Shown: piece by piece, positions 1-64,000 of the stretch | Layout: each line of letters starts with the position of its first letter | How positions within the stretch are numbered: position 1 is the stretch's first letter | Assembly: GCA_017546785.1 (NCBI GenBank) | Contig: JAFYRW010000042.1 | Span: forward strand, 1 to 64,000 | From: Bacteroidaceae bacterium | GTDB lineage: Bacteria > Bacteroidota > Bacteroidia > Bacteroidales > Bacteroidaceae | Reading direction: 5' to 3' | DNA: 64,000 nt | Program-made: the position numbers and the translations under genes | Notes under the pieces: generated by a model | What the model was told of the DNA's origin: nothing | The model's input: only the letters and a program-made list of their open reading frames with translations | The model's database searches: none

Positions 1-1603
1 GGGTGGAATTTGCGTGCAGACGCTCGTAGATGGCGTTAATCTCGGCTTTATACTCTTTGTAAATCTTGTCTTTCTCTTTGAATGGAACAAAGCCTATTGC
101 GTTCCACTCGGCCGAAAGGACATTTACCTGTCTAATCTGCTCTTTTTCGGGCAGTGTAGTGTCAATCGCTCTTACCTTCTCTATAATCTGACGTTTCTGA
201 CGAAGATTCTCCTGCTCTATGTTACGTTGCGATGATGTAGCCTTGTTGCGTCTCTCGAAGAATTCGTCGCAGGCTCCCACGAAGCGTTTCCACAATGCTT
301 CGGAGTGCTTGTGGGGAATAGCGCCAATCTCTTTCCACTCTTTCTGCAGCTTGGCGAGCTTGTCGGCTGTGCCTTTCCAATCATCGCTCTCTTTCAGAGC
401 CTCGGCAGCTTCGCATAGTGTGCGCTTTCTTTCGAGATTATTGGCCTGTGACGACTTTATTCCTTTGAAGAAACTGCTCTTCTGCTTGAAGAACTCATCG
501 CAAGCCCCGCGGAAACGCTCGAAAATCTTAAGGTTCATCTTTTGCGGAGCAAAGCCAATCTCTTTCCAACGAGCCTGAATGTCCAATATCTTTTGTGTGG
601 CATCGTTCCACGCCTGATATGTCGTGAGCGATGCATAGTCAATAGTCTCAATCTCTTCGCATAGAGCGCTCTTCTTGTCGAGATTCTCCTGCTCGCGTGC
701 TTTCTTGCTCTCGAAATGCTCCTGATGGCGACGATTCACTATTGTCGAAGCATTTTTGAATCGTGTCCACACTTCTTCGCGTAGCTCTGGCGCAACGGGG
801 CCTGCCTCGCGGAATTCTGTGTGTAGCTGCTGCAGGCTGTGGAACGCACCAATGACATCCTCTTCGTTGGTGAGTGCCTCGGCAGCCTCGCATAGCTGTC
901 TCTTTATCTCGAGATTCTTTTTGAAGTCATATTCGCGGAATTCGTGGTTCAACTTGAGAACATCGTAGAACTGCTCCACTAGCAGCTGGTACTGCTTCCA
1001 AAGGTTGGTGACCTTGTCCAGAGGAATATTCTTGATCTCCTTCCAACGAGCCTGCAATGACCGGAATTCATTTACGTCGGGAGCTTCCTGCGCTGCCTTT
1101 TCGGTCAAATCCTGCAGCTTGTCGAGTAGGGCGAGCTTTGCCTCGTAATTAGCCTGAAGCTCCTGCTCCTGAGCCTTGATCCACTCGTTGCGCTTCTCCT
1201 TGATGGCGTTCATCGCAGCCTTGAATGGCTCTTCGAGAGCATCGGGCTCGGGAATAAAGACATTCTCTTCGCCTCCCTCGGCAACGAAAGCCTTGCGCGC
1301 ATTGTCAATCTCCAATGTACGCATCTTGTAGAACTGTACTTTGAGACCCTCTACTTCGCCTTTGCAGTTGAGCACGTTGTTGCTCGATGATATCTCCTCG
1401 AGACGGTTGATAATCTCCTGACGTGTCATAAGTCTGCTGCCGGCAATTTCCTCTTTTTCGTTACACACTGTAATCTCCTCTGTTTGCTCCTGTACAGGTT
1501 GCTCGGTGATAGACTCGGACGTAGCGGCATTTATAGCCTGTTCAGGGGCACACGCAATGTTCAGCTCTTCGGGTTGAACATTCTGCTTGTTTGTTTCACT
1601 CAT
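1..1603 (-). CDS. DUF349 repeat protein, C-terminus cut by window edge
   Basis: The reading frame is open from an ATG at 1603 to the left edge (about 534 codons visible), so the end of the gene lies outside. After an acidic, Gln/Glu-rich N-terminus of about 70 residues the protein is built of five helical repeats of the DUF349 type. Each has a core like LQxxWKEIGxxP followed by WKRF or FERF; four clear cores read ARWKEIKNIP, ARWKEIGFAP, KEWKEIGAIP and AEWNAIGFVP. No signal peptide or membrane segment is visible, so it is probably cytoplasmic. DUF349 proteins are common in Bacteroidales but their function is not established. A promoter-like box lies about 90 bases upstream at 1696-1703. Confidence 0.85.
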   Translation of the reverse strand, partial: MSETNKQNVQPEELNIACAPEQAINAATSESITEQPVQEQTEEITVCNEKEEIAGSRLMTRQEIINRLEEISSSNNVLNCKGEVEGLKVQFYKMRTLEIDNARKAFVAEGGEENVFIPEPDALEEPFKAAMNAIKEKRNEWIKAQEQELQANYEAKLALLDKLQDLTEKAAQEAPDVNEFRSLQARWKEIKNIPLDKVTNLWKQYQLLVEQFYDVLKLNHEFREYDFKKNLEIKRQLCEAAEALTNEEDVIGAFHSLQQLHTEFREAGPVAPELREEVWTRFKNASTIVNRRHQEHFESKKAREQENLDKKSALCEEIETIDYASLTTYQAWNDATQKILDIQARWKEIGFAPQKMNLKIFERFRGACDEFFKQKSSFFKGIKSSQANNLERKRTLCEAAEALKESDDWKGTADKLAKLQKEWKEIGAIPHKHSEALWKRFVGACDEFFERRNKATSSQRNIEQENLRQKRQIIEKVRAIDTTLPEKEQIRQVNVLSAEWNAIGFVPFKEKDKIYKEYKAEINAIYERLHANST

Positions 1604-1695
1604 CTGCATTTGTTTTTAGTTACACTTGCGAATTTACAATCTTATGGACTGCCGTTGTATGCGTATTTGATACTTTTAGGACAGTCGCTAAAGTG

Positions 1696-1703
1696 CAAAT
1701 ATA
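1696..1703 (-). promoter_or_regulatory. Promoter -7 box for the DUF349 gene
   Basis: Read on the minus strand this is TATATTTG, a full match to the Bacteroidota -7 consensus TAnnTTTG, about 93 bases before the ATG. I do not see a clear -33 TTTG at 19-21 bases. Confidence 0.45.
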
Positions 1704-1892
1704 GGAAACTGTTTCGATTATAAAAGAATTATCAAGAAAGTTTTTTTCTTTCCCTGTCATTTGTGCCTTTAACTTTAAGAGCCTTGTATCGCTTTGTGCG
1801 AATTTTTATCAGGAACATCAGCCTGCAATTGCCGTTGATTCTATTTTTTGCTGTTTTATAAAATAACTATTTTATAACTCCCAATAATTCAC

Positions 1893-1900
1893 TATCTTTG
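1893..1900 (+). promoter_or_regulatory. Promoter -7 box for the secreted protein gene
   Basis: TATCTTTG matches TAnnTTTG and lies 74 bases before the ATG at 1975, leaving a plausible 5' leader. The -33 region is only T-rich. Confidence 0.5.
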
Positions 1901-1974
1901 CTCATTCTTTTTGCCTATGTTCGCTGTTGGCAAAGATTGCTTTTTGTAGTATATAAACTTTAAATGATATTTAT

Positions 1975-4005
1975 ATGAAGAAATTTTTACTTTCGTTATT
2001 TTCGCTCTTTGCTCTTGTGGGCATTGTGAATGCCGAGACTTACACACACGAATTTGCCAAAGATGATTTTGCTCTTACAGGCGGAAACACAACTCTCGGC
2101 GATTATGCGTGGACATCGACAGGAGTCGCTCTTTTGGGTGATGTGAATGCAAAAGGATTGCAGATTGGAGACAAGGACAATCCTGTAAGAACATTTACGC
2201 TTACAACCTCTGCTTTTGACAAATTCATAATCAACAGCATTACAGTAAATACATCTACAGCAGCAAATGCTGTGGCAACAATGAAAATTGCCGTAGGCAG
2301 CACCGATGAGACATTTACCTTGAAAAGTTCGGCTACCGACTATACTCTTACCTGCGATAAGGCAACCGGTAACATTGTAATAAGCTGGGAGCAGCCCGAA
2401 ACAAATAAGGCTCTCTATGTAAAATCAATTAAAATCGACTATGCACTACCAGCCTCTATGGTAGAGGTTGCTACTCCTGTATTTAAGACTCCCGAGGGAA
2501 TATACCCCGATGAAGTTACAGTAGAGGCCGAGACTGCAACATCAAATGCTGGACTTTACTACACTATCGATGGCTCAGAGCCCAGCTATGAGGATTATCA
2601 GGCGGGAGGTTCTACAATGCGCAGCGGTTATTATGTAATGTACAAGAAGATAACAAGCTCTGCTACCGTAAAGGTAATTGCTGTTCTCGAGGATGGTGGA
2701 CAGATATATTCAAGCAGTGTAGCCGAGGCTACATACGTTATTGAACCCAGCGTAGCATATGTTCTTGCCGATAAAGTAATCTCGGGAAAATCATACGGCA
2801 TCATCGCCGGCGACACAATTGCTGTTTCCGCAACCGAAAATGCCGAGAGCGGCTCTCTGAAAGCTGTTAAGGCGACAAAGGGTAACGGATGCTACAAGAG
2901 CATTGACGACAATGCCTTTACAGTTACAGAGGCCAATGGCGGTTACACCATTCAGGATTCTTATGGCAGTTATCTGTATATGAAGAACGACGGTTCCAAT
3001 AAATTCTATTTTGCAGATGAGCAGCCCGCGAGTGGTGCAGTGTGGTCAATCTCCTTCGACAATAATATGTATGCGACAGTAAAAAATACATTGTCGTCAA
3101 AGGTTGTCTATTATTCTATTGAGAATGCTGCATTTGTCTGCTATTCTGCTACCGAGGCAACAGAATCAATGATTCTACCTAAATTGTATCTTATGGGACA
3201 GTTCCCCGAGTATACAATTACTCCCGCTGCAGGAGAAGAGGTTGAGACCTTCCAAAAGATAACCATTACCTCTCCCACAGGAATAAAGGCTACAGACAAT
3301 CTTGTTGTAAATTACAACTATCAGAAGGATATGACTGTTGTTAAGGTAGATGATAATACATTAGAGATTAGCCTCGATACTCCTGTTACAACAAAGGACA
3401 ATATGACTGTCTTTATCTATTTTAATGGTTCTATCCTGCTCGATCCTAACGGTATAAACGTTCCTATGGATATTGCAAAGAACCGTATAATGTATACAAT
3501 TACAGGTGAGGCTCCTCCCGCAACAATTGTAAGCGTTACTCCTTCGAACAACTCAAAAGTGGAGTCTCTCTCATATTTCTTGTTTGCCTTTACAAAAATC
3601 TGTGTAAAGAACGATGATGCCACAATTGTTCCCCTGTTGTACAAGGAGGGAACAACCGACTATATTGCTGTTGAGTTTACTACCGACAAGGAGGATGGTA
3701 GCGGCAAGGTAAAAATGGATGAGGCTGCAATAAAGGTTTCCGAAAAGGCTGTTATTGAGAATGGTACATATATCCTCGAGATTCCCAAAGGATATTTTAT
3801 AGATAGCAACGGCCGTGAGGTAGCAGCAACTACTCTTAAGTATACAGTAGAGAATGATTTTGCTACTGCGGTAGAGAGCGTCGATACCGAGAAGGAGTTT
3901 TTGGTTGTATATTCTGTTTCGGGTACAAGAATGAATGTTGCCTCTTTGAATAATCTTCCTAAGGGTCTATACATTGTAAATGGTGTAAAGACATTCGTAA
4001 AGTAA
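1975..4005 (+). CDS. Secreted protein with chitobiase-C-type domain and type IX-like C-terminal tail
   Basis: The 676-residue product starts with a clear signal peptide (MKKFLLSLFSLFALVGIVNA, cleavage near residue 20). Around residues 163-210 is a segment with YYTIDGSEPSYEDY, typical of the CHB_HEX_C (FN3-like) domain. The rest is beta-rich, with Ig-like stretches near 480-640. The last about 35 residues (VVYSVSGTRM...LPKGLYIVNG...FVK) look like the Bacteroidota C-terminal tail related to type IX sorting domains: a VYxxxGxR strand, then LPKGIYIVNG, then a basic end. No catalytic motif is visible. It is probably a surface or exported adhesin/binding protein. It is monocistronic, with a strong hairpin terminator at 4057-4099. 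Confidence 0.75.
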   Translation: MKKFLLSLFSLFALVGIVNAETYTHEFAKDDFALTGGNTTLGDYAWTSTGVALLGDVNAKGLQIGDKDNPVRTFTLTTSAFDKFIINSITVNTSTAANAVATMKIAVGSTDETFTLKSSATDYTLTCDKATGNIVISWEQPETNKALYVKSIKIDYALPASMVEVATPVFKTPEGIYPDEVTVEAETATSNAGLYYTIDGSEPSYEDYQAGGSTMRSGYYVMYKKITSSATVKVIAVLEDGGQIYSSSVAEATYVIEPSVAYVLADKVISGKSYGIIAGDTIAVSATENAESGSLKAVKATKGNGCYKSIDDNAFTVTEANGGYTIQDSYGSYLYMKNDGSNKFYFADEQPASGAVWSISFDNNMYATVKNTLSSKVVYYSIENAAFVCYSATEATESMILPKLYLMGQFPEYTITPAAGEEVETFQKITITSPTGIKATDNLVVNYNYQKDMTVVKVDDNTLEISLDTPVTTKDNMTVFIYFNGSILLDPNGINVPMDIAKNRIMYTITGEAPPATIVSVTPSNNSKVESLSYFLFAFTKICVKNDDATIVPLLYKEGTTDYIAVEFTTDKEDGSGKVKMDEAAIKVSEKAVIENGTYILEIPKGYFIDSNGREVAATTLKYTVENDFATAVESVDTEKEFLVVYSVSGTRMNVASLNNLPKGLYIVNGVKTFVK

Positions 4006-4056
4006 GCGTATTGGTCCCGTTGCGAGCAGTTACTGCTCATTGACTTTTACAATACA

Positions 4057-4099
4057 ATTTTAAGGAGTAATCACCGTTAAGGTGATTACTCCTTAAAAT
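4057..4099 (+). terminator. Rho-independent terminator
   Basis: Perfect 19-bp stem (4057-4075 with 4081-4099) around the 5-base loop GTTAA, 51 bases after the stop at 4005. The stem has A/T-rich ends, so it could work in both directions. Confidence 0.8.
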
Positions 4100-4163
4100 A
4101 TATACCAAAGAATAGGTTAAAATGGTGCGTAACTTTTCTGACTGAAATATATGCCAAAGAAAA

Positions 4164-4191
4164 GAGCCTCTTGCCGTTAGGCAAGAGGCTC
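4164..4191 (-). terminator. Terminator of the SusCD locus
   Basis: Perfect 12-bp GC-rich stem (4164-4175 with 4180-4191) with loop GTTA, 19 bases past the stop of the minus-strand gene ending at 4210. On the minus strand it is followed by TTTTCTTT. Confidence 0.75.
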
Positions 4192-4209
4192 AATATATAT
4201 TGCGAATGT

Positions 4210-4785
4210 TTATTTGCTCTCTTCTGCTTTCTCGATAGCTTCCTTAAGCTTGTTTACGAACTTGTTGGCATCGCTCACCGCTCCAATAATTTTGCATACC
4301 TCTGTTCCATCGGGGTTAAGAATAAGATAGGTGGGGTAAATATCTATTTTGTATCTGTCCTTAATAATATCTCCCTCTCCCTTCTCTATGTCTTTGGATA
4401 TACATACAAAGTTTGAATTCAAATAGTCACCACACTCTTTACTGGGGAATATATTCTTCTCCATCATACGACAAGGGCCGCAATTCTCGGTGTGACAGTT
4501 GATAAATACTCTTTTGCCCTCTTCTGCAGCCTTGTCAAAAGCATCCTGCAACGTCAAATATTGGAATTTGGTGACATATTTAGGATTGGTACTCATTTCC
4601 ATTATAAGCTCCTTTTTTTGTTCAGGCTTCATATAACGGCTATAGTATCGTCTCAAATAATTGCCTTTAGACTCTTGTATTGTCTGCTTGCTGTCCAGCT
4701 TGTTATCGTAGCTCTCTATTGGCTCCTGATTACTGCACGCGCACATTGCTACAGCAAGGATAACAAGACTTTTGTTTATTCTCAT
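4210..4785 (-). CDS. Thioredoxin-fold lipoprotein (CGPC)
   Basis: The 191-residue product has a lipoprotein signal peptide with lipobox MCAC (modified Cys near residue 16-18). A thioredoxin fold occupies about residues 80-185. The redox motif is ENCGPCRMM, a CxxC with the classic thioredoxin GP pair, and the cis-Pro strand reads DIYPTYLI. The layout resembles the thioredoxin_7/DUF255-like periplasmic family. It is the last gene of the SusCD-type operon, 7 bases after the TlpA-like gene, so it may reduce or isomerise disulfides in partners of that locus. It probably faces the periplasm from a membrane. The substrate is unknown. Confidence 0.8.
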   Translation of the reverse strand: MRINKSLVILAVAMCACSNQEPIESYDNKLDSKQTIQESKGNYLRRYYSRYMKPEQKKELIMEMSTNPKYVTKFQYLTLQDAFDKAAEEGKRVFINCHTENCGPCRMMEKNIFPSKECGDYLNSNFVCISKDIEKGEGDIIKDRYKIDIYPTYLILNPDGTEVCKIIGAVSDANKFVNKLKEAIEKAEESK

Positions 4786-4792
4786 ATGCTGT

Positions 4793-5902
4793 TTACTTAT
4801 TTATATTCTCTATAATAATCTCTCGCAGTCTATCGCCGGGCGATGGGGCGTAGGCTGTTATTATGTATCCCTCTTTGTCTATTATAATGTATCGCGGTAT
4901 TCCTGCGATATTATATTTGTCCTCAAATTCAGAGAATCCGTCGCTACCTGTAATAAGGTTGGTCATTTCACCCATCGACTGTTTCTTCAATGTCTCAATC
5001 CACAAATTCCTCTTTTTATTGCGGTCGATAGAGAGTGTGATGAATTCTATTGACCCGTTTCCTGCAAATTCGTCGCGTATCTTCATATATTCGGGCATCT
5101 TTGCAAGGCAGCTGCTGCACCACGTTGCCCAAACATCTATTATCAGCATTTTCCCTTTGAACTCCTCTAATGTGCGTATATTTCCTTTGGTATCCTGCAA
5201 CTGCGCTTGTGGGGCTTTTGCTCCATCCATTATGGGAATATACTTTTGGTATAGTTCAAGAATATCGTTTTTCAGCGGGCTCTCGCACACATTGCTCTCT
5301 ATGAGTGGCAGAATATCGTAAAGCCCTTTTGTGCAGCCGCTGTTGCGGAAAGGGAATTTAAGCTTTTCGAGAAAGGCGCTGTGTAGCTCATTGTTCTTGT
5401 ACGAGAATACCTCGCGTAGTTTAGTATAGTCGTTGCTGTTTATGGGGCGTGCAGGGAAGAATACTGTTATTGTAAGGCCGTCGCGTGCAGCGTCGAAACT
5501 CTCGCCTCTTCCCATTGCTCGCAACATAAAATAGTGGTCGGCGAATCGTGTGATCTCTTTTGTCTGTACAAAATCTTGTACGGTGGCATTATCGAACGAC
5601 AATGTATCGACAATTTCGGCAAGCTGATATAAATCCTCGTTCTTTCCCTTGCTCTTTAGGGCATATTCTCCTCCCCACCATATAAGATGACATTTGTTCT
5701 TAATGGCCGCCTCCTTGTCTCTTTTGCCTATCTGCAACTGAATATCGTCGTATGTCGCTCTAATCTCGTTGGCATTGGTGTATGTGGCATTGCTCCACAA
5801 TTCATCGACAGGGACGGGTGGAGTCTGTGCACAAGCAATAGTGAACAACATTGTCAATGTTGCCGCAAATGTTATTATTCCTATTCTTGCTGTTGAATAC
5901 AT
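4793..5902 (-). CDS. TlpA/ResA-like thiol-disulfide oxidoreductase
   Basis: I place the start at the ATG at 5902 rather than an earlier in-frame ATG at 5941. It is preceded by AGGAGT at good spacing, inside the end of the upstream gene, and it gives a proper signal peptide (MYSTARIGIITFAATLTMLF...). The product is about 369 residues. The N-terminal 210 residues are a helical domain as in many Bacteroidota TlpA-family proteins. The C-terminal thioredoxin domain (about 230-365) has WATWCSSC as the redox site and GIPRYIII as the cis-Pro strand. A Cys within the signal region (TIAC) could make it a lipoprotein. It follows the metallohydrolase-like gene by 4 bases and precedes another thioredoxin-fold lipoprotein. 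Confidence 0.82.
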   Translation of the reverse strand: MYSTARIGIITFAATLTMLFTIACAQTPPVPVDELWSNATYTNANEIRATYDDIQLQIGKRDKEAAIKNKCHLIWWGGEYALKSKGKNEDLYQLAEIVDTLSFDNATVQDFVQTKEITRFADHYFMLRAMGRGESFDAARDGLTITVFFPARPINSNDYTKLREVFSYKNNELHSAFLEKLKFPFRNSGCTKGLYDILPLIESNVCESPLKNDILELYQKYIPIMDGAKAPQAQLQDTKGNIRTLEEFKGKMLIIDVWATWCSSCLAKMPEYMKIRDEFAGNGSIEFITLSIDRNKKRNLWIETLKKQSMGEMTNLITGSDGFSEFEDKYNIAGIPRYIIIDKEGYIITAYAPSPGDRLREIIIENINK

Positions 5903-5906
5903 TGGG

Positions 5907-6947
5907 TTACTCCTCTGTTTTATTTTGAGGGCCATTGGCAATGCCTAAAAGCTTTATGCCATACTTATTCAACATATGATTCACTACAATTTCGCGCTTC
6001 TCCTTTATCATAGGATATTTGTCCGAGGGGTAACGCCTCTCGAACTCCTCGGGAGTCTGCCATATGATATTCTTTATATATGTAGTGAAGAGATTATAGT
6101 CGGGATATTTGTTCTTCTCCCAATAGTAGCTACTAGTTAAAATGTCGTTTGGCCATACTTGTTTCTTTGGTCCTGTACCAAAATTGTCGTTTATTCTATC
6201 GACAAAGCCCAATTTGTATTTGTAGTTATCTTTTGTGGGGTCGTTGTTGTCTATTTTTTGATCTACGCTGAAATTGAATCCATACCAGAATTCATCGGGT
6301 GAGTCAATATCTCCCTTGTCTATTGCATTCTTTATAATCTCTAGAATAAGAATACAGCGCATCTGTCGTAGAGCATACTCCTGTTCTTTCCCCTCTTTAG
6401 ATGTTACAATGTCCAAACTAACAGCCCAACTATCGAATGTTCCGAGTTTAATAGATTTATGAGGGTCGCTATTGTCTGTTCCTGAACTACTATTCTCCTC
6501 GCCGTAGTCTCTTGGTTCGGTGCGTAGACCGTTAATCATATAAATCTTTACAGGGAGAGCGCTGTTTGCAATCTCCTTGCTGATATTGTCGAATATATGA
6601 TTGTTGAAAAAGTCTACATACAGTGGCAACTGATCTGCTGGAAGGTCCCAGCCAATGTCTCCAATCTCTCGGTCCTCTTCGTCGCCTGCTACATAAATGT
6701 CGCCTGTACCAGTAGAGACCCAGTCTCGGTTAAGGTCCTTCTCGTTTATACCTTTATATATAAGGTATACGTCATACTTGTTTTTTATATTATTGATTAT
6801 GCTGTCGAGCTTACTCTCACCCTGTGGGAATCCTCCTCTGATTGGAGAATAATCGCCTGACGGTGTAATCTCCTCTTCGTTGTTACAAGAAACAGTCGCA
6901 AAGAGAGCCGCTGCAGCCATTATTGCCGTGAAGATATATTTTTTCAT
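5907..6947 (-). CDS. Metallohydrolase-like SusCD-associated lipoprotein lacking HExxH
   Basis: This 346-residue lipoprotein (lipobox TVSC, Cys21) sits directly after SusD. Its architecture resembles the substrate import-associated zinc metallohydrolase lipoproteins of Bacteroidota. It has an N-terminal helix (LDSIINNIKNKYDV), a central region, and a C-terminal end with IKNIIWQTPEEFERRYP and then a long helix ending NKYGIKLLGI. Where that family has its HExxH helix this protein reads QMRCILILEI (about residues 195-204), and no HExxH occurs anywhere. If the family call is right it is a pseudoenzyme or binding protein. The family assignment is by recollection of the pattern and is less sure than the absence of the motif. 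Confidence 0.6.
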   Translation of the reverse strand: MKKYIFTAIMAAAALFATVSCNNEEEITPSGDYSPIRGGFPQGESKLDSIINNIKNKYDVYLIYKGINEKDLNRDWVSTGTGDIYVAGDEEDREIGDIGWDLPADQLPLYVDFFNNHIFDNISKEIANSALPVKIYMINGLRTEPRDYGEENSSSGTDNSDPHKSIKLGTFDSWAVSLDIVTSKEGKEQEYALRQMRCILILEIIKNAIDKGDIDSPDEFWYGFNFSVDQKIDNNDPTKDNYKYKLGFVDRINDNFGTGPKKQVWPNDILTSSYYWEKNKYPDYNLFTTYIKNIIWQTPEEFERRYPSDKYPMIKEKREIVVNHMLNKYGIKLLGIANGPQNKTEE

Positions 6948-6961
6948 TTCTCTGTCTTTTT

Positions 6962-8524
6962 TTAGTTATAAAATGTCTCGGGTGCGCGATTCTGTGGCAG
7001 CTCATTCTGTTCGAGCTTGCTGTTCATATCAATAGCCTCCTGAGGTATAGGAACAGTGTACATAAGGTCGTTCTTCTCCAATTTGTAGGTACTCCTCTTG
7101 TTTGTTTCGTCGTACCACGTATGAGTAATCTCGGGCATACCCCAACGGCGTAGGTCGAACCAGCGGTGTCCCTCAAAACATAGCTCACGGCGACGCTCGT
7201 CACGGACAAACTCTATAAGTTCCTCTTGTGAACCAAAAGAGTACTCTTCAAAATCCTGAGGGTCGAAACGCTTGTAACCCAAAGCATTTAATGCTTCGGT
7301 AGCTTTTAAAATGCTGTCTCCACCAATCATAGCCTGTGCCTCGGCATAGTTGAGGTATGCTTCGGAGAGACGTAGGCAGCGTCCGAATGTTCCTGTTTCC
7401 TGCAATGGCAGGTAATATTCCTGTCCAATATTCACCTTGCCGTATGCCATTCGCATAGTGCTGTTGCCATAGGGAGCATCTACAATGTATAACTCCAGAC
7501 GTTTGTCGTAGTCTACGAAAGTATTTAGTAGACTCTCAGATGCCTTAAAGTATGAGTGCATCTTGTTCTTGTTCTCGTCCTCTTTGTTTGCGCCATAATA
7601 ACTCCATTGGAACATATCTTCGATATAACCGTAGGGCCATATTGTTTCGCTGCAGTTGTAGGTGGGATATACAGGGTAGTTGCGGACTATTACACCATTC
7701 TCGTTCTTTGTCTCGTGTACTATTGTGTTAAGGTCGGTTAGGGCGAAACGTTTGTTGTCCATTACCATTTTGGCATATCTTGCAGCTTCCTCCCATTTTT
7801 CCATATATAAATATGTGCGTGATAGCATCAACTGAACCATAGGAAGGCTGGTGCGGAAATTATCACTCCATTGCTCGTTTTCGGGCATTTCAAGATAAAT
7901 CTCCTCGGCTGTGTGTAGGTCGTGGAGAACCAGCAGATATACCTGCTCGACGCTTTTACGCATAAGGTAGTCGAGATTAGGCTCAATGCCGCTGTGCAAC
8001 TTCAAAGGAACGCCTAACGCATATTTGTTATAGTTGTATGGTTGGCCAAAGATATTTACAAGGTTAAAGTAGTAGAATCCGCGTAGTGCGTATGCCTGTG
8101 CCTTTACATTGTCTATATTCTGTTTGGTGTCTGTCACCTCGGGAATGTAGTCGAGTACCGCGTTTGCTCCTTTAATAAGCTTGTAGTAGCTCTCGTAAAT
8201 GTTGGTGTGTCCCGATGCGGCCTTTTCCATCATATCAAACATATTGGGCTGCCAGCTGAAACTCGCAAGATATTTGTTTCCGTTGAATCCTGCTATTGGC
8301 TTTTGGTAGGGGGTAGCCTCAATGTCATCCTCCATAAGATTCAAAAAGATATTGAATCCCGAAATATCGTTTCGCTGATAGGCCTCACCTAAAAGCAGCT
8401 CGTTAAGCGATACTGCATCTTTGGGCACAAATTCGCTTTTTGAATTAGGCTCAAGAAAGTCGCCGCAGCTTATAAATGATAGTGCTGTAACAATAAACGC
8501 TATTGTGATATATTTGAATTTCAT
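6962..8524 (-). CDS. SusD/RagB-family nutrient-binding lipoprotein
   Basis: The start is set at the ATG at 8524, which begins a proper lipoprotein signal peptide (MKFKYITIAFIVTALSFISC); an in-frame start at 8563 would add 13 unlikely residues. The product is about 520 residues, usual for SusD. Family marks include the N-terminal CGDFLEP after the lipidated Cys, a helical TPR-like core (AQAYALRGFYYFNLVNIFGQ) and the C-terminal signature FVRDERRRELCFEGHRWFDLRRWG. It should sit on the outer surface as the lid of the SusC transporter encoded just upstream. The ligand cannot be read from sequence; the absence of glycosidases beside it argues against a classic polysaccharide locus. Confidence 0.95.
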   Translation of the reverse strand: MKFKYITIAFIVTALSFISCGDFLEPNSKSEFVPKDAVSLNELLLGEAYQRNDISGFNIFLNLMEDDIEATPYQKPIAGFNGNKYLASFSWQPNMFDMMEKAASGHTNIYESYYKLIKGANAVLDYIPEVTDTKQNIDNVKAQAYALRGFYYFNLVNIFGQPYNYNKYALGVPLKLHSGIEPNLDYLMRKSVEQVYLLVLHDLHTAEEIYLEMPENEQWSDNFRTSLPMVQLMLSRTYLYMEKWEEAARYAKMVMDNKRFALTDLNTIVHETKNENGVIVRNYPVYPTYNCSETIWPYGYIEDMFQWSYYGANKEDENKNKMHSYFKASESLLNTFVDYDKRLELYIVDAPYGNSTMRMAYGKVNIGQEYYLPLQETGTFGRCLRLSEAYLNYAEAQAMIGGDSILKATEALNALGYKRFDPQDFEEYSFGSQEELIEFVRDERRRELCFEGHRWFDLRRWGMPEITHTWYDETNKRSTYKLEKNDLMYTVPIPQEAIDMNSKLEQNELPQNRAPETFYN

Positions 8525-8579
8525 AGTCTGCTGTATTATAATCTTCGTGAATTCCTGTAACAACTGCTTTATTCAAATT

Positions 8580-11500
8580 TTAGAATCCTACGCTCAATCC
8601 TAACGAATAGATTCGGGGTTGTATTGTTGCGCCAAGCTCAGGGTCGTATCCTCTCCACTCTTTGCTGGCAATTACAAAGAGGTTGTTCACATTACCGCTG
8701 AATTGTATGCGCGACAATCCTATCTTTTTGCAAGCCTTCTGCGGCAGATTGTAGGAGAGTGAAATTTGTGTACAACGCAGGAACGATGCGTCGGCAACTC
8801 TTGCGTCCGATTGTGCCCACATTGAATAGATATTATCGAATCGTCCGTTGGGTAGCCACAAATTGTATAGGTCGCGTACCGATGTATATAGCGCCGGAAT
8901 ATTTGTTATCTCCTCGTCTCCGGGCTTTTCCCATCTGTTGAGCAACTCATTTGACAGATTCTTGAAAATATCGGGCATCTTTCCGTTGGAGAATGTCGAA
9001 TAGGGGTTGGGCAGACGTTTCTTTGCACCCAACATTAGTGCAAAGTCTACTCCTAAATGGAAATTCTTGTAGCGCAGACGGGTGTTGAGACCTCCCGAGA
9101 AGTCAGGCTCGCTCTGTCCCGAATAAACCAGGAATGTTGTGGGGTCTACGCTGCCGTCTCCTCCTTGATCCTCGACAGTCGCTCCCTTAATTATGGGGTA
9201 ACCGTTGGTGCCGTCGAGACCTAAGAATTTATAGGACCAGAATGCAGTAAGAGGGTAGCCGTTCTTTAGCGGACGGTCGGTGTTACCATTCAGGAAGTGA
9301 ATGTGGGTAAGCTCGTCGGCCTTTACTATGCGGTCGTCGTCCATTGAACGGTTCCAGTTCTTTCCGGCATTAAGTCCTACGGTCCACACCCAGTCGTTTG
9401 TTCTGATAGGGGTAAAGTTTATGGTAGCCTCAATACCGTCGTTCTTTATTATAGCACCATTCAACGGCATTGACTTTATACCATATTCCAAAGGAAGATC
9501 TTGACGTACGATGGCATTTGATGTTCTGCCGTAGTACTCTAGGTTCATTGTAATTCCAAAGAGTGCAAGGTCGAGTCCTAAGTTCCACGTTTTTGTACGC
9601 TCCCATTTTAGCTGTTTATTGGGGAGGCTCGATATTGTAAGGTAATACTCGTTGTAACCCTCGTATATACCTTTGTATTGTACAATCATTTCGGGGCTTA
9701 TCGAGTTTACGACATTACCCTGAATACCGTATGTCGCACGCAGGTTCATCTGGTCGAGCCATTCGAGTTTCTCTGCAACAAAGGGCTCTTGTGCAATCTT
9801 CCACGATGCTCCGAATGACCAGGTGGGGTCGAACTGCTTGTTAACATCCTGACCGAAGCGGTTCGAGGCATCGGAGCGCACGTTCATATTTATAACGTAA
9901 CGGTTCATTAGAGAATATGCTACTGTTGCAAAGAATGACATATAATTTGTCAATGTAGAGCTTTTGCTCCAGGCAGCACTCTCGTACAGCTGTTCCAATA
10001 CTCCCCATCCAATGCTTGTGTCGCCACCGATAGGCTTAAAATTCTCAGGGACAGTAGGTAGTACGATAATCTCTCCACGCTCGGGAACGTAGCCCCACAC
10101 AGTATTGCTGTCGCTCTCTCCTGTGCTTGAACGAACCTCCATTCCTAACATTGCATTCAGACGGTGATTCTCGTTGAATTCTTTGCTGAATTGTAAACGA
10201 TGAGAGGTACTATATGATACCGACTGAGAGTTTGACTGTTTAAGTTCACCACCGTAGGGTATAAGCGCTGCATTGAATTTGTCGGAGCCAGCCTTCTCGC
10301 TACCATAAGCGTAACCACGGTAGAGTCTCTCTATTATAGCAGTCTTTTCTCCAGCGAAACTCTCGCTCTTGTTTGTGCTCAATGACGTACTTGCTGTTCC
10401 CGAATATGTTAGCCACGGAAGAATCTTGTACGATACGTTAGCCGAAGCATTGAACATTGTTCCTACGTTCTTGGAGAAACTATTCTCCATCTCATTGAAA
10501 ATATTGTATGAGTATTGGTTCTTACTTCCCAAATGAGCATTGTAGCTGTATTGGTAATACTGAGAATAGTATACAGGATCGTTGTTGTTGAAACTGTCGT
10601 AAGCCGGAATAGCGCGGCTGGTCTCCATTGCGTATGAGTAGGGGTTTACGCCGGCACCGTATCCGTCGGAGTTTCTTATGCTACCATTCAATTGAACGTT
10701 GATGCTCAATTTATTGTTTACCTGACTGTTAATGCTTAAACGCGATGTTAGCTGATTATTCTGGTTGCCAATCTCATAGCCCTGATTGTTGGAGTAACCG
10801 ATTGAGGCGTTGTATGTGTTTTTGTCGTTACCTCCCGATACACTAAGATTATGGCTGTGGCTGAATGCGTTGCGTGTCAAGAGGTCGAACCAGTCGGTGT
10901 TTACCGTCTCGAGTCGCTGCATATATTCAGAAAAATCCTCTTCGCTTATCATACGCTTGTTGAACATCGCCATAAGTCCCTCGTAGGTATATACCTGTGG
11001 CAGAGGGTCTGTTTGGTAGCGTACTCCAGCTTCGTATGCCTCTTTGCTGAACTGTATACGCTCCAATGAGTTCATAAAGTCGTAATTGCTGTATGTGGGG
11101 CGTCCCTTTATAGAGAAGTTAGAATTGTAATTTACACTGACACGTCCGGGAGTGCCTTTTTTAGTGGTAATTACAATTACACCATTCGAAGCTTTTGAAC
11201 CATATATAGCAGTAGCCGAAGCATCTTTCAATACTGTTATATTCTCTATATCCTGAGGGTTCAACCACGAAATTTGGTTACCGATAAGCTCACGCATATC
11301 AGATGTGATAGAGGAACTCATATCAATAGAGAGTGCGTCCTCTTGAATTACACCATCGACAACCCATAGAGGGTCGGAGTTTCCTAAAATTGTAGAGGTT
11401 CCGCGAATTTTTATCTTGGGTGATGAACCTACACGCGCTGATGTGTTTACTACATTAACTCCGGCAATTTTTCCTTGTAGCATCTGATCGACACTTTGGT

Positions 11501-11939
11501 AGGCCGGCATCATAATGTCGTCGGCTTTTACAGTGGTAAAAGCTCCCACCATATCTTTGCGGGGTAATTTGTTGTATCCGTCTTCTACAATAGTAACCTC
11601 TTCGAGAAGCTCTTCTTCGGGCTCTAACTGAACCTTCATCGGGGTTAGGCAACTCTTGTCGTTGAGTTTTATTTTCTTTATCTTCATTCCGATAAAAGAA
11701 AATACCAACTCCTTGTCATCGTCAAGGTTGATATTGAGCTTGAAACCACCAGTGATATTGGTACTTGTTCCTTTGGCTGTACCAGACTTTGTTGTTATGG
11801 CTACTCCTGCTCCGGGCAGAGGTTCTCCAAATTCGTCAAGAACAGTACCGGTGATAAACATTCCATTCTGTGCATATACCATAAAACCGCACAGTAGGCA
11901 GATAAAGAAACTTATGAGTCGTAATGTCGTCTGTCTCAT
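8580..11939 (-). CDS. SusC/RagA-family TonB-dependent outer-membrane transporter
   Basis: The 1119-residue product has a signal peptide (ending VYAQ), a carboxypeptidase-regulatory-like domain (about 28-105, GTVLDEFGEPLPGAGVAI), then a plug domain with the SusC signature KIKIRGTSTI and DPLWVVDGVI. The TonB-box region precedes the plug, and the 22-strand barrel closes with a final aromatic strand (SLGLSVGF). It imports a TonB-energised substrate together with SusD, whose gene starts 55 bases downstream. Length and layout are normal. A probable promoter lies at 11995-12025. No sigma/anti-sigma or hybrid two-component regulator is encoded next to it. Confidence 0.95.
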   Translation of the reverse strand: MRQTTLRLISFFICLLCGFMVYAQNGMFITGTVLDEFGEPLPGAGVAITTKSGTAKGTSTNITGGFKLNINLDDDKELVFSFIGMKIKKIKLNDKSCLTPMKVQLEPEEELLEEVTIVEDGYNKLPRKDMVGAFTTVKADDIMMPAYQSVDQMLQGKIAGVNVVNTSARVGSSPKIKIRGTSTILGNSDPLWVVDGVIQEDALSIDMSSSITSDMRELIGNQISWLNPQDIENITVLKDASATAIYGSKASNGVIVITTKKGTPGRVSVNYNSNFSIKGRPTYSNYDFMNSLERIQFSKEAYEAGVRYQTDPLPQVYTYEGLMAMFNKRMISEEDFSEYMQRLETVNTDWFDLLTRNAFSHSHNLSVSGGNDKNTYNASIGYSNNQGYEIGNQNNQLTSRLSINSQVNNKLSINVQLNGSIRNSDGYGAGVNPYSYAMETSRAIPAYDSFNNNDPVYYSQYYQYSYNAHLGSKNQYSYNIFNEMENSFSKNVGTMFNASANVSYKILPWLTYSGTASTSLSTNKSESFAGEKTAIIERLYRGYAYGSEKAGSDKFNAALIPYGGELKQSNSQSVSYSTSHRLQFSKEFNENHRLNAMLGMEVRSSTGESDSNTVWGYVPERGEIIVLPTVPENFKPIGGDTSIGWGVLEQLYESAAWSKSSTLTNYMSFFATVAYSLMNRYVINMNVRSDASNRFGQDVNKQFDPTWSFGASWKIAQEPFVAEKLEWLDQMNLRATYGIQGNVVNSISPEMIVQYKGIYEGYNEYYLTISSLPNKQLKWERTKTWNLGLDLALFGITMNLEYYGRTSNAIVRQDLPLEYGIKSMPLNGAIIKNDGIEATINFTPIRTNDWVWTVGLNAGKNWNRSMDDDRIVKADELTHIHFLNGNTDRPLKNGYPLTAFWSYKFLGLDGTNGYPIIKGATVEDQGGDGSVDPTTFLVYSGQSEPDFSGGLNTRLRYKNFHLGVDFALMLGAKKRLPNPYSTFSNGKMPDIFKNLSNELLNRWEKPGDEEITNIPALYTSVRDLYNLWLPNGRFDNIYSMWAQSDARVADASFLRCTQISLSYNLPQKACKKIGLSRIQFSGNVNNLFVIASKEWRGYDPELGATIQPRIYSLGLSVGF

Positions 11940-11994
11940 AGTTTATAGTGTTAAAATATGCGTAGTTATTTTAAATGTTGTTTCTTTTAATGCC

Positions 11995-12025
11995 GAAAGG
12001 TAGTGCTTTTTTATGAAATCTCCAA
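11995..12025 (-). promoter_or_regulatory. Probable promoter of the SusCD operon
   Basis: On the minus strand TTGG (12022-12025) is followed after 19 bases by TACCTTTC (11995-12002), close to the Bacteroidota TTTG-N19-TAnnTTTG pattern with one -7 mismatch. It lies about 55 bases before the SusC ATG. Confidence 0.4.
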
Positions 12026-12111
12026 TTATATGCGCCTAAATTGAATAAAATGTTACTTTTTTGTTTAAAGATTTAACTTTTTGCTTGCCTCGTTTTTTTC
12101 GCTTCTCTCTA

Positions 12112-13311
12112 TTACAGCCTAATATCTATTTTAGCAGGGAATGCGTATCTGGGGTCTTTCTTTTTATTTATGCTCTCGTATATATTTGCAATATTTCTTT
12201 TTGCCTTTCCTTTGAATATCCTTTTGCCTTTGTAAAATATTTTTATTGGTTTTTTAAGGTCGAACATTGTGTCGTTAAGGTATATTGTGATATTGGAGTA
12301 GTGACTTTTTGTTATGTGAATCTCGTTGTTATTGCGCTCAATGATAAGCTCTTTGCCGTGTGCGGCCTCGCGCTGCGGAATTTCTACCCAATATAGACTG
12401 TTGCGCAATACCTGCTCTTGACGCCATACAATTTTTTCGGGGTAGGGGTTACGCTTGTATCTTGTCATCCACGAAAGGGCGGCGCTGTCGGCAAGTTCCA
12501 TCCAATGTCCTTTTCCCTCTATTATATTTGTGGAGTGAATATAGCCCTCGGGGTCATTAGATTGCAACGCATCCATTCCTTTGCCCTTCTCAATGGCAAG
12601 ATTGTTGCGGTTATATGCTGAATCGAATTCTCCCATCCATATCATAAAGGGGAGATTCCTGAGATTTATTTGTGATGTGCCACCAGGATGTCCTGCCATC
12701 ATCGATGCTGCAGCCCAACGGTCGGCCATACGGGGAGCCATACGCCACACACCGTCTCCTCCGGCTGAATATCCCATAAGATATACCTTGTCGGGGTTCA
12801 CATTCTCGAATACTATGCAGGCTGTTATAAGGTCTTCAAATAGATCATCGAGCCCTTTTCTGTGCCAAAGGTCCCAACTGTTCCACGGTGCGCGTGGAGC
12901 AATGTATACTCCCTCTTTGGGCTGGTAAAGGTATATCTGATTCATCCATTGTTCGTCGTTTACCTCTTTGGGGCATTCTCCTCCACCGTGCATCGAGATA
13001 AAAAGTGAACGGCCATCCGATGGTGTGCGTCCAAAATCGCGGACGGCACAAGCCAATCGCAATGAGTCATTGCTTATGGTCAATCTTCTCCACGAATTAT
13101 GCAGTCTCTCGGCATTTTCTGCTCTCCAAAGAGAATCTATTATGGCTGTTGCCTCCAGAGCCAGCTCCTTGCTTATCTTTTTCTTTGCGAATGTCTGCTC
13201 CGATAGCTTACCAGACGGCTCTTTGAGCCACTCTCTCAACTCATTTGTCTGTGCGTTGAGGCCACAGACGATTGCAATTGCAAAAAACGCAATTGTAAGG
13301 AATTTTCTCAT
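12112..13311 (-). CDS. Secreted alpha/beta-hydrolase, esterase/PHB-depolymerase-like
   Basis: This 399-residue product has a cleavable signal peptide (ending GLNAQ). It has an alpha/beta-hydrolase fold with HGGGE as the oxyanion-hole turn and GYSAGG as the nucleophile elbow (catalytic Ser near residue 185). A likely acid lies in MGEFDSAYN and the His in EGKGHWM, so the triad appears complete. An N-terminal helical segment of about 90 residues precedes the fold, and a basic beta-rich extension of about 90 residues follows it. It would act in the periplasm or outside on esters or peptides. It lies 14 bases after mgtE on the same strand and 172 bases before SusC, so it may be partly co-expressed with the SusCD locus. 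Confidence 0.78.
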   Translation of the reverse strand: MRKFLTIAFFAIAIVCGLNAQTNELREWLKEPSGKLSEQTFAKKKISKELALEATAIIDSLWRAENAERLHNSWRRLTISNDSLRLACAVRDFGRTPSDGRSLFISMHGGGECPKEVNDEQWMNQIYLYQPKEGVYIAPRAPWNSWDLWHRKGLDDLFEDLITACIVFENVNPDKVYLMGYSAGGDGVWRMAPRMADRWAAASMMAGHPGGTSQINLRNLPFMIWMGEFDSAYNRNNLAIEKGKGMDALQSNDPEGYIHSTNIIEGKGHWMELADSAALSWMTRYKRNPYPEKIVWRQEQVLRNSLYWVEIPQREAAHGKELIIERNNNEIHITKSHYSNITIYLNDTMFDLKKPIKIFYKGKRIFKGKAKRNIANIYESINKKKDPRYAFPAKIDIRL

Positions 13312-13325
13312 TTGTGTTGTGTGCG

Positions 13326-14678
13326 TTAGATGAATAAATTGCTCAATAGCATCGAAATTAGCATATAGAATGTCATTCCGCTAAGGTCGTTCACAATCTG
13401 TATGAACGGTCCTGTTGCCACAGCCGGGTTAATGTCCATACGTTCGAGCACCATAGGAATCAATGTTCCGAATGCCGAAGCAAACATTATAACCACAAAG
13501 AGGCTCAAGGGAACGGCCATTGTTATAATGTCGCCCGCTCCGTATACAAGAATATTGTATATGTAGATGAATGCCGAAAGTATTGCCGCATTCACCAATG
13601 CTACTGACGACTCTTTTAGAATATGGCTGAATATATGCTTTGAATCGAGTGAATTGTTTGCGAGTCCCTGCACTGCGATAGCCGACGACTGCACGCCTAC
13701 ATTTCCTCCCATTCCTGCGAGAAGAGGAATGAAAAGTGCCATTTCGGGGTGTGAACCCAAAGTGTCGGTGAAGCAGTTGAGTAGTATCGAAGAACCGATA
13801 CCTCCGAACATACCAATAAGTAGCCACGGCAGACGCGCTCTTGTCTGTTTAAGGACATTATCGTCACTTTCAATATCCTGCGTAATACCGGCGGTAAGCT
13901 GCTGGTCGTGCTCTGTCTGTTCACGAACCTCGTCCATCACGTCATCGACGGTAATCTGTCCCAAAAGACGGTTAATCTTGTCTACGACGGGAATTGCCAC
14001 AAGGTTGTACTTTTCTATGAGCAGCGCAACCTCATCGATGGGAGTGTCTACATCAACGCTTACAACCTTTGTATTCATTACGTGCTTTACCTTTGATACA
14101 GAGGGGCTTGTGACCATCTTTGTCAAAGGGAATAGACCGCAAAGGCGGTCATCGTCATCTACAACGTAAATGTAGTATATGTCGTCGAGGTCCTCGGCCT
14201 GTCGGCGCATCTCCTTTAGACACTCCGGCATACTCCAATTCTTGTTTACGACCACCATTTCGGTACTCATAAGTCCTCCGGCGGTGTCCTCGTCATACTG
14301 CAAAAGGTCTACAATGTCTCCAGCTTGTTCAATATCCTTGATGTGCGAGAGCACCTCCTCCTGCTTCTCTTCGTCCATATCACGGATAATCTCGACGGCA
14401 TCGTCGGTATCCATATAGTTCACGAAGCGTTTGGCAATGGCCTCGGATGGCAACTCCTCCAATAGCTCGTTTCGCAGGTCCTCGTCCATTTCTATAAGGG
14501 CGTCAGCTGCTTTCTCGTTGTCTAGCTGACGGTAAAGGAAACGGGCCTCCTCAATGTCCAATTCTCCACAAATTTCTGCAATGTCGGCAGGGTGCATTGT
14601 GGAAATTTTATCCTGTAAAAGTACGGAGTCCTTGGAAAGGATAAGTTCTTTTACCTGTTCGATAAGCTCAGTTGTCAT
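13326..14678 (-). CDS. mgtE: MgtE magnesium transporter
   Basis: The 450-residue product has the full MgtE order. An N-terminal helical superhelix domain (about 20-125, with DIAEICGELD, EELPSEAIAKRF and DMDEEKQEEVL) is followed by two CBS domains (about 130-255, MSTEMVVV...VPVVD). Five membrane segments follow (about 275-450) with the conserved GGNVGVQSS at the Mg2+ pore. It imports Mg2+ (or Co2+) across the inner membrane, with CBS and N domains gating by intracellular Mg2+. Its ATG overlaps the rsmA stop by 4 bases, an arrangement of translational coupling. Family length is normal. Confidence 0.95.
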   Translation of the reverse strand: MTTELIEQVKELILSKDSVLLQDKISTMHPADIAEICGELDIEEARFLYRQLDNEKAADALIEMDEDLRNELLEELPSEAIAKRFVNYMDTDDAVEIIRDMDEEKQEEVLSHIKDIEQAGDIVDLLQYDEDTAGGLMSTEMVVVNKNWSMPECLKEMRRQAEDLDDIYYIYVVDDDDRLCGLFPLTKMVTSPSVSKVKHVMNTKVVSVDVDTPIDEVALLIEKYNLVAIPVVDKINRLLGQITVDDVMDEVREQTEHDQQLTAGITQDIESDDNVLKQTRARLPWLLIGMFGGIGSSILLNCFTDTLGSHPEMALFIPLLAGMGGNVGVQSSAIAVQGLANNSLDSKHIFSHILKESSVALVNAAILSAFIYIYNILVYGAGDIITMAVPLSLFVVIMFASAFGTLIPMVLERMDINPAVATGPFIQIVNDLSGMTFYMLISMLLSNLFI

Positions 14679-15478
14679 TGTGCGCCTCCTTTCTTGTCTA
14701 ATACCTGTTCTATCTTATTGGTCAGCTCAATGAACTGCTCAATGGACAATTGCTCGGGACGATAGTCGAGCAATGGGTCGCTGAGAATGGGGGAACCCTT
14801 GCCGACAATCTGCTGTATGGGGTTGCGCATCTTCTTGCGCCTTTGATTGAATGTCGCTTTTACAATTTGTCTGAAGAGTGCTTCGTTGCAATCGAGCGAT
14901 TCGCGGCTGTTCTTTTTCATAAGCACCACGGCGCTCTTTACCTTTGGAGGGGGCGAGAATACATTCTCGTGGACGGTGAAAAGATATTCAACATCGTACC
15001 ACACTTGAATAAAAATGCTTAGGATGCCATAGGCTTTGTTGCCGGGCTTTGCTGCCAGACGCTCACCTACCTCTTTCTGAATCATTCCACTGCAATAGGG
15101 GATGAACTCCTTGTAATCTAGCATCTTAAAGAAAATCTGACTCGAAATATTGTAAGGGTAGTTGCCTGTGAGAATGAACTGTCCACCGTCGAAAAGACGC
15201 TCAAGATGCATCTTGAGAAAATCGTCGGGGATTATATTCTCCTCGCCCAATTCGGGGAGGTTCTTGCATAGATACGCTACCGACTCTTCGTCAATCTCTA
15301 CAACTTTCAGAGGGCGTTTCTTTTCCAAAAGGAACTGTGTGAGCACTCCCATTCCCGGGCCTACCTCCAATACAGGCAGGGTGGGACAAATATCTACCGT
15401 GTCGGCTATTCTCCTTGCGATTGACAGGTCGGTAAGGAAATGTTGTCCGAGTCTTTTTTTTGCTGTTACGGTTTTCAT
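14675..15478 (-). CDS. rsmA: 16S rRNA dimethyladenosine transferase
   Basis: The 267-residue product is a KsgA/RsmA methyltransferase that dimethylates the two adjacent adenines at the 3' end of 16S rRNA. Visible marks are the start KKRLGQHFLTD, the SAM motif VLEVGPGMGVLT, and the catalytic NYPYN (TGNYPYNISSQ), followed by the C-terminal helical domain with FNQRRKKMRNP. It is the first gene of the minus-strand run rsmA-mgtE-esterase. The rsmA-mgtE pairing with 4-base overlap also occurs in other Bacteroidales, to my recollection. Confidence 0.96.
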   Translation of the reverse strand: MKTVTAKKRLGQHFLTDLSIARRIADTVDICPTLPVLEVGPGMGVLTQFLLEKKRPLKVVEIDEESVAYLCKNLPELGEENIIPDDFLKMHLERLFDGGQFILTGNYPYNISSQIFFKMLDYKEFIPYCSGMIQKEVGERLAAKPGNKAYGILSIFIQVWYDVEYLFTVHENVFSPPPKVKSAVVLMKKNSRESLDCNEALFRQIVKATFNQRRKKMRNPIQQIVGKGSPILSDPLLDYRPEQLSIEQFIELTNKIEQVLDKKGGAQ

Positions 15479-15547
15479 CTGTCTGCTAACCTCGTAAAAA
15501 TTTATAAATAAATTGTAAAAGATATAGAGAATCTAATGATATCTTGT

Positions 15548-15555
15548 TATCTTCG
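15548..15555 (+). promoter_or_regulatory. Promoter -7 box (TATCTTCG) before the UPF0104 gene
   Basis: TATCTTCG, followed by C, is one substitution from TAnnTTTG and lies 58 bases before the chosen GTG start. Its position makes an upstream ATG at 15544 an unlikely start. Confidence 0.45.
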
Positions 15556-15612
15556 CAATCGCTATACAAAGGCACAAAGGTAATTAAAACTATCAATTTT
15601 GTCTCGAAACTT

Positions 15613-16617
15613 GTGAAAAAGATTTTAAATAGCACCATAAAAATTGTGTTACCGCTACTTTTAGGCGCGGTAATACTCTATTGGATATATCGCGATTTTG
15701 ATTTTTCACAGTTGAATGCAGGATTGCTCGGAATGAATTGGTGGTGGTTCACAGTGTCGGTGTTCTTTGGTATATTGAGTCACGCTATACGCGGCTGGCG
15801 CTGGAGGCTGATGCTCGCTCCTATGGGTTATATTCCTCGTAACGACGTCTGTGTTTATTCTATATTCATTGCCTATGCGGCCAATCTTGTAGTGCCGCGC
15901 GTGGGTGAGGTGTCAAGATGTGTGGTGCTCGACCGTTACGAGAATGTGCCTTTTGCACAGTCGCTGGGAACGGTTGTTACGGAGCGTCTGCTCGATACTG
16001 TTATGGTGCTTCTTATCACTATTGCGGCGGTGCTGTTGCAGTGGCCAGTATTTATGGAGTTTGTCGTAAACTCTTTTGGTAACGCCGACGGCGGATCCAA
16101 TGGTAGTTCCCTGAACGAGAATACAATAATAATAGGAGTCTCTTTGCTGGCTATATTGCTACTGCTTTTCTTCCTAATGAGAAAAATGTCATTATGGAGC
16201 AAACTAAAGTCTTTCATTGCACGTTTTTGGGAAGGAGTCTCTGCATTAGGTAAAATAAAGAATCTTCCGCTATTCATTTTTGAGACAGTGGCTATATGGT
16301 TCTGCTATTTTATGCAATTCTATATTAGCTTCTTCTGTTTCTCCTTTAGCAGCAGCCTGTCGGTGTTTGCGGCGCTTCTGCTTTTTGTCGGAGGCAGTAT
16401 AGCGGTGGCTGTTCCTACTCCCAACGGCGCAGGACCGTGGCATTTTGCGGTGATGAGTATGATGGTACTCTATGGTCTTGCCGAGGGTGATGCACAGCTG
16501 TTTGCTCTTATCGTTCATACCTCACAGACACTGCTTATAGCGCTGCTAGGTATTTATGCGTGGATAATGTTGCAATTCAAGAAACGAAATAAACAAAAGA
16601 TGTTTAATAGTAAATAA
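15613..16617 (+). CDS. UPF0104/LPG-synthase-transmembrane-domain family membrane protein
   Basis: I choose the GTG at 15613 because it gives the usual family N-terminus MKKILNSTIKIVLPLLLG. An in-frame ATG at 15544 lies ahead of a promoter-like box at 15548. The product is about 334 residues with roughly eight membrane segments. Family marks are YWIYRDFDF after the first helix, HAIRGWRWRLML, NLVVPRVGEVSR (residues near 95) and the late GSIAVAVPTPNGAGPWHF. The family shares its membrane domain with MprF-type flippases, but there is no soluble synthase domain here, so a lipid-related transport role is only an inference. It is followed by pepD after 8 bases. Confidence 0.85.
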   Translation: MKKILNSTIKIVLPLLLGAVILYWIYRDFDFSQLNAGLLGMNWWWFTVSVFFGILSHAIRGWRWRLMLAPMGYIPRNDVCVYSIFIAYAANLVVPRVGEVSRCVVLDRYENVPFAQSLGTVVTERLLDTVMVLLITIAAVLLQWPVFMEFVVNSFGNADGGSNGSSLNENTIIIGVSLLAILLLLFFLMRKMSLWSKLKSFIARFWEGVSALGKIKNLPLFIFETVAIWFCYFMQFYISFFCFSFSSSLSVFAALLLFVGGSIAVAVPTPNGAGPWHFAVMSMMVLYGLAEGDAQLFALIVHTSQTLLIALLGIYAWIMLQFKKRNKQKMFNSK

Positions 16618-16625
16618 TTATAATT

Positions 16626-18083
16626 ATGGCAGTTACAATAAAAGATTTATCACCCAGAGAGGTGTGGAAACATTTTGATGCTTTGACACAGGTACCCCGT
16701 CCGTCGGGTCATTTGCAGAAGATACAGCAGTTCCTGCTCGACTTTGGCAAGAGTATAAACGTTGAGACTTGGCAGGATGAGGTAGGAAATATAATTATGC
16801 GTAAGCCTGCTACTCCCGGATTGGAGTCGCGCAAAGGAATAATCCTTCAGGCTCATATGGATATGGTGCCTCAGAAGAGTCTTGAGAGTAATCACAATTT
16901 TGAGACCGACCCTATTACAACAATCGTTAATGGCGATTGGTTGTGCGCTGACAATACCACTCTTGGTGCCGACAATGGCATTGGCGTTGCAGCCATTATG
17001 GCAATTATGGAGGATAATTCTCTGCAGCACGGTCCTTTGGAGGCGCTTATTACCGCTGACGAGGAGACAGGCCTTTACGGAGCTTTTGGTCTAAAGGCTG
17101 GTGAGCTTCAGGGCGATATTCTCTTGAATCTCGACAGCGAGGAAGAGGGTGTATTGTATATAGGCTGTGCCGGTGGCCTCGATATTTCGGCTTCTATGGA
17201 GTTTATGGAGGTTGAGCCTATCGATGGCGACGTTGCTGTAAAGGTTCAGCTCAAAGGATTGCGTGGCGGACACTCGGGTCTTGAGATAAATGCCGGTCGC
17301 GCAAATGCCAACAAGCTTATGGCACGCTTCGTGCGCGAGGCAATGGACGAGTGTGGCGTGAGCCTCGCAAGCTGGAACGGAGGAAATATGCGTAACGCAA
17401 TTCCCGCAAGCTGTAAGGTGGTGCTTACTCTCCCCGCCGAGGGCATTGAGGAGCTAAAGTCTATAGCTGCCGATTATCAGGAGCTATTTAATAAGGAGTA
17501 CGCTACGATAGAGGAGGATATTACTCTCACCGTCGAGGAGTGCGAGCTTCCCGAGACAGTCGTTCCTGAGGAGATTCAGGATAATCTGATTGACGTAATC
17601 CTCGCTTGCCACGATGGAGTATTCCGTTTTATCCCCACAATTCCCGACACAGTAGAGACATCAAGCAACCTTGCAATAGTAAAAATAGAAGAAGGTAAAG
17701 CGGAATTAAATATTCTTGCTCGTAGCTCTTGCGATTCTATGAAAGATTTCTTAGCTTTGCGACTATCGAGCTGTTTTGCAATGGCAGGAATGAAGGTTGA
17801 ACTAAGCGGCGGTTACAGCGGATGGCAGCCCAATGTAAAATCTCCTCTGCTTGCAGCACTCAAGGTGGCGTACAATGAAATGTTTGGCAAAGAGCCCGAT
17901 GTACGCGTTATTCACGCAGGATTGGAGTGCGGTATAATTGCGACAAACTATCCCAATATGGATATGGTCTCATTTGGTCCTACATTGATGTGTCCTCACA
18001 CTCCTGACGAGAAGATAGAGATTCCTTCGGTTGAGAAATTCTATTCTCTTATTAAGGCTTTGGTTGTAAATGGTGTATTATAA
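16626..18083 (+). CDS. pepD: Cytosolic beta-alanyl/aminoacyl-histidine dipeptidase (M20)
   Basis: The 485-residue product matches PepD, a zinc dipeptidase that cleaves Xaa-His and many other dipeptides in the cytoplasm. The M20 metal motifs are present: QAHMDMVPQK (first His/Asp), GADNGIGVAA (bridging Asp), ITADEETGLYG (catalytic Glu pair), LNLDSEEEG, and the late His in MCPHTPDEK. The lid domain GLRGGHSGLEINAGRAN lies in the middle. There is no signal peptide. It may be co-transcribed with the membrane protein 8 bases upstream. Length is normal for PepD (about 485-490). Confidence 0.95.
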   Translation: MAVTIKDLSPREVWKHFDALTQVPRPSGHLQKIQQFLLDFGKSINVETWQDEVGNIIMRKPATPGLESRKGIILQAHMDMVPQKSLESNHNFETDPITTIVNGDWLCADNTTLGADNGIGVAAIMAIMEDNSLQHGPLEALITADEETGLYGAFGLKAGELQGDILLNLDSEEEGVLYIGCAGGLDISASMEFMEVEPIDGDVAVKVQLKGLRGGHSGLEINAGRANANKLMARFVREAMDECGVSLASWNGGNMRNAIPASCKVVLTLPAEGIEELKSIAADYQELFNKEYATIEEDITLTVEECELPETVVPEEIQDNLIDVILACHDGVFRFIPTIPDTVETSSNLAIVKIEEGKAELNILARSSCDSMKDFLALRLSSCFAMAGMKVELSGGYSGWQPNVKSPLLAALKVAYNEMFGKEPDVRVIHAGLECGIIATNYPNMDMVSFGPTLMCPHTPDEKIEIPSVEKFYSLIKALVVNGVL

Positions 18084-18112
18084 ATATTTATTAACTTTAA
18101 ATTTCTAGAACT

Positions 18113-18658
18113 ATGAAAAAGAATTTGAAATTTGTTGCAGTCTTGATGTCTGTTTCTATCTTGTTGTCTTCTTGTATGGGTTCTTTCCAATTGACAAACA
18201 AGATGTATAATATCAACAAGAACGTAGGTAGCAAGTGGGTTAATGAGCTCGTTTTTGCTGCTTGCTGTGTTCTCCCTGTATATGAGATTACTCTCTTTGT
18301 TGATGCTGTCGTACTTAACTCTATCGAGTTCTGGACAGGTAAGAAGGCTTTGTCAAACAACGGTGAGAAGAAGATTGTTAAGAATGCCGAGGGTAAGACT
18401 GTTGAGGTTACAGCAATGGAGAACGGTTACAATTTGACCGACGGTGCTGTTTCAATGAACCTTGTATTCGACGAGGATACTCAGGTATGGAGCGCAGAGT
18501 TCAACAACCAGTCTACCAAGCTTATCAAGATGATCGACGACAGCAATGCTGAGTTGTTCCTTCTTAACGGTGAGACTCTTTCTGTAACTCTCGACGAGGC
18601 CGGCGTTGATATGGCACGTCAGTTAATTATGGGTAACTGCTACGCTATGAGCAAATAA
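18113..18658 (+). CDS. DUF3332 family lipoprotein
   Basis: The 181-residue product has a lipoprotein signal peptide (lipobox LSSC, Cys21). Its first half holds the DUF3332 signature: MGSFQLTNKMYN, a hydrophobic segment FAACCVLPVYEITLFVDAVVLNSIEFWTGK, then a small beta-domain. The function of the family is unknown. The gene follows pepD by 29 bases and ends before a hairpin terminator at 18683. Its codon use is regular, rich in AAG, GTT and TCT, suggesting good expression; this is an impression, not a calculation. Confidence 0.8.
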   Translation: MKKNLKFVAVLMSVSILLSSCMGSFQLTNKMYNINKNVGSKWVNELVFAACCVLPVYEITLFVDAVVLNSIEFWTGKKALSNNGEKKIVKNAEGKTVEVTAMENGYNLTDGAVSMNLVFDEDTQVWSAEFNNQSTKLIKMIDDSNAELFLLNGETLSVTLDEAGVDMARQLIMGNCYAMSK

Positions 18659-18682
18659 AAAAATATAATTTTATAAAAATAG

Positions 18683-18719
18683 GACTCCGCTATTGTTGTT
18701 GGCGGAGTCTTATTTTTTT
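18683..18719 (+). terminator. Rho-independent terminator
   Basis: An 8-bp GC-rich stem (18683-18690 with 18702-18709), an 11-base loop and a T-rich tail follow the DUF3332 gene by 24 bases. Confidence 0.75.
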
Positions 18720-18726
18720 ATCTTCG
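18719..18726 (+). promoter_or_regulatory. Promoter -7 box (TATCTTCG) for meaB
   Basis: TATCTTCG followed by C overlaps the end of the preceding terminator T-run and lies only 20 bases before the meaB ATG, so the leader would be short. Confidence 0.4.
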
Positions 18727-18745
18727 CGACAATGAATTTCTGAAT

Positions 18746-19843
18746 ATGGAACACCCCGAGAATGACAAGGCTTATAAAGGGCTTAAGGTAAACGAGGGAG
18801 TAGAACGTCTGAGCTCTATAAATCCCTACCTTATGATGAATAGGCACAAACGTGCTCCCGAACTTACTGTAGACGATTATGTGAACGGCATACTGAAAGG
18901 TGATGTGACAATTCTGTCGCGTGCCGTCACACTCATCGAGAGTCTGCGCCCCGAGCATCAGAAGATTGCGCGTGAGGTTGTGGAGCGTTGTCTGCCACAC
19001 AGCGGACACTCTGTGAGGGTGGGTATTACCGGTGTTCCGGGAGCAGGCAAAAGTACCTCTATCGATGCTTTTGGAATGCACATTCTAAAGGAGCGCGGAG
19101 GAAAATTGGCAGTCCTTGCCGTAGACCCTAGCAGTGAACGTACAAAAGGTAGCATTCTTGGCGATAAGACCCGTATGGAGCATCTCTCGCAGCATCCGTC
19201 GGCCTTTATACGTCCGAGTGCTTCGGCTGGCTCTCTGGGTGGCGTTGCCCGCAAGACTCGCGAGACAATAGTGCTGTGCGAGGCTGCCGGATACGATACG
19301 ATTCTTGTGGAGACTGTCGGCGTGGGACAGAGCGAGACTGCCGTCTATTCAATGGTCGATTTTTTTCTTTTGATACAGATTGCAGGCGCGGGCGATGAAT
19401 TGCAGGGCATCAAGCGAGGTATAATGGAAATGGCCGACGGCATTGTCATAAACAAGGCCGATGGCAATAATGTGGAGGAGGCCAAGCGTGCCGCCGCTCA
19501 CTATCGCAATGCGCTTAAACTGTTCCCTATGCCACAGAGTGGCATACGTCCGCAAGTGCTTACCTACTCGGGATTCTACAATATTGGCGTAAAAGAGGTG
19601 TGGGATATGATATATTCATATATGGACAACGTGAAATTGTCGGGAGCATTCGAGAGACGCCGCCAATATCAGTCGAAATATTGGATGTACGAGACTATTG
19701 ACGAGCAGCTACGCTCGCGTTTCTATAATGCCGACAGCATAGAAAAATGCCTCGCCGAGTATGAGCAGATGGTGCTCGACGGAAAGATAACCTCTTTTGG
19801 CGCAGCGGCTAAGCTGCTCGATATTTTCGATAATAGTAAATAG
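18746..19843 (+). CDS. meaB: Methylmalonyl-CoA mutase-associated GTPase
   Basis: The 365-residue product is a G3E-type GTPase of the MeaB/ArgK family that protects B12-dependent methylmalonyl-CoA mutase and gates cofactor loading. The P-loop is GVPGAGKS (residues 96-103). It is followed by VDPSSERTKGSILGDKTRM, the family loop PSASAGSLGGVA, the switch ETVGVGQSE, and the base-recognition NKADG. The C-terminal dimerisation helices are present. Mutase genes are not in the window. The need for cobalamin links it functionally to the B12 import locus at 29-35 kb. The next gene follows after 5 bases. Confidence 0.93.
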   Translation: MEHPENDKAYKGLKVNEGVERLSSINPYLMMNRHKRAPELTVDDYVNGILKGDVTILSRAVTLIESLRPEHQKIAREVVERCLPHSGHSVRVGITGVPGAGKSTSIDAFGMHILKERGGKLAVLAVDPSSERTKGSILGDKTRMEHLSQHPSAFIRPSASAGSLGGVARKTRETIVLCEAAGYDTILVETVGVGQSETAVYSMVDFFLLIQIAGAGDELQGIKRGIMEMADGIVINKADGNNVEEAKRAAAHYRNALKLFPMPQSGIRPQVLTYSGFYNIGVKEVWDMIYSYMDNVKLSGAFERRRQYQSKYWMYETIDEQLRSRFYNADSIEKCLAEYEQMVLDGKITSFGAAAKLLDIFDNSK

Positions 19844-19848
19844 CGTCT

Positions 19849-20382
19849 ATGAAAAGCAAAAAGGAGATAAGAGCCTCGGTGCGTACCTTGCTTAAGGAAC
19901 TCTCGCCGCAAGAGAGGGAGAGAGCCTCGCAGCTTATAAGCAACCGCATATTGTCTATGAGTGAGCTGAATTCGGCAAAGGTGGTGGCGCTCTTTGTCTC
20001 AATGCCCGATGAGCCCGATACCTCTGCGCTGCTCTCTGTGCTGTCGGGAAGATGCCGAGTAGTTGTTCCCCGAATAGGTGGCGATGAGATGGAATTCTTC
20101 GATTATAATGCCGAGGCATTGTCTGCCGGTTCCTATGGAATAAGAGAGCCTATGGGCGACACTCCCATTGCACCGTCAGAGATTGATTTTATGGTTGTCC
20201 CAGGCGTTGCATTCGCTGTCGACGGCTGCAGGATGGGACGTGGCAAAGGCTTTTACGATAAATATATGTCACGCGAGGGCTTTAGAGCTTATAAGGCTGG
20301 TATCTGCCTTGCTCCACAGATTGTAGAGGAACTACCCTGCGAACCGCACGATATTAAAATGGATATTGTTGTTTTTTCATAA
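19849..20382 (+). CDS. 5-formyltetrahydrofolate cyclo-ligase
   Basis: The 177-residue product belongs to the MTHFS/YgfA family, which converts 5-formyl-THF to 5,10-methenyl-THF with ATP. The conserved pieces are the N-terminal basic helix (KKEIRASVRTLLKEL), YGIREPMGD, VVPGVAFAVDGCRMGRGKGFYDKY (the phosphate/substrate loop) and a C-terminal HDIKMDIVV strand. Length is usual. It lies 5 bases after meaB and probably shares its transcript. A convergent terminator follows. Confidence 0.92.
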   Translation: MKSKKEIRASVRTLLKELSPQERERASQLISNRILSMSELNSAKVVALFVSMPDEPDTSALLSVLSGRCRVVVPRIGGDEMEFFDYNAEALSAGSYGIREPMGDTPIAPSEIDFMVVPGVAFAVDGCRMGRGKGFYDKYMSREGFRAYKAGICLAPQIVEELPCEPHDIKMDIVVFS

Positions 20383-20392
20383 ACAGGAAATA

Positions 20393-20421
20393 ATAAAGGC
20401 GACCATTAAGGTCGCCTTTAT
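20393..20421. terminator. Bidirectional terminator between convergent genes
   Basis: Perfect 12-bp stem (20393-20404 with 20410-20421) around ATTAA. It sits between the plus-strand cyclo-ligase stop at 20382 and the minus-strand cupin stop at 20444, so it can serve both. Confidence 0.75.
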
Positions 20422-20443
20422 AGTTGATATATTGTGCGTGTGG

Positions 20444-20908
20444 TTACTCCATAGGAATCTCGGGATTCTGTACTGTAAGGTCCTTATCCTTCTGTGAGAG
20501 ATAGAACATATATAGTACCACCGGTTCTTTGCCGCGATTCTCGCCACGATGTATTGCATCGACCATTTCAACAACAACCTCTCCCGCCTTCATTACTTTT
20601 ATCTCTCCGTCGAGCCCAATGATTGTAAGCTCGCCCTGTACAAGCACTCCGTGATTCATTGCTATATGGTGGTGCCATCCGAGCTTCTCTCCCGCGGGGA
20701 TAACATATTTTATAGCAACAATTTCTGGCTGTCCTTGCGGATAGTCGGGTAGGTCGGCGTCATTCCAGCTTTTGCTTGTGCGTAGAAGCTCGGTACTCTC
20801 GACGCTGGAAATATTCTCCCCCGCATTAAGATTGTCGCAAGAGATTAGTGCATTGGTAATGCAGATGATGGTGGCAATAAGCCCCCATTGTATATACTTC
20901 TTTTTCAT
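20444..20908 (-). CDS. Cupin-domain lipoprotein
   Basis: The 154-residue product has a signal peptide with lipobox LISC (Cys near residue 24) and one small cupin_2 barrel at about residues 62-145. Metal-binding motif 1 is GWHHHIAMNHGVLVQGE, matching G(X)5HXH(X)nE, and motif 2 contains MVDAIHRGEN. It probably binds a divalent metal in the periplasm or at the outer membrane. Its function is unknown and could be a small-molecule isomerase, a sensor or a binding protein. It follows the pfkA terminator, so it is likely transcribed alone. Confidence 0.8.
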   Translation of the reverse strand: MKKKYIQWGLIATIICITNALISCDNLNAGENISSVESTELLRTSKSWNDADLPDYPQGQPEIVAIKYVIPAGEKLGWHHHIAMNHGVLVQGELTIIGLDGEIKVMKAGEVVVEMVDAIHRGENRGKEPVVLYMFYLSQKDKDLTVQNPEIPME

Positions 20909-20930
20909 AGTGAGTATTTGTTCTTAGTTC

Positions 20931-20973
20931 TTATACATAATAGAGAAGGCGTCACCTTCTCTATTATGTATAA
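20931..20973 (-). terminator. Terminator of the porQ-cmk-ispH-pfkA run
   Basis: Perfect 19-bp stem (20931-20949 with 20955-20973), loop CGTCA, starting 8 bases after the pfkA stop. The core GAGAAGG/CCTTCTC is flanked by A/T pairs. Confidence 0.75.
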
Positions 20974-20980
20974 TGATATT

Positions 20981-21967
20981 TTACGATGCAAGAATCTCCT
21001 GTGCGCGTACAGCGTCGCGGTCGAGGGGCTTGTCGTCCTTTATCGCTTTTGTGAAAGGAATATATACAATCTCGTTGTTGCGAGAACCAATCATAACATT
21101 GCGCTGTCCCTCCAACAGTGCGTCGATGGCTGCTACTCCCAAACGGCTAGCAAGGATGCGGTCGTTGGCTGTGGGGCTTCCGCCACGCTGCAAATATCCG
21201 AGGATAGAGACGCGTACGTCAAGCTCGGGGAAGCGTGTGCGCATACCCTCTGCAACCTCCATAATGTTGTAGTCTTTTCCGCGGCCCTCGGCAAAAAGCA
21301 CTATACTGCTACTCTTTGTGCGGCGTAGTCCGTTGGCAATGAATTTGTTGATTGTCTCAAACTCGGGGTCAATCTCGGGCAATACACACGCCTCGGCACC
21401 TGTGGCGATTGTTCCGTTGAGGGCGAGGAAGCCTGCGTCGCGTCCCATTACCTCTACTATGAACAGACGCTCGTGTGACGATGCTGTGTCGCGAATCTTA
21501 TCGACACACTCCATAATTGTATTCAAGGCTGTGTCGTAGCCAATGGTCGTGTCGGTGCCATAAAGGTCGTTGTCTATTGTTCCGGGGAGTGCGATACAGG
21601 GAATATCATACTCGCGGGCAAGATTGTATGCTCCGGTGATAGAGCCGTCGCCGCCAATAACGACAAGAGCATCGATGCCCTGTTTCTGCAACATTTCATA
21701 AGCCTTTGCGCGACCCTCTTCGGTCTTGAACTCATCGCAACGGCTGGTCTTTAGAATTGTACCGCCGCGCTGTATGATGTTACTTACATCCTCGGTCTTA
21801 AACTCTTTAATCTCTCCGGTCATCAATCCTTTGTAGCCGCGATAGATTCCTTTTACAGTAATTCCGTGGAAGATTCCTGCACGGGTCACCGCGCGAATCG
21901 CTGCGTTCATTCCGGGAGCATCGCCACCCGATGTGAGAACTCCGATACAATTGATACTTTTTTTCAT
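20981..21967 (-). CDS. pfkA: ATP-dependent 6-phosphofructokinase
   Basis: The 328-residue product is a PfkA enzyme, converting fructose-6-phosphate to fructose-1,6-bisphosphate. Marks are [18 protein letters not shown] at the N-terminus (nucleotide binding), [12 protein letters not shown] (GGDGS, ATP site, consistent with ATP rather than pyrophosphate use), [14 protein letters not shown] (catalytic Asp of TIDND), [11 protein letters not shown] and the C-terminal [12 protein letters not shown]. Length is normal (320-330). It is the last gene of a minus-strand cluster, 7 bases after ispH. Confidence 0.96.
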
Positions 21968-21974
21968 AGTAGTT

Positions 21975-22850
21975 CTATTTTGGTTGTTCTTTATAGTTTA
22001 ATATTGCTTGTTTACAATTTTCCATTAACCATTTTGGGGTAGATGTCGCACCGCATATTCCAATGGATTCTACATTGTCGGTCAGTGTAAAGTCAATGTC
22101 GTTGGGACCCTCTATCAAATGTGAATTGGGGTTTACTCTGCTGCACTCGCTGAAGAGTATCTTGCCGTTGGAACTTTTGCGTCCGCAGACAAAGAATATC
22201 AGCTGCTTCGATTGTGCAAATTGGCTTATTCCGCTCATACGGTTGGCTACCTGACGGCATACTGTGTCGAACCACTCGACCTTTTGTCCTTTGTCTATCC
22301 TCTCTTGGACGGTGTCTACAATAGCTTTGTAGCTCTCGAGCGACTTTGTTGTCTGCGAATATATGTAGGTATTCTTGTCGGTAGCAATCTTGTCTATCTG
22401 CGAGCTGTCCTCGATGACAATGGCTTCGCCGTGTGTCTGTCCCACAAGGCCCAATACTTCGGCGTGTCCTGCCTGTCCGTGGATTATTATCTGACGCTGT
22501 TCGTCGGTGGTACCTTGCCACTTTTGCTTTATCCTCTGCTGTAGCTTTAGAACAACGGGGCAGGTAGCGTCTATAAGCTGAAGATTGTTCTTTTGTGCTA
22601 TCTCGTATGTTTCGGGGGGCTCACCGTGGGCACGTAAAAGTACTTTGGCATTGTGGAGCTTTGCGAATGTTGAGTGGTCGATGGTAATAAGTCCCATACG
22701 CTTCAGGCGCTCACACTCTTTGGTGTTGTGCACAATGTCGCCCAAGCAGTAGAGTGTCTCTCCACTGCACAGCTCCTCTTCGGCCTTCTGTATTGCTGTT
22801 GTTACTCCGAAGCAGAATCCTGAATGTTCGTCAATCTCTATGCTTAACAT
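21975..22850 (-). CDS. ispH: 4-hydroxy-3-methylbut-2-enyl diphosphate reductase
   Basis: The start is set at the ATG at 22850, which overlaps the cmk stop (22844-22846) and gives the family start [16 protein letters not shown]; an earlier frame start at 22886 lies inside cmk. The product (291 residues) is IspH, the last MEP-pathway step making IPP and DMAPP. The three Fe-S cysteines are visible in [15 protein letters not shown] and [15 protein letters not shown] and a late His-bearing loop are also present. It supplies the isoprenoid pathway that also feeds the polyprenyl synthase at 25.6 kb. Confidence 0.95.
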
Positions 22851-23536
22851 ACAGCGGTTAATTCTATGTATTTGTTGTAGAGCCACTCTTGTTGCTCCTC
22901 CAATGTCATATTGCTGTTGTCAAGCAGTATGGCATCGTCAGCCTTACGTAGAGGGCTTACCTCGCGTGTCTGGTCAATGTGGTCGCGTTCAAGAACATTC
23001 TCCAGAATCTCCTTGTAGTCGGGGTTGTCGCCGCGTGCTGTAAGTTCGTCGTAACGGCGCTGTGCGCGTACTTCGGCCGATGCGGTGACAAATATCTTCA
23101 TTTCGGCATCGGGGAATACTGTTGTTCCAATGTCGCGTCCGTCCATTACAATACCTTTTACTTTTCCCATTTCGCGCTGCTGCTCAATCATATCGGTACG
23201 GACAAAATCTATTGCGGCAACCTTGCTTACTATGCGCGATACTCTCAACGAACGAATCTCTTTCTCTACATTCTCGCCGTTCAGCAATGTTACGGAATTT
23301 TTTGTCTCGGGGTCGGCTGCAAAGGTTATCTTAATCTCGTTCATTCTTGATTTAAGGCTCTCTGTATCAACCTCTTCTTTTTTTATCAGTCCGTTGTTAA
23401 GACAATATAATGCTACGGCTCTATACATTGCTCCGCTGTCGAAATAGAGATATCCTATACTGCGTGCCAATGCTTTTGCCATAGTACTTTTTCCGCACGA
23501 TGAAAATCCGTCTACTGCTATAATTATTCTTTTCAT
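22844..23536 (-). CDS. cmk: Cytidylate kinase
   Basis: The start is at the ATG at 23536 ([18 protein letters not shown]); the longer frame from 23662 runs into porQ. The product is 230 residues, normal for type 1 Cmk. The P-loop reads [10 protein letters not shown], followed by [13 protein letters not shown] (acceptor CMP site), [24 protein letters not shown] and a C-terminal [19 protein letters not shown] segment. It phosphorylates CMP and dCMP. It overlaps ispH by 7 bases and follows porQ by 5. Confidence 0.96.
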
Positions 23537-23541
23537 ATTAT

Positions 23542-24519
23542 TTATAATGTGTACGATGCATTGAACAGCAACGCCGACGATGATACGTGCAGATGGCTGT
23601 ACGATGCTCCGAATTTGAATCCTTTTACATTTATTCCCGCGCCGGCGCTTATTCCTTCCCATTTGTTGCCTGAGGCCGATAGCTCGTCGGCTATACGGTA
23701 GTTGTATCCCAACGATGCGTAGAATATCTTTCCTACAAGAATGTCGGCACCAACGGTGATGTGCTTCAACAGAATCTCGCCGAAATTATCTTTCTTGCCG
23801 TCGGCGCTGTAGAAATATCTGTTGCTCCAACGGTGAATGTTGTCAAGGGTGAGCGATAGGCGTATGGGAGCGTGCGCGAGGCGTTTGGTCACTCCTATCT
23901 GAAAGTCGATGGGCATAATCTCGTATTTCTCCTCAAAGGCTTTCAACTGTCCTCCTAAATTGCGTGCGGCAACCGAGAATGAGAAGTCCTGCTCCTCGTC
24001 GTAGTAGTTTACTCCAAGGTCTACGCCCATAGCAAAAGAGTTATAACTCTCGTAGCCCGAATAGATGAATTTTGTTGTTACACCGCCGCTCCAACGTCCG
24101 CCTAAAAGGTAACAGTAGAGTGCCGACAGCTCAACGTCGCGGGCACCGAATGTGCCTGTGTACATATTGTCGGGGTCGTATCCCTCGAAACGGCCGTAGT
24201 CTACGTATCGTGCCATAACAGCGGCCGACGAACGCTCGCTGCACGCCATATTGAATGCCGCTCCGCCTATATTGCTGTTACTCGTATAGGTCATAAAGTT
24301 GAAATTCAGTGTGTTGCTCGATACATTCGCCAACAACGCAGGGTTGTGCATCGCAAGGGTGATATCATCGTCGGGCAAAGAGATATTGGCACCTCCCAAT
24401 GCCGCAGCGTGAGCCGAGTGGGGGAGGCGTAGGAAATGGTATGTGTTGCCGCCCTCCTGTGCAACAGCAAACAGTGGCAGCAGCAATAATAACAGAATTA
24501 TCCTTATCTTAATTTTCAC
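23542..24519 (-). CDS. porQ: PorQ-type outer-membrane barrel protein (type IX secretion family)
   Basis: The 325-residue product begins with GTG at 24519 and a signal peptide ([21 protein letters not shown]). The mature start [30 protein letters not shown] and the beta-barrel pattern ending FNASYTL fit the PorQ branch of the PorV/PorQ/FadL-like family. In species with a type IX secretion system PorQ belongs to the outer-membrane attachment machinery. In others it is kept without the full system, so presence of the system cannot be concluded. It heads the porQ-cmk-ispH-pfkA run, with a promoter-like box at 24569-24576. Confidence 0.85.
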
Positions 24520-24568
24520 TTATATTATATGTTTTCTGTTAAAATCCTTACCTTCGCTTATCATTGGC

Positions 24569-24576
24569 GAAGATAG
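24569..24576 (-). promoter_or_regulatory. Promoter -7 box (TATCTTCG) for the porQ cluster
   Basis: Minus-strand TATCTTCG followed by C, 50 bases before the porQ GTG. The rest of the 294-base gap to tonB is A/T-rich; a weak inverted repeat ACCGTTTTT/AAAAACGGT (24620-24662) is all else I see. Confidence 0.45.
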
Positions 24577-24774
24577 CACTTTATTTTTCATTTTTCGGTA
24601 ACTGCGGAGCTTTTTTGGAACCGTTTTTAATCATAGGCTTTCTGCCACGCGAAAAAAACGGTAAAACTCTTATTATTAAACGCGAAAAATGCCATTTATA
24701 GTGTGCATTTAAAATAAAATCTTCATAAAATAAAAAAAAGATGCTTTTCGGAGTGTGTATTGAAAAATATTGTT

Positions 24775-24782
24775 TATTTTTG
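24775..24782 (+). promoter_or_regulatory. Promoter -7 box for tonB
   Basis: TATTTTTG matches TAnnTTTG and lies 31 bases before the ATG at 24814. Confidence 0.45.
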
Positions 24783-24813
24783 CCCTTTAGAAAATATATA
24801 CAAAATCGATATA

Positions 24814-25545
24814 ATGAAAAGCGTAAAGAAAAATCAGGTAAATGGAAGCGAGCTTCTTGAGGTAAAGAAGAGCAAACAAGCCAACCTCGAGACAAGAAAA
24901 AGTACATGGACCTTAATAGGTTATGTATTGGTGCTTGCTGTTTTGTTTGTGGCTTTCGAGTGGACTGCCACAGAACGTAAAGAAACCGGCGAGGTTCTTT
25001 CAGGTAAGATTCTCTTGGAAGAGGAAATTATGATTCCTATTACTTTGCCCGAGAAGAAGGTTGTTCCTCCTCCTCCCCAAGCAAAGCAGATTACCGAAAT
25101 TCTTGAGATTGTAGAGGACGATGCTGAAATTGAGGAGACTGAACTTGTAGCTCTCGAAGAGATGGGTGACGTTGTGGAGATTTCAGAGGACGCTAACATC
25201 GTCGTAGAGGATATGCCCGAGGAGGAGACTATCTATCAGGTGGTAGAGGACCAGCCCGAGTTCCCCGGTGGTATGCAGGCTCTTATGAAGTATCTACGCG
25301 ATCATATCAACTATCCCCGTATCAGCCGCGAGAACAACTCTCAGGGTCGTGCTTATGTGAACTTCGTGGTAAATACCGACGGTTCAATTACAGACGTTGA
25401 GATTCTGAAGAGCTCAGGAGATATTTATCTCGACAAAGAGGCTTTGCGCGTGGTTGAGGGTATGCCTAAATGGAAGCCCGGTAAACAGGCCGGTAAGGCT
25501 GTGCGTGTACGATTTACACTGCCTGTGATGTTCAGATTGCAGTAA
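24814..25545 (+). CDS. tonB: TonB energy-transducing protein
   Basis: I choose the ATG at 24814 (MKSVKKNQ...); an in-frame start at 24760 precedes the promoter-like box. The product is 243 residues. One membrane helix near residues 36-55 follows a basic N-terminus. The linker has PPPPQ and then a strikingly acidic stretch. The TonB C-terminal domain (about 160-243) has PEFPGGMQALMKYLRDHINYP, GRAYVNFVVNTDGS and WKPGKQAGKAVRVRFTLPV. It should couple the inner-membrane proton gradient to TonB-dependent receptors such as the SusC-like protein and BtuB encoded here. No exbB/exbD lie next to it. Confidence 0.9.
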   Translation: MKSVKKNQVNGSELLEVKKSKQANLETRKSTWTLIGYVLVLAVLFVAFEWTATERKETGEVLSGKILLEEEIMIPITLPEKKVVPPPPQAKQITEILEIVEDDAEIEETELVALEEMGDVVEISEDANIVVEDMPEEETIYQVVEDQPEFPGGMQALMKYLRDHINYPRISRENNSQGRAYVNFVVNTDGSITDVEILKSSGDIYLDKEALRVVEGMPKWKPGKQAGKAVRVRFTLPVMFRLQ

Positions 25546-25563
25546 TAATCGAACAGAATAGAG

Positions 25564-25596
25564 AGAGGCTGCTGAAAAGGTAGCCTCTTTTTTTTA
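25564..25596 (+). terminator. Rho-independent terminator after tonB
   Basis: A 7-bp stem (25564-25570 with 25582-25588), rich in G and C, with an 11-base loop and a run of eight T. Confidence 0.7.
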
Positions 25597-25634
25597 AATA
25601 TCAGAGTAAAAGAACCTCTTTAGACAAAAATATT

Positions 25635-26609
25635 ATGTATACTTGGGAAGAGACACGAGATATTGTAAATGGCTTTATCGAGAAACTGAATTTTGAACGT
25701 GCACCAAAGGAATTGTACGCTCCAATAACCTATACTCTGTCGCAGAGTGGAAAGCGTGTGCGTCCAGTGCTTGCGCTTATGGCCTACAATATATATAAGG
25801 AGGATGTTGAAAAAGTGCTCTATCCGGCAGTGGCAATGGAGACATACCACAATCATACTCTCATACACGATGATGTGATGGATTGTGCCGATATTCGCCG
25901 CGGAAAGCCCACCGTATGCGCAAAATGGGGCGATACAATGGCTATTCTTTCGGGCGATACAATGTTGTTGCTTGCCTATCAGTTTATGTCTAATGTCGAG
26001 GATGATAAATTGCGTGCAGCAATATCGTTGCTCACCGAGACAGCAAAAGAGGTGTGCGATGGTCAGCAATACGATATTGAATTCGAGTCGCGTACCAATG
26101 TCAGCGAGGAGGAGTATATAAATATGATACGTCTAAAAACCTCGGTGCTCATTGCTGCCAGCATAAAGTTAGGCGCGTTGCTTGCTGGAGCCTGCGAGGA
26201 GGATCTCAATAATCTCTATGCTTATGGCGAGACAATGGGACTTGCCTTCCAACTGCAGGATGACCTTCTCGATGTTTATGGTGACGCTGCTGTCTTTGGC
26301 AAAAAGATTGGTGGCGACATTCGTTGCAACAAAAAGACATTCCTTTTGATAAAGGCGTTGGAGCTTGCCTCGGAAGAGCAGCGCAAGGAGATGTTTGCTT
26401 GGATGGAGAACCCCTCGTGCGACGCTGATGCAAAGGTAGAGTATTTTACCGCGCTATATAATTCTTTGGGCATCAAGGAACTTTGTGAGGCAAGAATCGC
26501 CGAACTTTTCGAGAAATGCGATGAGCATATTGCAAAGGTCTCTGTTCACGAGGAGAATAAACGAGAGATAAAGAGATTCATAAATTCTTTGTTGAACCGC
26601 ACTTTATAA
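25635..26609 (+). CDS. Trans-polyprenyl diphosphate synthase
   Basis: The 324-residue product is a short- or medium-chain isoprenyl diphosphate synthase. The first aspartate-rich region is DDVMDCADIRRGKPTV (DDxxD), the second is LQDDLLDVYGD. GKRVRPVL for IPP binding and KKIGGDIRCNKKT also stand out. It condenses IPP with allylic diphosphates in the cytoplasm. Whether the product is geranylgeranyl, farnesyl or a quinone side chain cannot be decided by eye; the residues before the first DDxxD (TYHNHTLIH) allow several. It follows the tonB terminator by about 40 bases and begins a run of closely spaced genes. Confidence 0.9.
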   Translation: MYTWEETRDIVNGFIEKLNFERAPKELYAPITYTLSQSGKRVRPVLALMAYNIYKEDVEKVLYPAVAMETYHNHTLIHDDVMDCADIRRGKPTVCAKWGDTMAILSGDTMLLLAYQFMSNVEDDKLRAAISLLTETAKEVCDGQQYDIEFESRTNVSEEEYINMIRLKTSVLIAASIKLGALLAGACEEDLNNLYAYGETMGLAFQLQDDLLDVYGDAAVFGKKIGGDIRCNKKTFLLIKALELASEEQRKEMFAWMENPSCDADAKVEYFTALYNSLGIKELCEARIAELFEKCDEHIAKVSVHEENKREIKRFINSLLNRTL

Positions 26610-26616
26610 ATCTCCT

Positions 26617-27324
26617 ATGCCCTATCGTCGATTACCAAAGACTGACCAAGCACGTTTGCGTACACTGCAGCAGGCTGTGGACAGCAGTATACAGAATGGT
26701 ATATATACGAATGTGCTTACACATAATACCTACTACAAGGCAAAGACTTTCCTGCAGAAATTCTCGCGCGAGGTTGATGTGTATAAAAAATGTATCGTCG
26801 AGCAATCGTCGAAGCGTGGCAATGAAAAATTCGAGTCGGCGCTCAAGCGTGCCCGAATGTATGTATCGCATTTTATTCAGGTACTCAGTATGTCAATCGT
26901 GCGTGGCGAAATTCCGCGCAGCAAACGTGCCTACTATGGCCTGCCAGAGGAAGAGGATACAATACCCAATCTTTTTGCTGAGAGTGCAGTGCTTGAGTGG
27001 GGTGCTCGCATAATTGAGGGCGAGAGCAAGAGACAGAAAGAGGGTGGAATACCCATCTATAATCCTACGATGGCTCGTGTAAAGGTGATATACGACCTCT
27101 TTAAGGAGATGTACGATAGACAATTGTATCTCAAGCAGCGCACCGACGAGGCTCTTAGGAATATTGCCGAAATGCGTGCCGAGGGCGATGAGATAATATT
27201 TGAGGTATGGGGAGAGATTGAAAAGGCTTTTGCCTCATTCTCGCCCGAGGAGAGATTGAAGAAATGCAGCGAGTATGGTGTGATATATTATACTCGTACC
27301 GACAGGAATAAAAAGAATGCATAA
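26617..27324 (+). CDS. Conserved hypothetical protein next to tatD
   Basis: I do not recognise a named family. The 235-residue product has no signal peptide or membrane segment, is rich in charged residues (basic N-terminal half, mixed C-terminal half) and looks mostly helical. Conspicuous stretches are TNVLTHNTYYKAKTFLQKFS near 35-55, YVSHFIQVLSMSIVRGEIPR near 85-105, and a C-terminal EERLKKCSEYGVIYYTRTD. It lies 7 bases after the polyprenyl synthase and overlaps tatD by 8 bases, so it is probably translated together with tatD. The long intact frame and the tight packing support a real gene. Confidence 0.75.
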   Translation: MPYRRLPKTDQARLRTLQQAVDSSIQNGIYTNVLTHNTYYKAKTFLQKFSREVDVYKKCIVEQSSKRGNEKFESALKRARMYVSHFIQVLSMSIVRGEIPRSKRAYYGLPEEEDTIPNLFAESAVLEWGARIIEGESKRQKEGGIPIYNPTMARVKVIYDLFKEMYDRQLYLKQRTDEALRNIAEMRAEGDEIIFEVWGEIEKAFASFSPEERLKKCSEYGVIYYTRTDRNKKNA

Positions 27325-28108
27325 ATTTGTAGATACACATACGCACCTTTTTGTAGAGGAGTTTGACACCGACCGTGATGCGGCTGTCGAACGTGCCGTA
27401 GTGGCCGGGGTTACCCGCCTGTGTCTGCCTTGCATAAATATTACGAGCATAGAGCCTATAAAGGCAATGTGCGAGAAATATAAAGGAGTGTGCTATCCTA
27501 TGATAGGGCTGCATCCTACCGATGTAAAAGAGGACTATAAGAGCCAATTGTCGCAGATGCGCAGTATGCTCGCTGGGGACAATTCTTTCATTGCCGTAGG
27601 AGAGGTAGGGCTCGACTTTTATTGGGATACGACCTATAGACAGCAGCAGTTCGATGCGCTGGAGGAGCAGATTGCTTGGGCGCGTGAGTTTGACCTTCCG
27701 CTTGTGATACACTCGCGCAGTGCCTCGGATGAATTGTACGAGGTGATGGACAAGCATAGTGGTGAGTCGTTGAGAGGAATCTTCCACTGCTTCTCGGGTG
27801 ATGCCGATGAGGCTCGCCGTTTGTTGTCGCTCGATGGCTTTATGCTTGGCATTGGTGGAACTCTTACATACAAAAAGAGTATATTGCCGTCGGTGCTCAG
27901 GGAGGCTGTTCCTTTGGAGAGGATTGTATTGGAGACCGATTCTCCCTATCTTGCTCCTGTGCCCTTCCGCGGCCGACGCAATGAGAGTGCCTATGTGCCG
28001 CAGATAGCAGAATTCTTGTCAGAAATATATAATGTAAGTGATAAATATATTGCAGAGGTTACAACAGCCAATGCAGAGAGTGTTTTTACTAAAATGATAC
28101 AACTATGA
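27317..28108 (+). CDS. TatD-family metal-dependent hydrolase
   Basis: The 263-residue product is a TatD/YcfH-type amidohydrolase-fold enzyme; characterised members are metal-dependent deoxyribonucleases. Metal ligands are visible in FVDTHTHL (HxH), VGEVGLDFYW (Glu), LVIHSRSA (His), GIFHCFSGD (His) and LETDSPYLAP (Asp). There is no signal peptide. Length is normal. It overlaps the preceding unknown gene by 8 bases and the next gene by 4 bases (ATGA). Confidence 0.92.
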   Translation: MHKFVDTHTHLFVEEFDTDRDAAVERAVVAGVTRLCLPCINITSIEPIKAMCEKYKGVCYPMIGLHPTDVKEDYKSQLSQMRSMLAGDNSFIAVGEVGLDFYWDTTYRQQQFDALEEQIAWAREFDLPLVIHSRSASDELYEVMDKHSGESLRGIFHCFSGDADEARRLLSLDGFMLGIGGTLTYKKSILPSVLREAVPLERIVLETDSPYLAPVPFRGRRNESAYVPQIAEFLSEIYNVSDKYIAEVTTANAESVFTKMIQL

Positions 28109-29172
28109 GAATCGAAAAAATAGACATTTTTGAAAATGCAAAGCGTCCTATAATAGGTGCAGGACCTTGTAGCGCCGAGAGTGAGGAGCAGGTGATGGAG
28201 GTTGCCCGCGAACTTGCCAAACGTGGTGTTACATTCTTCCGCGCGGGAATATGGAAGCCCCGTACAAAGCCTGGCTGCTTCGAGGGAATAGGTACTATTG
28301 GATTACAATGGCTCAAGAGAGTACGCGAGGAGCTATCGTTGCCTGTGGCAACAGAGGTTGCTACTCCTCAGCACGTAGAGCAGGCGCTTGCTGCCGATAT
28401 TGATATTCTTTGGGTGGGAGCACGTACTACCACAAATCCCTTTGCAGTGCAGGATATTGCCGATGCTCTTCGTGGCGTTGATGTCCCCGTGCTTGTGAAG
28501 AACCCCGTAAACCCCGACCTTGAACTATGGATTGGAGCACTCGAACGATTGAATAATGCGGGTATTACACGATTGGGAACAATACACCGAGGCTTCTCCT
28601 CTTATGGTGAGAAGATTTTCCGTAACTCTCCCCAGTGGCAGATTCCTCTCGAACTTAAACGCCGCCTCCCCGAACTTCCTATGATATGCGACCCCAGCCA
28701 CATTGCCGGTAAGCGAGAACTTCTTTCTATACTCTCTCAGGAGGCTATGGACCTTAGCTTCGACGGTCTTATGGTGGAGTCTCACTGTCACCCCGAATGT
28801 GCGCTTAGCGACGGCCGTCAGCAGGTTATTCCCGAGGAGTTGTTTGTGATACTAGACCGCTTGGTGCATCGTTCGCCGCAGACAGACTCTTCTGAAATGT
28901 CGCGCTATCGTACCCTCCTCGACGATGTTGATGCCGAGCTTATGCGTCTGCTTGCCAAACGAATGGAAATTTCGCGCGAGATTGGTGAGGTAAAAAAGGA
29001 GAAGGGCCTTACAGTATTCCAGCCTTACCGCTACAAAGAGACTGTGGAGCGCTTCGCCGAGCATAGTGCGGTGCATCGTCTCGACGCTGAGGCTGTAAAG
29101 GATATTTTCGAGGTTATACACTCTGAGAGTATACGTCAGCAGCTACGCATTGTGAACGACATTAGGGACTAA
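28105..29172 (+). CDS. Bifunctional DAHP synthase / chorismate mutase
   Basis: The 355-residue product joins an N-terminal DAHP synthase of the AroA-beta/KdsA-like class (about 1-255) with a C-terminal AroQ-type chorismate mutase (about 270-350). It thus catalyses the first shikimate step and the branch to phenylalanine/tyrosine. The synthase part has IIGAGPCSAES, FFRAGIWKPRTKPG, VLVKNPVNPD, RGFSSYG and MICDPSHIAG with the metal His. The mutase part shows LLDDVDAELMRLLAKRMEISREIGEVKKEKG. The mutase fusion may give feedback control by prephenate, as known for similar fusions. It follows tatD with an ATGA overlap although the functions seem unrelated. Confidence 0.92.
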   Translation: MRIEKIDIFENAKRPIIGAGPCSAESEEQVMEVARELAKRGVTFFRAGIWKPRTKPGCFEGIGTIGLQWLKRVREELSLPVATEVATPQHVEQALAADIDILWVGARTTTNPFAVQDIADALRGVDVPVLVKNPVNPDLELWIGALERLNNAGITRLGTIHRGFSSYGEKIFRNSPQWQIPLELKRRLPELPMICDPSHIAGKRELLSILSQEAMDLSFDGLMVESHCHPECALSDGRQQVIPEELFVILDRLVHRSPQTDSSEMSRYRTLLDDVDAELMRLLAKRMEISREIGEVKKEKGLTVFQPYRYKETVERFAEHSAVHRLDAEAVKDIFEVIHSESIRQQLRIVNDIRD

Positions 29173-29186
29173 CCCGATGATAATAC

Positions 29187-29225
29187 AAAAGATACGCAAA
29201 AATACTTTTTGCGTATCTTTTTTTT
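29187..29225 (+). terminator. Terminator after DAHP synthase/chorismate mutase
   Basis: A 16-bp perfect stem (29187-29202 with 29206-29221), loop TAC, then T residues, starting 14 bases after the stop at 29172. Confidence 0.8.
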
Positions 29226-29236
29226 ATATACATTTG
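29208..29236 (+). promoter_or_regulatory. Probable promoter of the B12 operon
   Basis: TACATTTG (29229-29236) fully matches TAnnTTTG and sits just ahead of the cobalamin riboswitch. A TTTG at 29208-29211 could be the -33 box at a short spacing of 17; it lies within the preceding terminator stem. Confidence 0.45.
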
Positions 29237-29249
29237 CACTGTCTTGTTC

Positions 29250-29412
29250 TGCAATAAGTTCCCTTTGGGAACGCAGATTAAAAGGGAATCAGGTGAGAGT
29301 CCTGTACAGTCCCGCTGCTGTAAGCTCTATATGGGTTCCGTCAATCGAAAAGCCACTGCCTTTGGGTGGGAAGGAGACGGAACAGAGTAAGTCAGAAGAC
29401 CTGCAAGACGAG
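29250..29412 (+). ncRNA. Cobalamin (B12) riboswitch
   Basis: The 5' leader of btuB carries the hallmark pieces of a cobalamin riboswitch in order. These are a first hairpin near 29260-29272 (GTTCCCTTTGGGAAC), GGGAATCAGGTGAGAGTCCTG (29284-29304), CAGTCCCGCTGCTGTAAG (29307-29324), AGCCACTGCCTTTGGGTGGGAAGG (29351-29374), and a B12 box-like GTCAGAAGACCTGC (29391-29404). The aptamer ends about 65 bases before the ATG at 29476. I see no strong terminator in that interval, so control is more likely at translation initiation, with repression when B12 is plentiful. Confidence 0.93.
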
Positions 29413-29475
29413 TCAATTGCCTATATTGCTTTCGAGGAAGAGCACAGGTCATTGTTGTATTTCAATGTTTTTTGT

Positions 29476-31458
29476 ATGCGAATATTTCGCATTCCGTTGG
29501 TAGCCTTAGTGGGGTGTATTCTCTCTATTGTTTCTGTGTGTAGAGCATACTCGCAGGATAATAGCGGGGTGCTTATGCTCGACTCGTTGCTTGTAACCGG
29601 GCTGCGTAAAAGCTTGCACGATGCTTCGGTGCCGGTGCAGACTCTCTCTGCGGATGCATTGGAGAGGATAGGAGCAACCAATGTGGGTGACGCGCTCAAG
29701 CATATGAGCGGTGTTGCCATAAAGGATTATGGCGGAATAGGAGGTATAAAGAGTGTCTCCATTCGTGGAATGGGAGCGCATCATACTGCGGTGTTCTACG
29801 ATGGAGTGGCAATAGGCGACTGTCAGAGTGGGCAAATAGACGTTGGCCGTTTCTCTACCGAAAATATTTCTCTGCTGCAATTGACTATTGGACAGAATGA
29901 TGATATTTATCAAACGGCGCGAATGTTTGCCTCGGCGGGAACGGTGGCAATGGATACAAAAATACCATACGCGAATATCCTTAAGATTGGCGCCTCGGCA
30001 GCCTCTTTCGAGACAAATAAGGCTTATATAAACGGAGCGGCCCTGTTGGGCAATTCGTGGCGTGCCTCTCTCTTTGCCGACTATACATCTACTGCCGGCA
30101 ATTATAAATTCAGCATTCCCAGCGGAAAGGAGCAGATAGTTGCTGTGCGTAATAATTCTGACGTTGATATTTATCGTGGAGAGATTAACACCGCCTGGGA
30201 GAATGATTCACATTCGTTGCGTGCAAAATTGTACTCTTATTATTCGCATCGCGGAATACCCGGCGCAGTCATTGTGGATAATCCTATCAGTAGCGAAAGG
30301 TTGGAGAATACCAATATTTTCGGGCAGCTCTTCTACGAGTATGCTCCTAACTATTCTCTAAAGATGAAGGCAACGTTTAAGCATAATTATAATTACGACA
30401 AGAATATTCTGCCACGTTCGGCCGGAACAATCGAGGAGTATTGCTACCGACAGCAAGAGAGCGATGCTTCTTATACAATAAAATGGTCGCCATACTTTCT
30501 CTATGGCCTCTCCGTCGCATTCAGCGAGGAGCTATCCTATAACAAATTACAGGCAAAGAATAACTCTCTGATGCCATCGGACCCCAGCCGCCTGACCTCT
30601 TTGTCGGTGCTTAGCGCCCGTTACGGCTATAAATGGTTTACAGCCACAGCCTCGTTGCTCTTCACTTATGCCAATGAGCGTGTCTCTGCATCCTATACTG
30701 TTCCCAACCGCAGGAGATTCTCTCCGTCGCTGTCGATGGTGCTTACTCCTTTTGGCAATAATTTCTCTATGCGTCTCTCCTATAAGGATATTTTCAGGCT
30801 GCCAACATTCAACGACCTATATTATCGCGATCTTGGCAATTATAGACTGCTGCCCGAGAAGAGCCGTATGTTCAATATGGGAGCGCAATATTCAAAAGAG
30901 GAATTTGGTTGCTTTAAATATGTGAATATATCGCTCGATGGTTACTATGGGCGTGTCGAGGATAAGATTGTGGCTACCCCTGGAATATTCGTGTGGAAGA
31001 TGAGCAATGTGGATAATGTCTCACTCTGCGGTGCCGATGCTAATCTTTCGTCGCTTGTAGAGCTTTATAAGAACATAGGGCTTAATGTCACTGCCGCATA
31101 TAGCTTTATGAGGGCTGTGGATGCAACAGAAGGCTCTTTGGTCAAAGGGCATCAGATAATATATACTCCTCTGCATTCGGGCTCTCTGTCGGCAGTGTTG
31201 CAGACTCCGTATGTGTCGGTAGGCTATAATATGCTGTGGAGCGGTAAGCGCTACCGTCTACCACAAAATATTTCCTCCAACATTGTGAATGGATACTCCG
31301 ACCACTCACTGTGGCTAGCCCGAGATTGGGAATTATCGGGATATACTCTTACATCAAGAATTGATGTGATGAATATCGGTGGCACTACATACGAAATTAT
31401 CAGATATTATCCTATGCCGGGACGTAGCTGGCGCTTGTCATTCAATCTTAAACTTTAA
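29476..31458 (+). CDS. btuB: BtuB-like TonB-dependent cobalamin receptor
   Basis: The start is the ATG at 29476, because an open frame that begins at 29209 runs through the riboswitch. The product is about 660 residues. It has a signal peptide (MRIFRIPLVALVGCILSIVSVCRAYSQ), a TonB-box-like DSLLVTGLRKS, a plug domain (about 45-150, with SIRGMGAHHTAVFYDGVAIGDCQSGQID) and a 22-strand barrel ending RSWRLSFNLKL. The receptor family alone does not define the ligand. The riboswitch and the BtuG/F/C genes downstream support B12 or related corrinoids. btuG begins 13 bases after the stop. Confidence 0.9.
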   Translation: MRIFRIPLVALVGCILSIVSVCRAYSQDNSGVLMLDSLLVTGLRKSLHDASVPVQTLSADALERIGATNVGDALKHMSGVAIKDYGGIGGIKSVSIRGMGAHHTAVFYDGVAIGDCQSGQIDVGRFSTENISLLQLTIGQNDDIYQTARMFASAGTVAMDTKIPYANILKIGASAASFETNKAYINGAALLGNSWRASLFADYTSTAGNYKFSIPSGKEQIVAVRNNSDVDIYRGEINTAWENDSHSLRAKLYSYYSHRGIPGAVIVDNPISSERLENTNIFGQLFYEYAPNYSLKMKATFKHNYNYDKNILPRSAGTIEEYCYRQQESDASYTIKWSPYFLYGLSVAFSEELSYNKLQAKNNSLMPSDPSRLTSLSVLSARYGYKWFTATASLLFTYANERVSASYTVPNRRRFSPSLSMVLTPFGNNFSMRLSYKDIFRLPTFNDLYYRDLGNYRLLPEKSRMFNMGAQYSKEEFGCFKYVNISLDGYYGRVEDKIVATPGIFVWKMSNVDNVSLCGADANLSSLVELYKNIGLNVTAAYSFMRAVDATEGSLVKGHQIIYTPLHSGSLSAVLQTPYVSVGYNMLWSGKRYRLPQNISSNIVNGYSDHSLWLARDWELSGYTLTSRIDVMNIGGTTYEIIRYYPMPGRSWRLSFNLKL

Positions 31459-31471
31459 CAAGATAAAAAAT

Positions 31472-32566
31472 ATGATCGTGAAAAAAATATTCGTTTTTTT
31501 GCAGATTGCACTTTTGTCGCTATCGTTTGGAATCTTTGCTGTTGCCTGTGATAATGGTAATGAGGGTGATTATGACAGCGGTGATATATTGCCTGTCGAT
31601 AATATATGCTATGTTCTTAACAACGGCAATTGGGGTGGTAATGATGCCAGCATACAGCATTATGATATCTCGACAGGTATTGCAACGTTAGGAGATTCAC
31701 AGAATAATATTTTTGTTCTTCAGAATGGTAGTCTGTTGGGCGACCTTGCGCAGAGTATGCTGTGGATTGGTAATAAGCTCTTTGTGGCGGTTGGCGGCTC
31801 ACAGAAATTGGAGATTCTCGACACACAGGGTAAGCGCTTGCGTGAATATTACTCTTACAGCGAGATTGGTGCGACTCCTCGAATGATTACTACCGATGGC
31901 AATAATGTTTACGTAACAAATTACGATGGCAACGTATATGTGTACGATGCAGTTACTGCCGATTATATAAGAAAAATATCTGTTGGTGTGCGTCCCGAGG
32001 GCATAAGCTACTACGATGGTTATCTTGTCGTAAATAATTCGGGTACTTTATGGGCTTATGATGGCACGGTGAGTATAATATCGCTCGAGAGTGGAGAGGA
32101 AAACACTATACCGCTTGTGAATCCCTACACTGCGAGTGTGGTGTGTAACGGCAAGATTTATATAATAGATGGCGGTAATTATAATGATATCCCGTCTGAT
32201 ATTTATTGTATCTCTCCTAGAGAGGGTATTGCTACTCCACTAGGAATAAGCGCCTCGGCAATTGCTGCATACAATAATACACTCTATTATGTAAATAATG
32301 AATGGAACTACGAGATAAATGATAATGTTGCTTCACCGCTTTATGCGTTGGACGTTGTTACCGGCGAGAAGAGAGAATTTCTTTCTGCTTCTAAAATGAA
32401 GAATGTGAATAGTTTATCGGTTAATCCCGAGACTGGAGACATTTATATTGGTTATAGTACCGCTTATGGTGTTCTTGGTTTTATGCGTATCTATGATACC
32501 AATGGCGTAGAGCGTGGAATGTTTACTGCAGGATATTATCCCGGTGGAGCCTATTTTAAGAACTGA
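31472..32566 (+). CDS. btuG: BtuG-like surface B12-binding beta-propeller lipoprotein
   Basis: The start is at the ATG at 31472 (MIVKKIFVFLQIAL...); an in-frame start at 31379 lies inside btuB. The 364-residue product has lipobox AVAC (Cys26), an acidic surface-export-like stretch after the Cys, and a repeated beta pattern (YVTNYDGNVYVYDAVT, YYDGYLVVNN, NGKIYIIDGG, NNTLYYVNNEW). This fits a propeller of about seven blades, DUF5074-like. In Bacteroides, BtuG binds B12 very tightly outside the cell and hands it to BtuB. Position between btuB and btuF supports the same role. Confidence 0.85.
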   Translation: MIVKKIFVFLQIALLSLSFGIFAVACDNGNEGDYDSGDILPVDNICYVLNNGNWGGNDASIQHYDISTGIATLGDSQNNIFVLQNGSLLGDLAQSMLWIGNKLFVAVGGSQKLEILDTQGKRLREYYSYSEIGATPRMITTDGNNVYVTNYDGNVYVYDAVTADYIRKISVGVRPEGISYYDGYLVVNNSGTLWAYDGTVSIISLESGEENTIPLVNPYTASVVCNGKIYIIDGGNYNDIPSDIYCISPREGIATPLGISASAIAAYNNTLYYVNNEWNYEINDNVASPLYALDVVTGEKREFLSASKMKNVNSLSVNPETGDIYIGYSTAYGVLGFMRIYDTNGVERGMFTAGYYPGGAYFKN

Positions 32567-32567
32567 T

Positions 32568-33704
32568 ATGCTGAAAAATATACGATTCTTCCTTTTAATG
32601 CTTGTAGCGGCATTCATCTTGCCGCTGAGTATCTCTTGTGTTAATGATAGACAGGAGTGTCTAATTGTTGGCGATTCTATAGATATTCGTCACGCTACCT
32701 TGTTGAATATTGTGGAGTGTGACGGTTACAGTGTCGCCGATATTAAGAATCCCTGGAAAGAGGGGCTGTTGCACCGTTATATTTTGCTACCCAAAGGTGA
32801 GCCTCTGCCGCAGTCGCTACCCTCTGGGACAATATTACGTGTGCCTCTCGACAGCATTATCCTCTTTTCTACTGTTCACTCCGAACTTATATGCAATTTA
32901 GGTTGCGCAGCCACAGTAGTTGGTGTTTGTGAAGCGCAGTATATGACTCAACCTACTATTGCCTATGGAGTGAAAAAGGGTGAGATATTGGATTGTGGTA
33001 GTAGTCTTAATGTTGATATAGAAAAAGTTATGCAGCTACAGCCACAGGCTGTGTGGGTGCTACCCTACGAGAATGGCGGCTATGGTAAATTGGGCAAGCT
33101 CTCTTTGCCGCTAGTGGAGTGTGTCGAATATATGGAGAGTTCTCCTTTGGGCGGAGCAGAGTGGATGCGCTTTTATGGCCGTCTGATGGGTAGAGCGGCA
33201 GACTCCGACTCCCTGTTTGCTTTTGTCGAGAGCCGCTATATGCAGCTACGCGACAGTGTGAGCCGCTGCAGCAGTCGTCCGACGCTGTTGTGCGAACTTA
33301 AGAGCAGTTCGGCGTGGTATGTTCCTGGTGGTACAAGCACAATAGGACAGCTTTATTCCGATGCAGGCGCCGACTATCTTTTTGCCGATTACAAGCAGAG
33401 TGGCTCGGTGCCTCTTGCCTTTGAGACTATTCTTGACAAGGCTGCAACTGCCGATTTTTGGCTGTTGAAATATGGCGGAAAGGAAAAGTCTTATTCGTCG
33501 CTGCTTGAGGAATTCGGGGGATATAAACATATTAAGGCTTTTGAGCAAAGAAACATATACGCTTGTGCGCTGGATAAAAAACGCTTTTACGAGGAGACTC
33601 CTTTCAGGCCCGATATTCTGCTTGAGGAGCTTGCCGCGATTTTTCATCCTGAACTTTTTGTGAATCATTCACTACGCTATTATGAGAAACTACAGGAAAA
33701 ATAA
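32568..33704 (+). CDS. btuF: BtuF-like periplasmic cobalamin-binding lipoprotein
   Basis: The ATG at 32568 follows the btuG stop by one base; an earlier in-frame start at 32514 is inside btuG. The 378-residue product has lipobox SISC (Cys24) and a class III periplasmic binding-protein fold. The first lobe has VPLDSIILFSTVHSELICNLG and VDIEKVMQLQPQAVWVLP, then a long linking helix, and the second lobe has YVPGGTSTIGQLYSDAGADYLFADY. It should deliver B12 from BtuB to the BtuC permease. The FecB/BtuF family also serves iron chelates; the riboswitch context decides for B12. Confidence 0.88.
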   Translation: MLKNIRFFLLMLVAAFILPLSISCVNDRQECLIVGDSIDIRHATLLNIVECDGYSVADIKNPWKEGLLHRYILLPKGEPLPQSLPSGTILRVPLDSIILFSTVHSELICNLGCAATVVGVCEAQYMTQPTIAYGVKKGEILDCGSSLNVDIEKVMQLQPQAVWVLPYENGGYGKLGKLSLPLVECVEYMESSPLGGAEWMRFYGRLMGRAADSDSLFAFVESRYMQLRDSVSRCSSRPTLLCELKSSSAWYVPGGTSTIGQLYSDAGADYLFADYKQSGSVPLAFETILDKAATADFWLLKYGGKEKSYSSLLEEFGGYKHIKAFEQRNIYACALDKKRFYEETPFRPDILLEELAAIFHPELFVNHSLRYYEKLQEK

Positions 33705-34716
33705 ATATGTGACAGCAACGGTTGCCGTATCGATACTGTTGCTGCTACTTTTTGTCGCCAATATTTTCTATGGCTCGGTAAATATCCCTTTTGCCGACGT
33801 TGCCGATATATTGATGGGTGGCGAGGGTGAACGTGCCGGCTGGCGTCTTATAGTCATTGAGACTCGTTTGCCACAGGCTGTTACCGCTATGCTAGCAGGA
33901 ATGGCTCTTGCTACGGCCGGTCTTATGCTACAGACTCTCTTCAATAATCCATTGGCAAGCCCCGAGGTTTTTGGAGTAAACAGTGGCGCGGGGCTTGGCG
34001 TCGCTATTGTAATGTTGTTGCTGCAGGGCTCTTTCACGGCGGGAGATATTTCGTTGGGTGGCTATATGGCACTGCTCTCGGGGGCTTTCATAGGCGCTCT
34101 TTTTATAATAGCAATAATATTGGGCCTCTCTACCTGGTTGCGAAGCAATATCTATCTGCTTATTGCCGGCCTTGCAGTGAGCTATCTTGCATCGGCTGTA
34201 ATATCGTTACTCAACTATTTCTCTACTGCCGAGGGGGTACACTCGTACTTAATATGGGGAATGGGCAATTTTGGTGGTGTATCGTTGGAGCAACTTCCTT
34301 TCTATTCGTTGTTGCTCATTCTTGCTCTGTTATTCTCGCTGCTTATGATGAAACCACTGAATGCCCTATTGTTGGGTGATGTCTATGCTGCGAATCTTGG
34401 AATAAAGACAAAATATATACGAGGAATATTGCTTGCACTTACCGGTCTGCTGACGGCTGCCGTTACAGCCTATTGCGGACCAATATCATTCATAGGCCTT
34501 GCAGTGCCGCATTTTGCGCGTCTGATATTGCGTACCAACAACCATATTTATCTTTTGCCGACAACAATACTCGTAGGCGCTGCCGTGGCATTGCTCTGTA
34601 ATCTGATATGTCAGCTTCCGGGCGATAGCGGTCTTATTCCTTTAGGAGCAATAACTCCTCTTATAGGAGCACCCATCATTTTGTATATTGTGCTACGCGA
34701 CAGAGGACTGAAATAG
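33682..34716 (+). CDS. btuC: BtuC-like FecCD-family ABC permease
   Basis: The 344-residue product has about ten hydrophobic helices with family marks RLPQAVTAMLAGMALATAGLMLQTLFNNPLASPEVFGVNSGAG, WGMGNFGG, and the ATPase-contacting late segment GPISFIGLAVPHFAR. The ATG at 33682 overlaps btuF by 23 bases. A GTG at 33709, preceded by AGGAAA, is an alternative start. It forms the inner-membrane channel for B12. No ATP-binding subunit gene follows: 34717-34829 is non-coding and the next genes are cytochrome maturation genes. The ATPase must be supplied from elsewhere. Confidence 0.9.
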   Translation: MRNYRKNKYVTATVAVSILLLLLFVANIFYGSVNIPFADVADILMGGEGERAGWRLIVIETRLPQAVTAMLAGMALATAGLMLQTLFNNPLASPEVFGVNSGAGLGVAIVMLLLQGSFTAGDISLGGYMALLSGAFIGALFIIAIILGLSTWLRSNIYLLIAGLAVSYLASAVISLLNYFSTAEGVHSYLIWGMGNFGGVSLEQLPFYSLLLILALLFSLLMMKPLNALLLGDVYAANLGIKTKYIRGILLALTGLLTAAVTAYCGPISFIGLAVPHFARLILRTNNHIYLLPTTILVGAAVALLCNLICQLPGDSGLIPLGAITPLIGAPIILYIVLRDRGLK

Positions 34717-34776
34717 AGCTTTTGCATTCGAAAAGTGTTGGTATTTGTTAAACAACATTGAGTTTTAAGTAAAAAA

Positions 34777-34807
34777 TTTGTAATTACTTCGAAAGTTCCT
34801 ATATTCG
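34777..34807 (+). promoter_or_regulatory. Promoter of the cytochrome maturation/peroxidase operon
   Basis: TTTG (34777-34780), 19 bases, then TATATTCG (34800-34807): a good Bacteroidota promoter with one -7 mismatch, 22 bases before the ATG at 34830. A five-codon frame (ATG at 34820) lies between and may be accidental. Confidence 0.6.
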
Positions 34808-34829
34808 CGCATTCATTCTATGAGAACAT

Positions 34830-35588
34830 ATGAGTAGCGCATACTTTCTCTCATTTATGGCATTTCCTTTGAATGTCATCTTTGCTTCTGTTTGGATTAT
34901 ACTGCTTGTTTGGCTGTATAGACAGAAAAGGGGAGGACATCTGATGCGTTTTATGCTATCGACCAAAGCAACAGTCATTGCAATAGCCATTGTTGTGCTT
35001 GGAGCATTGGGCGTTGCCTTTATCCCCGATTTTACTACCCATCCTTTGTTTATTGTAGCCCTGCTGTTCGTGCAGAGTGTGATATTGCTTGTAACTATAC
35101 GTGGATGGCGTCGCGGTAAAAAGATTCGTTGGCGTTTCGTGCTTAATCACGCAGGACTGTGGCTGGCTCTTTTTGCCGGATTCTGGGGTGCCGCCGACTC
35201 GCAGACTCTGCGTGTGCCTGTGTCACGAGATAAGGAGACACGCGAGGCTTACTATCAGAATGGAGTGGTGACTTATCTCGATTATACCATCAGACTGAAC
35301 GATTTTTGTGTGGAATATTTCTCCAATGGAGCCCCTTCGCACTATGAGGCTAATCTTATAATAGACTCCGATATAGTGGCTGTAACGGTCAATAATCCCT
35401 ATTCCCGCTCTTTGGGCGAGGATATTTATCTTGTAGGTTACGACGTTACCAAAGGTTCCGACAGTCAATATTGTATATTGCAGATAGTGCGTGAGCCGTG
35501 GGAAAAATGTGTCTATATAGGAATTCTTATGATGCTCTCCGGTGCGCTTATGCTTTTTATAAATGGTCCAAAAACAGATAAAAGATGA
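34830..35588 (+). CDS. ResB-like cytochrome c biogenesis protein (short)
   Basis: The 252-residue product has three to four N-terminal membrane helices, with the ResB-type segment FVLNHAGLWLALFAGFWGAAD holding a candidate haem-ligand His. A periplasmic beta-domain (about 130-220, VTYLDYTIRLNDFCVEYFSNGAPSHYEANLII) and a final helix before the C-terminus follow. In system II, ResB and CcsA together export and attach haem to CxxCH sites. It is shorter than typical ResB proteins (400 or more). The 4-base overlap with the CcsA gene and the multihaem protein downstream support the call. Confidence 0.75.
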   Translation: MSSAYFLSFMAFPLNVIFASVWIILLVWLYRQKRGGHLMRFMLSTKATVIAIAIVVLGALGVAFIPDFTTHPLFIVALLFVQSVILLVTIRGWRRGKKIRWRFVLNHAGLWLALFAGFWGAADSQTLRVPVSRDKETREAYYQNGVVTYLDYTIRLNDFCVEYFSNGAPSHYEANLIIDSDIVAVTVNNPYSRSLGEDIYLVGYDVTKGSDSQYCILQIVREPWEKCVYIGILMMLSGALMLFINGPKTDKR

Positions 35589-36367
35589 TTGCGTGGGAAA
35601 GTTTCATATACTTTGCGGCTTTGTCGGCATTGCTTGCTTTTGCGGGGGCAATATTTGCGTTGCGTTCGCAAAAGCGCAGTTGGGTGGCGATAGTATTTAA
35701 TGTGCTGTCTATTCTTGCGCTGGGCTCTTTTGTCGCAGGATTGTGGGTTACATTGTCGCGTCCGCCTATGCGCACAATGGGCGAGACTCGTCTGTGGTAC
35801 TCACTCTTTATGCTTCTTGCCGGCCTTATCACCTATATTCGTTGGCACTATAGATGGATATTCTCCTTCTCGACAATAATGGCAACCGTCTTTATGGTTG
35901 TTAATGTGCTTAAGCCCGAGATTCACGACCAATCGCTTATGCCTGCCCTGCAGAGTATATGGTTCATTCCGCACGTAACAGTGTATATGTTCTCCTATTC
36001 GTTGTTGGGCGTCTCCTTTATAATAGCTCTCTATATGCTTTTTAAACCGCAAAAAGAACTTTTTAGAGTGGCCGACAGCCTTGTGTATGGTGGAATAGCC
36101 TTTTTTACCGTAGGAATGCTTACCGGCGCTATATGGGCCAAAGAGGCGTGGGGACACTATTGGAGTTGGGACCCCAAAGAGACGTGGGCTGTTATTACGT
36201 GGATGCTCTATCTGCTGTATATTCATTTGAGACTTTTTGGAAGCACCAAGCGAAAATGGTTGCCTCTGCTACTTATATTGTCGTTCCTTTCGTTACAAAT
36301 GTGCTGGTACGGAATAAACTTCATCCCGTCGGCAAAAGAGAGTGTACATTTATATAATAAAAACTAA
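35585..36367 (+). CDS. CcsA-like cytochrome c assembly protein
   Basis: The 260-residue product is a CcsA/CcmC-family integral membrane protein with about eight helices. The haem-handling tryptophan-rich motif is present: WGHYWSWDPKETWAVITWMLY (near residue 200). Flanking His residues lie in WFIPHVTVYMFSY and in the late LYIHLRLFG. It would hold haem for attachment together with the ResB-like partner encoded just upstream (ATGA overlap). The gene ends 6 bases before a tri-haem peroxidase, its obvious client. Confidence 0.88.
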   Translation: MIAWESFIYFAALSALLAFAGAIFALRSQKRSWVAIVFNVLSILALGSFVAGLWVTLSRPPMRTMGETRLWYSLFMLLAGLITYIRWHYRWIFSFSTIMATVFMVVNVLKPEIHDQSLMPALQSIWFIPHVTVYMFSYSLLGVSFIIALYMLFKPQKELFRVADSLVYGGIAFFTVGMLTGAIWAKEAWGHYWSWDPKETWAVITWMLYLLYIHLRLFGSTKRKWLPLLLILSFLSLQMCWYGINFIPSAKESVHLYNKN

Positions 36368-36373
36368 GATATT

Positions 36374-37756
36374 ATGAAGAAAAGTTCTAAACTTCTTGCA
36401 GCGCTACTGTTTGTGGTGATTGCATTGGCGGTAAGCTATCGCATTATGAACATTGCTCCTTCGGGCGAACTTACACAAAAGGAGCAGGTGATGGAGATTT
36501 TTACCGATGGCGGTTGTTTGAGCTGCCACTCGGCCGACCCTGTGTTGCCTTTTTATGCAACATTGCCTCTTGCCGATAAGATTATTATGGCCGACATTGA
36601 TTCGGGCTACAGAGCCTTTGATATGCTCCCTATGATGCAGGCCATAGAGAATGGCGAGGATATAAATCCCGTGCATCTTGCTAAAGTAGAAAAGGTGATG
36701 GCCGACAAGCGTATGCCTATGGCAAAATATTATCTCGTACATTGGGGCAGTGCAACGACAGATGCTAAACGCGACATTGTGCTCAATTGGGTGAAAGATT
36801 ATAGAAACGCTTATTATAACGACGGACTCGAGGGCGAGAGAGCGGGGGAACCCATCCGTCCTATCGCCGATGCTGTTGAAGTTAATGCCGATAAGGCTCA
36901 GCTGGGTGCTATGCTCTTCCACGATGCACGCCTCTCGTCAGACAATACGGTGTCGTGTGCAAGCTGCCACAATCTCTCGACTGCAGGAGTAGACAACAAG
37001 CAGTATTCTGAGGGTGTCGATAGTCAGTTTGGTGGAGTAAATGCTCCCACAGTGTTCAATGCAGTATACAATTTCGTTCAATTCTGGGACGGTCGAGCAA
37101 AGACTCTTGCCGACCAGGCTGCAGGCCCTCCCTTGAATCCTGTTGAAATGGCCTCAAAATCGTTTGACGAGATTATCGCCAAGTTGCAGCAGGACAAGAA
37201 ATTCGTGAAGGCCTTTACTGATGTTTATCCCGATGGATTGACACAGGAGAATATCACAAATGCCATAGAGGAGTTTGAGCGTACCCTTATTACACCTGAT
37301 TCTCGATTCGACAAGTATCTCAAAGGCGATGATGGTGCAATTACAGCGCAAGAGCTTGCCGGATACGAACTGTTCAAAGAGTATAATTGTGCAACGTGTC
37401 ACGTAGGAGAGAATCTCGGTGGACACACATACGAGCTTATGGGACTGCGCAAGCACTATTTTGTGGACCGTAATATGGATATTACAGTAGAAGATTACGG
37501 ACGCTACAAAGAGACAAAGGAGGAGCGTGACCGCCATCGTTTCAAAGTACCTGGATTGCGTAATATTGAGCTTACTTGGCCCTATTATCACGATGGTACA
37601 CGTGCCACTCTTGCCGATGCTGTCCGTGATATGGCAATCTATCAGTCGGGTGTAAACATTAGCGACGAGGAGGTTACCTCTATCGTGGCATTCTTGCGAA
37701 CATTGACTGGTGAATACAATGGTGCTCCATTGTCGGGAACAATAATCTCGGAATAA
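36374..37756 (+). CDS. Tri-haem cytochrome c peroxidase
   Basis: The 460-residue product has an N-terminal signal anchor or signal peptide (residues 6-22) and three CxxCH haem sites: C48-C51-H52, C195-C198-H199 and C339-C342-H343. Residues 30-140 form an extra haem-binding domain (DGGCLSCHSADP...). Residues 170-455 form the di-haem CCP/MauG-type unit with LFHDARLSSD, NAPTVFNAVYNFVQFWDGRAKTLADQAAGPP and FKVPGLRNIELTWPYYHDG. It should reduce H2O2 in the periplasm, taking electrons from the quinone pool or a cytochrome. Two-haem enzymes are usual, so the extra domain may act as a built-in electron donor. Confidence 0.9.
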   Translation: MKKSSKLLAALLFVVIALAVSYRIMNIAPSGELTQKEQVMEIFTDGGCLSCHSADPVLPFYATLPLADKIIMADIDSGYRAFDMLPMMQAIENGEDINPVHLAKVEKVMADKRMPMAKYYLVHWGSATTDAKRDIVLNWVKDYRNAYYNDGLEGERAGEPIRPIADAVEVNADKAQLGAMLFHDARLSSDNTVSCASCHNLSTAGVDNKQYSEGVDSQFGGVNAPTVFNAVYNFVQFWDGRAKTLADQAAGPPLNPVEMASKSFDEIIAKLQQDKKFVKAFTDVYPDGLTQENITNAIEEFERTLITPDSRFDKYLKGDDGAITAQELAGYELFKEYNCATCHVGENLGGHTYELMGLRKHYFVDRNMDITVEDYGRYKETKEERDRHRFKVPGLRNIELTWPYYHDGTRATLADAVRDMAIYQSGVNISDEEVTSIVAFLRTLTGEYNGAPLSGTIISE

Positions 37757-37769
37757 TATAAGAGTGTAT

Positions 37770-37807
37770 AAAAAATGCTCCCCAACAATCGTTGGGGAGC
37801 ATTTTTT
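37770..37807. terminator. Bidirectional terminator between peroxidase and thrA
   Basis: A 17-bp perfect stem (37770-37786 with 37791-37807), loop AATC, with A-tract on one side and T-tract on the other, between convergent genes ending at 37756 (+) and 37829 (-). Confidence 0.85.
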
Positions 37808-37828
37808 TGTTCTTAATATCGATGGGTA

Positions 37829-40261
37829 TCAGATATTGGCAATTCTCATAATGTCGGCAAAGACTCCGGCTGCTGTTACGCTGGCACCGGCGCCGTAGCC
37901 CTGTATGAGCATAGGATACTCCTTGTAACGCTCGGTTGTAAGCAGCACAATGTTGTTGCTTCCCTCGAGAGTGTAGAAGGGATGGTCGTGACTTACCTTG
38001 CAGAGTGATACGCTACCCTTGTTATTCTCGAATCGTGCAATGAAGCGCCAATGCATATTCTCTGCCTCCAGCTTCTGACGCTCAACCTCAAACTCTTTGT
38101 CAAGTTCGGGGAGTCTCTCCCAGAAATTCTCTACTGTGCCGTTGAAAAGCTCGTCGGGGATAAAAAGATTGGCCTCGACATCCTCCTGCTCAATCTTATA
38201 GCCTGCCTCGCGGGCAAGAATGACCAATTTACGGATAACATCCTTACCGCTAAGGTCTATTCTTGGGTCGGGCTCACTGTAGCCCTTCTCTTTGGCAAGG
38301 CGCACAGTCTCGCTCAAAGGAACATCCTTGCTAAGCACGTTGAATATAAAGTTAAGCGTACCGCTTAGTACAGCCTCAATCTTTAGAATCTTGTCGCCGC
38401 TGTTTATAAGGTCGTTGATTGTGTTTATGACCGGTAGTCCCGCTCCAACGTTTGTCTCGAAGAGGAACTTAATGTTGCGCTGGCGTGCAATGTGCTTTAG
38501 TTCGCTGTATGTCTTATAGTCGGACGATGCTGCTATCTTGTTGGCTGCAACAACCGATATATTGTGCTTCAGTAGGTCGGAGTAGAGCGACGCAACATTG
38601 GCATTGGCTGTACAATCGACAAATACCGAATTAAAGATGTTCATCTTTATAATCTCGTCGCGCAGAGTGCTTATATTGCATTCAGGTGTCTCGTCGAGAG
38701 CTTCGCGGTAGTTGCTGAGGTTTAATCCCTCGCGGTCAAATATTGCGTGACGGCTGTTGGCAATACCTACAACATTAAGCTGTAGGCCGTGCTCTTTCAT
38801 CAGCTTTTCGCGTTGAGACGCTATCTGCTCGATGAGGCTGCCTCCTACTGTTCCTATACCACAGATGAAAAGGTTGAGTACCTTATATTCCGAAAGGAAG
38901 AATGAGTCGTGAATTACGTTCAATGTCTTGCGGAGAGACTGTGAATCCACTACAAATGATACGTTGGTCTCTTGTCCACCCTGAGCGCAAGCGACAACGT
39001 TGATACCGTTACGGCCTATTGTCTGGAATAATTTACCTATGATGCCGGCATTTTTACGCATATTCTCGCCCACAATGGCAACTGTCGAAAGGTTGCCTAC
39101 TGCTGTAACCTCTTCCATAAGTCCCATAGAAATCTCTTTTGAGAACTCTTTGTTGAGAACTTCACAGGCTTTTGCCGCGTCAATGTGACGGAGTCCGAGA
39201 GAGGTGCTGTTCTCCGATGAGGCCTGCGCTACAAGGAATACGCTTATACCAGCCTCGGCAAGAGCCTGGAAGATTCGGTGATTGACTCCTACAACACCCA
39301 CCATTCCTAATCCCTGAACGGTAAGAAGGGCTGTGTCGTTGATGCTCGAAATACCCTTAATGAGTCGTCCCTCATTGTCGCTCTCGGCGCTTATTATAGT
39401 GCCCTCGCCGTCGGGGTTAAAGGTATTTCTTATGGCAATAGGAATATTTGCCTTGAATACAGGATATATTGTGGGAGGATATACAACCTTTGCACCAAAG
39501 TTACAAAGCTCGGTAGCCTCTACGTAGCTCAGTCTGTGAATGGTGTATGCAGTGTTTATAACTTTAGGGTCGGCTGTCATAAAGCCATCAACGTCGGTCC
39601 AAATTTCAAGAATGTCGGCCTTAAGCGCTGCGGCAATGATGGCTGCAGTGTAGTCCGAACCGCCGCGACCAAGATTGGTAATATCGCCTGTCTCCTTGTC
39701 CGATGCTATGAATCCCGGAACAATAATGACCTTTGCCTCCTTGTTTGCAAGATTCTCACGGACGAGGCTGTCGGTAAGCTCGCTGTCGAGAATATATTTG
39801 CCGTGCTTTGTCTCGGTCTTTATGAAATTGCGAGAGTTTACGTGTACGGCACCCTCTACGAGTGTCGCAACGATGCGGCTCGACAGACGCTCGCCGTAGC
39901 TCAATATTGTAGCCTCGGATTTTGGGGTGATATTGTTTATCAGCGCTAATCCCTGATAAATGTTTCTAAGTTCGTTCAAAAGACGATTGACGTGCTGCAA
40001 AAGCTCGTCGCGCTTGTCGCCGGCAGGAATAACAGCGTCTATCAGTCCTAAATGGCGCATCTCAATCTTGTTGAACTCCTCGTTAAATGCCGGATTGCCA
40101 TCGACTGCAATCTGCGACGTCTTTATCAACATATCGGTAATGCCTCCCAATGCCGAAACAACGACAATGACAGGCTCTTTTTCTGCTTCTACTATCTTTT
40201 TGAAACTTAGGATACTATCTACGGAACCGACAGATGTTCCGCCAAATTTCATTACTTTCAT
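37829..40261 (-). CDS. thrA: Bifunctional aspartate kinase / homoserine dehydrogenase
   Basis: The 810-residue product fuses aspartokinase (about 1-290, starting MKVMKFGGTSVGSVDS, with GRGGSDYTAA), tandem ACT regulatory domains (about 300-455) and homoserine dehydrogenase (about 460-810, with LFICGIGTVGGSLIEQI, VDCTANANVASLY, AANKIAASS and FETNVGAGLPVI). It commits aspartate to threonine, methionine and lysine and is expected to be inhibited by threonine through the ACT domains. The length equals the E. coli ThrA type. No thrB or thrC neighbours are present. No leader peptide rich in Thr/Ile is visible upstream. A -7 box lies at 40296-40303. Confidence 0.96.
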   Translation of the reverse strand: MKVMKFGGTSVGSVDSILSFKKIVEAEKEPVIVVVSALGGITDMLIKTSQIAVDGNPAFNEEFNKIEMRHLGLIDAVIPAGDKRDELLQHVNRLLNELRNIYQGLALINNITPKSEATILSYGERLSSRIVATLVEGAVHVNSRNFIKTETKHGKYILDSELTDSLVRENLANKEAKVIIVPGFIASDKETGDITNLGRGGSDYTAAIIAAALKADILEIWTDVDGFMTADPKVINTAYTIHRLSYVEATELCNFGAKVVYPPTIYPVFKANIPIAIRNTFNPDGEGTIISAESDNEGRLIKGISSINDTALLTVQGLGMVGVVGVNHRIFQALAEAGISVFLVAQASSENSTSLGLRHIDAAKACEVLNKEFSKEISMGLMEEVTAVGNLSTVAIVGENMRKNAGIIGKLFQTIGRNGINVVACAQGGQETNVSFVVDSQSLRKTLNVIHDSFFLSEYKVLNLFICGIGTVGGSLIEQIASQREKLMKEHGLQLNVVGIANSRHAIFDREGLNLSNYREALDETPECNISTLRDEIIKMNIFNSVFVDCTANANVASLYSDLLKHNISVVAANKIAASSDYKTYSELKHIARQRNIKFLFETNVGAGLPVINTINDLINSGDKILKIEAVLSGTLNFIFNVLSKDVPLSETVRLAKEKGYSEPDPRIDLSGKDVIRKLVILAREAGYKIEQEDVEANLFIPDELFNGTVENFWERLPELDKEFEVERQKLEAENMHWRFIARFENNKGSVSLCKVSHDHPFYTLEGSNNIVLLTTERYKEYPMLIQGYGAGASVTAAGVFADIMRIANI

Positions 40262-40295
40262 CTATTCTTCTTATTCAATCGTTAGTATAAAAAGG

Positions 40296-40303
40296 CAAAA
40301 ATA
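40296..40303 (-). promoter_or_regulatory. Promoter -7 box for thrA
   Basis: Minus-strand TATTTTTG matches TAnnTTTG, 35 bases before the ATG. Confidence 0.45.
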
Positions 40304-40387
40304 GCACTTTTTTATAAATGTTCGGCGAAGTTATCTACTTTTGATTAAATGCACAAGCAAACAACTTACTTTTTGTATGATAACATT

Positions 40388-41419
40388 TTATATGCGAGTG
40401 CTGTAGTGCACCATATTGCGCATTATGGGCACTTTGTGGGCGGTTGAACGGCCGCTGGTAGGAATATATGTCTGGGCAATGTCTATTCGCATCTTATTGC
40501 AGAATGTCTTTCTTATGATAGACAATGATTTATGCAGAATATTCTCGGTGGGATTGCAGGCTTTTCCTATAAGCCTGTTTATGACTGTGATATTCTGACG
40601 GCCTGATATTGCTGTGTATAGTTCTTTAAGCTCCTCTTCGTACTCCGAAATATTCTTCAGTACAATGCCCTCGGGGTGGTGCAGGAACAGCAGATAGATG
40701 CTTTTGGGGAGAGGCTCCAGCTTGATGCTTATCTGTGGATAGAGCGGCAATATTATGTTGTATTTTTCATCAATCACTATCGGGCTTATTTCAATGTCGC
40801 TCTTTGGTGCTATTGAGTCCGATAGAATCTCGGTGGCAATAATATCACGATTCTCCTTGCGCTCCTCGTATGTGGTATATTCGTAGCTGCTGTTGCCTGT
40901 TGCTTCGGGCTGCCTGTAGTGTATTCCTGCTCCGAATTCTATCGTTGCCTCTTGCCTTAAACGATTCTCTGTCTTTGCTTTATATGCGTCGGATAGCTCT
41001 GCAAGAAACTCCTTTACAACCTTTTCGATATTATTCGCCTCCAATGGGGCACTGACAAGAATTTCGGCCGACGGCTCTCTGTTTGAGAATCTTGTGATGC
41101 CGGTAACGCACGACAGACGGCTGTCGGTCGATTGCGCATCCCTCTTGCGGAATTCTGCAACTTTTCTCTTTAGCTCCTCTTTGCCTATGGTAGGCTGGTT
41201 ACGCAGTATGAGATTCCTTAGCGAGCGGTGCCCGAAGAGCGTACGGCTTATGATGCAATATTTATAATTGCCATTGCACTCACTGTTCAGGAGCGCGACA
41301 AATTTGCCGAGATTGTTACGCATATATTTGCGCTCTTGACTGTTGTTGCTGTTCTCTACATAGTAGATGATATTCTCGCAACCCTCATATAGTGCCGACT
41401 TTTTATAAATATATCTCAT
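40388..41419 (-). CDS. Uncharacterised protein
   Basis: The start is at the ATG at 41419, because a promoter-like box lies at 41436-41443 and the frame beyond it is not protein-like. The product is 343 residues, without signal peptide or membrane helix. The N-terminal third (YIYKKSALYEGCENIIYYVENSNN...) is basic. The middle has RLRQEATIEFGAGIHY. The C-terminal about 110 residues form a helical unit beginning SIYLLFLHHPEGIVLKNI, which resembles a module I have seen in other Bacteroidales hypothetical proteins but cannot name. It is divergent from radA by 110 bases. Confidence 0.7.
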   Translation of the reverse strand: MRYIYKKSALYEGCENIIYYVENSNNSQERKYMRNNLGKFVALLNSECNGNYKYCIISRTLFGHRSLRNLILRNQPTIGKEELKRKVAEFRKRDAQSTDSRLSCVTGITRFSNREPSAEILVSAPLEANNIEKVVKEFLAELSDAYKAKTENRLRQEATIEFGAGIHYRQPEATGNSSYEYTTYEERKENRDIIATEILSDSIAPKSDIEISPIVIDEKYNIILPLYPQISIKLEPLPKSIYLLFLHHPEGIVLKNISEYEEELKELYTAISGRQNITVINRLIGKACNPTENILHKSLSIIRKTFCNKMRIDIAQTYIPTSGRSTAHKVPIMRNMVHYSTRI

Positions 41420-41435
41420 ATTACAATCATCTTTG

Positions 41436-41443
41436 CGAAGATA
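41436..41443 (-). promoter_or_regulatory. Promoter -7 box (TATCTTCG) for the uncharacterised gene
   Basis: Minus-strand TATCTTCG followed by C, 17 bases before the ATG at 41419. Confidence 0.4.
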
Positions 41444-41477
41444 CTTATAAATACCGAAATAAAAAAATGCAACCCTC

Positions 41478-41508
41478 TTGTCCGATAAAATGCGATTGAT
41501 TATCTTAG
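41478..41508 (+). promoter_or_regulatory. Probable radA promoter
   Basis: TTG (41478-41480), 20 bases, TATCTTAG (41501-41508), then the ATG 22 bases on. The -7 box has one mismatch to TAnnTTTG. Confidence 0.4.
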
Positions 41509-41529
41509 CCGATTGAAAAATGAGATAGG

Positions 41530-42894
41530 ATGGCAAAGGAAAAAACTATATTTCTGTGTAACGATTGTGGATACGAATCGCCAAAATGGGCCGGCAAATG
41601 TCCTTCGTGTGGAGCTTGGAATACTCTTGTCGAAAAGGTTGTCCGTACCTCTCCTGCGGCGCGTGTATCGGCGGTGGTAGGTGATAAATTGTTGTCGCAA
41701 CCACGGCTCATAGACACAGTATCGACCGACGAGCTTCCCCGTATGAATATGTGCGATGTTGAACTTGACAGAGTGCTTGGCGGAGGCCTTGTGCCCGGCT
41801 CGCTTGTGCTGTTGGGCGGAGAGCCCGGAATAGGAAAATCGACACTTATTTTGCAGACAGTATTGCGCCTGCCTTACAGGGTGCTGTATGTGTCGGGCGA
41901 GGAGAGCGTACAGCAGATAAAGCTGCGTGCCGACCGCATAGAGCATAGTGCAAACAATTGTATGATTGTGTGCGAGACTCTGTTGGAGACAATCTTTACG
42001 CATATAAAGAATGTCGCTCCCGAACTTATTGTCATTGATTCGATACAGACTATGTGCAGCGAGGCGGTAGACTCCTCGCCGGGCAGTATGTCTCAGGTAC
42101 GCGAATGTACGGCTATGCTGCTTAAATTTGCCAAAGAGAACAATGTACCAGTGATTCTAATCGGCCACATAACAAAGGATGGTGCTATTGCCGGCCCCAA
42201 AATCCTTGAACACATTGTAGACGTTGTAATTCAGTTCGAGGGTGACCAGCATCATATTTATCGTGTGCTACGCTCTATAAAGAACCGCTTCGGAAGCACT
42301 GCCGAGCTTGGGATCTATGAGATGCGTCGCGAGGGATTGCGTCTGGTGGAGAATCCCTCGGAGCTGCTGTTGGGTGAGCGTCACAGTGGAATGAGCGGAG
42401 TAGCCATTGCTTCGGCAATAGAGGGAGTAAGCCCTTTCCTAATTGAGGCGCAGGCTCTTGTGAGCACCGCAGCCTATGGAACGCCGCAGCGTTCGGCTAC
42501 AGGCTTTGATATTCGCAGAATGAATATGCTACTAGCTGTGCTCGAGAAGCGCGTAGGCTTTAAATTGGCTCAGAAAGATGTATATCTCAACATTGCCGGC
42601 GGACTAAGGGTGAACGATCCCGCGATAGACCTTTCGGTGATAAGCGCAATACTTTCGAGCAATATGGACGTTGAGATTGAGCCTACAATATGTATGGCAG
42701 GAGAGGTTGGACTCTCGGGAGAGATTCGCCCCGTCAATCGCATAGAGCAACGCATTGCCGAGGCTGAGAAATTGGGATTCAAACAGATAGTTGTTCCAAA
42801 ATCAAACACAAAAAGGCTCGACCTTTCGCGTTACAGCATCGAGGTAAAGCCTGTAGCAAAGGTCGAGGAGGCTTTTAGACTAATTTTCGGATAG
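41530..42894 (+). CDS. radA: DNA repair protein RadA
   Basis: The 454-residue product is RadA (Sms), a hexameric branch-migration ATPase acting in recombination repair. The N-terminal zinc finger is CNDCGYESPKWAGKCPSCGAW. The RecA-like core has Walker A GEPGIGKST (near residue 95), Walker B LIVIDSI, and the RadA-specific KNRFG. The C-terminal Lon-like domain holds GLRVNDPAIDLSV and GEVGLSGEIRPV. Length is normal. The next gene starts one base after its stop, so they share a transcript. Confidence 0.97.
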   Translation: MAKEKTIFLCNDCGYESPKWAGKCPSCGAWNTLVEKVVRTSPAARVSAVVGDKLLSQPRLIDTVSTDELPRMNMCDVELDRVLGGGLVPGSLVLLGGEPGIGKSTLILQTVLRLPYRVLYVSGEESVQQIKLRADRIEHSANNCMIVCETLLETIFTHIKNVAPELIVIDSIQTMCSEAVDSSPGSMSQVRECTAMLLKFAKENNVPVILIGHITKDGAIAGPKILEHIVDVVIQFEGDQHHIYRVLRSIKNRFGSTAELGIYEMRREGLRLVENPSELLLGERHSGMSGVAIASAIEGVSPFLIEAQALVSTAAYGTPQRSATGFDIRRMNMLLAVLEKRVGFKLAQKDVYLNIAGGLRVNDPAIDLSVISAILSSNMDVEIEPTICMAGEVGLSGEIRPVNRIEQRIAEAEKLGFKQIVVPKSNTKRLDLSRYSIEVKPVAKVEEAFRLIFG

Positions 42895-42895
42895 A

Positions 42896-44494
42896 ATGAC
42901 TTACGATTATCAGATAAGAGTGCTGCCGCAGGTAGCAGCGAATGAACAGGCTATAAAGGAGTTTGTTGCACGCGAGAAGGGGTTGAAGCCTTCTACTATA
43001 AATGCAGTCCGTGTGTTGCGCCGTAGCATCGATGCGCGACAGAGGACAATATATATAAATTTGAGCGTCAGGGTTTTTGTGAATGAGCAGCCTACAAAGG
43101 ACGAATATGTTCATCGCGATTATCCTAATGTCGAGGGTGCTGCTCCGGTAATTGTCGTAGGAGCGGGTCCTGCTGGTCTTTTTGCAGCCCTCAAGCTAAT
43201 AGAGTGCGGCGTACGTCCTATTGTTGTAGAGCGTGGAAAAGATGTCCGCTCGCGCAAGGTAGATGTTGCCAATATCTCGCGTATGCACACTGTTGATCCC
43301 GAATCGAACTATTGCTTCGGCGAGGGTGGTGCAGGAGCATATTCCGACGGCAAACTCTACACACGCAGTAAAAAACGCGGAAGCATCGAAGGGGTGTTGA
43401 ATATCTTCTGTCAGCACGGGGCAAGCTGCTCTATCCTTGCTGATGCGCATCCGCATCTAGGAACCGATAAGCTGCCGCGAATAATAGAAAATATCCGTAA
43501 CACCATACGCAACTGCGGCGGAGAGGTTCATTTTGAGACACGAATGGAGGAACTTCTTGTAAAGGGTAACCGCATTTGCGGAATACGTACCAATAAAGGG
43601 GAGTTTCTTGCCGGCGCTGTGATTCTTGCAACGGGACATTCGGCAAAGGATGTCTATCGCAATCTTCACGCGGGTGGCGTTGCGCTCGAGGCAAAAGGTA
43701 TTGCCGTGGGTGTTCGTCTGGAGCATCCGTCGCAGCTTATAGACTCTATACAATATCATAATCCTCAAGGTAGAGGGAAATATCTCCCTCCTGCGGAATA
43801 CAGCTTTACCACGCAGGTAGATGGTAGGGGAGTATATAGCTTCTGTATGTGTCCTGGTGGAGTGGTGATACCCTCGGCGTCGGCAAGCGAGGAACTTCTT
43901 GTGAATGGAATGTCACCGTCGCATCGTGGAGGCAAATGGAGTAATTCGGGAATGGTGGTACAGATAAATTGTGAGGACATTGAACTGCCCGAAATGCAGA
44001 TTGATGTAGATGGCTTTGACCCCATAGACCCATCATCGCCTTTGCGTGTTATGGCTTTTCAGGAGCGGCTCGAGCGTCTATGCTGGCTTATGGGTAACCG
44101 CCGTCAGACGGCTCCTGCGCAACGAATGACCGACTTTGTGCGTGGAAAATTAAGTTACGACCTACCCGAAAGTTCCTATGCTCCGGGTATAATATCGTCG
44201 CCTATGCACTTTTGGTTGCCTAAATTTGTGGGACAGCGTCTGCAGCGTGGATTCGAGAATTTCGGTCGTGCGTCACACGGCTTTCTTACCCGCGAGGCTA
44301 CACTTATAGGCGTTGAGACGCGTACTTCGTCGCCTGTGCGCATTGTACGTAATAACGATACATTGGAGCATTTGAATATCGAGGGCCTGTTCCCCTGTGG
44401 CGAGGGCGCAGGATACGCCGGAGGAATAGTCTCGGCCGCTGTCGATGGCGAACGTTGCGCATTGTCGGCCAAAGAGTATATTGGCAGTTTGTAA
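42896..44494 (+). CDS. FAD-dependent dehydrogenase, COG2509 type
   Basis: The 532-residue product has an N-terminal domain of about 85 residues ahead of a Rossmann FAD-binding fold (VIVVGAGPAGLFAALKLIECG near residue 83, then VVERGKDV). Further marks are NYCFGEGGAGAYSDGKLYTR, VILATGHSAKD, the specific GGVVIPSASASEELLVNGMS and the late FPCGEGAGYAGGIVSAAVDG, which completes the FAD site. The family is widespread but its substrate is unknown. It has no signal peptide. Coupling to radA (one-base gap) may be only positional. A terminator follows at 44510. Confidence 0.88.
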   Translation: MTYDYQIRVLPQVAANEQAIKEFVAREKGLKPSTINAVRVLRRSIDARQRTIYINLSVRVFVNEQPTKDEYVHRDYPNVEGAAPVIVVGAGPAGLFAALKLIECGVRPIVVERGKDVRSRKVDVANISRMHTVDPESNYCFGEGGAGAYSDGKLYTRSKKRGSIEGVLNIFCQHGASCSILADAHPHLGTDKLPRIIENIRNTIRNCGGEVHFETRMEELLVKGNRICGIRTNKGEFLAGAVILATGHSAKDVYRNLHAGGVALEAKGIAVGVRLEHPSQLIDSIQYHNPQGRGKYLPPAEYSFTTQVDGRGVYSFCMCPGGVVIPSASASEELLVNGMSPSHRGGKWSNSGMVVQINCEDIELPEMQIDVDGFDPIDPSSPLRVMAFQERLERLCWLMGNRRQTAPAQRMTDFVRGKLSYDLPESSYAPGIISSPMHFWLPKFVGQRLQRGFENFGRASHGFLTREATLIGVETRTSSPVRIVRNNDTLEHLNIEGLFPCGEGAGYAGGIVSAAVDGERCALSAKEYIGSL

Positions 44495-44509
44495 TATATA
44501 GGATAGTAT

Positions 44510-44547
44510 AAATAAACAGGGGCTGCATTTGCAGCCCCTGTTTATTT
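44510..44547. terminator. Bidirectional terminator
   Basis: A 17-bp perfect stem (44510-44526 with 44531-44547) with loop ATTT between the convergent stops at 44494 (+) and 44553 (-). Confidence 0.85.
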
Positions 44548-44552
44548 GTTTT

Positions 44553-45515
44553 TTAAATCCAGCTTGTGAGAATTTTCATATCTTCATTTGGATTGATATT
44601 CAATGCTGTAGCCGTTGCCGGTACAAGAATTGTCTCACCCTGTCTTATTGTTATGCTGTTACCGCTATTGTCGGTTATTGTGCCGCTTCCGGCGGTGCAT
44701 ATTACAACAACGAACGAATCAAGTTCTGCAAGGTCGATGCAGTGTTCTTTGCTGATGTTGTAGAGTGATGTTGTGAAATATTCACACGATGCAAGAGGCA
44801 CGCGGCAGTCGCGTGCATCCTCGTAGTGTGTACGATAGTCGGGAAGAACAGAATAGTCGATTGCAGCCTTGCTCAATTCAGTGTGTAGCTCACGAGGATT
44901 ACCGTTGGCATCGCAGCGGTTAAAGTCGTAGATGCGGTAGGTAATATTTGATGTCTGCTGAATCTCGGCAATGAATGCTCCTGCACCAATTGAGTGTACT
45001 CGTCCTGCGGGCAAGAAGAAAAGGTCTCCTGCGTGAATGTCATACTCTGCCAAAAGGTTGGTGATTGTATTGTCGGCAATGCTTGCCTCGTACTCCTCGG
45101 GAGTAACCTCCTTTGCAAAGCCCGAACGCAGGCGTGAGCCTGGCTCAGCATCTACTACGTACCACATTTCAGTCTTTCCTTTTGACTGGTGACGCTCCCA
45201 CGCCAATTTGTCGTCGGGGTGTACCTGAATAGATAGGTCCTCACGTGCGTCAATGAACTTTATGAGCAAAGGAAACTCATTGCCGAAGCGCTTGTAATTC
45301 TCTTTACCGAGCAAGAGGGCACCGTCGCGTTCGAGCAACTGGGGCAGAGTCATTCCTGCATCGGGGCCATCGGCAACAATCGACTCATTATCTTTTACTC
45401 CCGATATTTCCCAGCTTTCTCCCACCTGCTTCATATCAGATGCAATGCCTTTGAATGGGATAAGCTTCTCGCCTCCCCAAAGCATCGATTTTAAAATAGG
45501 TCTGAATTTGTACAT
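44553..45515 (-). CDS. manA: Mannose-6-phosphate isomerase, type I
   Basis: The 320-residue product is a short type I phosphomannose isomerase, interconverting mannose-6-phosphate and fructose-6-phosphate. Zinc-binding residues are visible in SIQVHPDDKLAWERH and KTEMWYVV, and in the loop GRVHSIGAGAFIAEIQQ that carries the third His. The start MYKFRPILKSMLWGGEKL is typical of the family. It lies downstream of the hexosaminidase gene (32-base gap), and may share its transcript. It would connect mannose released by glycan breakdown to glycolysis. Confidence 0.93.
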   Translation of the reverse strand: MYKFRPILKSMLWGGEKLIPFKGIASDMKQVGESWEISGVKDNESIVADGPDAGMTLPQLLERDGALLLGKENYKRFGNEFPLLIKFIDAREDLSIQVHPDDKLAWERHQSKGKTEMWYVVDAEPGSRLRSGFAKEVTPEEYEASIADNTITNLLAEYDIHAGDLFFLPAGRVHSIGAGAFIAEIQQTSNITYRIYDFNRCDANGNPRELHTELSKAAIDYSVLPDYRTHYEDARDCRVPLASCEYFTTSLYNISKEHCIDLAELDSFVVVICTAGSGTITDNSGNSITIRQGETILVPATATALNINPNEDMKILTSWI

Positions 45516-45547
45516 AATCTTTTATTATTTTACATGATGTTTATTAC

Positions 45548-47596
45548 TTATTTGACTACAATCTCATCGGTGAAGAGCCATCCGCCTTTTCTATCGCTTT
45601 TTGCCTCGTAGCGAATATAGCGTGCCTCGGTCTCTCCTTCCCAACCAAAATTCTTGAACGAGAGAGAGTCGTCCTCTACCACCTTATGCTCAATCTTTAC
45701 AAGCTCCTTGAAATTGCTGTTGTCGTCCGATGCCGATATTGTTACCTCACAGGGCATAAATATCCAGGGATTGCATATTTGCATAAAGTCGGCACCGACG
45801 AAGCTTATCTGCTGTTTCTCTTCGAGGTCAATGACAATGTCTATGCCTCCCTTGATGAATCCCTGCCATACTCCGTCGTTGTTGTTCCAACCGCCGTGCT
45901 TGCCATCGACAAGGGCTGTGTCGCCACCGGCAGCATAGCCGTCGTAGAAGGGTGAGCCCTCGGCGTATGTAGCCTTTTTACCTTTGGCAAGATGCTGTGA
46001 ATCCTGCTTTGCCGAAGGACGGTTACCAACCTCCTCGGCAAGGTTGAACGGGTTATATCCTTTGCTCTTAAGATGCTCCACAGCTGTAAGGGCTCTGTTG
46101 CGGAAACTCTCATATTCTCTTGTCTCCTGTGCGCTCCAGCCAATCTCGGCAATAGCAAGAATGCGGGGGTAAATCATTCTCTCCATATGCTCGGGAGTAG
46201 GGATATATTCGGCCCATAGGTTGGCCTGTATACCATACAACAGCTTCGCCTTATCCTGCTCAAGCTCCTCGGGTACAGGATTGTAGCTGTATACTTTTTC
46301 CAAAGGAAGGTAGCCACCGATAGCCTCGGGCTGTGTCTGTGGTGCATCCTGATACTGGTCGAAATAACAGTATGTTCCCGGCGACATAATAGCCTTGTGT
46401 CCCGATGCGATAGCCTCTAAGCCACCCTCTGTTCCTCGCCACGACATTACAGTAGCATTGGGGGCAAGGCCGCCGTCGAGAATCTCGTCCCAACCTATAA
46501 TCTGACGTCCTTTGCTGTTTACGAAACGCTCTATGCGCTGTATAAGATAGCTCTGCAACTCATCGACATCCTTTAGTCCCTCCTTTTTCATTCGTTTCTG
46601 ACAAAGAGGGCAAGAGGGCCACGATGTCTTTGTTGCCTCGTCTCCTCCAATGTGGATATACTCCGATGGGAAAAGTTCTATTACCTCGCTCAACACATTC
46701 TCGAGAAACTCGAATGTCTTTTCGTTTCCTACACAAAAGTCCGCTTGTTTGTAGGGCTCGTGTGTACACGAAATTTCGGGGTAGGCAGTTAGTGCCTCCT
46801 CGCTGTGTGCAGGCATCTCAATCTCGGGGATAATGGTAATATGACGTTCGGCGGCGTAAGCAACAATCTCGCGAATATCATCTTGTGTGAAATATCCTCC
46901 GTGAGCATTCTCGGCGTCCTCCTCTACATAAAGGCGTCCGTTGTTCCACCAGTCTTTCCATATTGGTCTGTCTCTCCAGGCTCCCAATTGTGTGAGTCTG
47001 GGGTATTTCTTAATCTCGATGCGCCAGCCTGCAGCATCGGTGAGATGAAGGTGCAGACGGTTCATCTTGTAGTATGCAAGAGCGTCTATCTGCTTTTTTA
47101 CAAACTCCTTGTCAAAGAAATGACGGCTGACGTCGAGCATCATTCCGCGATAGGCGAAGCGAGGCTCGTCGGTGATACTGCCGAAAGGCACTCCTCCTTC
47201 ATTCTCGATGCATTGCAGCACAGTCTGTAGGCCATAGAAAAGACCGGCCTCGCTTGTGGCTGCTATCGATACACCATTTTTGTCGGTTGTTATGCTGTAG
47301 CCCTCAGCCGATGATACTCCCTCAAGCGACTTTATAAGTTTAAGGTGCAGAGTGTTCTCTGTTGCATCGTCGGCAATTGTCAATGCCAATGCTGTTGTTG
47401 CAATATAATCGGCGAGGCGTTTCTTGCACTCCTCGGGTGCCTCTACCGACAATTTGCTATTCTTGTCGAATTTGAATACTTTGTCGAACAATGCATATTC
47501 CACAGGGCGTGGAATTACATTTATTTCTGCTTTGCGAGTATGTGTACAGGCAACGATCAGTAATGTCATAAAAACTATAAGCAAGCTTTTTTTCAT
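45548..47596 (-). CDS. GH20 beta-N-acetylhexosaminidase lipoprotein
   Basis: The 682-residue product has lipobox IVAC (Cys17), an N-terminal GH20b domain (about 25-145), the GH20 barrel (about 146-500) and a C-terminal beta-sandwich of about 140 residues that looks like an F5/8-type carbohydrate-binding module. Catalytic residues are the Asp-Glu pair in HIGGDEATKTSW (D319, E320). Supporting motifs are FAYRGMMLDVSRHFF, LHLHLTDAAGWRIEI and PEIEMPAHSEEA. It removes terminal GlcNAc or GalNAc from host or bacterial glycans at the cell surface or in the periplasm by substrate-assisted catalysis. It is 17 bases downstream of metA. Confidence 0.94.
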   Translation of the reverse strand: MKKSLLIVFMTLLIVACTHTRKAEINVIPRPVEYALFDKVFKFDKNSKLSVEAPEECKKRLADYIATTALALTIADDATENTLHLKLIKSLEGVSSAEGYSITTDKNGVSIAATSEAGLFYGLQTVLQCIENEGGVPFGSITDEPRFAYRGMMLDVSRHFFDKEFVKKQIDALAYYKMNRLHLHLTDAAGWRIEIKKYPRLTQLGAWRDRPIWKDWWNNGRLYVEEDAENAHGGYFTQDDIREIVAYAAERHITIIPEIEMPAHSEEALTAYPEISCTHEPYKQADFCVGNEKTFEFLENVLSEVIELFPSEYIHIGGDEATKTSWPSCPLCQKRMKKEGLKDVDELQSYLIQRIERFVNSKGRQIIGWDEILDGGLAPNATVMSWRGTEGGLEAIASGHKAIMSPGTYCYFDQYQDAPQTQPEAIGGYLPLEKVYSYNPVPEELEQDKAKLLYGIQANLWAEYIPTPEHMERMIYPRILAIAEIGWSAQETREYESFRNRALTAVEHLKSKGYNPFNLAEEVGNRPSAKQDSQHLAKGKKATYAEGSPFYDGYAAGGDTALVDGKHGGWNNNDGVWQGFIKGGIDIVIDLEEKQQISFVGADFMQICNPWIFMPCEVTISASDDNSNFKELVKIEHKVVEDDSLSFKNFGWEGETEARYIRYEAKSDRKGGWLFTDEIVVK

Positions 47597-47613
47597 AGTC
47601 TATAATATTTGCT

Positions 47614-48492
47614 TTATTTCTTTACATAATATCTTATCCAGTTGCAGAATAGCTTGCGTGCCTCATTCTGCCAACGACCAACGGGCGGTAGCTGTGGGTT
47701 GTTGTTTGTGTAGTAATTCAGAGGAAGTTCTATGGGCAATCCCTTGGAGACGTCTCGTTTGTACTCTTCATCGAGCGTGTATAGCGGATATTCGGAGTGT
47801 CCTGTCACAAAAAAGTTGCGTGTGCCCTTCTCCTGCATTATATACACTCCCGAACTGTCCGACTCCGACAATAGCTCAATGCGATTCTCGGCAAGGACAT
47901 CATTGCGGTATACGTTCGTGTGTCGGCTGTGCGGAACAAAGAATTCGGCCTTGAACCCCTCGAACAGAGGATAGTCACGACGCAATATATAGTGCGGGAA
48001 TATTCCGAACATCTTGTTGGGGAGAAGATGTTTCTGTATTCCGAACTTTTGATAGAGTCCGGCCTGTGCGGCCCAACAGATGAACAATGTAGATGTTACA
48101 TTACTTTTGGCCCACTCGAAAATGTCGCACAGCTCCTGCCAATAGGTAACATCCTCGAACTCAATCTTCTCGATGGGTGCTCCTGTTATTATTAGTCCGT
48201 CGAAGCGGCTGCTACGCAATTCGTTGAATCCTTTGTAGTAGCGCTGCATATGTTCTGGGGCAGTATGCTTTGGAGTATGAGTGTCCAATTTCATCAAGGT
48301 AAGCTCTATCTCTTCGCTCGATGAGGCTAGTATGCGTATGAAGTCCTTTTCGGTAGTCTCCTTCATAGGCATAAGATTCAATAGTGCAATGCGCTGAGTA
48401 TTGTCCGTAACCGTGTTAAGCTCGGTTACAGATACTCCTTCTGCTTTTATTGCATCGAAGGCCGGTAGTCCTGTTGGTACTTTTATAGGCAT
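47614..48492 (-). CDS. metA: Homoserine O-acyltransferase (MetA fold), predicted acetyl-CoA type
   Basis: The 292-residue product is a class-I glutamine-amidotransferase-fold MetA enzyme that acylates homoserine for methionine synthesis. The nucleophile is C139 in LFICWAAQAG, and the catalytic dyad His and Glu lie in YTLDEEYKRD and GHSEYPLY. At the position corresponding to E. coli residue 111 (Gly for succinyl-CoA) this protein has Glu108 (GAPIEKIEFEDV). The Glu form is reported for homoserine O-acetyltransferases of this fold, so O-acetylhomoserine is the likely product. It acts directly after the homoserine dehydrogenase reaction of ThrA, encoded 8 kb away. It follows the M13 peptidase by 10 bases. 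Confidence 0.93.
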   Translation of the reverse strand: MPIKVPTGLPAFDAIKAEGVSVTELNTVTDNTQRIALLNLMPMKETTEKDFIRILASSSEEIELTLMKLDTHTPKHTAPEHMQRYYKGFNELRSSRFDGLIITGAPIEKIEFEDVTYWQELCDIFEWAKSNVTSTLFICWAAQAGLYQKFGIQKHLLPNKMFGIFPHYILRRDYPLFEGFKAEFFVPHSRHTNVYRNDVLAENRIELLSESDSSGVYIMQEKGTRNFFVTGHSEYPLYTLDEEYKRDVSKGLPIELPLNYYTNNNPQLPPVGRWQNEARKLFCNWIRYYVKK

Positions 48493-48502
48493 ATTCTGTT
48501 TT

Positions 48503-50530
48503 TTACCAAATATTCAATCGTTGTTCGGTGGGTATAAACATTGGGTCTTTCTCTGTTATTCCGAATGCTGTATACCAATCGTCAATGTGCGGCAATGTGC
48601 CGTTTACACGCCAGCGTCCCAAAGAGTGAGGGTCGCTCTTTGTGCGACGGTGAATCTCCTCAGTGCGTATGTTTCCTGCCCACACATTAGAGTATGCAAG
48701 GTAGAATCGCTGGTCGGGAGTAAAGCCGTCTATGACAGGAAGTTTCTGCTCCTTTGTGGCGTTGCGGAACGCCTGCATTGCAATTGTGAGGCCACCGTGG
48801 TCGGCAATATTCTCGCCAACGGTAAGCTCGCCGTTTGCCATAAGGCCGGGCAATAGCTCAATTTTGTTGAAATAATCTATGATTACCTGTGTACGCTCGT
48901 TGAAGCTCTCGGAATCCTCGGTGCTCCACCAATCCTTAAAGTTACCGTCCTTGTCGAAATGACGACCCTGATCGTCGAATCCGTGTGTCATTTCGTGTCC
49001 TATTACAACGCCTATCGCTCCGTAGTTGAAGGCATCGTCGGCATTCATATCAAAGAAGGGATATTGAAGAATTCCGGCGGGGAAGCAAATTTCGTTTGTG
49101 GTGGGATTGTAGTAGGCATTCACCGTCTGAGGAGTCATAAACCACTCATCGCGGTCCACGGGCTTGTTGAGCTTGCGCGATACGTGGTCGTCCCAACCGA
49201 ATCGTGAAATGTTGCGGCAATTCTCGAAATAGCTGAGTGACGGGTCTATGATAAGTTTGCTGTAATCCTTCCATTTGTCGGGGTAACCGATCTTTACGCT
49301 GAATGTTGATAGCTTCTCGTGGGCAGCCTTCTTTGTAGACTCGCTCATCCACTCTTGAGCGTCAATGCGCTGGCCTAATGCTATCTGCAGATTCTTTACA
49401 AGGTCCACCATACGTTCCTTTGCAGCAGGGGGGAAATATTTCTCAACGTAAAGCTCACCGATAATCTCGCCTAAAGAGCCGTTTACAATGTTGAGCGCTC
49501 TTTTCCAACGGGGCTGCTGCTCTTGACGTCCGCTTATTGTGCGACCGTAAAAGTCAAAATTTTGAGCGTCAATCTCGTCACAAAGCTCATTGGCAGTACT
49601 GTTTATAATGCTCCACTGCATATAGGCCTTAAGTTCGTCGAGCGGCAGTTCCGATACAATTCGGCCAACCTCCTTTATTGCCTCGGGCTGTGCAACATCT
49701 ACCTTCACAAGGCCGCTGATGCCTGTGTTCTCAAAGAATGTGTCCCAATTGATATTGCTGAAATTCTCCTTTAATTCGTTGTAAGACATTTTGTTGTAGT
49801 TGGCAGCGTGGTCGCGAAGCTCAACGTTGTTCTTTGACTTTTCGGCGATGAGAGTCTCAATCTTTACCACAGCCTGCATATTTTTCTGAGCCTCCTGCTC
49901 TGAGAATCCGCAAAGAGTGAACATCTTTGTTATATGCTCACTGAATTTGTTGCGTATGTTCACTGTTGCCTCGTCATTGTCAAAGTAGTACTCTTTTCCG
50001 GGGAGCGATAGTCCTGCCTGATATATTCCCAAGAGATTCTCGTTGCTGTTCATCATATCAGCGCCAATGCCTACGCCAAAGAAACTGCCTATTCCTTCGC
50101 GCATAAATGTTGCAGCCAATGGTAGAATCTCGCTTCTATCTTTTATCGATGCAACAGCCTCGAGCATAGGAACAATAGGCTCATAGCCCATCTTGTTGCG
50201 CAGTGTGCTGTCCATTGCCATATTGTAAAGGTCGCCCACCTTCTGTGCGTTGCTGCCAAACTCGCCACTGTTCTTTGCCTGCTCCAATACAAGCTCCTGC
50301 AACTGCTTGCGGTTATTCTCGGCAAGCTCGTCGAATTGACCGTAACGGGCATACTCGTCGGTCAATGGATGATTCTTATTCCAGCCTCCTGTCGCATATT
50401 CAAAAAAGTCGGTGCCTCTGTCGGCAGAGAGGTTCAAATTATTAAGATCTATTTTCGATTCCATAGGTTTTTCTGTTGTAGTGCAGGCAACAAATGTAGC
50501 TGCTGCCAAATAATAAATAACTCTTTTCAT
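48503..50530 (-). CDS. M13-family zinc endopeptidase lipoprotein (PepO-like)
   Basis: The ATG at 50530 is chosen over a TTG one codon earlier. The product of about 675 residues has lipobox FVAC, the M13 N-terminal helical domain and a C-terminal catalytic domain. The zinc site is VIGHEMTHGFDDQGRHFDKDG (HExxH), and the third ligand Glu lies in TVGENIADHGGLTIA. Substrate-binding NAYYNPTTNEICFPAGILQ and the end PTEQRLNIW are normal for neprilysin-like bacterial enzymes, which cleave oligopeptides. It would act outside the inner membrane. It follows the ABC-F gene by 7 bases. Confidence 0.95.
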   Translation of the reverse strand: MKRVIYYLAAATFVACTTTEKPMESKIDLNNLNLSADRGTDFFEYATGGWNKNHPLTDEYARYGQFDELAENNRKQLQELVLEQAKNSGEFGSNAQKVGDLYNMAMDSTLRNKMGYEPIVPMLEAVASIKDRSEILPLAATFMREGIGSFFGVGIGADMMNSNENLLGIYQAGLSLPGKEYYFDNDEATVNIRNKFSEHITKMFTLCGFSEQEAQKNMQAVVKIETLIAEKSKNNVELRDHAANYNKMSYNELKENFSNINWDTFFENTGISGLVKVDVAQPEAIKEVGRIVSELPLDELKAYMQWSIINSTANELCDEIDAQNFDFYGRTISGRQEQQPRWKRALNIVNGSLGEIIGELYVEKYFPPAAKERMVDLVKNLQIALGQRIDAQEWMSESTKKAAHEKLSTFSVKIGYPDKWKDYSKLIIDPSLSYFENCRNISRFGWDDHVSRKLNKPVDRDEWFMTPQTVNAYYNPTTNEICFPAGILQYPFFDMNADDAFNYGAIGVVIGHEMTHGFDDQGRHFDKDGNFKDWWSTEDSESFNERTQVIIDYFNKIELLPGLMANGELTVGENIADHGGLTIAMQAFRNATKEQKLPVIDGFTPDQRFYLAYSNVWAGNIRTEEIHRRTKSDPHSLGRWRVNGTLPHIDDWYTAFGITEKDPMFIPTEQRLNIW

Positions 50531-50537
50531 CAATATC

Positions 50538-52472
50538 TTATTGTAATTTTTCTAATTCTTCCATACTCTTCTCCCACTCGCTCTCCGCGTCGGCAAGCTC
50601 CTTCTTTAGAGTAGCGTAATGCTCGAAATTCGCTTGTGTGCTACCCTCGGGAGTACTCATAATCTCTTCGAGAGCAGTAATTTCGGCTGATATATTGTTT
50701 ACCTTCTCTTCGCACTCTTCTACTGCACGCTCAATCTTGCGGCGCTGCTTCTGCATCTGCTTTTCTGCCTCGTAGCTTAGACGGCTTTCGTTGGCAGCAG
50801 GCTTTGTCGCTGTAGCTGCCGGCGCACTCTGACTCTTGCTCAAAGAGAGTGCCTCGTTTATGTTGTCTGCATTCTTTGATGCAAGATAGTCGTATATTCC
50901 TCCTAAATGTTCGCGTACCTTACCGTCACCAAACTCGTAGACCTTTGTTACAAGGCCGTCGAGGAATTGTCTGTCGTGGCTGACTATAATTACAGTGCCG
51001 TCAAAATCGCGGATGGCATCTTTAAGCACATCTTTCGACTGCATATCAAGATGGTTGGTCGGCTCGTCCAAGATAAGCAGGTTCATCTGCTGCAGTAGCA
51101 GACGTATCATTGCCAGACGGCTGCGCTCGCCTCCCGACAGCACGCGTACCTGCTTTTCTGACGCTTCGCCGCCGAACATAAAGGCTCCCAGAATATCGCG
51201 TATGCGCAGACGGATATCACCTGTGGCAACATTGTCAATTGTCTGGAATACCGTGAGATTCTCATCGAGCAATTGCGCCTGATGCTGTGCAAAATATGCT
51301 GTCTGCACATTGTGGCCTATCGTTATCTTGCCACCGTGCTCAAGCTCCTGCAATATGCAGCGTACGAGCGTGGTCTTTCCCTCGCCGTTGCGTCCCACAA
51401 AAGCAACCTTTTCGCCACGGTTGATGGTGAAATTGACCCCCTCAAAGACTGTATGCTCCCCGAACGACTTTTTTACATCGTCGCAAATTACCGGGTAGTT
51501 TCCGCTACGGGTGGCAGGCGCAAAGCGCAGGCGCAGACGGCTGGTATCCTCCTCATCAATCTCAATGGGGACAATCTTTTCCAGCTGCTTTATTCGGCTC
51601 TGTACCTGTACAGCCTTTGTTGGCTTGTATCGGAAACGCTCTATAAACTCTTTAATGTCGGCAATCTCCTTTTGCTGATTCTCGTAGGCGCGTATCTGCT
51701 GTTCGCGTCGCTCCTTGCGTGTCTCCATAAATTTGTCGTAGGAGAGCTTATAGTCGTAAATGCGTCCGCAGGATAGTTCAATGGTGCGGTTGGTGACAGC
51801 ATTCAGGAATGCTCTATCGTGACTCACAAGCAATACTGCATTGCTGCTGCGTGCAAGGAATTGCTCCAGCCATTGGATACTCTCAATGTCAAGATGGTTA
51901 GTAGGCTCGTCGAGCAGTAATACGTCGGGGTGTCGCAATAGCAATTTTGCAAGCTCTATACGCATACGCCATCCTCCGCTGAATTCGCTTGTGGGACGGG
52001 TAAAGTCGCTACGGCGGAATCCTAATCCTGTAAGAGCACGCTCAATCTCAGCTTCGTAGTGAGTACCTCCCATCATAGTGAACTGCTCGTTAAGATGGGT
52101 GTAGTCCTCTATAATGCGTTGATAATCCTCGCTTTCGTAATCCTCGCGTGTAGACAGCAACTCATTCATCCTGTTTAGCTCGGCCTCCATTTCGTGAATG
52201 TGCTCGAATGCCTGCTCGGCCTCCTGGAATACCGTGCGACCGTCAATGTGCTTCATTACCTGAGGAAGATAGCCTATGCTTATATTTCTCTGCTTTGATA
52301 TTGCACCGTCGCTCGGCGATTGTATTCCTGCGAGAATTTTAAGCAATGTACTCTTGCCCGCACCATTCTTTCCTACAAGAGCAATGCGGTCCTTTTTGTT
52401 TATAATAAAGCTTACATCGTGAAACAAATTAGTTCCACCAAAGTCTACGCGTATGTTGTCTACAGATATCAA
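50538..52472 (-). CDS. ABC-F family ATPase (Uup/EttA-like)
   Basis: The 644-residue product carries two ABC domains and no membrane segments, as in ABC-F proteins that act on ribosomes. Walker A: GKNGAGKST and GRNGEGKTT. Signatures: FSGGWRMR and LSGGERSR. Walker B: LLLDEPTNHLD and LILDEPTNHLD. A charged inter-domain linker (about 240-310, KPTKAVQVQSRIKQLEKI) and a C-terminal coiled coil (about 560-640) are present, the last as in Uup. The first codon is TTG at 52472; no in-frame ATG is better placed. A promoter box lies at 52499-52506. Resistance or a general translation role cannot be told apart. Confidence 0.93.
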   Translation of the reverse strand: MISVDNIRVDFGGTNLFHDVSFIINKKDRIALVGKNGAGKSTLLKILAGIQSPSDGAISKQRNISIGYLPQVMKHIDGRTVFQEAEQAFEHIHEMEAELNRMNELLSTREDYESEDYQRIIEDYTHLNEQFTMMGGTHYEAEIERALTGLGFRRSDFTRPTSEFSGGWRMRIELAKLLLRHPDVLLLDEPTNHLDIESIQWLEQFLARSSNAVLLVSHDRAFLNAVTNRTIELSCGRIYDYKLSYDKFMETRKERREQQIRAYENQQKEIADIKEFIERFRYKPTKAVQVQSRIKQLEKIVPIEIDEEDTSRLRLRFAPATRSGNYPVICDDVKKSFGEHTVFEGVNFTINRGEKVAFVGRNGEGKTTLVRCILQELEHGGKITIGHNVQTAYFAQHQAQLLDENLTVFQTIDNVATGDIRLRIRDILGAFMFGGEASEKQVRVLSGGERSRLAMIRLLLQQMNLLILDEPTNHLDMQSKDVLKDAIRDFDGTVIIVSHDRQFLDGLVTKVYEFGDGKVREHLGGIYDYLASKNADNINEALSLSKSQSAPAATATKPAANESRLSYEAEKQMQKQRRKIERAVEECEEKVNNISAEITALEEIMSTPEGSTQANFEHYATLKKELADAESEWEKSMEELEKLQ

Positions 52473-52498
52473 TTTTAATTAAATTATATATATGCTTG

Positions 52499-52529
52499 CG
52501 AAGATACTCTTTTTAATTGATAAATGCAA
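52499..52529 (-). promoter_or_regulatory. Probable promoter of the ABC-F gene
   Basis: Minus strand: TTGC (52526-52529), 19 bases, TATCTTCG (52499-52506), then the TTG start 26 bases on. It faces the plus-strand box at 52547. Confidence 0.45.
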
Positions 52530-52546
52530 GTTCTTGATATTTTGCT

Positions 52547-52554
52547 TATCTTCG
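52547..52554 (+). promoter_or_regulatory. Promoter -7 box (TATCTTCG) for the LRR gene
   Basis: TATCTTCG followed by C, 22 bases before the ATG at 52576. The -33 region is unclear. Confidence 0.4.
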
Positions 52555-52575
52555 CACCGAAAATAGTTTTTTACA

Positions 52576-53538
52576 ATGATAGCTACTGTAGATAAAATAA
52601 AGTATGAATTTTCGGTGGCCGACAGATGCGCTGCTGTGTTGAACGATAGATATTCTGGTTCGTTACGTGTGCCCTCTTACGTTACGTATGATGGTGTGAA
52701 TTACGAGGTTACGGCAGTGTCGGAAAAGGCTTTTGCCGCTTGCGACTCTCTTGTCGAGATTGTTCTTGGCGATGAGATTCGCGCTGTAGGTGCTGAGGCT
52801 TTTGCCGGTTGCACTGCACTCAAAAAAGTTGTATTCGGTAGCAAACTGATGCTTCTTGGAGCAGCCGCCTTTTCGGGTTGTACCTCTTTAGAGTCGATAG
52901 AATTGCCCGAAAATCTGCTTTCTATAGAACCGTCGCTTTTCGATGGCTGCAAGGCACTGCGTGCAGTGGTGGTAGGCTCATCGGTCGATGGGGTAGGCGA
53001 GTATGCTTTTTGCGGTTGTGAATCGTTGCAGGAAATAGCGCTTCCCGATGGTGTTAAATATATTGATGGCTGGGCTTTTAGAGGCTGTCGTTCTCTTAAA
53101 AACATAAAAATTCCAGTCTCTGTAAAAGAGATTCGAAAGGGGGCATTCTGGGAGTGTGAATCGTTTACCGAATTTTCCGTTCCATCAACTCTGAACAATA
53201 TTGAACAGGGACTTTTCGGCAATTGTTCTTCTCTCGAAAAGATAGAAATTCCCGAAACGATCCTGAATGTAGGTTACGGGGCCTTTTACAATTGTTCGTC
53301 GCTAAAGGAGCTTACATTGCCATCGTCGCTGCAGGCTGTTGGTGAGCAGGCTCTGCGTGGTTGCTCTTCACTTAAAAAGTTTACAATGCTCTCTACGGTG
53401 GCTCCAATGTGCAGCAGGGATATTGCCGATACAAAGGTTTATTCCGATGCAACGTTGTATGTTCCAAAGGATTGCGTGGGCGAGTATGGCTTTGCGCGAA
53501 TATGGGATAAATTTGCCAATGTCGAAGAGATAGCCTGA
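52576..53538 (+). CDS. BspA-type leucine-rich repeat protein without signal peptide
   Basis: The 320-residue product starts with a BspA-like cap (KIKYEFSVADRCAAVLND...YSGSLRVPSYVTYDGVNYEVTAV). It continues with about nine 23-residue LRR_5 repeats of the form AFxGCxSLxxIxLPxxLxxIG (residues 50-285), ending in VYSDATLYVPKDC. There is no signal peptide, and an in-frame TAG at 52564-52566 rules out an upstream extension. BspA-family proteins are usually surface proteins that bind host or bacterial partners. This one would stay in the cytoplasm unless exported in another way. It stands alone between its promoter and a terminator at 53557. Confidence 0.88.
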   Translation: MIATVDKIKYEFSVADRCAAVLNDRYSGSLRVPSYVTYDGVNYEVTAVSEKAFAACDSLVEIVLGDEIRAVGAEAFAGCTALKKVVFGSKLMLLGAAAFSGCTSLESIELPENLLSIEPSLFDGCKALRAVVVGSSVDGVGEYAFCGCESLQEIALPDGVKYIDGWAFRGCRSLKNIKIPVSVKEIRKGAFWECESFTEFSVPSTLNNIEQGLFGNCSSLEKIEIPETILNVGYGAFYNCSSLKELTLPSSLQAVGEQALRGCSSLKKFTMLSTVAPMCSRDIADTKVYSDATLYVPKDCVGEYGFARIWDKFANVEEIA

Positions 53539-53556
53539 CAGGCAATAGTGTAGAAT

Positions 53557-53588
53557 AAAAAATGCTCCCCGAAAAGGGAGCATTTTTT
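53557..53588. terminator. Bidirectional terminator
   Basis: A 13-bp perfect stem (53557-53569 with 53576-53588), loop CGAAAA, A-tract and T-tract at the ends, between convergent stops at 53538 (+) and 53610 (-). Confidence 0.85.
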
Positions 53589-53609
53589 TGTTGTATAAAT
53601 ATTCGTTGA

Positions 53610-54515
53610 TTAGAACAATTTCTCGGGATATTCGCCTGCATCAACAAGAGCCTGAATCTTCTCGACAGTAGAGGGACGGTCGGCAGCGTATGTAACACCG
53701 AACCATTTTGCTGTAGTGTCAAGAACCTCGCAGCTTGCAGTACCTGTTGTTGTAAGGTTATTTACTACCAAAGGAATGAAATATTCAGCCTTAGGCTTGT
53801 CTACATTCTCCTTCAAGAAGTCAATGAACTGCTCCTCTGAGTAGTTGAAATAGTCGGGAGTGAATCCCCAGAAATTCATAGATACGGGAGTCTCCTCACC
53901 AACAGGCTGCCACTCGCCCTGCTCGTCTTTAAAGCAGATAGGACCGTCTACGCGCATAATCTCGGTGCGCTCAACAACGCCTGTGAGCATATTCTGGTCG
54001 TTTGTCTCGCAAACACCGCGTGCAACACTACCATTCTCGCTTAGAGTATTGCAGATGCGGAAACCAACCATACTGTATCGGCCATTGCTATCCTCGGGAA
54101 GCTCGCTCAACCATTTACCCATTACGGCAAATGCGTCGCGACCGTAAAAGTCGTCAGCGTTGATAACAGCAAAAGGCTCTTTAATAACGTCCTTACCCAT
54201 AAGAACAGCGTGGTTAGTACCCCAGGGCTTTGTGCGCTCAGCGGGAACCTCGAAACCTTCGGGGAGGTTGTCGATAGCTTGGAATACTAATTCTGTGGGT
54301 ATGTGACCCTCGTACTTACTCAATACCTTATCGCGGAAATCCTGCTCAAAGTCTTTACGGATAACAAATACCAATTTACCGAATCCGCCGCGGATAGCGT
54401 CAAAGATAGAGTAGTCCATAATTGTCTCGCCGTTGGGGCCTACGCCGTCCAACTGCTTCAAACCACCATAGCGACTGCCCATACCGGCTGCCAATACAAA
54501 AAGTGTAGGTTTCAT
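53610..54515 (-). CDS. Sugar-phosphate nucleotidyltransferase
   Basis: The 301-residue product has the nucleotidyltransferase Rossmann-like fold with the start LFVLAAGMGSRYGGLKQ (nucleotide-binding GxGxR type), KPWGTNHAVL and the metal-binding FAVINADDFYG. It resembles glucose-1-phosphate uridylyl/thymidylyltransferase-like proteins and probably activates a hexose-1-phosphate. The sugar and nucleotide cannot be assigned, and no kinase or epimerase gene lies beside it. There is no signal peptide. A -7 box lies at 54588-54595. Confidence 0.85.
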   Translation of the reverse strand: MKPTLFVLAAGMGSRYGGLKQLDGVGPNGETIMDYSIFDAIRGGFGKLVFVIRKDFEQDFRDKVLSKYEGHIPTELVFQAIDNLPEGFEVPAERTKPWGTNHAVLMGKDVIKEPFAVINADDFYGRDAFAVMGKWLSELPEDSNGRYSMVGFRICNTLSENGSVARGVCETNDQNMLTGVVERTEIMRVDGPICFKDEQGEWQPVGEETPVSMNFWGFTPDYFNYSEEQFIDFLKENVDKPKAEYFIPLVVNNLTTTGTASCEVLDTTAKWFGVTYAADRPSTVEKIQALVDAGEYPEKLF

Positions 54516-54587
54516 AAAATGTTTATATTTTAGTTGATTATAATTTTGTGTACATCTTTGTCGTATGCTTTATGCACACGATTTTGG

Positions 54588-54595
54588 CAAAGATA
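54588..54595 (-). promoter_or_regulatory. Promoter -7 box for the nucleotidyltransferase gene
   Basis: Minus-strand TATCTTTG, a full match to TAnnTTTG, 73 bases before the ATG. Confidence 0.5.
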
Positions 54596-54636
54596 AATAA
54601 TTTGTTTTTAAATAGGTAATTATTTCTTAACTTTTT

Positions 54637-56952
54637 TTAGAACGGGTAGCCTATGGCAAAATGCCACGCGAATCCTTTTCCGAAACTCGGGATGTTGTAA
54701 TATCCTTTTTTGCCCGTATCGTAGGGTGCGTGAATGGCTATTCCAAAATCGAGTCGCAGCACAAGAAATTCAAGGTCGTAACGAATTCCGGCTCCGGTGT
54801 TTAGTGCAATTTGTTTTGCGAAACTGTCGAAGCGGAATTCTCCTCCGGGGCGGCTATTGTCCTTTTCCAGCAGCCATACGTTGCCTGCATCAACAAAAAG
54901 TGCGCCGTAAATGTCGCCGAATAGCGGGAAGCGGTACTCAACGTTTGCTTCCATCTTAAATGTTCCTGTCTCGTCGAGATAGGAATATCGCGAATCTTCT
55001 TTAGGATGGTAGCTTCCCGGGCCTATTGAGCGCACTGTGAAGGCTCGCAGGCTGTTTGCTCCTCCAATGTAGAATTGCTCGCTATAGGGTGCTGTTGAGG
55101 AGTTTCCGTAGCTTTTTATTGCTCCAATGAAAAAGCGTGTGGCAATGTGGCTCTTTGTCGTCAGACGGTATAGTTGCCTTGTCTCTACTGTCAATTTTGC
55201 AAATTGTGCATAAGGATTATTGAATATTTCCTTGTTCTTTTTGTTCCAATCTTTTCCAAATGCCATAAAAAACAGAGAGGTTATATTACCCGAAGAGGTT
55301 GCCGATAGCTCCACCCAACTTTTGTGTCTGTGATGGCTTTTGGCGTTGTCATAGGTATATGTATATTGCATTGCCGGTATAAATTGGTTGCGGAAACTGT
55401 TGGCAATGGAGCGGTTGTTCGCTGCAATAGAGTCGAACTTTGTTGTTGTGCTCTGCAACATATCATAGGTCAGACGGAATGGTGTGACGCTGTGTGTGGT
55501 ATTGCGCTTCTCAAAAATCCTATACGATATTTCTCCTCCAAAATGCACCATTCTGAAAAATCCCGAGCGGTTCATCTGGTCGGCATAAAGCCTTATGAGT
55601 GTTGTTGCGGGGAAACGTAAATAACGTCTGTGTACAATAGGCAAAAATAGCCTGGGGAACGAGAGGCTTGCGTCTGCGCCTATTTCCCAAGAATTTATTA
55701 CCGACTGTTTGCCCTGCATACGCTTGTCTGTCTGCCACTCGTAGGAACCCTGCAACGACAGTTTGAATGTCTCTCCTCCGCGGAAGATATTATTGCGCGA
55801 GAGGCTTATTTTTGTTCCCGGACCAATTTGACTGTTACTCTTGGATGTTGCATTAAGTTCAAAGGTAAAATCGTATGGCTTGTCGAGCTGTGCTGTGATA
55901 CGCATATCAATTGTGTCGCTATCCTCGCGGGGAGTAAAAGCAAAATTCACGCTGTTGAAGATGTTCAGAAGTGTCAGACGCTGCAGTGACAGTTGCTGAC
56001 GCTCCTGTGAGTATAGCTGTCCTTTGCGCAGGAAGGTGTTGCTCAATATTGCGCCGGCCTTTACCGGTGGCTTGCTGCCGTTGTAGATATATGTGAGATT
56101 GCGTCGTCTGATAGTGTCGTTCTTTACTCTTCTTGCTCCGCCAGCCTGTCTGTTGCCTGTTATCTGCAGTGTGGTGTTTCCTATTTTCCACGGGCGCTCA
56201 ACCTTTGCGGTAAAGTCTTTGTTCGGCTCTATGCGTAGGCTTACTTTCCCGGGGCTGTTTATTGTGTCGGCAAGGAATTTTATATAATTGGTCTGACAGT
56301 AATAGTAGCCGTTGTTGCGTAGCATATTGTTAATGCGTTCGCGCTCCCCGTTAAGATTCATCACACTGAATTGTGCCCCTTTCTTTAGCAGGCTGCTTTC
56401 CTTTGTTGCAGTGAGCAGACTATCAATCCCTTTCGGGAAATTAAGATAGGCTATACTATCGTATCTGTATGGCTCGTTGAGGGTTATCTCGTATGCAACC
56501 GCCGCTTTTTTGCTGTTTCTCTTGTTTGTGATAATATTGGCCGATGCTCTGCCATTGAAATATCCATAGTAGCTTAGTACATTGGTTGCCACTCGTGCGC
56601 GTAGCTCGGGATTGACCTTTGATATTAGCACCGGAGACTGCGCAAAGGTGTTGAATATCCAATGTCCTATTTTGTTGTTGCTTTCGTATAGGTCGTTGTA
56701 GAGCCATAGTCCAATGGGTATTCCGCGCAGTGATGAACTGCCGGCAATCGAGGCGTTTGGCGGACAGGCGAGTGCTGCCTTTACCTCCTCGATGGCTGTA
56801 GCGCCCTCGGGGGTAGAGGCATACTCCTTCTTGCCCATAAATTCAATATGCTTTATTCCGGTGTATAGCTGTTCGTCTGCCGGAATGTGTCTTGTCATAG
56901 AGCAGGAGCATATTATAAGTAGCGTCAATATGTATGTGCCGACTCTTTTCAT
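54637..56952 (-). CDS. TamA-like BamA-superfamily outer-membrane lipoprotein
   Basis: The 771-residue product has lipobox ICSC (Cys17), POTRA-like repeats in the N-terminal 360 residues, and a C-terminal 16-strand barrel of the Omp85/BamA superfamily (bac_surface_Ag). Barrel marks are IGGANSLRAFTVRSIGPGSY (the VRGF-type loop), FGDIYGALFVDAGNVW and the last strand WHFAIGYPF. It would sit in the outer membrane and work with the TamB-like protein, whose stop overlaps its start by 4 bases. Lipidated TamA-like proteins are usual in Bacteroidota (sometimes called TamL). The function is probably in outer-membrane protein or lipid handling. Confidence 0.88.
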   Translation of the reverse strand: MKRVGTYILTLLIICSCSMTRHIPADEQLYTGIKHIEFMGKKEYASTPEGATAIEEVKAALACPPNASIAGSSSLRGIPIGLWLYNDLYESNNKIGHWIFNTFAQSPVLISKVNPELRARVATNVLSYYGYFNGRASANIITNKRNSKKAAVAYEITLNEPYRYDSIAYLNFPKGIDSLLTATKESSLLKKGAQFSVMNLNGERERINNMLRNNGYYYCQTNYIKFLADTINSPGKVSLRIEPNKDFTAKVERPWKIGNTTLQITGNRQAGGARRVKNDTIRRRNLTYIYNGSKPPVKAGAILSNTFLRKGQLYSQERQQLSLQRLTLLNIFNSVNFAFTPREDSDTIDMRITAQLDKPYDFTFELNATSKSNSQIGPGTKISLSRNNIFRGGETFKLSLQGSYEWQTDKRMQGKQSVINSWEIGADASLSFPRLFLPIVHRRYLRFPATTLIRLYADQMNRSGFFRMVHFGGEISYRIFEKRNTTHSVTPFRLTYDMLQSTTTKFDSIAANNRSIANSFRNQFIPAMQYTYTYDNAKSHHRHKSWVELSATSSGNITSLFFMAFGKDWNKKNKEIFNNPYAQFAKLTVETRQLYRLTTKSHIATRFFIGAIKSYGNSSTAPYSEQFYIGGANSLRAFTVRSIGPGSYHPKEDSRYSYLDETGTFKMEANVEYRFPLFGDIYGALFVDAGNVWLLEKDNSRPGGEFRFDSFAKQIALNTGAGIRYDLEFLVLRLDFGIAIHAPYDTGKKGYYNIPSFGKGFAWHFAIGYPF

Positions 56953-59900
56953 TTGCTGTTTCTGTTTCTTGCTTTCTTGAGCTTAAAGGTGAAAAGCTCC
57001 TTTAGATTCTCCATCTTGCGTTTATAAATGTATCCTACGCCAGCCTCGGTTATCTCTCCCTCTAATATCGACTCGTAGTTCTTGTCGTAGAAGAGCCTTA
57101 AATATCTATTGCCCGATTCACTTATCTTCCATTCGAGGGATACATTGTTTATAAAGCTGTTGTTGTCGGCATTTGCCGGAGTATCACCGCTGTTTACCTC
57201 CCCACCGATGACAACCGTCAACCTGTCGTTCCAGAATCGTTTGCTGAAGCTGAAAGAGTAGTTCTTGTATGTACCGCCACTCTCGGAATTCTCGACGTCG
57301 GTAATGCCTACATTTATATTTACACTCTTTATGGCGCTTCCTGCAAGGTCGTTTATCTTTGCGTCGATGAACGAACTTAGCGCGCTTGATACTGACACTC
57401 CTCCGTTGTTGCCTATATATGTGCCTGTGATTAGCATTGCTGCCGCATATTTGTTAAGCGTCTCTTTGTCTATGCTGTTCAGCTCATTCTGCACTGCGGC
57501 ATTCTCAGGGGCCGATAGGGTAAAATTAAGTCCCATATTGTCGAGGGTGTTTGTTAGTACCACTCCAACGTCGAACGCAACAGCCTGCGTGTGACCCTCC
57601 TCTAATGTTACCGGTGCCGTTACGCGCTCTAAAGCAGTGATGTTCAGCGTAGGATTGGTAATGTCTCCCGTCCAGTAAATATAACTGCCATTGTTTATGC
57701 TGAATGTCTTGAGCGGTATAATGGGCAGGCTGTATTTCATCTGTCCGTTGCTAAGCGTGTAGCGTCCGGTGAGGCTCATTCCCGCCTCGCTCGTGTATGT
57801 GAGATTGAGATTGCCTCCTCCTTGCAGTTCAATATAGCTGTTGCGTCCCTCGTCAAAATCGGCATTTATTCTTGCTCCATCTTCTATGGTAAGATTAAGG
57901 TTCATCGTTGAATTGCCAAGATTAAAGTTCTCCTGCTCCTGCACAATCTTTGTCGTATCCGAGAAATTGACAAATTCCACAAGGCCGTCGAGCTCGTTTG
58001 TTGCCGACAGAGGGGTGTCGTACATCACATACGTTATATTGCTTTTGCCCAGCAATGTCGTATTTCCGTTTATGCTCATTGCGTCGAGAGTGCCTCTTAT
58101 GAATGCGTTAATATCGATAAATAGACGGCCGTAAAGCATTGCTCCTTTTTTGCGTGCGGCATTTACAAGCTCGTAATTGTCGGCTCTCATACGTAAATCA
58201 AATTCAGGGTTGGTGAGTCTTGTAAAATTGACATTGCCATTTATCTTGAAAGGGGTTGTTCCTTTTGCGTAAATATTGAAATTGTTGAAATTCAGCCGGT
58301 TGTCCTTAATATCTACTTTGTCGTTCACAAGATGAAGCCTTGTGCCGAGAGCCGGAATATCGGTCGATACAGAGTCGAAGCGAATATATCCGTTGCTGTT
58401 TAATTGCTTTGTCGAACCATTCAGCGACAGCTCTCCATCGATATATCCATCGACGGTTGCTCCCGAGGCGCTGAGGAATGCGTTGCTTATCTTCAGCGGG
58501 AAATGGGCGAGTGTGATGTTACCGTCAATGTGGGGTAGGGTGCCGTCGCGGTACTCTCCATAGAGCGAGAGTATTTTGCAGCCGTAGTGTCTCATAGACA
58601 ACACTATGCTGTGTCTTTTCGCTTCTATCGGGCGATAGGCAAATGAGATATTCTCGTCGCCTATTGTCGTATTCTCGTAGCTTATCCCTGTGCCGTTGAT
58701 GGCTCCGTATAGCAGTTCCTCTTTCTTGCTTTTGCTATAGTGGATGTTGCCATTCAGCGTGCCGCCTATGCTCGGAGCAAAGGGTACGGTGCCTGTTACA
58801 GCCTGTAAATTTATATTGAGCAGCTCCAGACTAATCTGTTGCATCTGTATAGAGTCGTGAGAGGCGTAGAGCCGTAATCCTCTATTCTCGGAGTCGGTAA
58901 ATTCAATGTCTCCGTTTATAATTGCATCCTTTTCTACTGTGAGGTAATTGTTGCGGTTGAATGAGAACGGGTGGTCGAGTAGAATTGCCTCGCTGTCGAA
59001 GCTGAATTGCAATTTATCGGGCATAAAGAGTGTGGTAAGTCCTATTTTCGCTCCTGTGTGATCCTGATTGTCGCGGAAGAGAAAATTGCTCTTAAGTTTG
59101 TTGTCGTTCAGCGTGCCGAAGAGCGCAGCGTAGAATTTGAGCTTTTCTCTCTCGGGGTTTATTGCCGATGAGCGTACCCCCGCAAAATAGTTTATTGCGT
59201 TGCCGCTTTGTCGTGTCGATACTCTGATGGTATCGAGAATAAAATCCTCCTTCTGCAAGGCATATAGCCCAGCGGTGGCATTTATTCCTCGGGTACTGTC
59301 CATTTTACAGCTTAAAGAAAAATTGTTGAACTTTATGCCGTTGAATAGCAGATAGTTGGCTATTATATTCTTTTGTCCGCACTCTATTTCTATGGCGCTG
59401 CCAGGCAATAGCTTCTTGTACTCCTGAACATTGAATATCCTCTCTTGCGGGTTGTGCGCGCCATCGTACATTGCAGCTATAGTGTCGAGTGCGCTTATCA
59501 GCCTCTTGTATCCACCGGCTAAAGAGGCGTCAATCTTAAGGTCGCCGGTCGATATATTTATATACGAGGTGTCGGGCTGTGTCTCTGCGATAAGATTCAG
59601 CGCGGCAGGGGTGAATGTCCTGTCGGTAGTCTTTAGCTTGAACAGCTCTCCTTGCAGTCTCAGGCTGTGCCTCTCCTGCATATTGCTTTTGCCTTGTATG
59701 TTCAATGTAAAGGATGCGTCGAGCGGAGCATCTACTACTCCCAAGCTCTTAAGGTCGGCCTTTGCAAGCTCTATTTTGGCGCTGCTTTTTATGTTTGTGC
59801 TGTCAATATGCGTGTCGGCGTCGATATTAAGCAAAAGATTGGGACTTACTGACTTTAATGCAATGTGGGACAATGCGTTGCTCTGCTTGGCGTTAAGTTC

Positions 59901-61523
59901 CACTGCGCTTAACTGAATTTTATCGTAGTGTATGGTGTCTATCGTTATATTGCAGTTGTAGCGTGTCGAAGGGTCGAGAATGTCTGTTCCTTTACCCTCG
60001 GCATCTATTTTTAATGTTGCTGTATAGAGCGGTACGCCGGGCAGTGTTCTGTCAAGATGCAGATTTTCGATTGTGGCCTTTGCCGAAAATTCCTGCTCCT
60101 TTGTGTCGTATGCTGCAACAGCGTGCATATTGCTGCTGTCCGACTCAATAGTAATGTCGGCATTCAATGCTGTACCTTGAATATCTATTGCTCCGCAGAC
60201 GATGGCTCTACGCGGAGCAATGCTGTCGCTCTGCGCATTGATTATAGGAGAAATATTCTCTATTGCTCCTTTTATATAAATATTGGCAGCAATATCCTGC
60301 GGCTGCAGAATATTCTCTATTTTACCGCCGGCACATAGTCGGGCAACAGAGGGAATCTCGGCCTTGATGGAGTCGATGCAGAGCATTTGCGGGTTGCCTC
60401 CTATGATGGCTGCTGCAGTGAGCATTGAGTCGGGCAACTGCTGTAGCTTGGAATAATCGTTGCTGCAGAGGAATCCGCGTAGGTCGCGTTTGTCAATATG
60501 TAGCTGAATGTTGCTGTTTACTGTTTCTGTGCTATCCTCTATTGTCAGCGGGAAAAAGGCACTCATTTGTGCGTAGCTGCCATTGGCTGTCTGCAGGCTG
60601 AATTTCTGAATATTGACAGACTCTTGCTCTATAGTTGCAATAATAGCGCTATTTGTAATACTCATATACTCTTCTTGCTGTAGAGACATATTTGTTATCT
60701 CTACTTTTGTCAAAGGTTCGGAGTATAGCAATAATCCTGTACCTATATTTATATTTTCGAGGCGAATATGGTCGATAGGGCTCTCTGTTGTCTCTTTTCC
60801 TTTGTTGTAGGCTATATTGCTGTTCATCAGAGTAGCCTTTTGCAGGCTGTAGCGTGGTGAGCTAATATCTATTGCTACGTCGTACACTGCAAGCTTGCCG
60901 ATATTGCCGGCAAGAGAGATTGTGTCGTCGGGCATATTCAGCGTGACGGCAAGATTCTCTATAGTGCCACGTCTGAGGTTAAGAATCCAATCGGTGCTAT
61001 TCTCAGTGGAATCTTCCTCCAGCTTTGTGGCAATTGTAATATCTGCTCTCGAGTCGCTTAGGTGTAGCATACGAATATCGGCCTTCTCCTTTGCAATGGC
61101 AATGTTGCGTGCCGTTGCTCTGAAATTTCCAATGTATGCGCTGAGGTTAATGTCGTCGATGAGGCTGTTGCTCTCTACGCTTGTGTTCTCTACCGAAAGA
61201 TAATTAAGCTCAATCTCTCCCTTTAGTAGTGCCAAAGGGCTTATGCTTATCTCTATTTTTTCTCCATCGACAATCTTGCTCTCCTTGTGCGACAGTTCAA
61301 TGTTCCTTACTCTTATCTTTATGGGGAAATTAAGGCTGAATCTCTCTATGCTCATTGTAAAATCGCTGTTGCAGCTTACAATGTCGCACACCTTTCCTGT
61401 GGCATATTCTTGTATAGGAGGAATATAAAGCAAGATTATGGCCGTTCCAATTAGCAGGAACGGTGCCAACAGAAGTGCGACAATCGCCTTTGTCAGAATC
61501 CCTCTCTTTCTACTCTTGCTCAT
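56949..61523 (-). CDS. tamB: TamB-like translocation/assembly protein
   Basis: The start is set at the ATG at 61523 (MSKSRKRGILTKAIVALLLAPFLLIGTAIILLYIPP), 6 codons inside the longest frame. The product is about 1524 residues. One N-terminal membrane anchor is followed by a very long beta-rich region of AsmA/TamB type. The C-terminal DUF490 domain (about 1080-1500) has SLTGRYTLSNGQMKYSLPIIPLKTFSINNGSYIYWTGD and the late FSFSKRFWNDRLTVVIGGEV. It should span the periplasm as a lipid-conducting groove or assembly factor and pair with the TamA-like barrel (4-base overlap). The two genes form one transcription unit. Confidence 0.9.
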   Translation of the reverse strand: MSKSRKRGILTKAIVALLLAPFLLIGTAIILLYIPPIQEYATGKVCDIVSCNSDFTMSIERFSLNFPIKIRVRNIELSHKESKIVDGEKIEISISPLALLKGEIELNYLSVENTSVESNSLIDDINLSAYIGNFRATARNIAIAKEKADIRMLHLSDSRADITIATKLEEDSTENSTDWILNLRRGTIENLAVTLNMPDDTISLAGNIGKLAVYDVAIDISSPRYSLQKATLMNSNIAYNKGKETTESPIDHIRLENINIGTGLLLYSEPLTKVEITNMSLQQEEYMSITNSAIIATIEQESVNIQKFSLQTANGSYAQMSAFFPLTIEDSTETVNSNIQLHIDKRDLRGFLCSNDYSKLQQLPDSMLTAAAIIGGNPQMLCIDSIKAEIPSVARLCAGGKIENILQPQDIAANIYIKGAIENISPIINAQSDSIAPRRAIVCGAIDIQGTALNADITIESDSSNMHAVAAYDTKEQEFSAKATIENLHLDRTLPGVPLYTATLKIDAEGKGTDILDPSTRYNCNITIDTIHYDKIQLSAVELNAKQSNALSHIALKSVSPNLLLNIDADTHIDSTNIKSSAKIELAKADLKSLGVVDAPLDASFTLNIQGKSNMQERHSLRLQGELFKLKTTDRTFTPAALNLIAETQPDTSYINISTGDLKIDASLAGGYKRLISALDTIAAMYDGAHNPQERIFNVQEYKKLLPGSAIEIECGQKNIIANYLLFNGIKFNNFSLSCKMDSTRGINATAGLYALQKEDFILDTIRVSTRQSGNAINYFAGVRSSAINPEREKLKFYAALFGTLNDNKLKSNFLFRDNQDHTGAKIGLTTLFMPDKLQFSFDSEAILLDHPFSFNRNNYLTVEKDAIINGDIEFTDSENRGLRLYASHDSIQMQQISLELLNINLQAVTGTVPFAPSIGGTLNGNIHYSKSKKEELLYGAINGTGISYENTTIGDENISFAYRPIEAKRHSIVLSMRHYGCKILSLYGEYRDGTLPHIDGNITLAHFPLKISNAFLSASGATVDGYIDGELSLNGSTKQLNSNGYIRFDSVSTDIPALGTRLHLVNDKVDIKDNRLNFNNFNIYAKGTTPFKINGNVNFTRLTNPEFDLRMRADNYELVNAARKKGAMLYGRLFIDINAFIRGTLDAMSINGNTTLLGKSNITYVMYDTPLSATNELDGLVEFVNFSDTTKIVQEQENFNLGNSTMNLNLTIEDGARINADFDEGRNSYIELQGGGNLNLTYTSEAGMSLTGRYTLSNGQMKYSLPIIPLKTFSINNGSYIYWTGDITNPTLNITALERVTAPVTLEEGHTQAVAFDVGVVLTNTLDNMGLNFTLSAPENAAVQNELNSIDKETLNKYAAAMLITGTYIGNNGGVSVSSALSSFIDAKINDLAGSAIKSVNINVGITDVENSESGGTYKNYSFSFSKRFWNDRLTVVIGGEVNSGDTPANADNNSFINNVSLEWKISESGNRYLRLFYDKNYESILEGEITEAGVGYIYKRKMENLKELFTFKLKKARNRNSK

Positions 61524-61619
61524 ATATTGCAAAGTAACCAAAAAAACTCTATAAAGTATCTTTACGCCTGTTTTTTTATTTATGTTTTATCTAAATTTTA
61601 AAATTCATTCAGAAAATGA

Positions 61620-61627
61620 TACTTTTG
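61620..61627 (+). promoter_or_regulatory. Promoter -7 box for prmA
   Basis: TACTTTTG matches TAnnTTTG, 39 bases before the ATG at 61666. Confidence 0.45.
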
Positions 61628-61665
61628 TCGCAAAATTATTAACCGGTAGATAAAATAACGATTAT

Positions 61666-62514
61666 ATGAACGATTTTGTAAAGGTATCATTTACGGTTAC
61701 TCCCAACAGCGAGGTTGCAACCGATGTATTGGCAGCTCTTCTTGCCGAGGAGGGCTATGAGAGTTTCGTTCCCGAGGAGTGGGGAATGTCGGCCTATGTG
61801 CAAAGGAAATTGTACGATGAATCGGCGCTCCCGCGTGTCATCAGGGAGTTCCCTATAGAGGGCTTCTCGTTCGATTATAAGAGCGAGGAGATTGAGGGTG
61901 AAGATTGGAATTCCGAGTGGGAGAAGAACTATTTTCAGCCTATAGTCGTTGATGACCGCTGTGTTATCCACAGTACTTTCCACAAGGACCTTCCGCAATT
62001 GGAGTATGATATTCTTATCGACCCCAAAATGGCCTTCGGTACAGGACACCATCAGACTACCTGTCATATGGTACGCTCGATATTGGCCTCTGATATGCAG
62101 GGCAAGAGTGTGCTTGATATGGGATGCGGTACGGCGCTGTTGGCTATTCTTGCCTGCAAATGTGGTGCCTCGAGTGCCGTTGCCATCGATATTGACGAGT
62201 TTGCCTATGATAATGCTATCGAGAATATCAGTCTGAATGATACAGAGGCTATAGATGTTCGTTTGGGTGGAGTGGAGACTCTGCGCGATGGAGAGTTCTT
62301 TGACTTTGTTATTGCAAATATCAACCGCAATATCCTGTTGGCTGATATTAAGCATTATGTGCAGTGTATGCACAAGGGCTCGAAACTCTTTATAAGCGGC
62401 TTTTATGTAGAGGATATTCCTCTGTTGCAGGAGGAGGGCGAGACGCAGGGGCTTAAATTCATTGCCTCGGCCGAGGATAACCGTTGGGCAATGATGCAGT
62501 TTGTCAAGGAATAA
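61666..62514 (+). CDS. prmA: Ribosomal protein L11 methyltransferase
   Basis: The 282-residue product is PrmA, which trimethylates ribosomal protein L11. An N-terminal alpha/beta domain (about 1-110) recognises L11. The SAM domain has PKMAFGTGHHQTT, VLDMGCGTALLAI, and VANINRNIL in place of the NPxY-type motif, which is usual for PrmA. Length is normal (280-290). It is monocistronic, between its own -7 box and a long palindromic terminator. Confidence 0.95.
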   Translation: MNDFVKVSFTVTPNSEVATDVLAALLAEEGYESFVPEEWGMSAYVQRKLYDESALPRVIREFPIEGFSFDYKSEEIEGEDWNSEWEKNYFQPIVVDDRCVIHSTFHKDLPQLEYDILIDPKMAFGTGHHQTTCHMVRSILASDMQGKSVLDMGCGTALLAILACKCGASSAVAIDIDEFAYDNAIENISLNDTEAIDVRLGGVETLRDGEFFDFVIANINRNILLADIKHYVQCMHKGSKLFISGFYVEDIPLLQEEGETQGLKFIASAEDNRWAMMQFVKE

Positions 62515-62535
62515 GCATACTTTTTGCTATAGACA

Positions 62536-62579
62536 ACAATAAAAACAGGGAGAGCAATTGCTCTCCCTGTTTTTATTGT
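62536..62579. terminator. Bidirectional terminator, 44-base perfect palindrome
   Basis: The 44 bases are a perfect inverted repeat with centre AATT; the GC core GGGAGAGC/GCTCTCCC is flanked by A- and T-tracts. It lies between convergent stops at 62514 (+) and 62591 (-). Confidence 0.85.
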
Positions 62580-62590
62580 GTGTGAATGTG

Positions 62591-63547
62591 TTACTGTTTC
62601 TTCAACCACTCGATAATCTCGCTTATCTTACCGAATGCCAAGCAAACGTGTGTATCGGCAGCACCGTAGTATACGGTAACCTTGTCGCCCTCACGCAATG
62701 CAGCACAGGGGAATACTACGTCGGGTACATCGCCAACCAATTCATAGGGAGCGGCAGGAGCCAACAGATACTCCATACTGCGGTAAAGAACCTTTGTGGG
62801 GTCCTCTTTGTCTAACAATACAGCGCCCATAGAGTAGCGGAAACCGTTACAGGTAGTGATTACTCCGTGGTAGAACATCAACCAACCCTCGTCGGTAAGA
62901 ATGGGCACACTGCCGGCTCCAATCTTAGTGCACTGCCAAGCACTATCCTCGAAGGGAGTAACTTTCATAACGCAACGATGCTCACCCCAATATTTCATAT
63001 CAGGGCTGAAGCTGAGGTAGATATCACCAAAAGGAGTGTGTCCGTTGTCGCTGGGACGTGAAAGCATAGCATACTTGCCGTTAATCTTCTCGGGGAACAA
63101 TACGCCGTTACGGTTGAAGGGCAAGAATGCATTCTCGCACTGGAAGAATTCTTTAAAGTCGAATGTGTATCCAATGCCGATGGTGGGTCCGTGGTAACCG
63201 TTGCACCAAGTAATCCAATAGCGGTCCTCAATCCAAGTAACGCGAGGGTCGTATTTGTAATCACTCTCAATCATTTCGGTATTTCCGGCCTTGAATACAA
63301 TAGGCTCGTGGTTAATCTCCCAATTGATACCATCTTTTGAGAAACCGGCGAAGATATTCATCTGAACGCGTTTGTTGTCGCAACGGAATACTCCTGCGAA
63401 TCCATCCTCAAAGGGAACAACAGCGCTGTTGAAAATACTATTTGACGAAGGAATGCTGTAGCGGTCAATTACAGGATTCTCGCTGTAGCGCCACATAACG
63501 TCATTGCAACCTTCGGGACGCTCTTGCCAAGGAATGTTTTTTGCCAT
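62591..63547 (-). CDS. GH130-family beta-mannoside phosphorylase or mannosidase
   Basis: The 318-residue product has the five-bladed propeller pattern of GH130 with [41 protein letters not shown] (the catalytic Asp lies in the DPR stretch), [42 protein letters not shown] and [10 protein letters not shown]130 members either phosphorolyse beta-mannosides to mannose-1-phosphate or hydrolyse beta-1,2-mannosides; the phosphate-binding residues cannot be judged safely by eye. It has no signal peptide, so it is cytoplasmic. It lies after a sugar permease gene (41-base gap), so imported disaccharides are the probable substrate. Confidence 0.88.
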
Positions 63548-63588
63548 AATCTTCAGTTTTTATAAATTGTTTCTAATTCTTATATTAT

Positions 63589-64000
63589 TTAATTTGTTTC
63601 TACGTCGGCAGTCTCCTCTCTGAAAGGAACGAACCAAGTGATAAGGAATGCGGGGATTGTTGCAAAAAGAACAAAGATGAAGAAGGGCTCAAAGCCGCCG
63701 GGCTTGTTGAACCACGACTCGAAATTCTCACACAACCATCCGCTGAGCATACCGGGGAGCATTACACCGAGGTTCATAATACCCGATGCAAAAGCATAGT
63801 GGGCCATCTGACTCTTTCCGGGTGCTACCTGCTGCATCATAAACAGTGTAAGACCAACGAATCCAAAGCCATAGCCAAAATATTCGAATACAATACCGCT
63901 GCAGATGAGCCATCCTTGAGTGGGCTGGTATATTGCGAACAGAGTATATACAAGGAAAGGAATATTGAATATGCAGCACAAATGGAAGAGTGCGCGGCGT
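63589..64000 (-). CDS. MFS sugar permease, N-terminus outside the window
   Basis: Only the C-terminal about 137 codons are present; the frame is open to the right edge. The piece shows four membrane segments, with the conserved IVFEYFGYGFGFVGLTLFMMQQVAPGK and HYAFASGIMNLGVMLPGMLSG, as in MFS (AmpG-like) transporters placed next to GH130 genes in Bacteroides mannan utilisation clusters. It likely imports a mannose-containing disaccharide for the GH130 enzyme encoded next. The end reads WFVPFREETADVETN. Confidence 0.82.
   Translation of the reverse strand, partial: RRALFHLCCIFNIPFLVYTLFAIYQPTQGWLICSGIVFEYFGYGFGFVGLTLFMMQQVAPGKSQMAHYAFASGIMNLGVMLPGMLSGWLCENFESWFNKPGGFEPFFIFVLFATIPAFLITWFVPFREETADVETN

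Follow-up and report, generated by a model that had tools for sequence, protein, structure and literature searches.

Most characterised SusCD systems import glycans, and some of their loci lack enzymes. Two SusCD systems, RagAB of P. gingivalis (PMC7782687) and BT2261-64 of B. thetaiotaomicron (PMC11817032), bind peptides. A further kind of SusCD locus carries a lipoprotein of family TIGR04549; one such locus in Riemerella, made up of SusC, RagB and a TIGR04549 metallohydrolase, is up under iron limitation, by 3.1 to 3.8, which we take as log2 values (PMC5429918). Bacteroides caccae has a putative zinc metallopeptidase of solved structure (4L7A) that is close in sequence (E 4e-83) to one of the TIGR04549 proteins, which are named 'substrate import-associated zinc metallohydrolase lipoprotein'. 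TlpA/ResA-type domains, for their part, often serve envelope folding, redox upkeep and cytochrome c maturation.

Here we describe a SusCD locus with components of these kinds. It lies in a 64,000-nucleotide stretch of DNA from a Bacteroidaceae bacterium (the window), whose genus consists mostly of uncultured ruminant-hindgut Bacteroidaceae MAGs. On balance, with odds somewhat better than even, we read it as a RagAB-like SusCD importer of cysteine-containing (disulfide-linked) peptides that has its own periplasmic thiol-disulfide reductases.

Results

Operon layout

A sequence-only reading of the window had described a five-gene run on one strand, with short gaps and one terminator. An open reading frame check agrees, placing the five genes on the minus strand in the order SusC, SusD, lipoprotein (LP), TlpA-like protein and CGPC lipoprotein:

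8580..11939, minus strand: SusC/RagA-type TonB-dependent transporter, 1119 aa (TIGR04056; Plug, CarbopepD_reg_2 and barrel domains)
6962..8524, minus strand: SusD/RagB-type lid lipoprotein (PF07980, PF14322, lipobox)
5907..6947, minus strand: LP, surface-type, predicted pseudo-metallopeptidase (4L7A fold, TIGR04549 kin, without HExxH or conserved His)
4793..5902, minus strand: TlpA/ResA-type thiol-disulfide oxidoreductase (Pfam, model, 27/27 loci)
4210..4785, minus strand: small Thioredoxin_7 lipoprotein with CGPC (PF13899; periplasm-type lipoprotein signal)
4164..4191, minus strand: strong intrinsic terminator at the operon end (12-pair stem, loop of 4, TTTT tail)
1975..4005, plus strand: 676-aa secreted protein with a CHB_HEX_C-type domain (PF13290), a conserved downstream neighbour, convergent here

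Two starts in the mechanical list appear too early. For SusD, the signal peptide and the relatives favour ATG 8524 over the listed TTG 8563; for TlpA, ATG 5902, 4 bases past the LP stop codon, is the likely start over TTG 5941. With these starts the genes do not overlap, and the gaps from SusC to the CGPC gene are about 55, 14, 4 and 7 bases. Matches to a Bacteroides-type promoter (-33 TTTG / -7 TAnnTTTG) are no more frequent in the window than in shuffles, and none usable lies 5' of SusC. As the sequence-only reading had stated, there is no glycosidase: Pfam finds no glycoside hydrolase domain in the five genes and the two flanking genes scanned, which therefore lack the carbohydrate-active enzyme that defines a polysaccharide utilisation locus.

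SusC scores 669 bits against TIGR04056 (cut-off 368), and the adjoining SusD scores 92.9 bits against PF07980 (cut-off 23.1) and 69.2 bits against PF14322, as a SusCD/RagAB importer should. SusD has a lipobox of the CGDFLEP type, as in all 27 relatives. The nearest solved SusC chains are 8ypu/8ypt (E 8e-112); RagA and BT2264 are farther from the window's SusC (E 1e-50 and 2e-36).

In 24 genus loci the gene for the 676-aa protein borders the operon; it shares the operon's strand in 19 of them and is inverted in 5, the window among these. The C-terminal end of its product resembles, by eye, a type IX secretion tail. Directly 5' of susC on the same strand (12112-13311) is a secreted alpha/beta hydrolase with a GYSAG motif and a weak PHB-depolymerase-like match, conserved in 12 of the 27 loci.

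Conservation in the genus and beyond

A SusD ortholog is present in 28 of 41 genus genomes, one of them on a contig fragment, leaving 27 loci, the window's included, for comparison. SusC, SusD, LP and TlpA are kept in every one of these loci found through SusD, although in one (L015) the ORF filter missed LP, which tblastn recovered in the overlapping locus L007. Gene order kept in 27/27 loci makes the unit more than chance, in line with the earlier view of it as one system.

The CGPC gene is optional in the genus. It is separate in 14 of the 27 loci, fused to TlpA in three (L050, L052 and L056), a remnant in one, absent from eight, and undecided in one that reaches the contig end (L063). The expectation that two thioredoxin genes would travel with SusC is therefore borne out for TlpA and fails for the second CxxC protein. 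On a SusC+SusD tree the fused genus copies form one clade (support 1.0), and CGPC losses fall at several places. The remnant (L016, G020:C30) lies between tlpA and the gene for the 676-aa protein and has lost the half with the active site.

In Butyricimonas synergistica (L127) the five genes are complete and in the window's order, and preceding them are genes that by eye resemble those for an ECF sigma factor and its anti-sigma factor. A second Butyricimonas has TlpA fused to the small thioredoxin-fold protein (Trx) independently of the genus fusion, so that the SusC+SusD tree implies two independent fusions. A Muribaculaceae isolate genome has the order SusC-SusD-LP-Trx.

The window's genome carries a second SusCD locus (G000:C35, 2868-9333; L202), in which genes for DUF4843, PKD_2 and, in tandem, three TlpA-type proteins come after SusCD; the same arrangement occurs in a genus relative (L205).

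The lipoprotein resembles a metallopeptidase that has lost its site

LP has no family match at cut-off in Pfam or NCBIfam, and a PDB sequence search was also empty, so that it is placed only by structure and profile comparison. An AlphaFold model (AF2, built on 26 relatives; pLDDT 78.5) matches 4L7A (4l7a_B) with a VIA Z of 12.0 over 219 aligned residues at rmsd 5.0, and with a Foldseek E of 3.5e-4; comparison rows with Z up to 5.7, within what the tool calls common, were set aside. Profile-profile alignment (hhalign) also links LP to TIGR04549 members: E is 1.5e-6 when genus copies alone are used and falls to 8.2e-19 once distant copies are included. The TIGR04549 model itself does not match LP up to E 1 and has 0 matches in the window's genome. 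HExxH is missing from 26/26 aligned genus copies, among which no His column reaches 80% conservation.

By modelled fold and by motif, LP is a pseudo-metallopeptidase: it has the fold of 4L7A, and it falls short of the TIGR04549 class at the NCBIfam cut-off and at the HExxH zinc site. The sequence-only reading of the third gene as a pseudo-metallohydrolase is upheld, as a structural resemblance with no family match. LP is probably a catalytically dead, repurposed member of a peptidase fold already known to be linked to SusCD. We claim no residue-by-residue replacement of HExxH, since the helix register differs between the two profile alignments. An invariant Cys198 was considered for a role at the lost HExxH site and rejected, as that position is Asn in the Butyricimonas copy whose locus has the TlpA-Trx fusion. 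Butyricimonas LP copies (L127:8001-9425 and L128:7989-9086) also carry long Gly-Thr repeats in one loop, of more than 100 residues in L127.

Two thioredoxin-fold proteins and their likely location

The TlpA-like protein is above the PF08534, PF00578 and PF13905 cut-offs. Its model (pLDDT 90.6) aligns over residues 234-382 with 4ka0_A at a VIA Z of 21.4, and WCSSC and the cis-Pro P349 are conserved, which together with the thioredoxin fold make it TlpA/ResA-type. Its N-terminal domain is all-helical, has conserved Cys84 and Cys203, and matches no Pfam family above cut-off. The small protein is a Thioredoxin_7 member (PF13899, 47.8 bits against 27) with CGPC and cis-Pro P151, and CxxC is kept in 14/14 separate copies; it is not assigned to the DsbH disulfide reductases (NF043050), scoring 34.1 bits against an equivalog cut-off of 190.

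Location was read from the number of acidic residues at positions +2 to +6 behind the lipid Cys, since in Bacteroidetes such signals target lipoproteins for surface export (PMC5080379). SusD and LP have 2-4 such acids (means 2.15 and 3.08), and the export-type signal is found in 26/26 LP copies; TlpA and Trx have 0-1 (means 0.48 and 0.43), and two TlpA copies have no lipobox at all. These signals suggest that SusD and LP are at the cell surface. With the acidic signal weak or absent, and the lipobox gone in two TlpA copies, both thioredoxin-fold proteins are probably periplasmic.

Distant loci carry peptidases and thioredoxin-fold genes

The LP profile picked up more copies in other families, again with LP immediately behind SusD. 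We counted by hand 21 such loci outside the genus, including one (L147) whose LP no longer adjoins its SusCD, apparently because of an insertion: on G287:C10 (L146/L147), ~14 kb of mobile-element-like genes seem to split an operon related to the window's between SusD and LP. Thioredoxin-fold genes occur in 17/21, and 3 of the remaining 4 loci have a peptidase (S8 or met-zincin). The sequence-only reading had staked its case on homologous SusCD pairs not mostly lacking thioredoxin genes; these counts, with TlpA throughout the genus and in Butyricimonas, go its way. Peptidases adjoining LP in distant loci are of the S8, aspartyl, DUF5117/DUF4953 met-zincin, S9, S41 and M16 kinds. Some are joined to thioredoxin domains: L145 encodes a Trx-DPPIV-S9 protein, L017 a Trx-DPPIV protein that runs off the end of the locus, and L144 a fusion of Trx with an aspartyl protease-like part. 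Both the peptidases and these fusions support the earlier suggestion that the accessory genes point to peptides. Among the genes scanned in these loci there was no glycosidase and none of the usual metal-uptake genes.

In the distant genome G287, 23/46 SusD genes are followed within 6 kb by a Trx gene on the same strand, whereas 2000 random relocations gave a mean of 2.3 and a maximum of 9; as G287 is one genome, chosen for carrying LP, this is not a phylum rate. Many Trx-bearing SusCD loci in G287 are without LP, and the one scanned has DUF4843 and PKD_2 proteins instead.

Discussion

Import of peptides with reduction of their disulfides is our best reading of the locus because RagAB and BT2261-64 bind oligopeptides and the sister loci carry peptidases. 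The peptide substrate, the reduction of cargo, the source of electrons and the cellular locations are steps of the model that we infer. LP would sit on the surface; with its metal site lost, its likeliest role is to bind or present substrate and not to cut it. TonB-dependent transport through SusC would bring the substrate in. In the periplasm, TlpA, and in many species also the small CGPC protein, on its own or as part of a TlpA fusion, would then reduce cargo disulfides with electrons from the cell's single DsbD; each of four genus genomes checked has one dsbD gene. Reduction would let peptidases encoded elsewhere finish the cargo. The sequence-only reading had suggested that disulfide reduction is part of uptake, which is not supported as written: since both thioredoxin-fold proteins look periplasmic, reduction would follow translocation and not occur at the surface. 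Against peptide import we count that the operon has no peptidase gene in the window's genus, that the peptidase-bearing sister loci are distant (LP ~20-27% identical), that the CGPC gene is repeatedly lost, and that induction of the Riemerella locus by iron limitation fits metal uptake too.

That induction speaks for a different cargo, in which case SusCD would import an iron, haem or copper carrier and the CxxC proteins would release or handle the metal or a thiol ligand. The haemin-binding HBP35 of P. gingivalis also carries a thioredoxin motif (PMC2907840), although both it and the Riemerella proteins are other proteins than the window's. LP lacks a conserved His, and the genes scanned in the sister loci include peptidases in place of the usual metal-uptake genes; we consider a metal or haem carrier unlikely. 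We rate as similarly unlikely that the thioredoxin-fold proteins act on no cargo and instead serve folding or redox upkeep, be it of the importer or of other proteins of the envelope (cytochrome c maturation included). Such work is common for TlpA/ResA-type domains, and SusC does have two invariant cysteines, C1056 and C1070. These are predicted, from strand order judged by eye, at opposite ends of one strand plus turn, however, and apart from the lipid Cys SusD and LP each have a single invariant cysteine, which makes upkeep of importer disulfides less likely. The association of thioredoxins with particular SusCD loci and peptidases, and their fusion to peptidases, also speak against upkeep.

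An ordinary glycan or glycopeptide locus, with its enzymes elsewhere and the thioredoxin genes as passengers, would have precedent in the glycan cargo of most characterised SusCD systems and in their enzyme-less loci, and the CHB_HEX_C-type domain of the 676-aa protein would suit it. Passengers, though, would hardly be kept in every genus locus, fused independently and enriched over a random null, and the genes scanned in the distant LP loci include no glycosidase; this explanation strikes us as the least probable of the three.

Returning to peptide import, each component is of a known kind, and we did not find the combination described as a conserved class, or its pseudo-metallopeptidase, in the open-access literature searched. 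No description of SusCD loci with TlpA/Trx turned up there; older subscription work on a P. intermedia thioredoxin locus, a 2007 paper cited in PMC10434189, lies outside that scope. It is tempting to speculate, at chances a little short of even, that these loci form a widespread, undescribed Bacteroidales class of 'reductive peptide import', in which SusCD works with a surface lipoprotein of pseudo-metallopeptidase type and with periplasmic reductases of its own, peptidase-fused in some relatives, to take up disulfide-stabilised peptides. If true, such peptides from the host, the diet or other microbes could be digested or disarmed by reduction. An LP-fold lipoprotein and Trx/TlpA after SusD would then flag importers likely to handle disulfide-bearing peptides and set some SusCD systems apart from the glycan importers as which they are mostly read. 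This would provide a testable case for gut Bacteroidales feeding on, or resisting, disulfide-rich peptides.

Comparison with known systems

The window's SusC/SusD pair belongs to the same superfamily as those of RagAB and BT2261-64, two systems for which oligopeptide binding is known; extra lipoproteins lie alongside BT2263/64. LP is like the TIGR04549 lipoproteins (4L7A, 9URD) of SusCD loci in fold, lipoprotein nature, position directly after SusD and C-terminal region, and unlike them in having no HMM match, no HExxH and no conserved His. In TIGR04549 loci a ~430-aa lipoprotein-like protein follows, whereas here the thioredoxin genes take that place. TlpA shares the thioredoxin fold and WCxxC with the Bacteroides TlpA/ResA-type oxidoreductases 4KA0, 4GRF and 3FW2, and differs from them in its N-terminal helical domain with Cys84 and Cys203 and in being tied to a SusCD operon.
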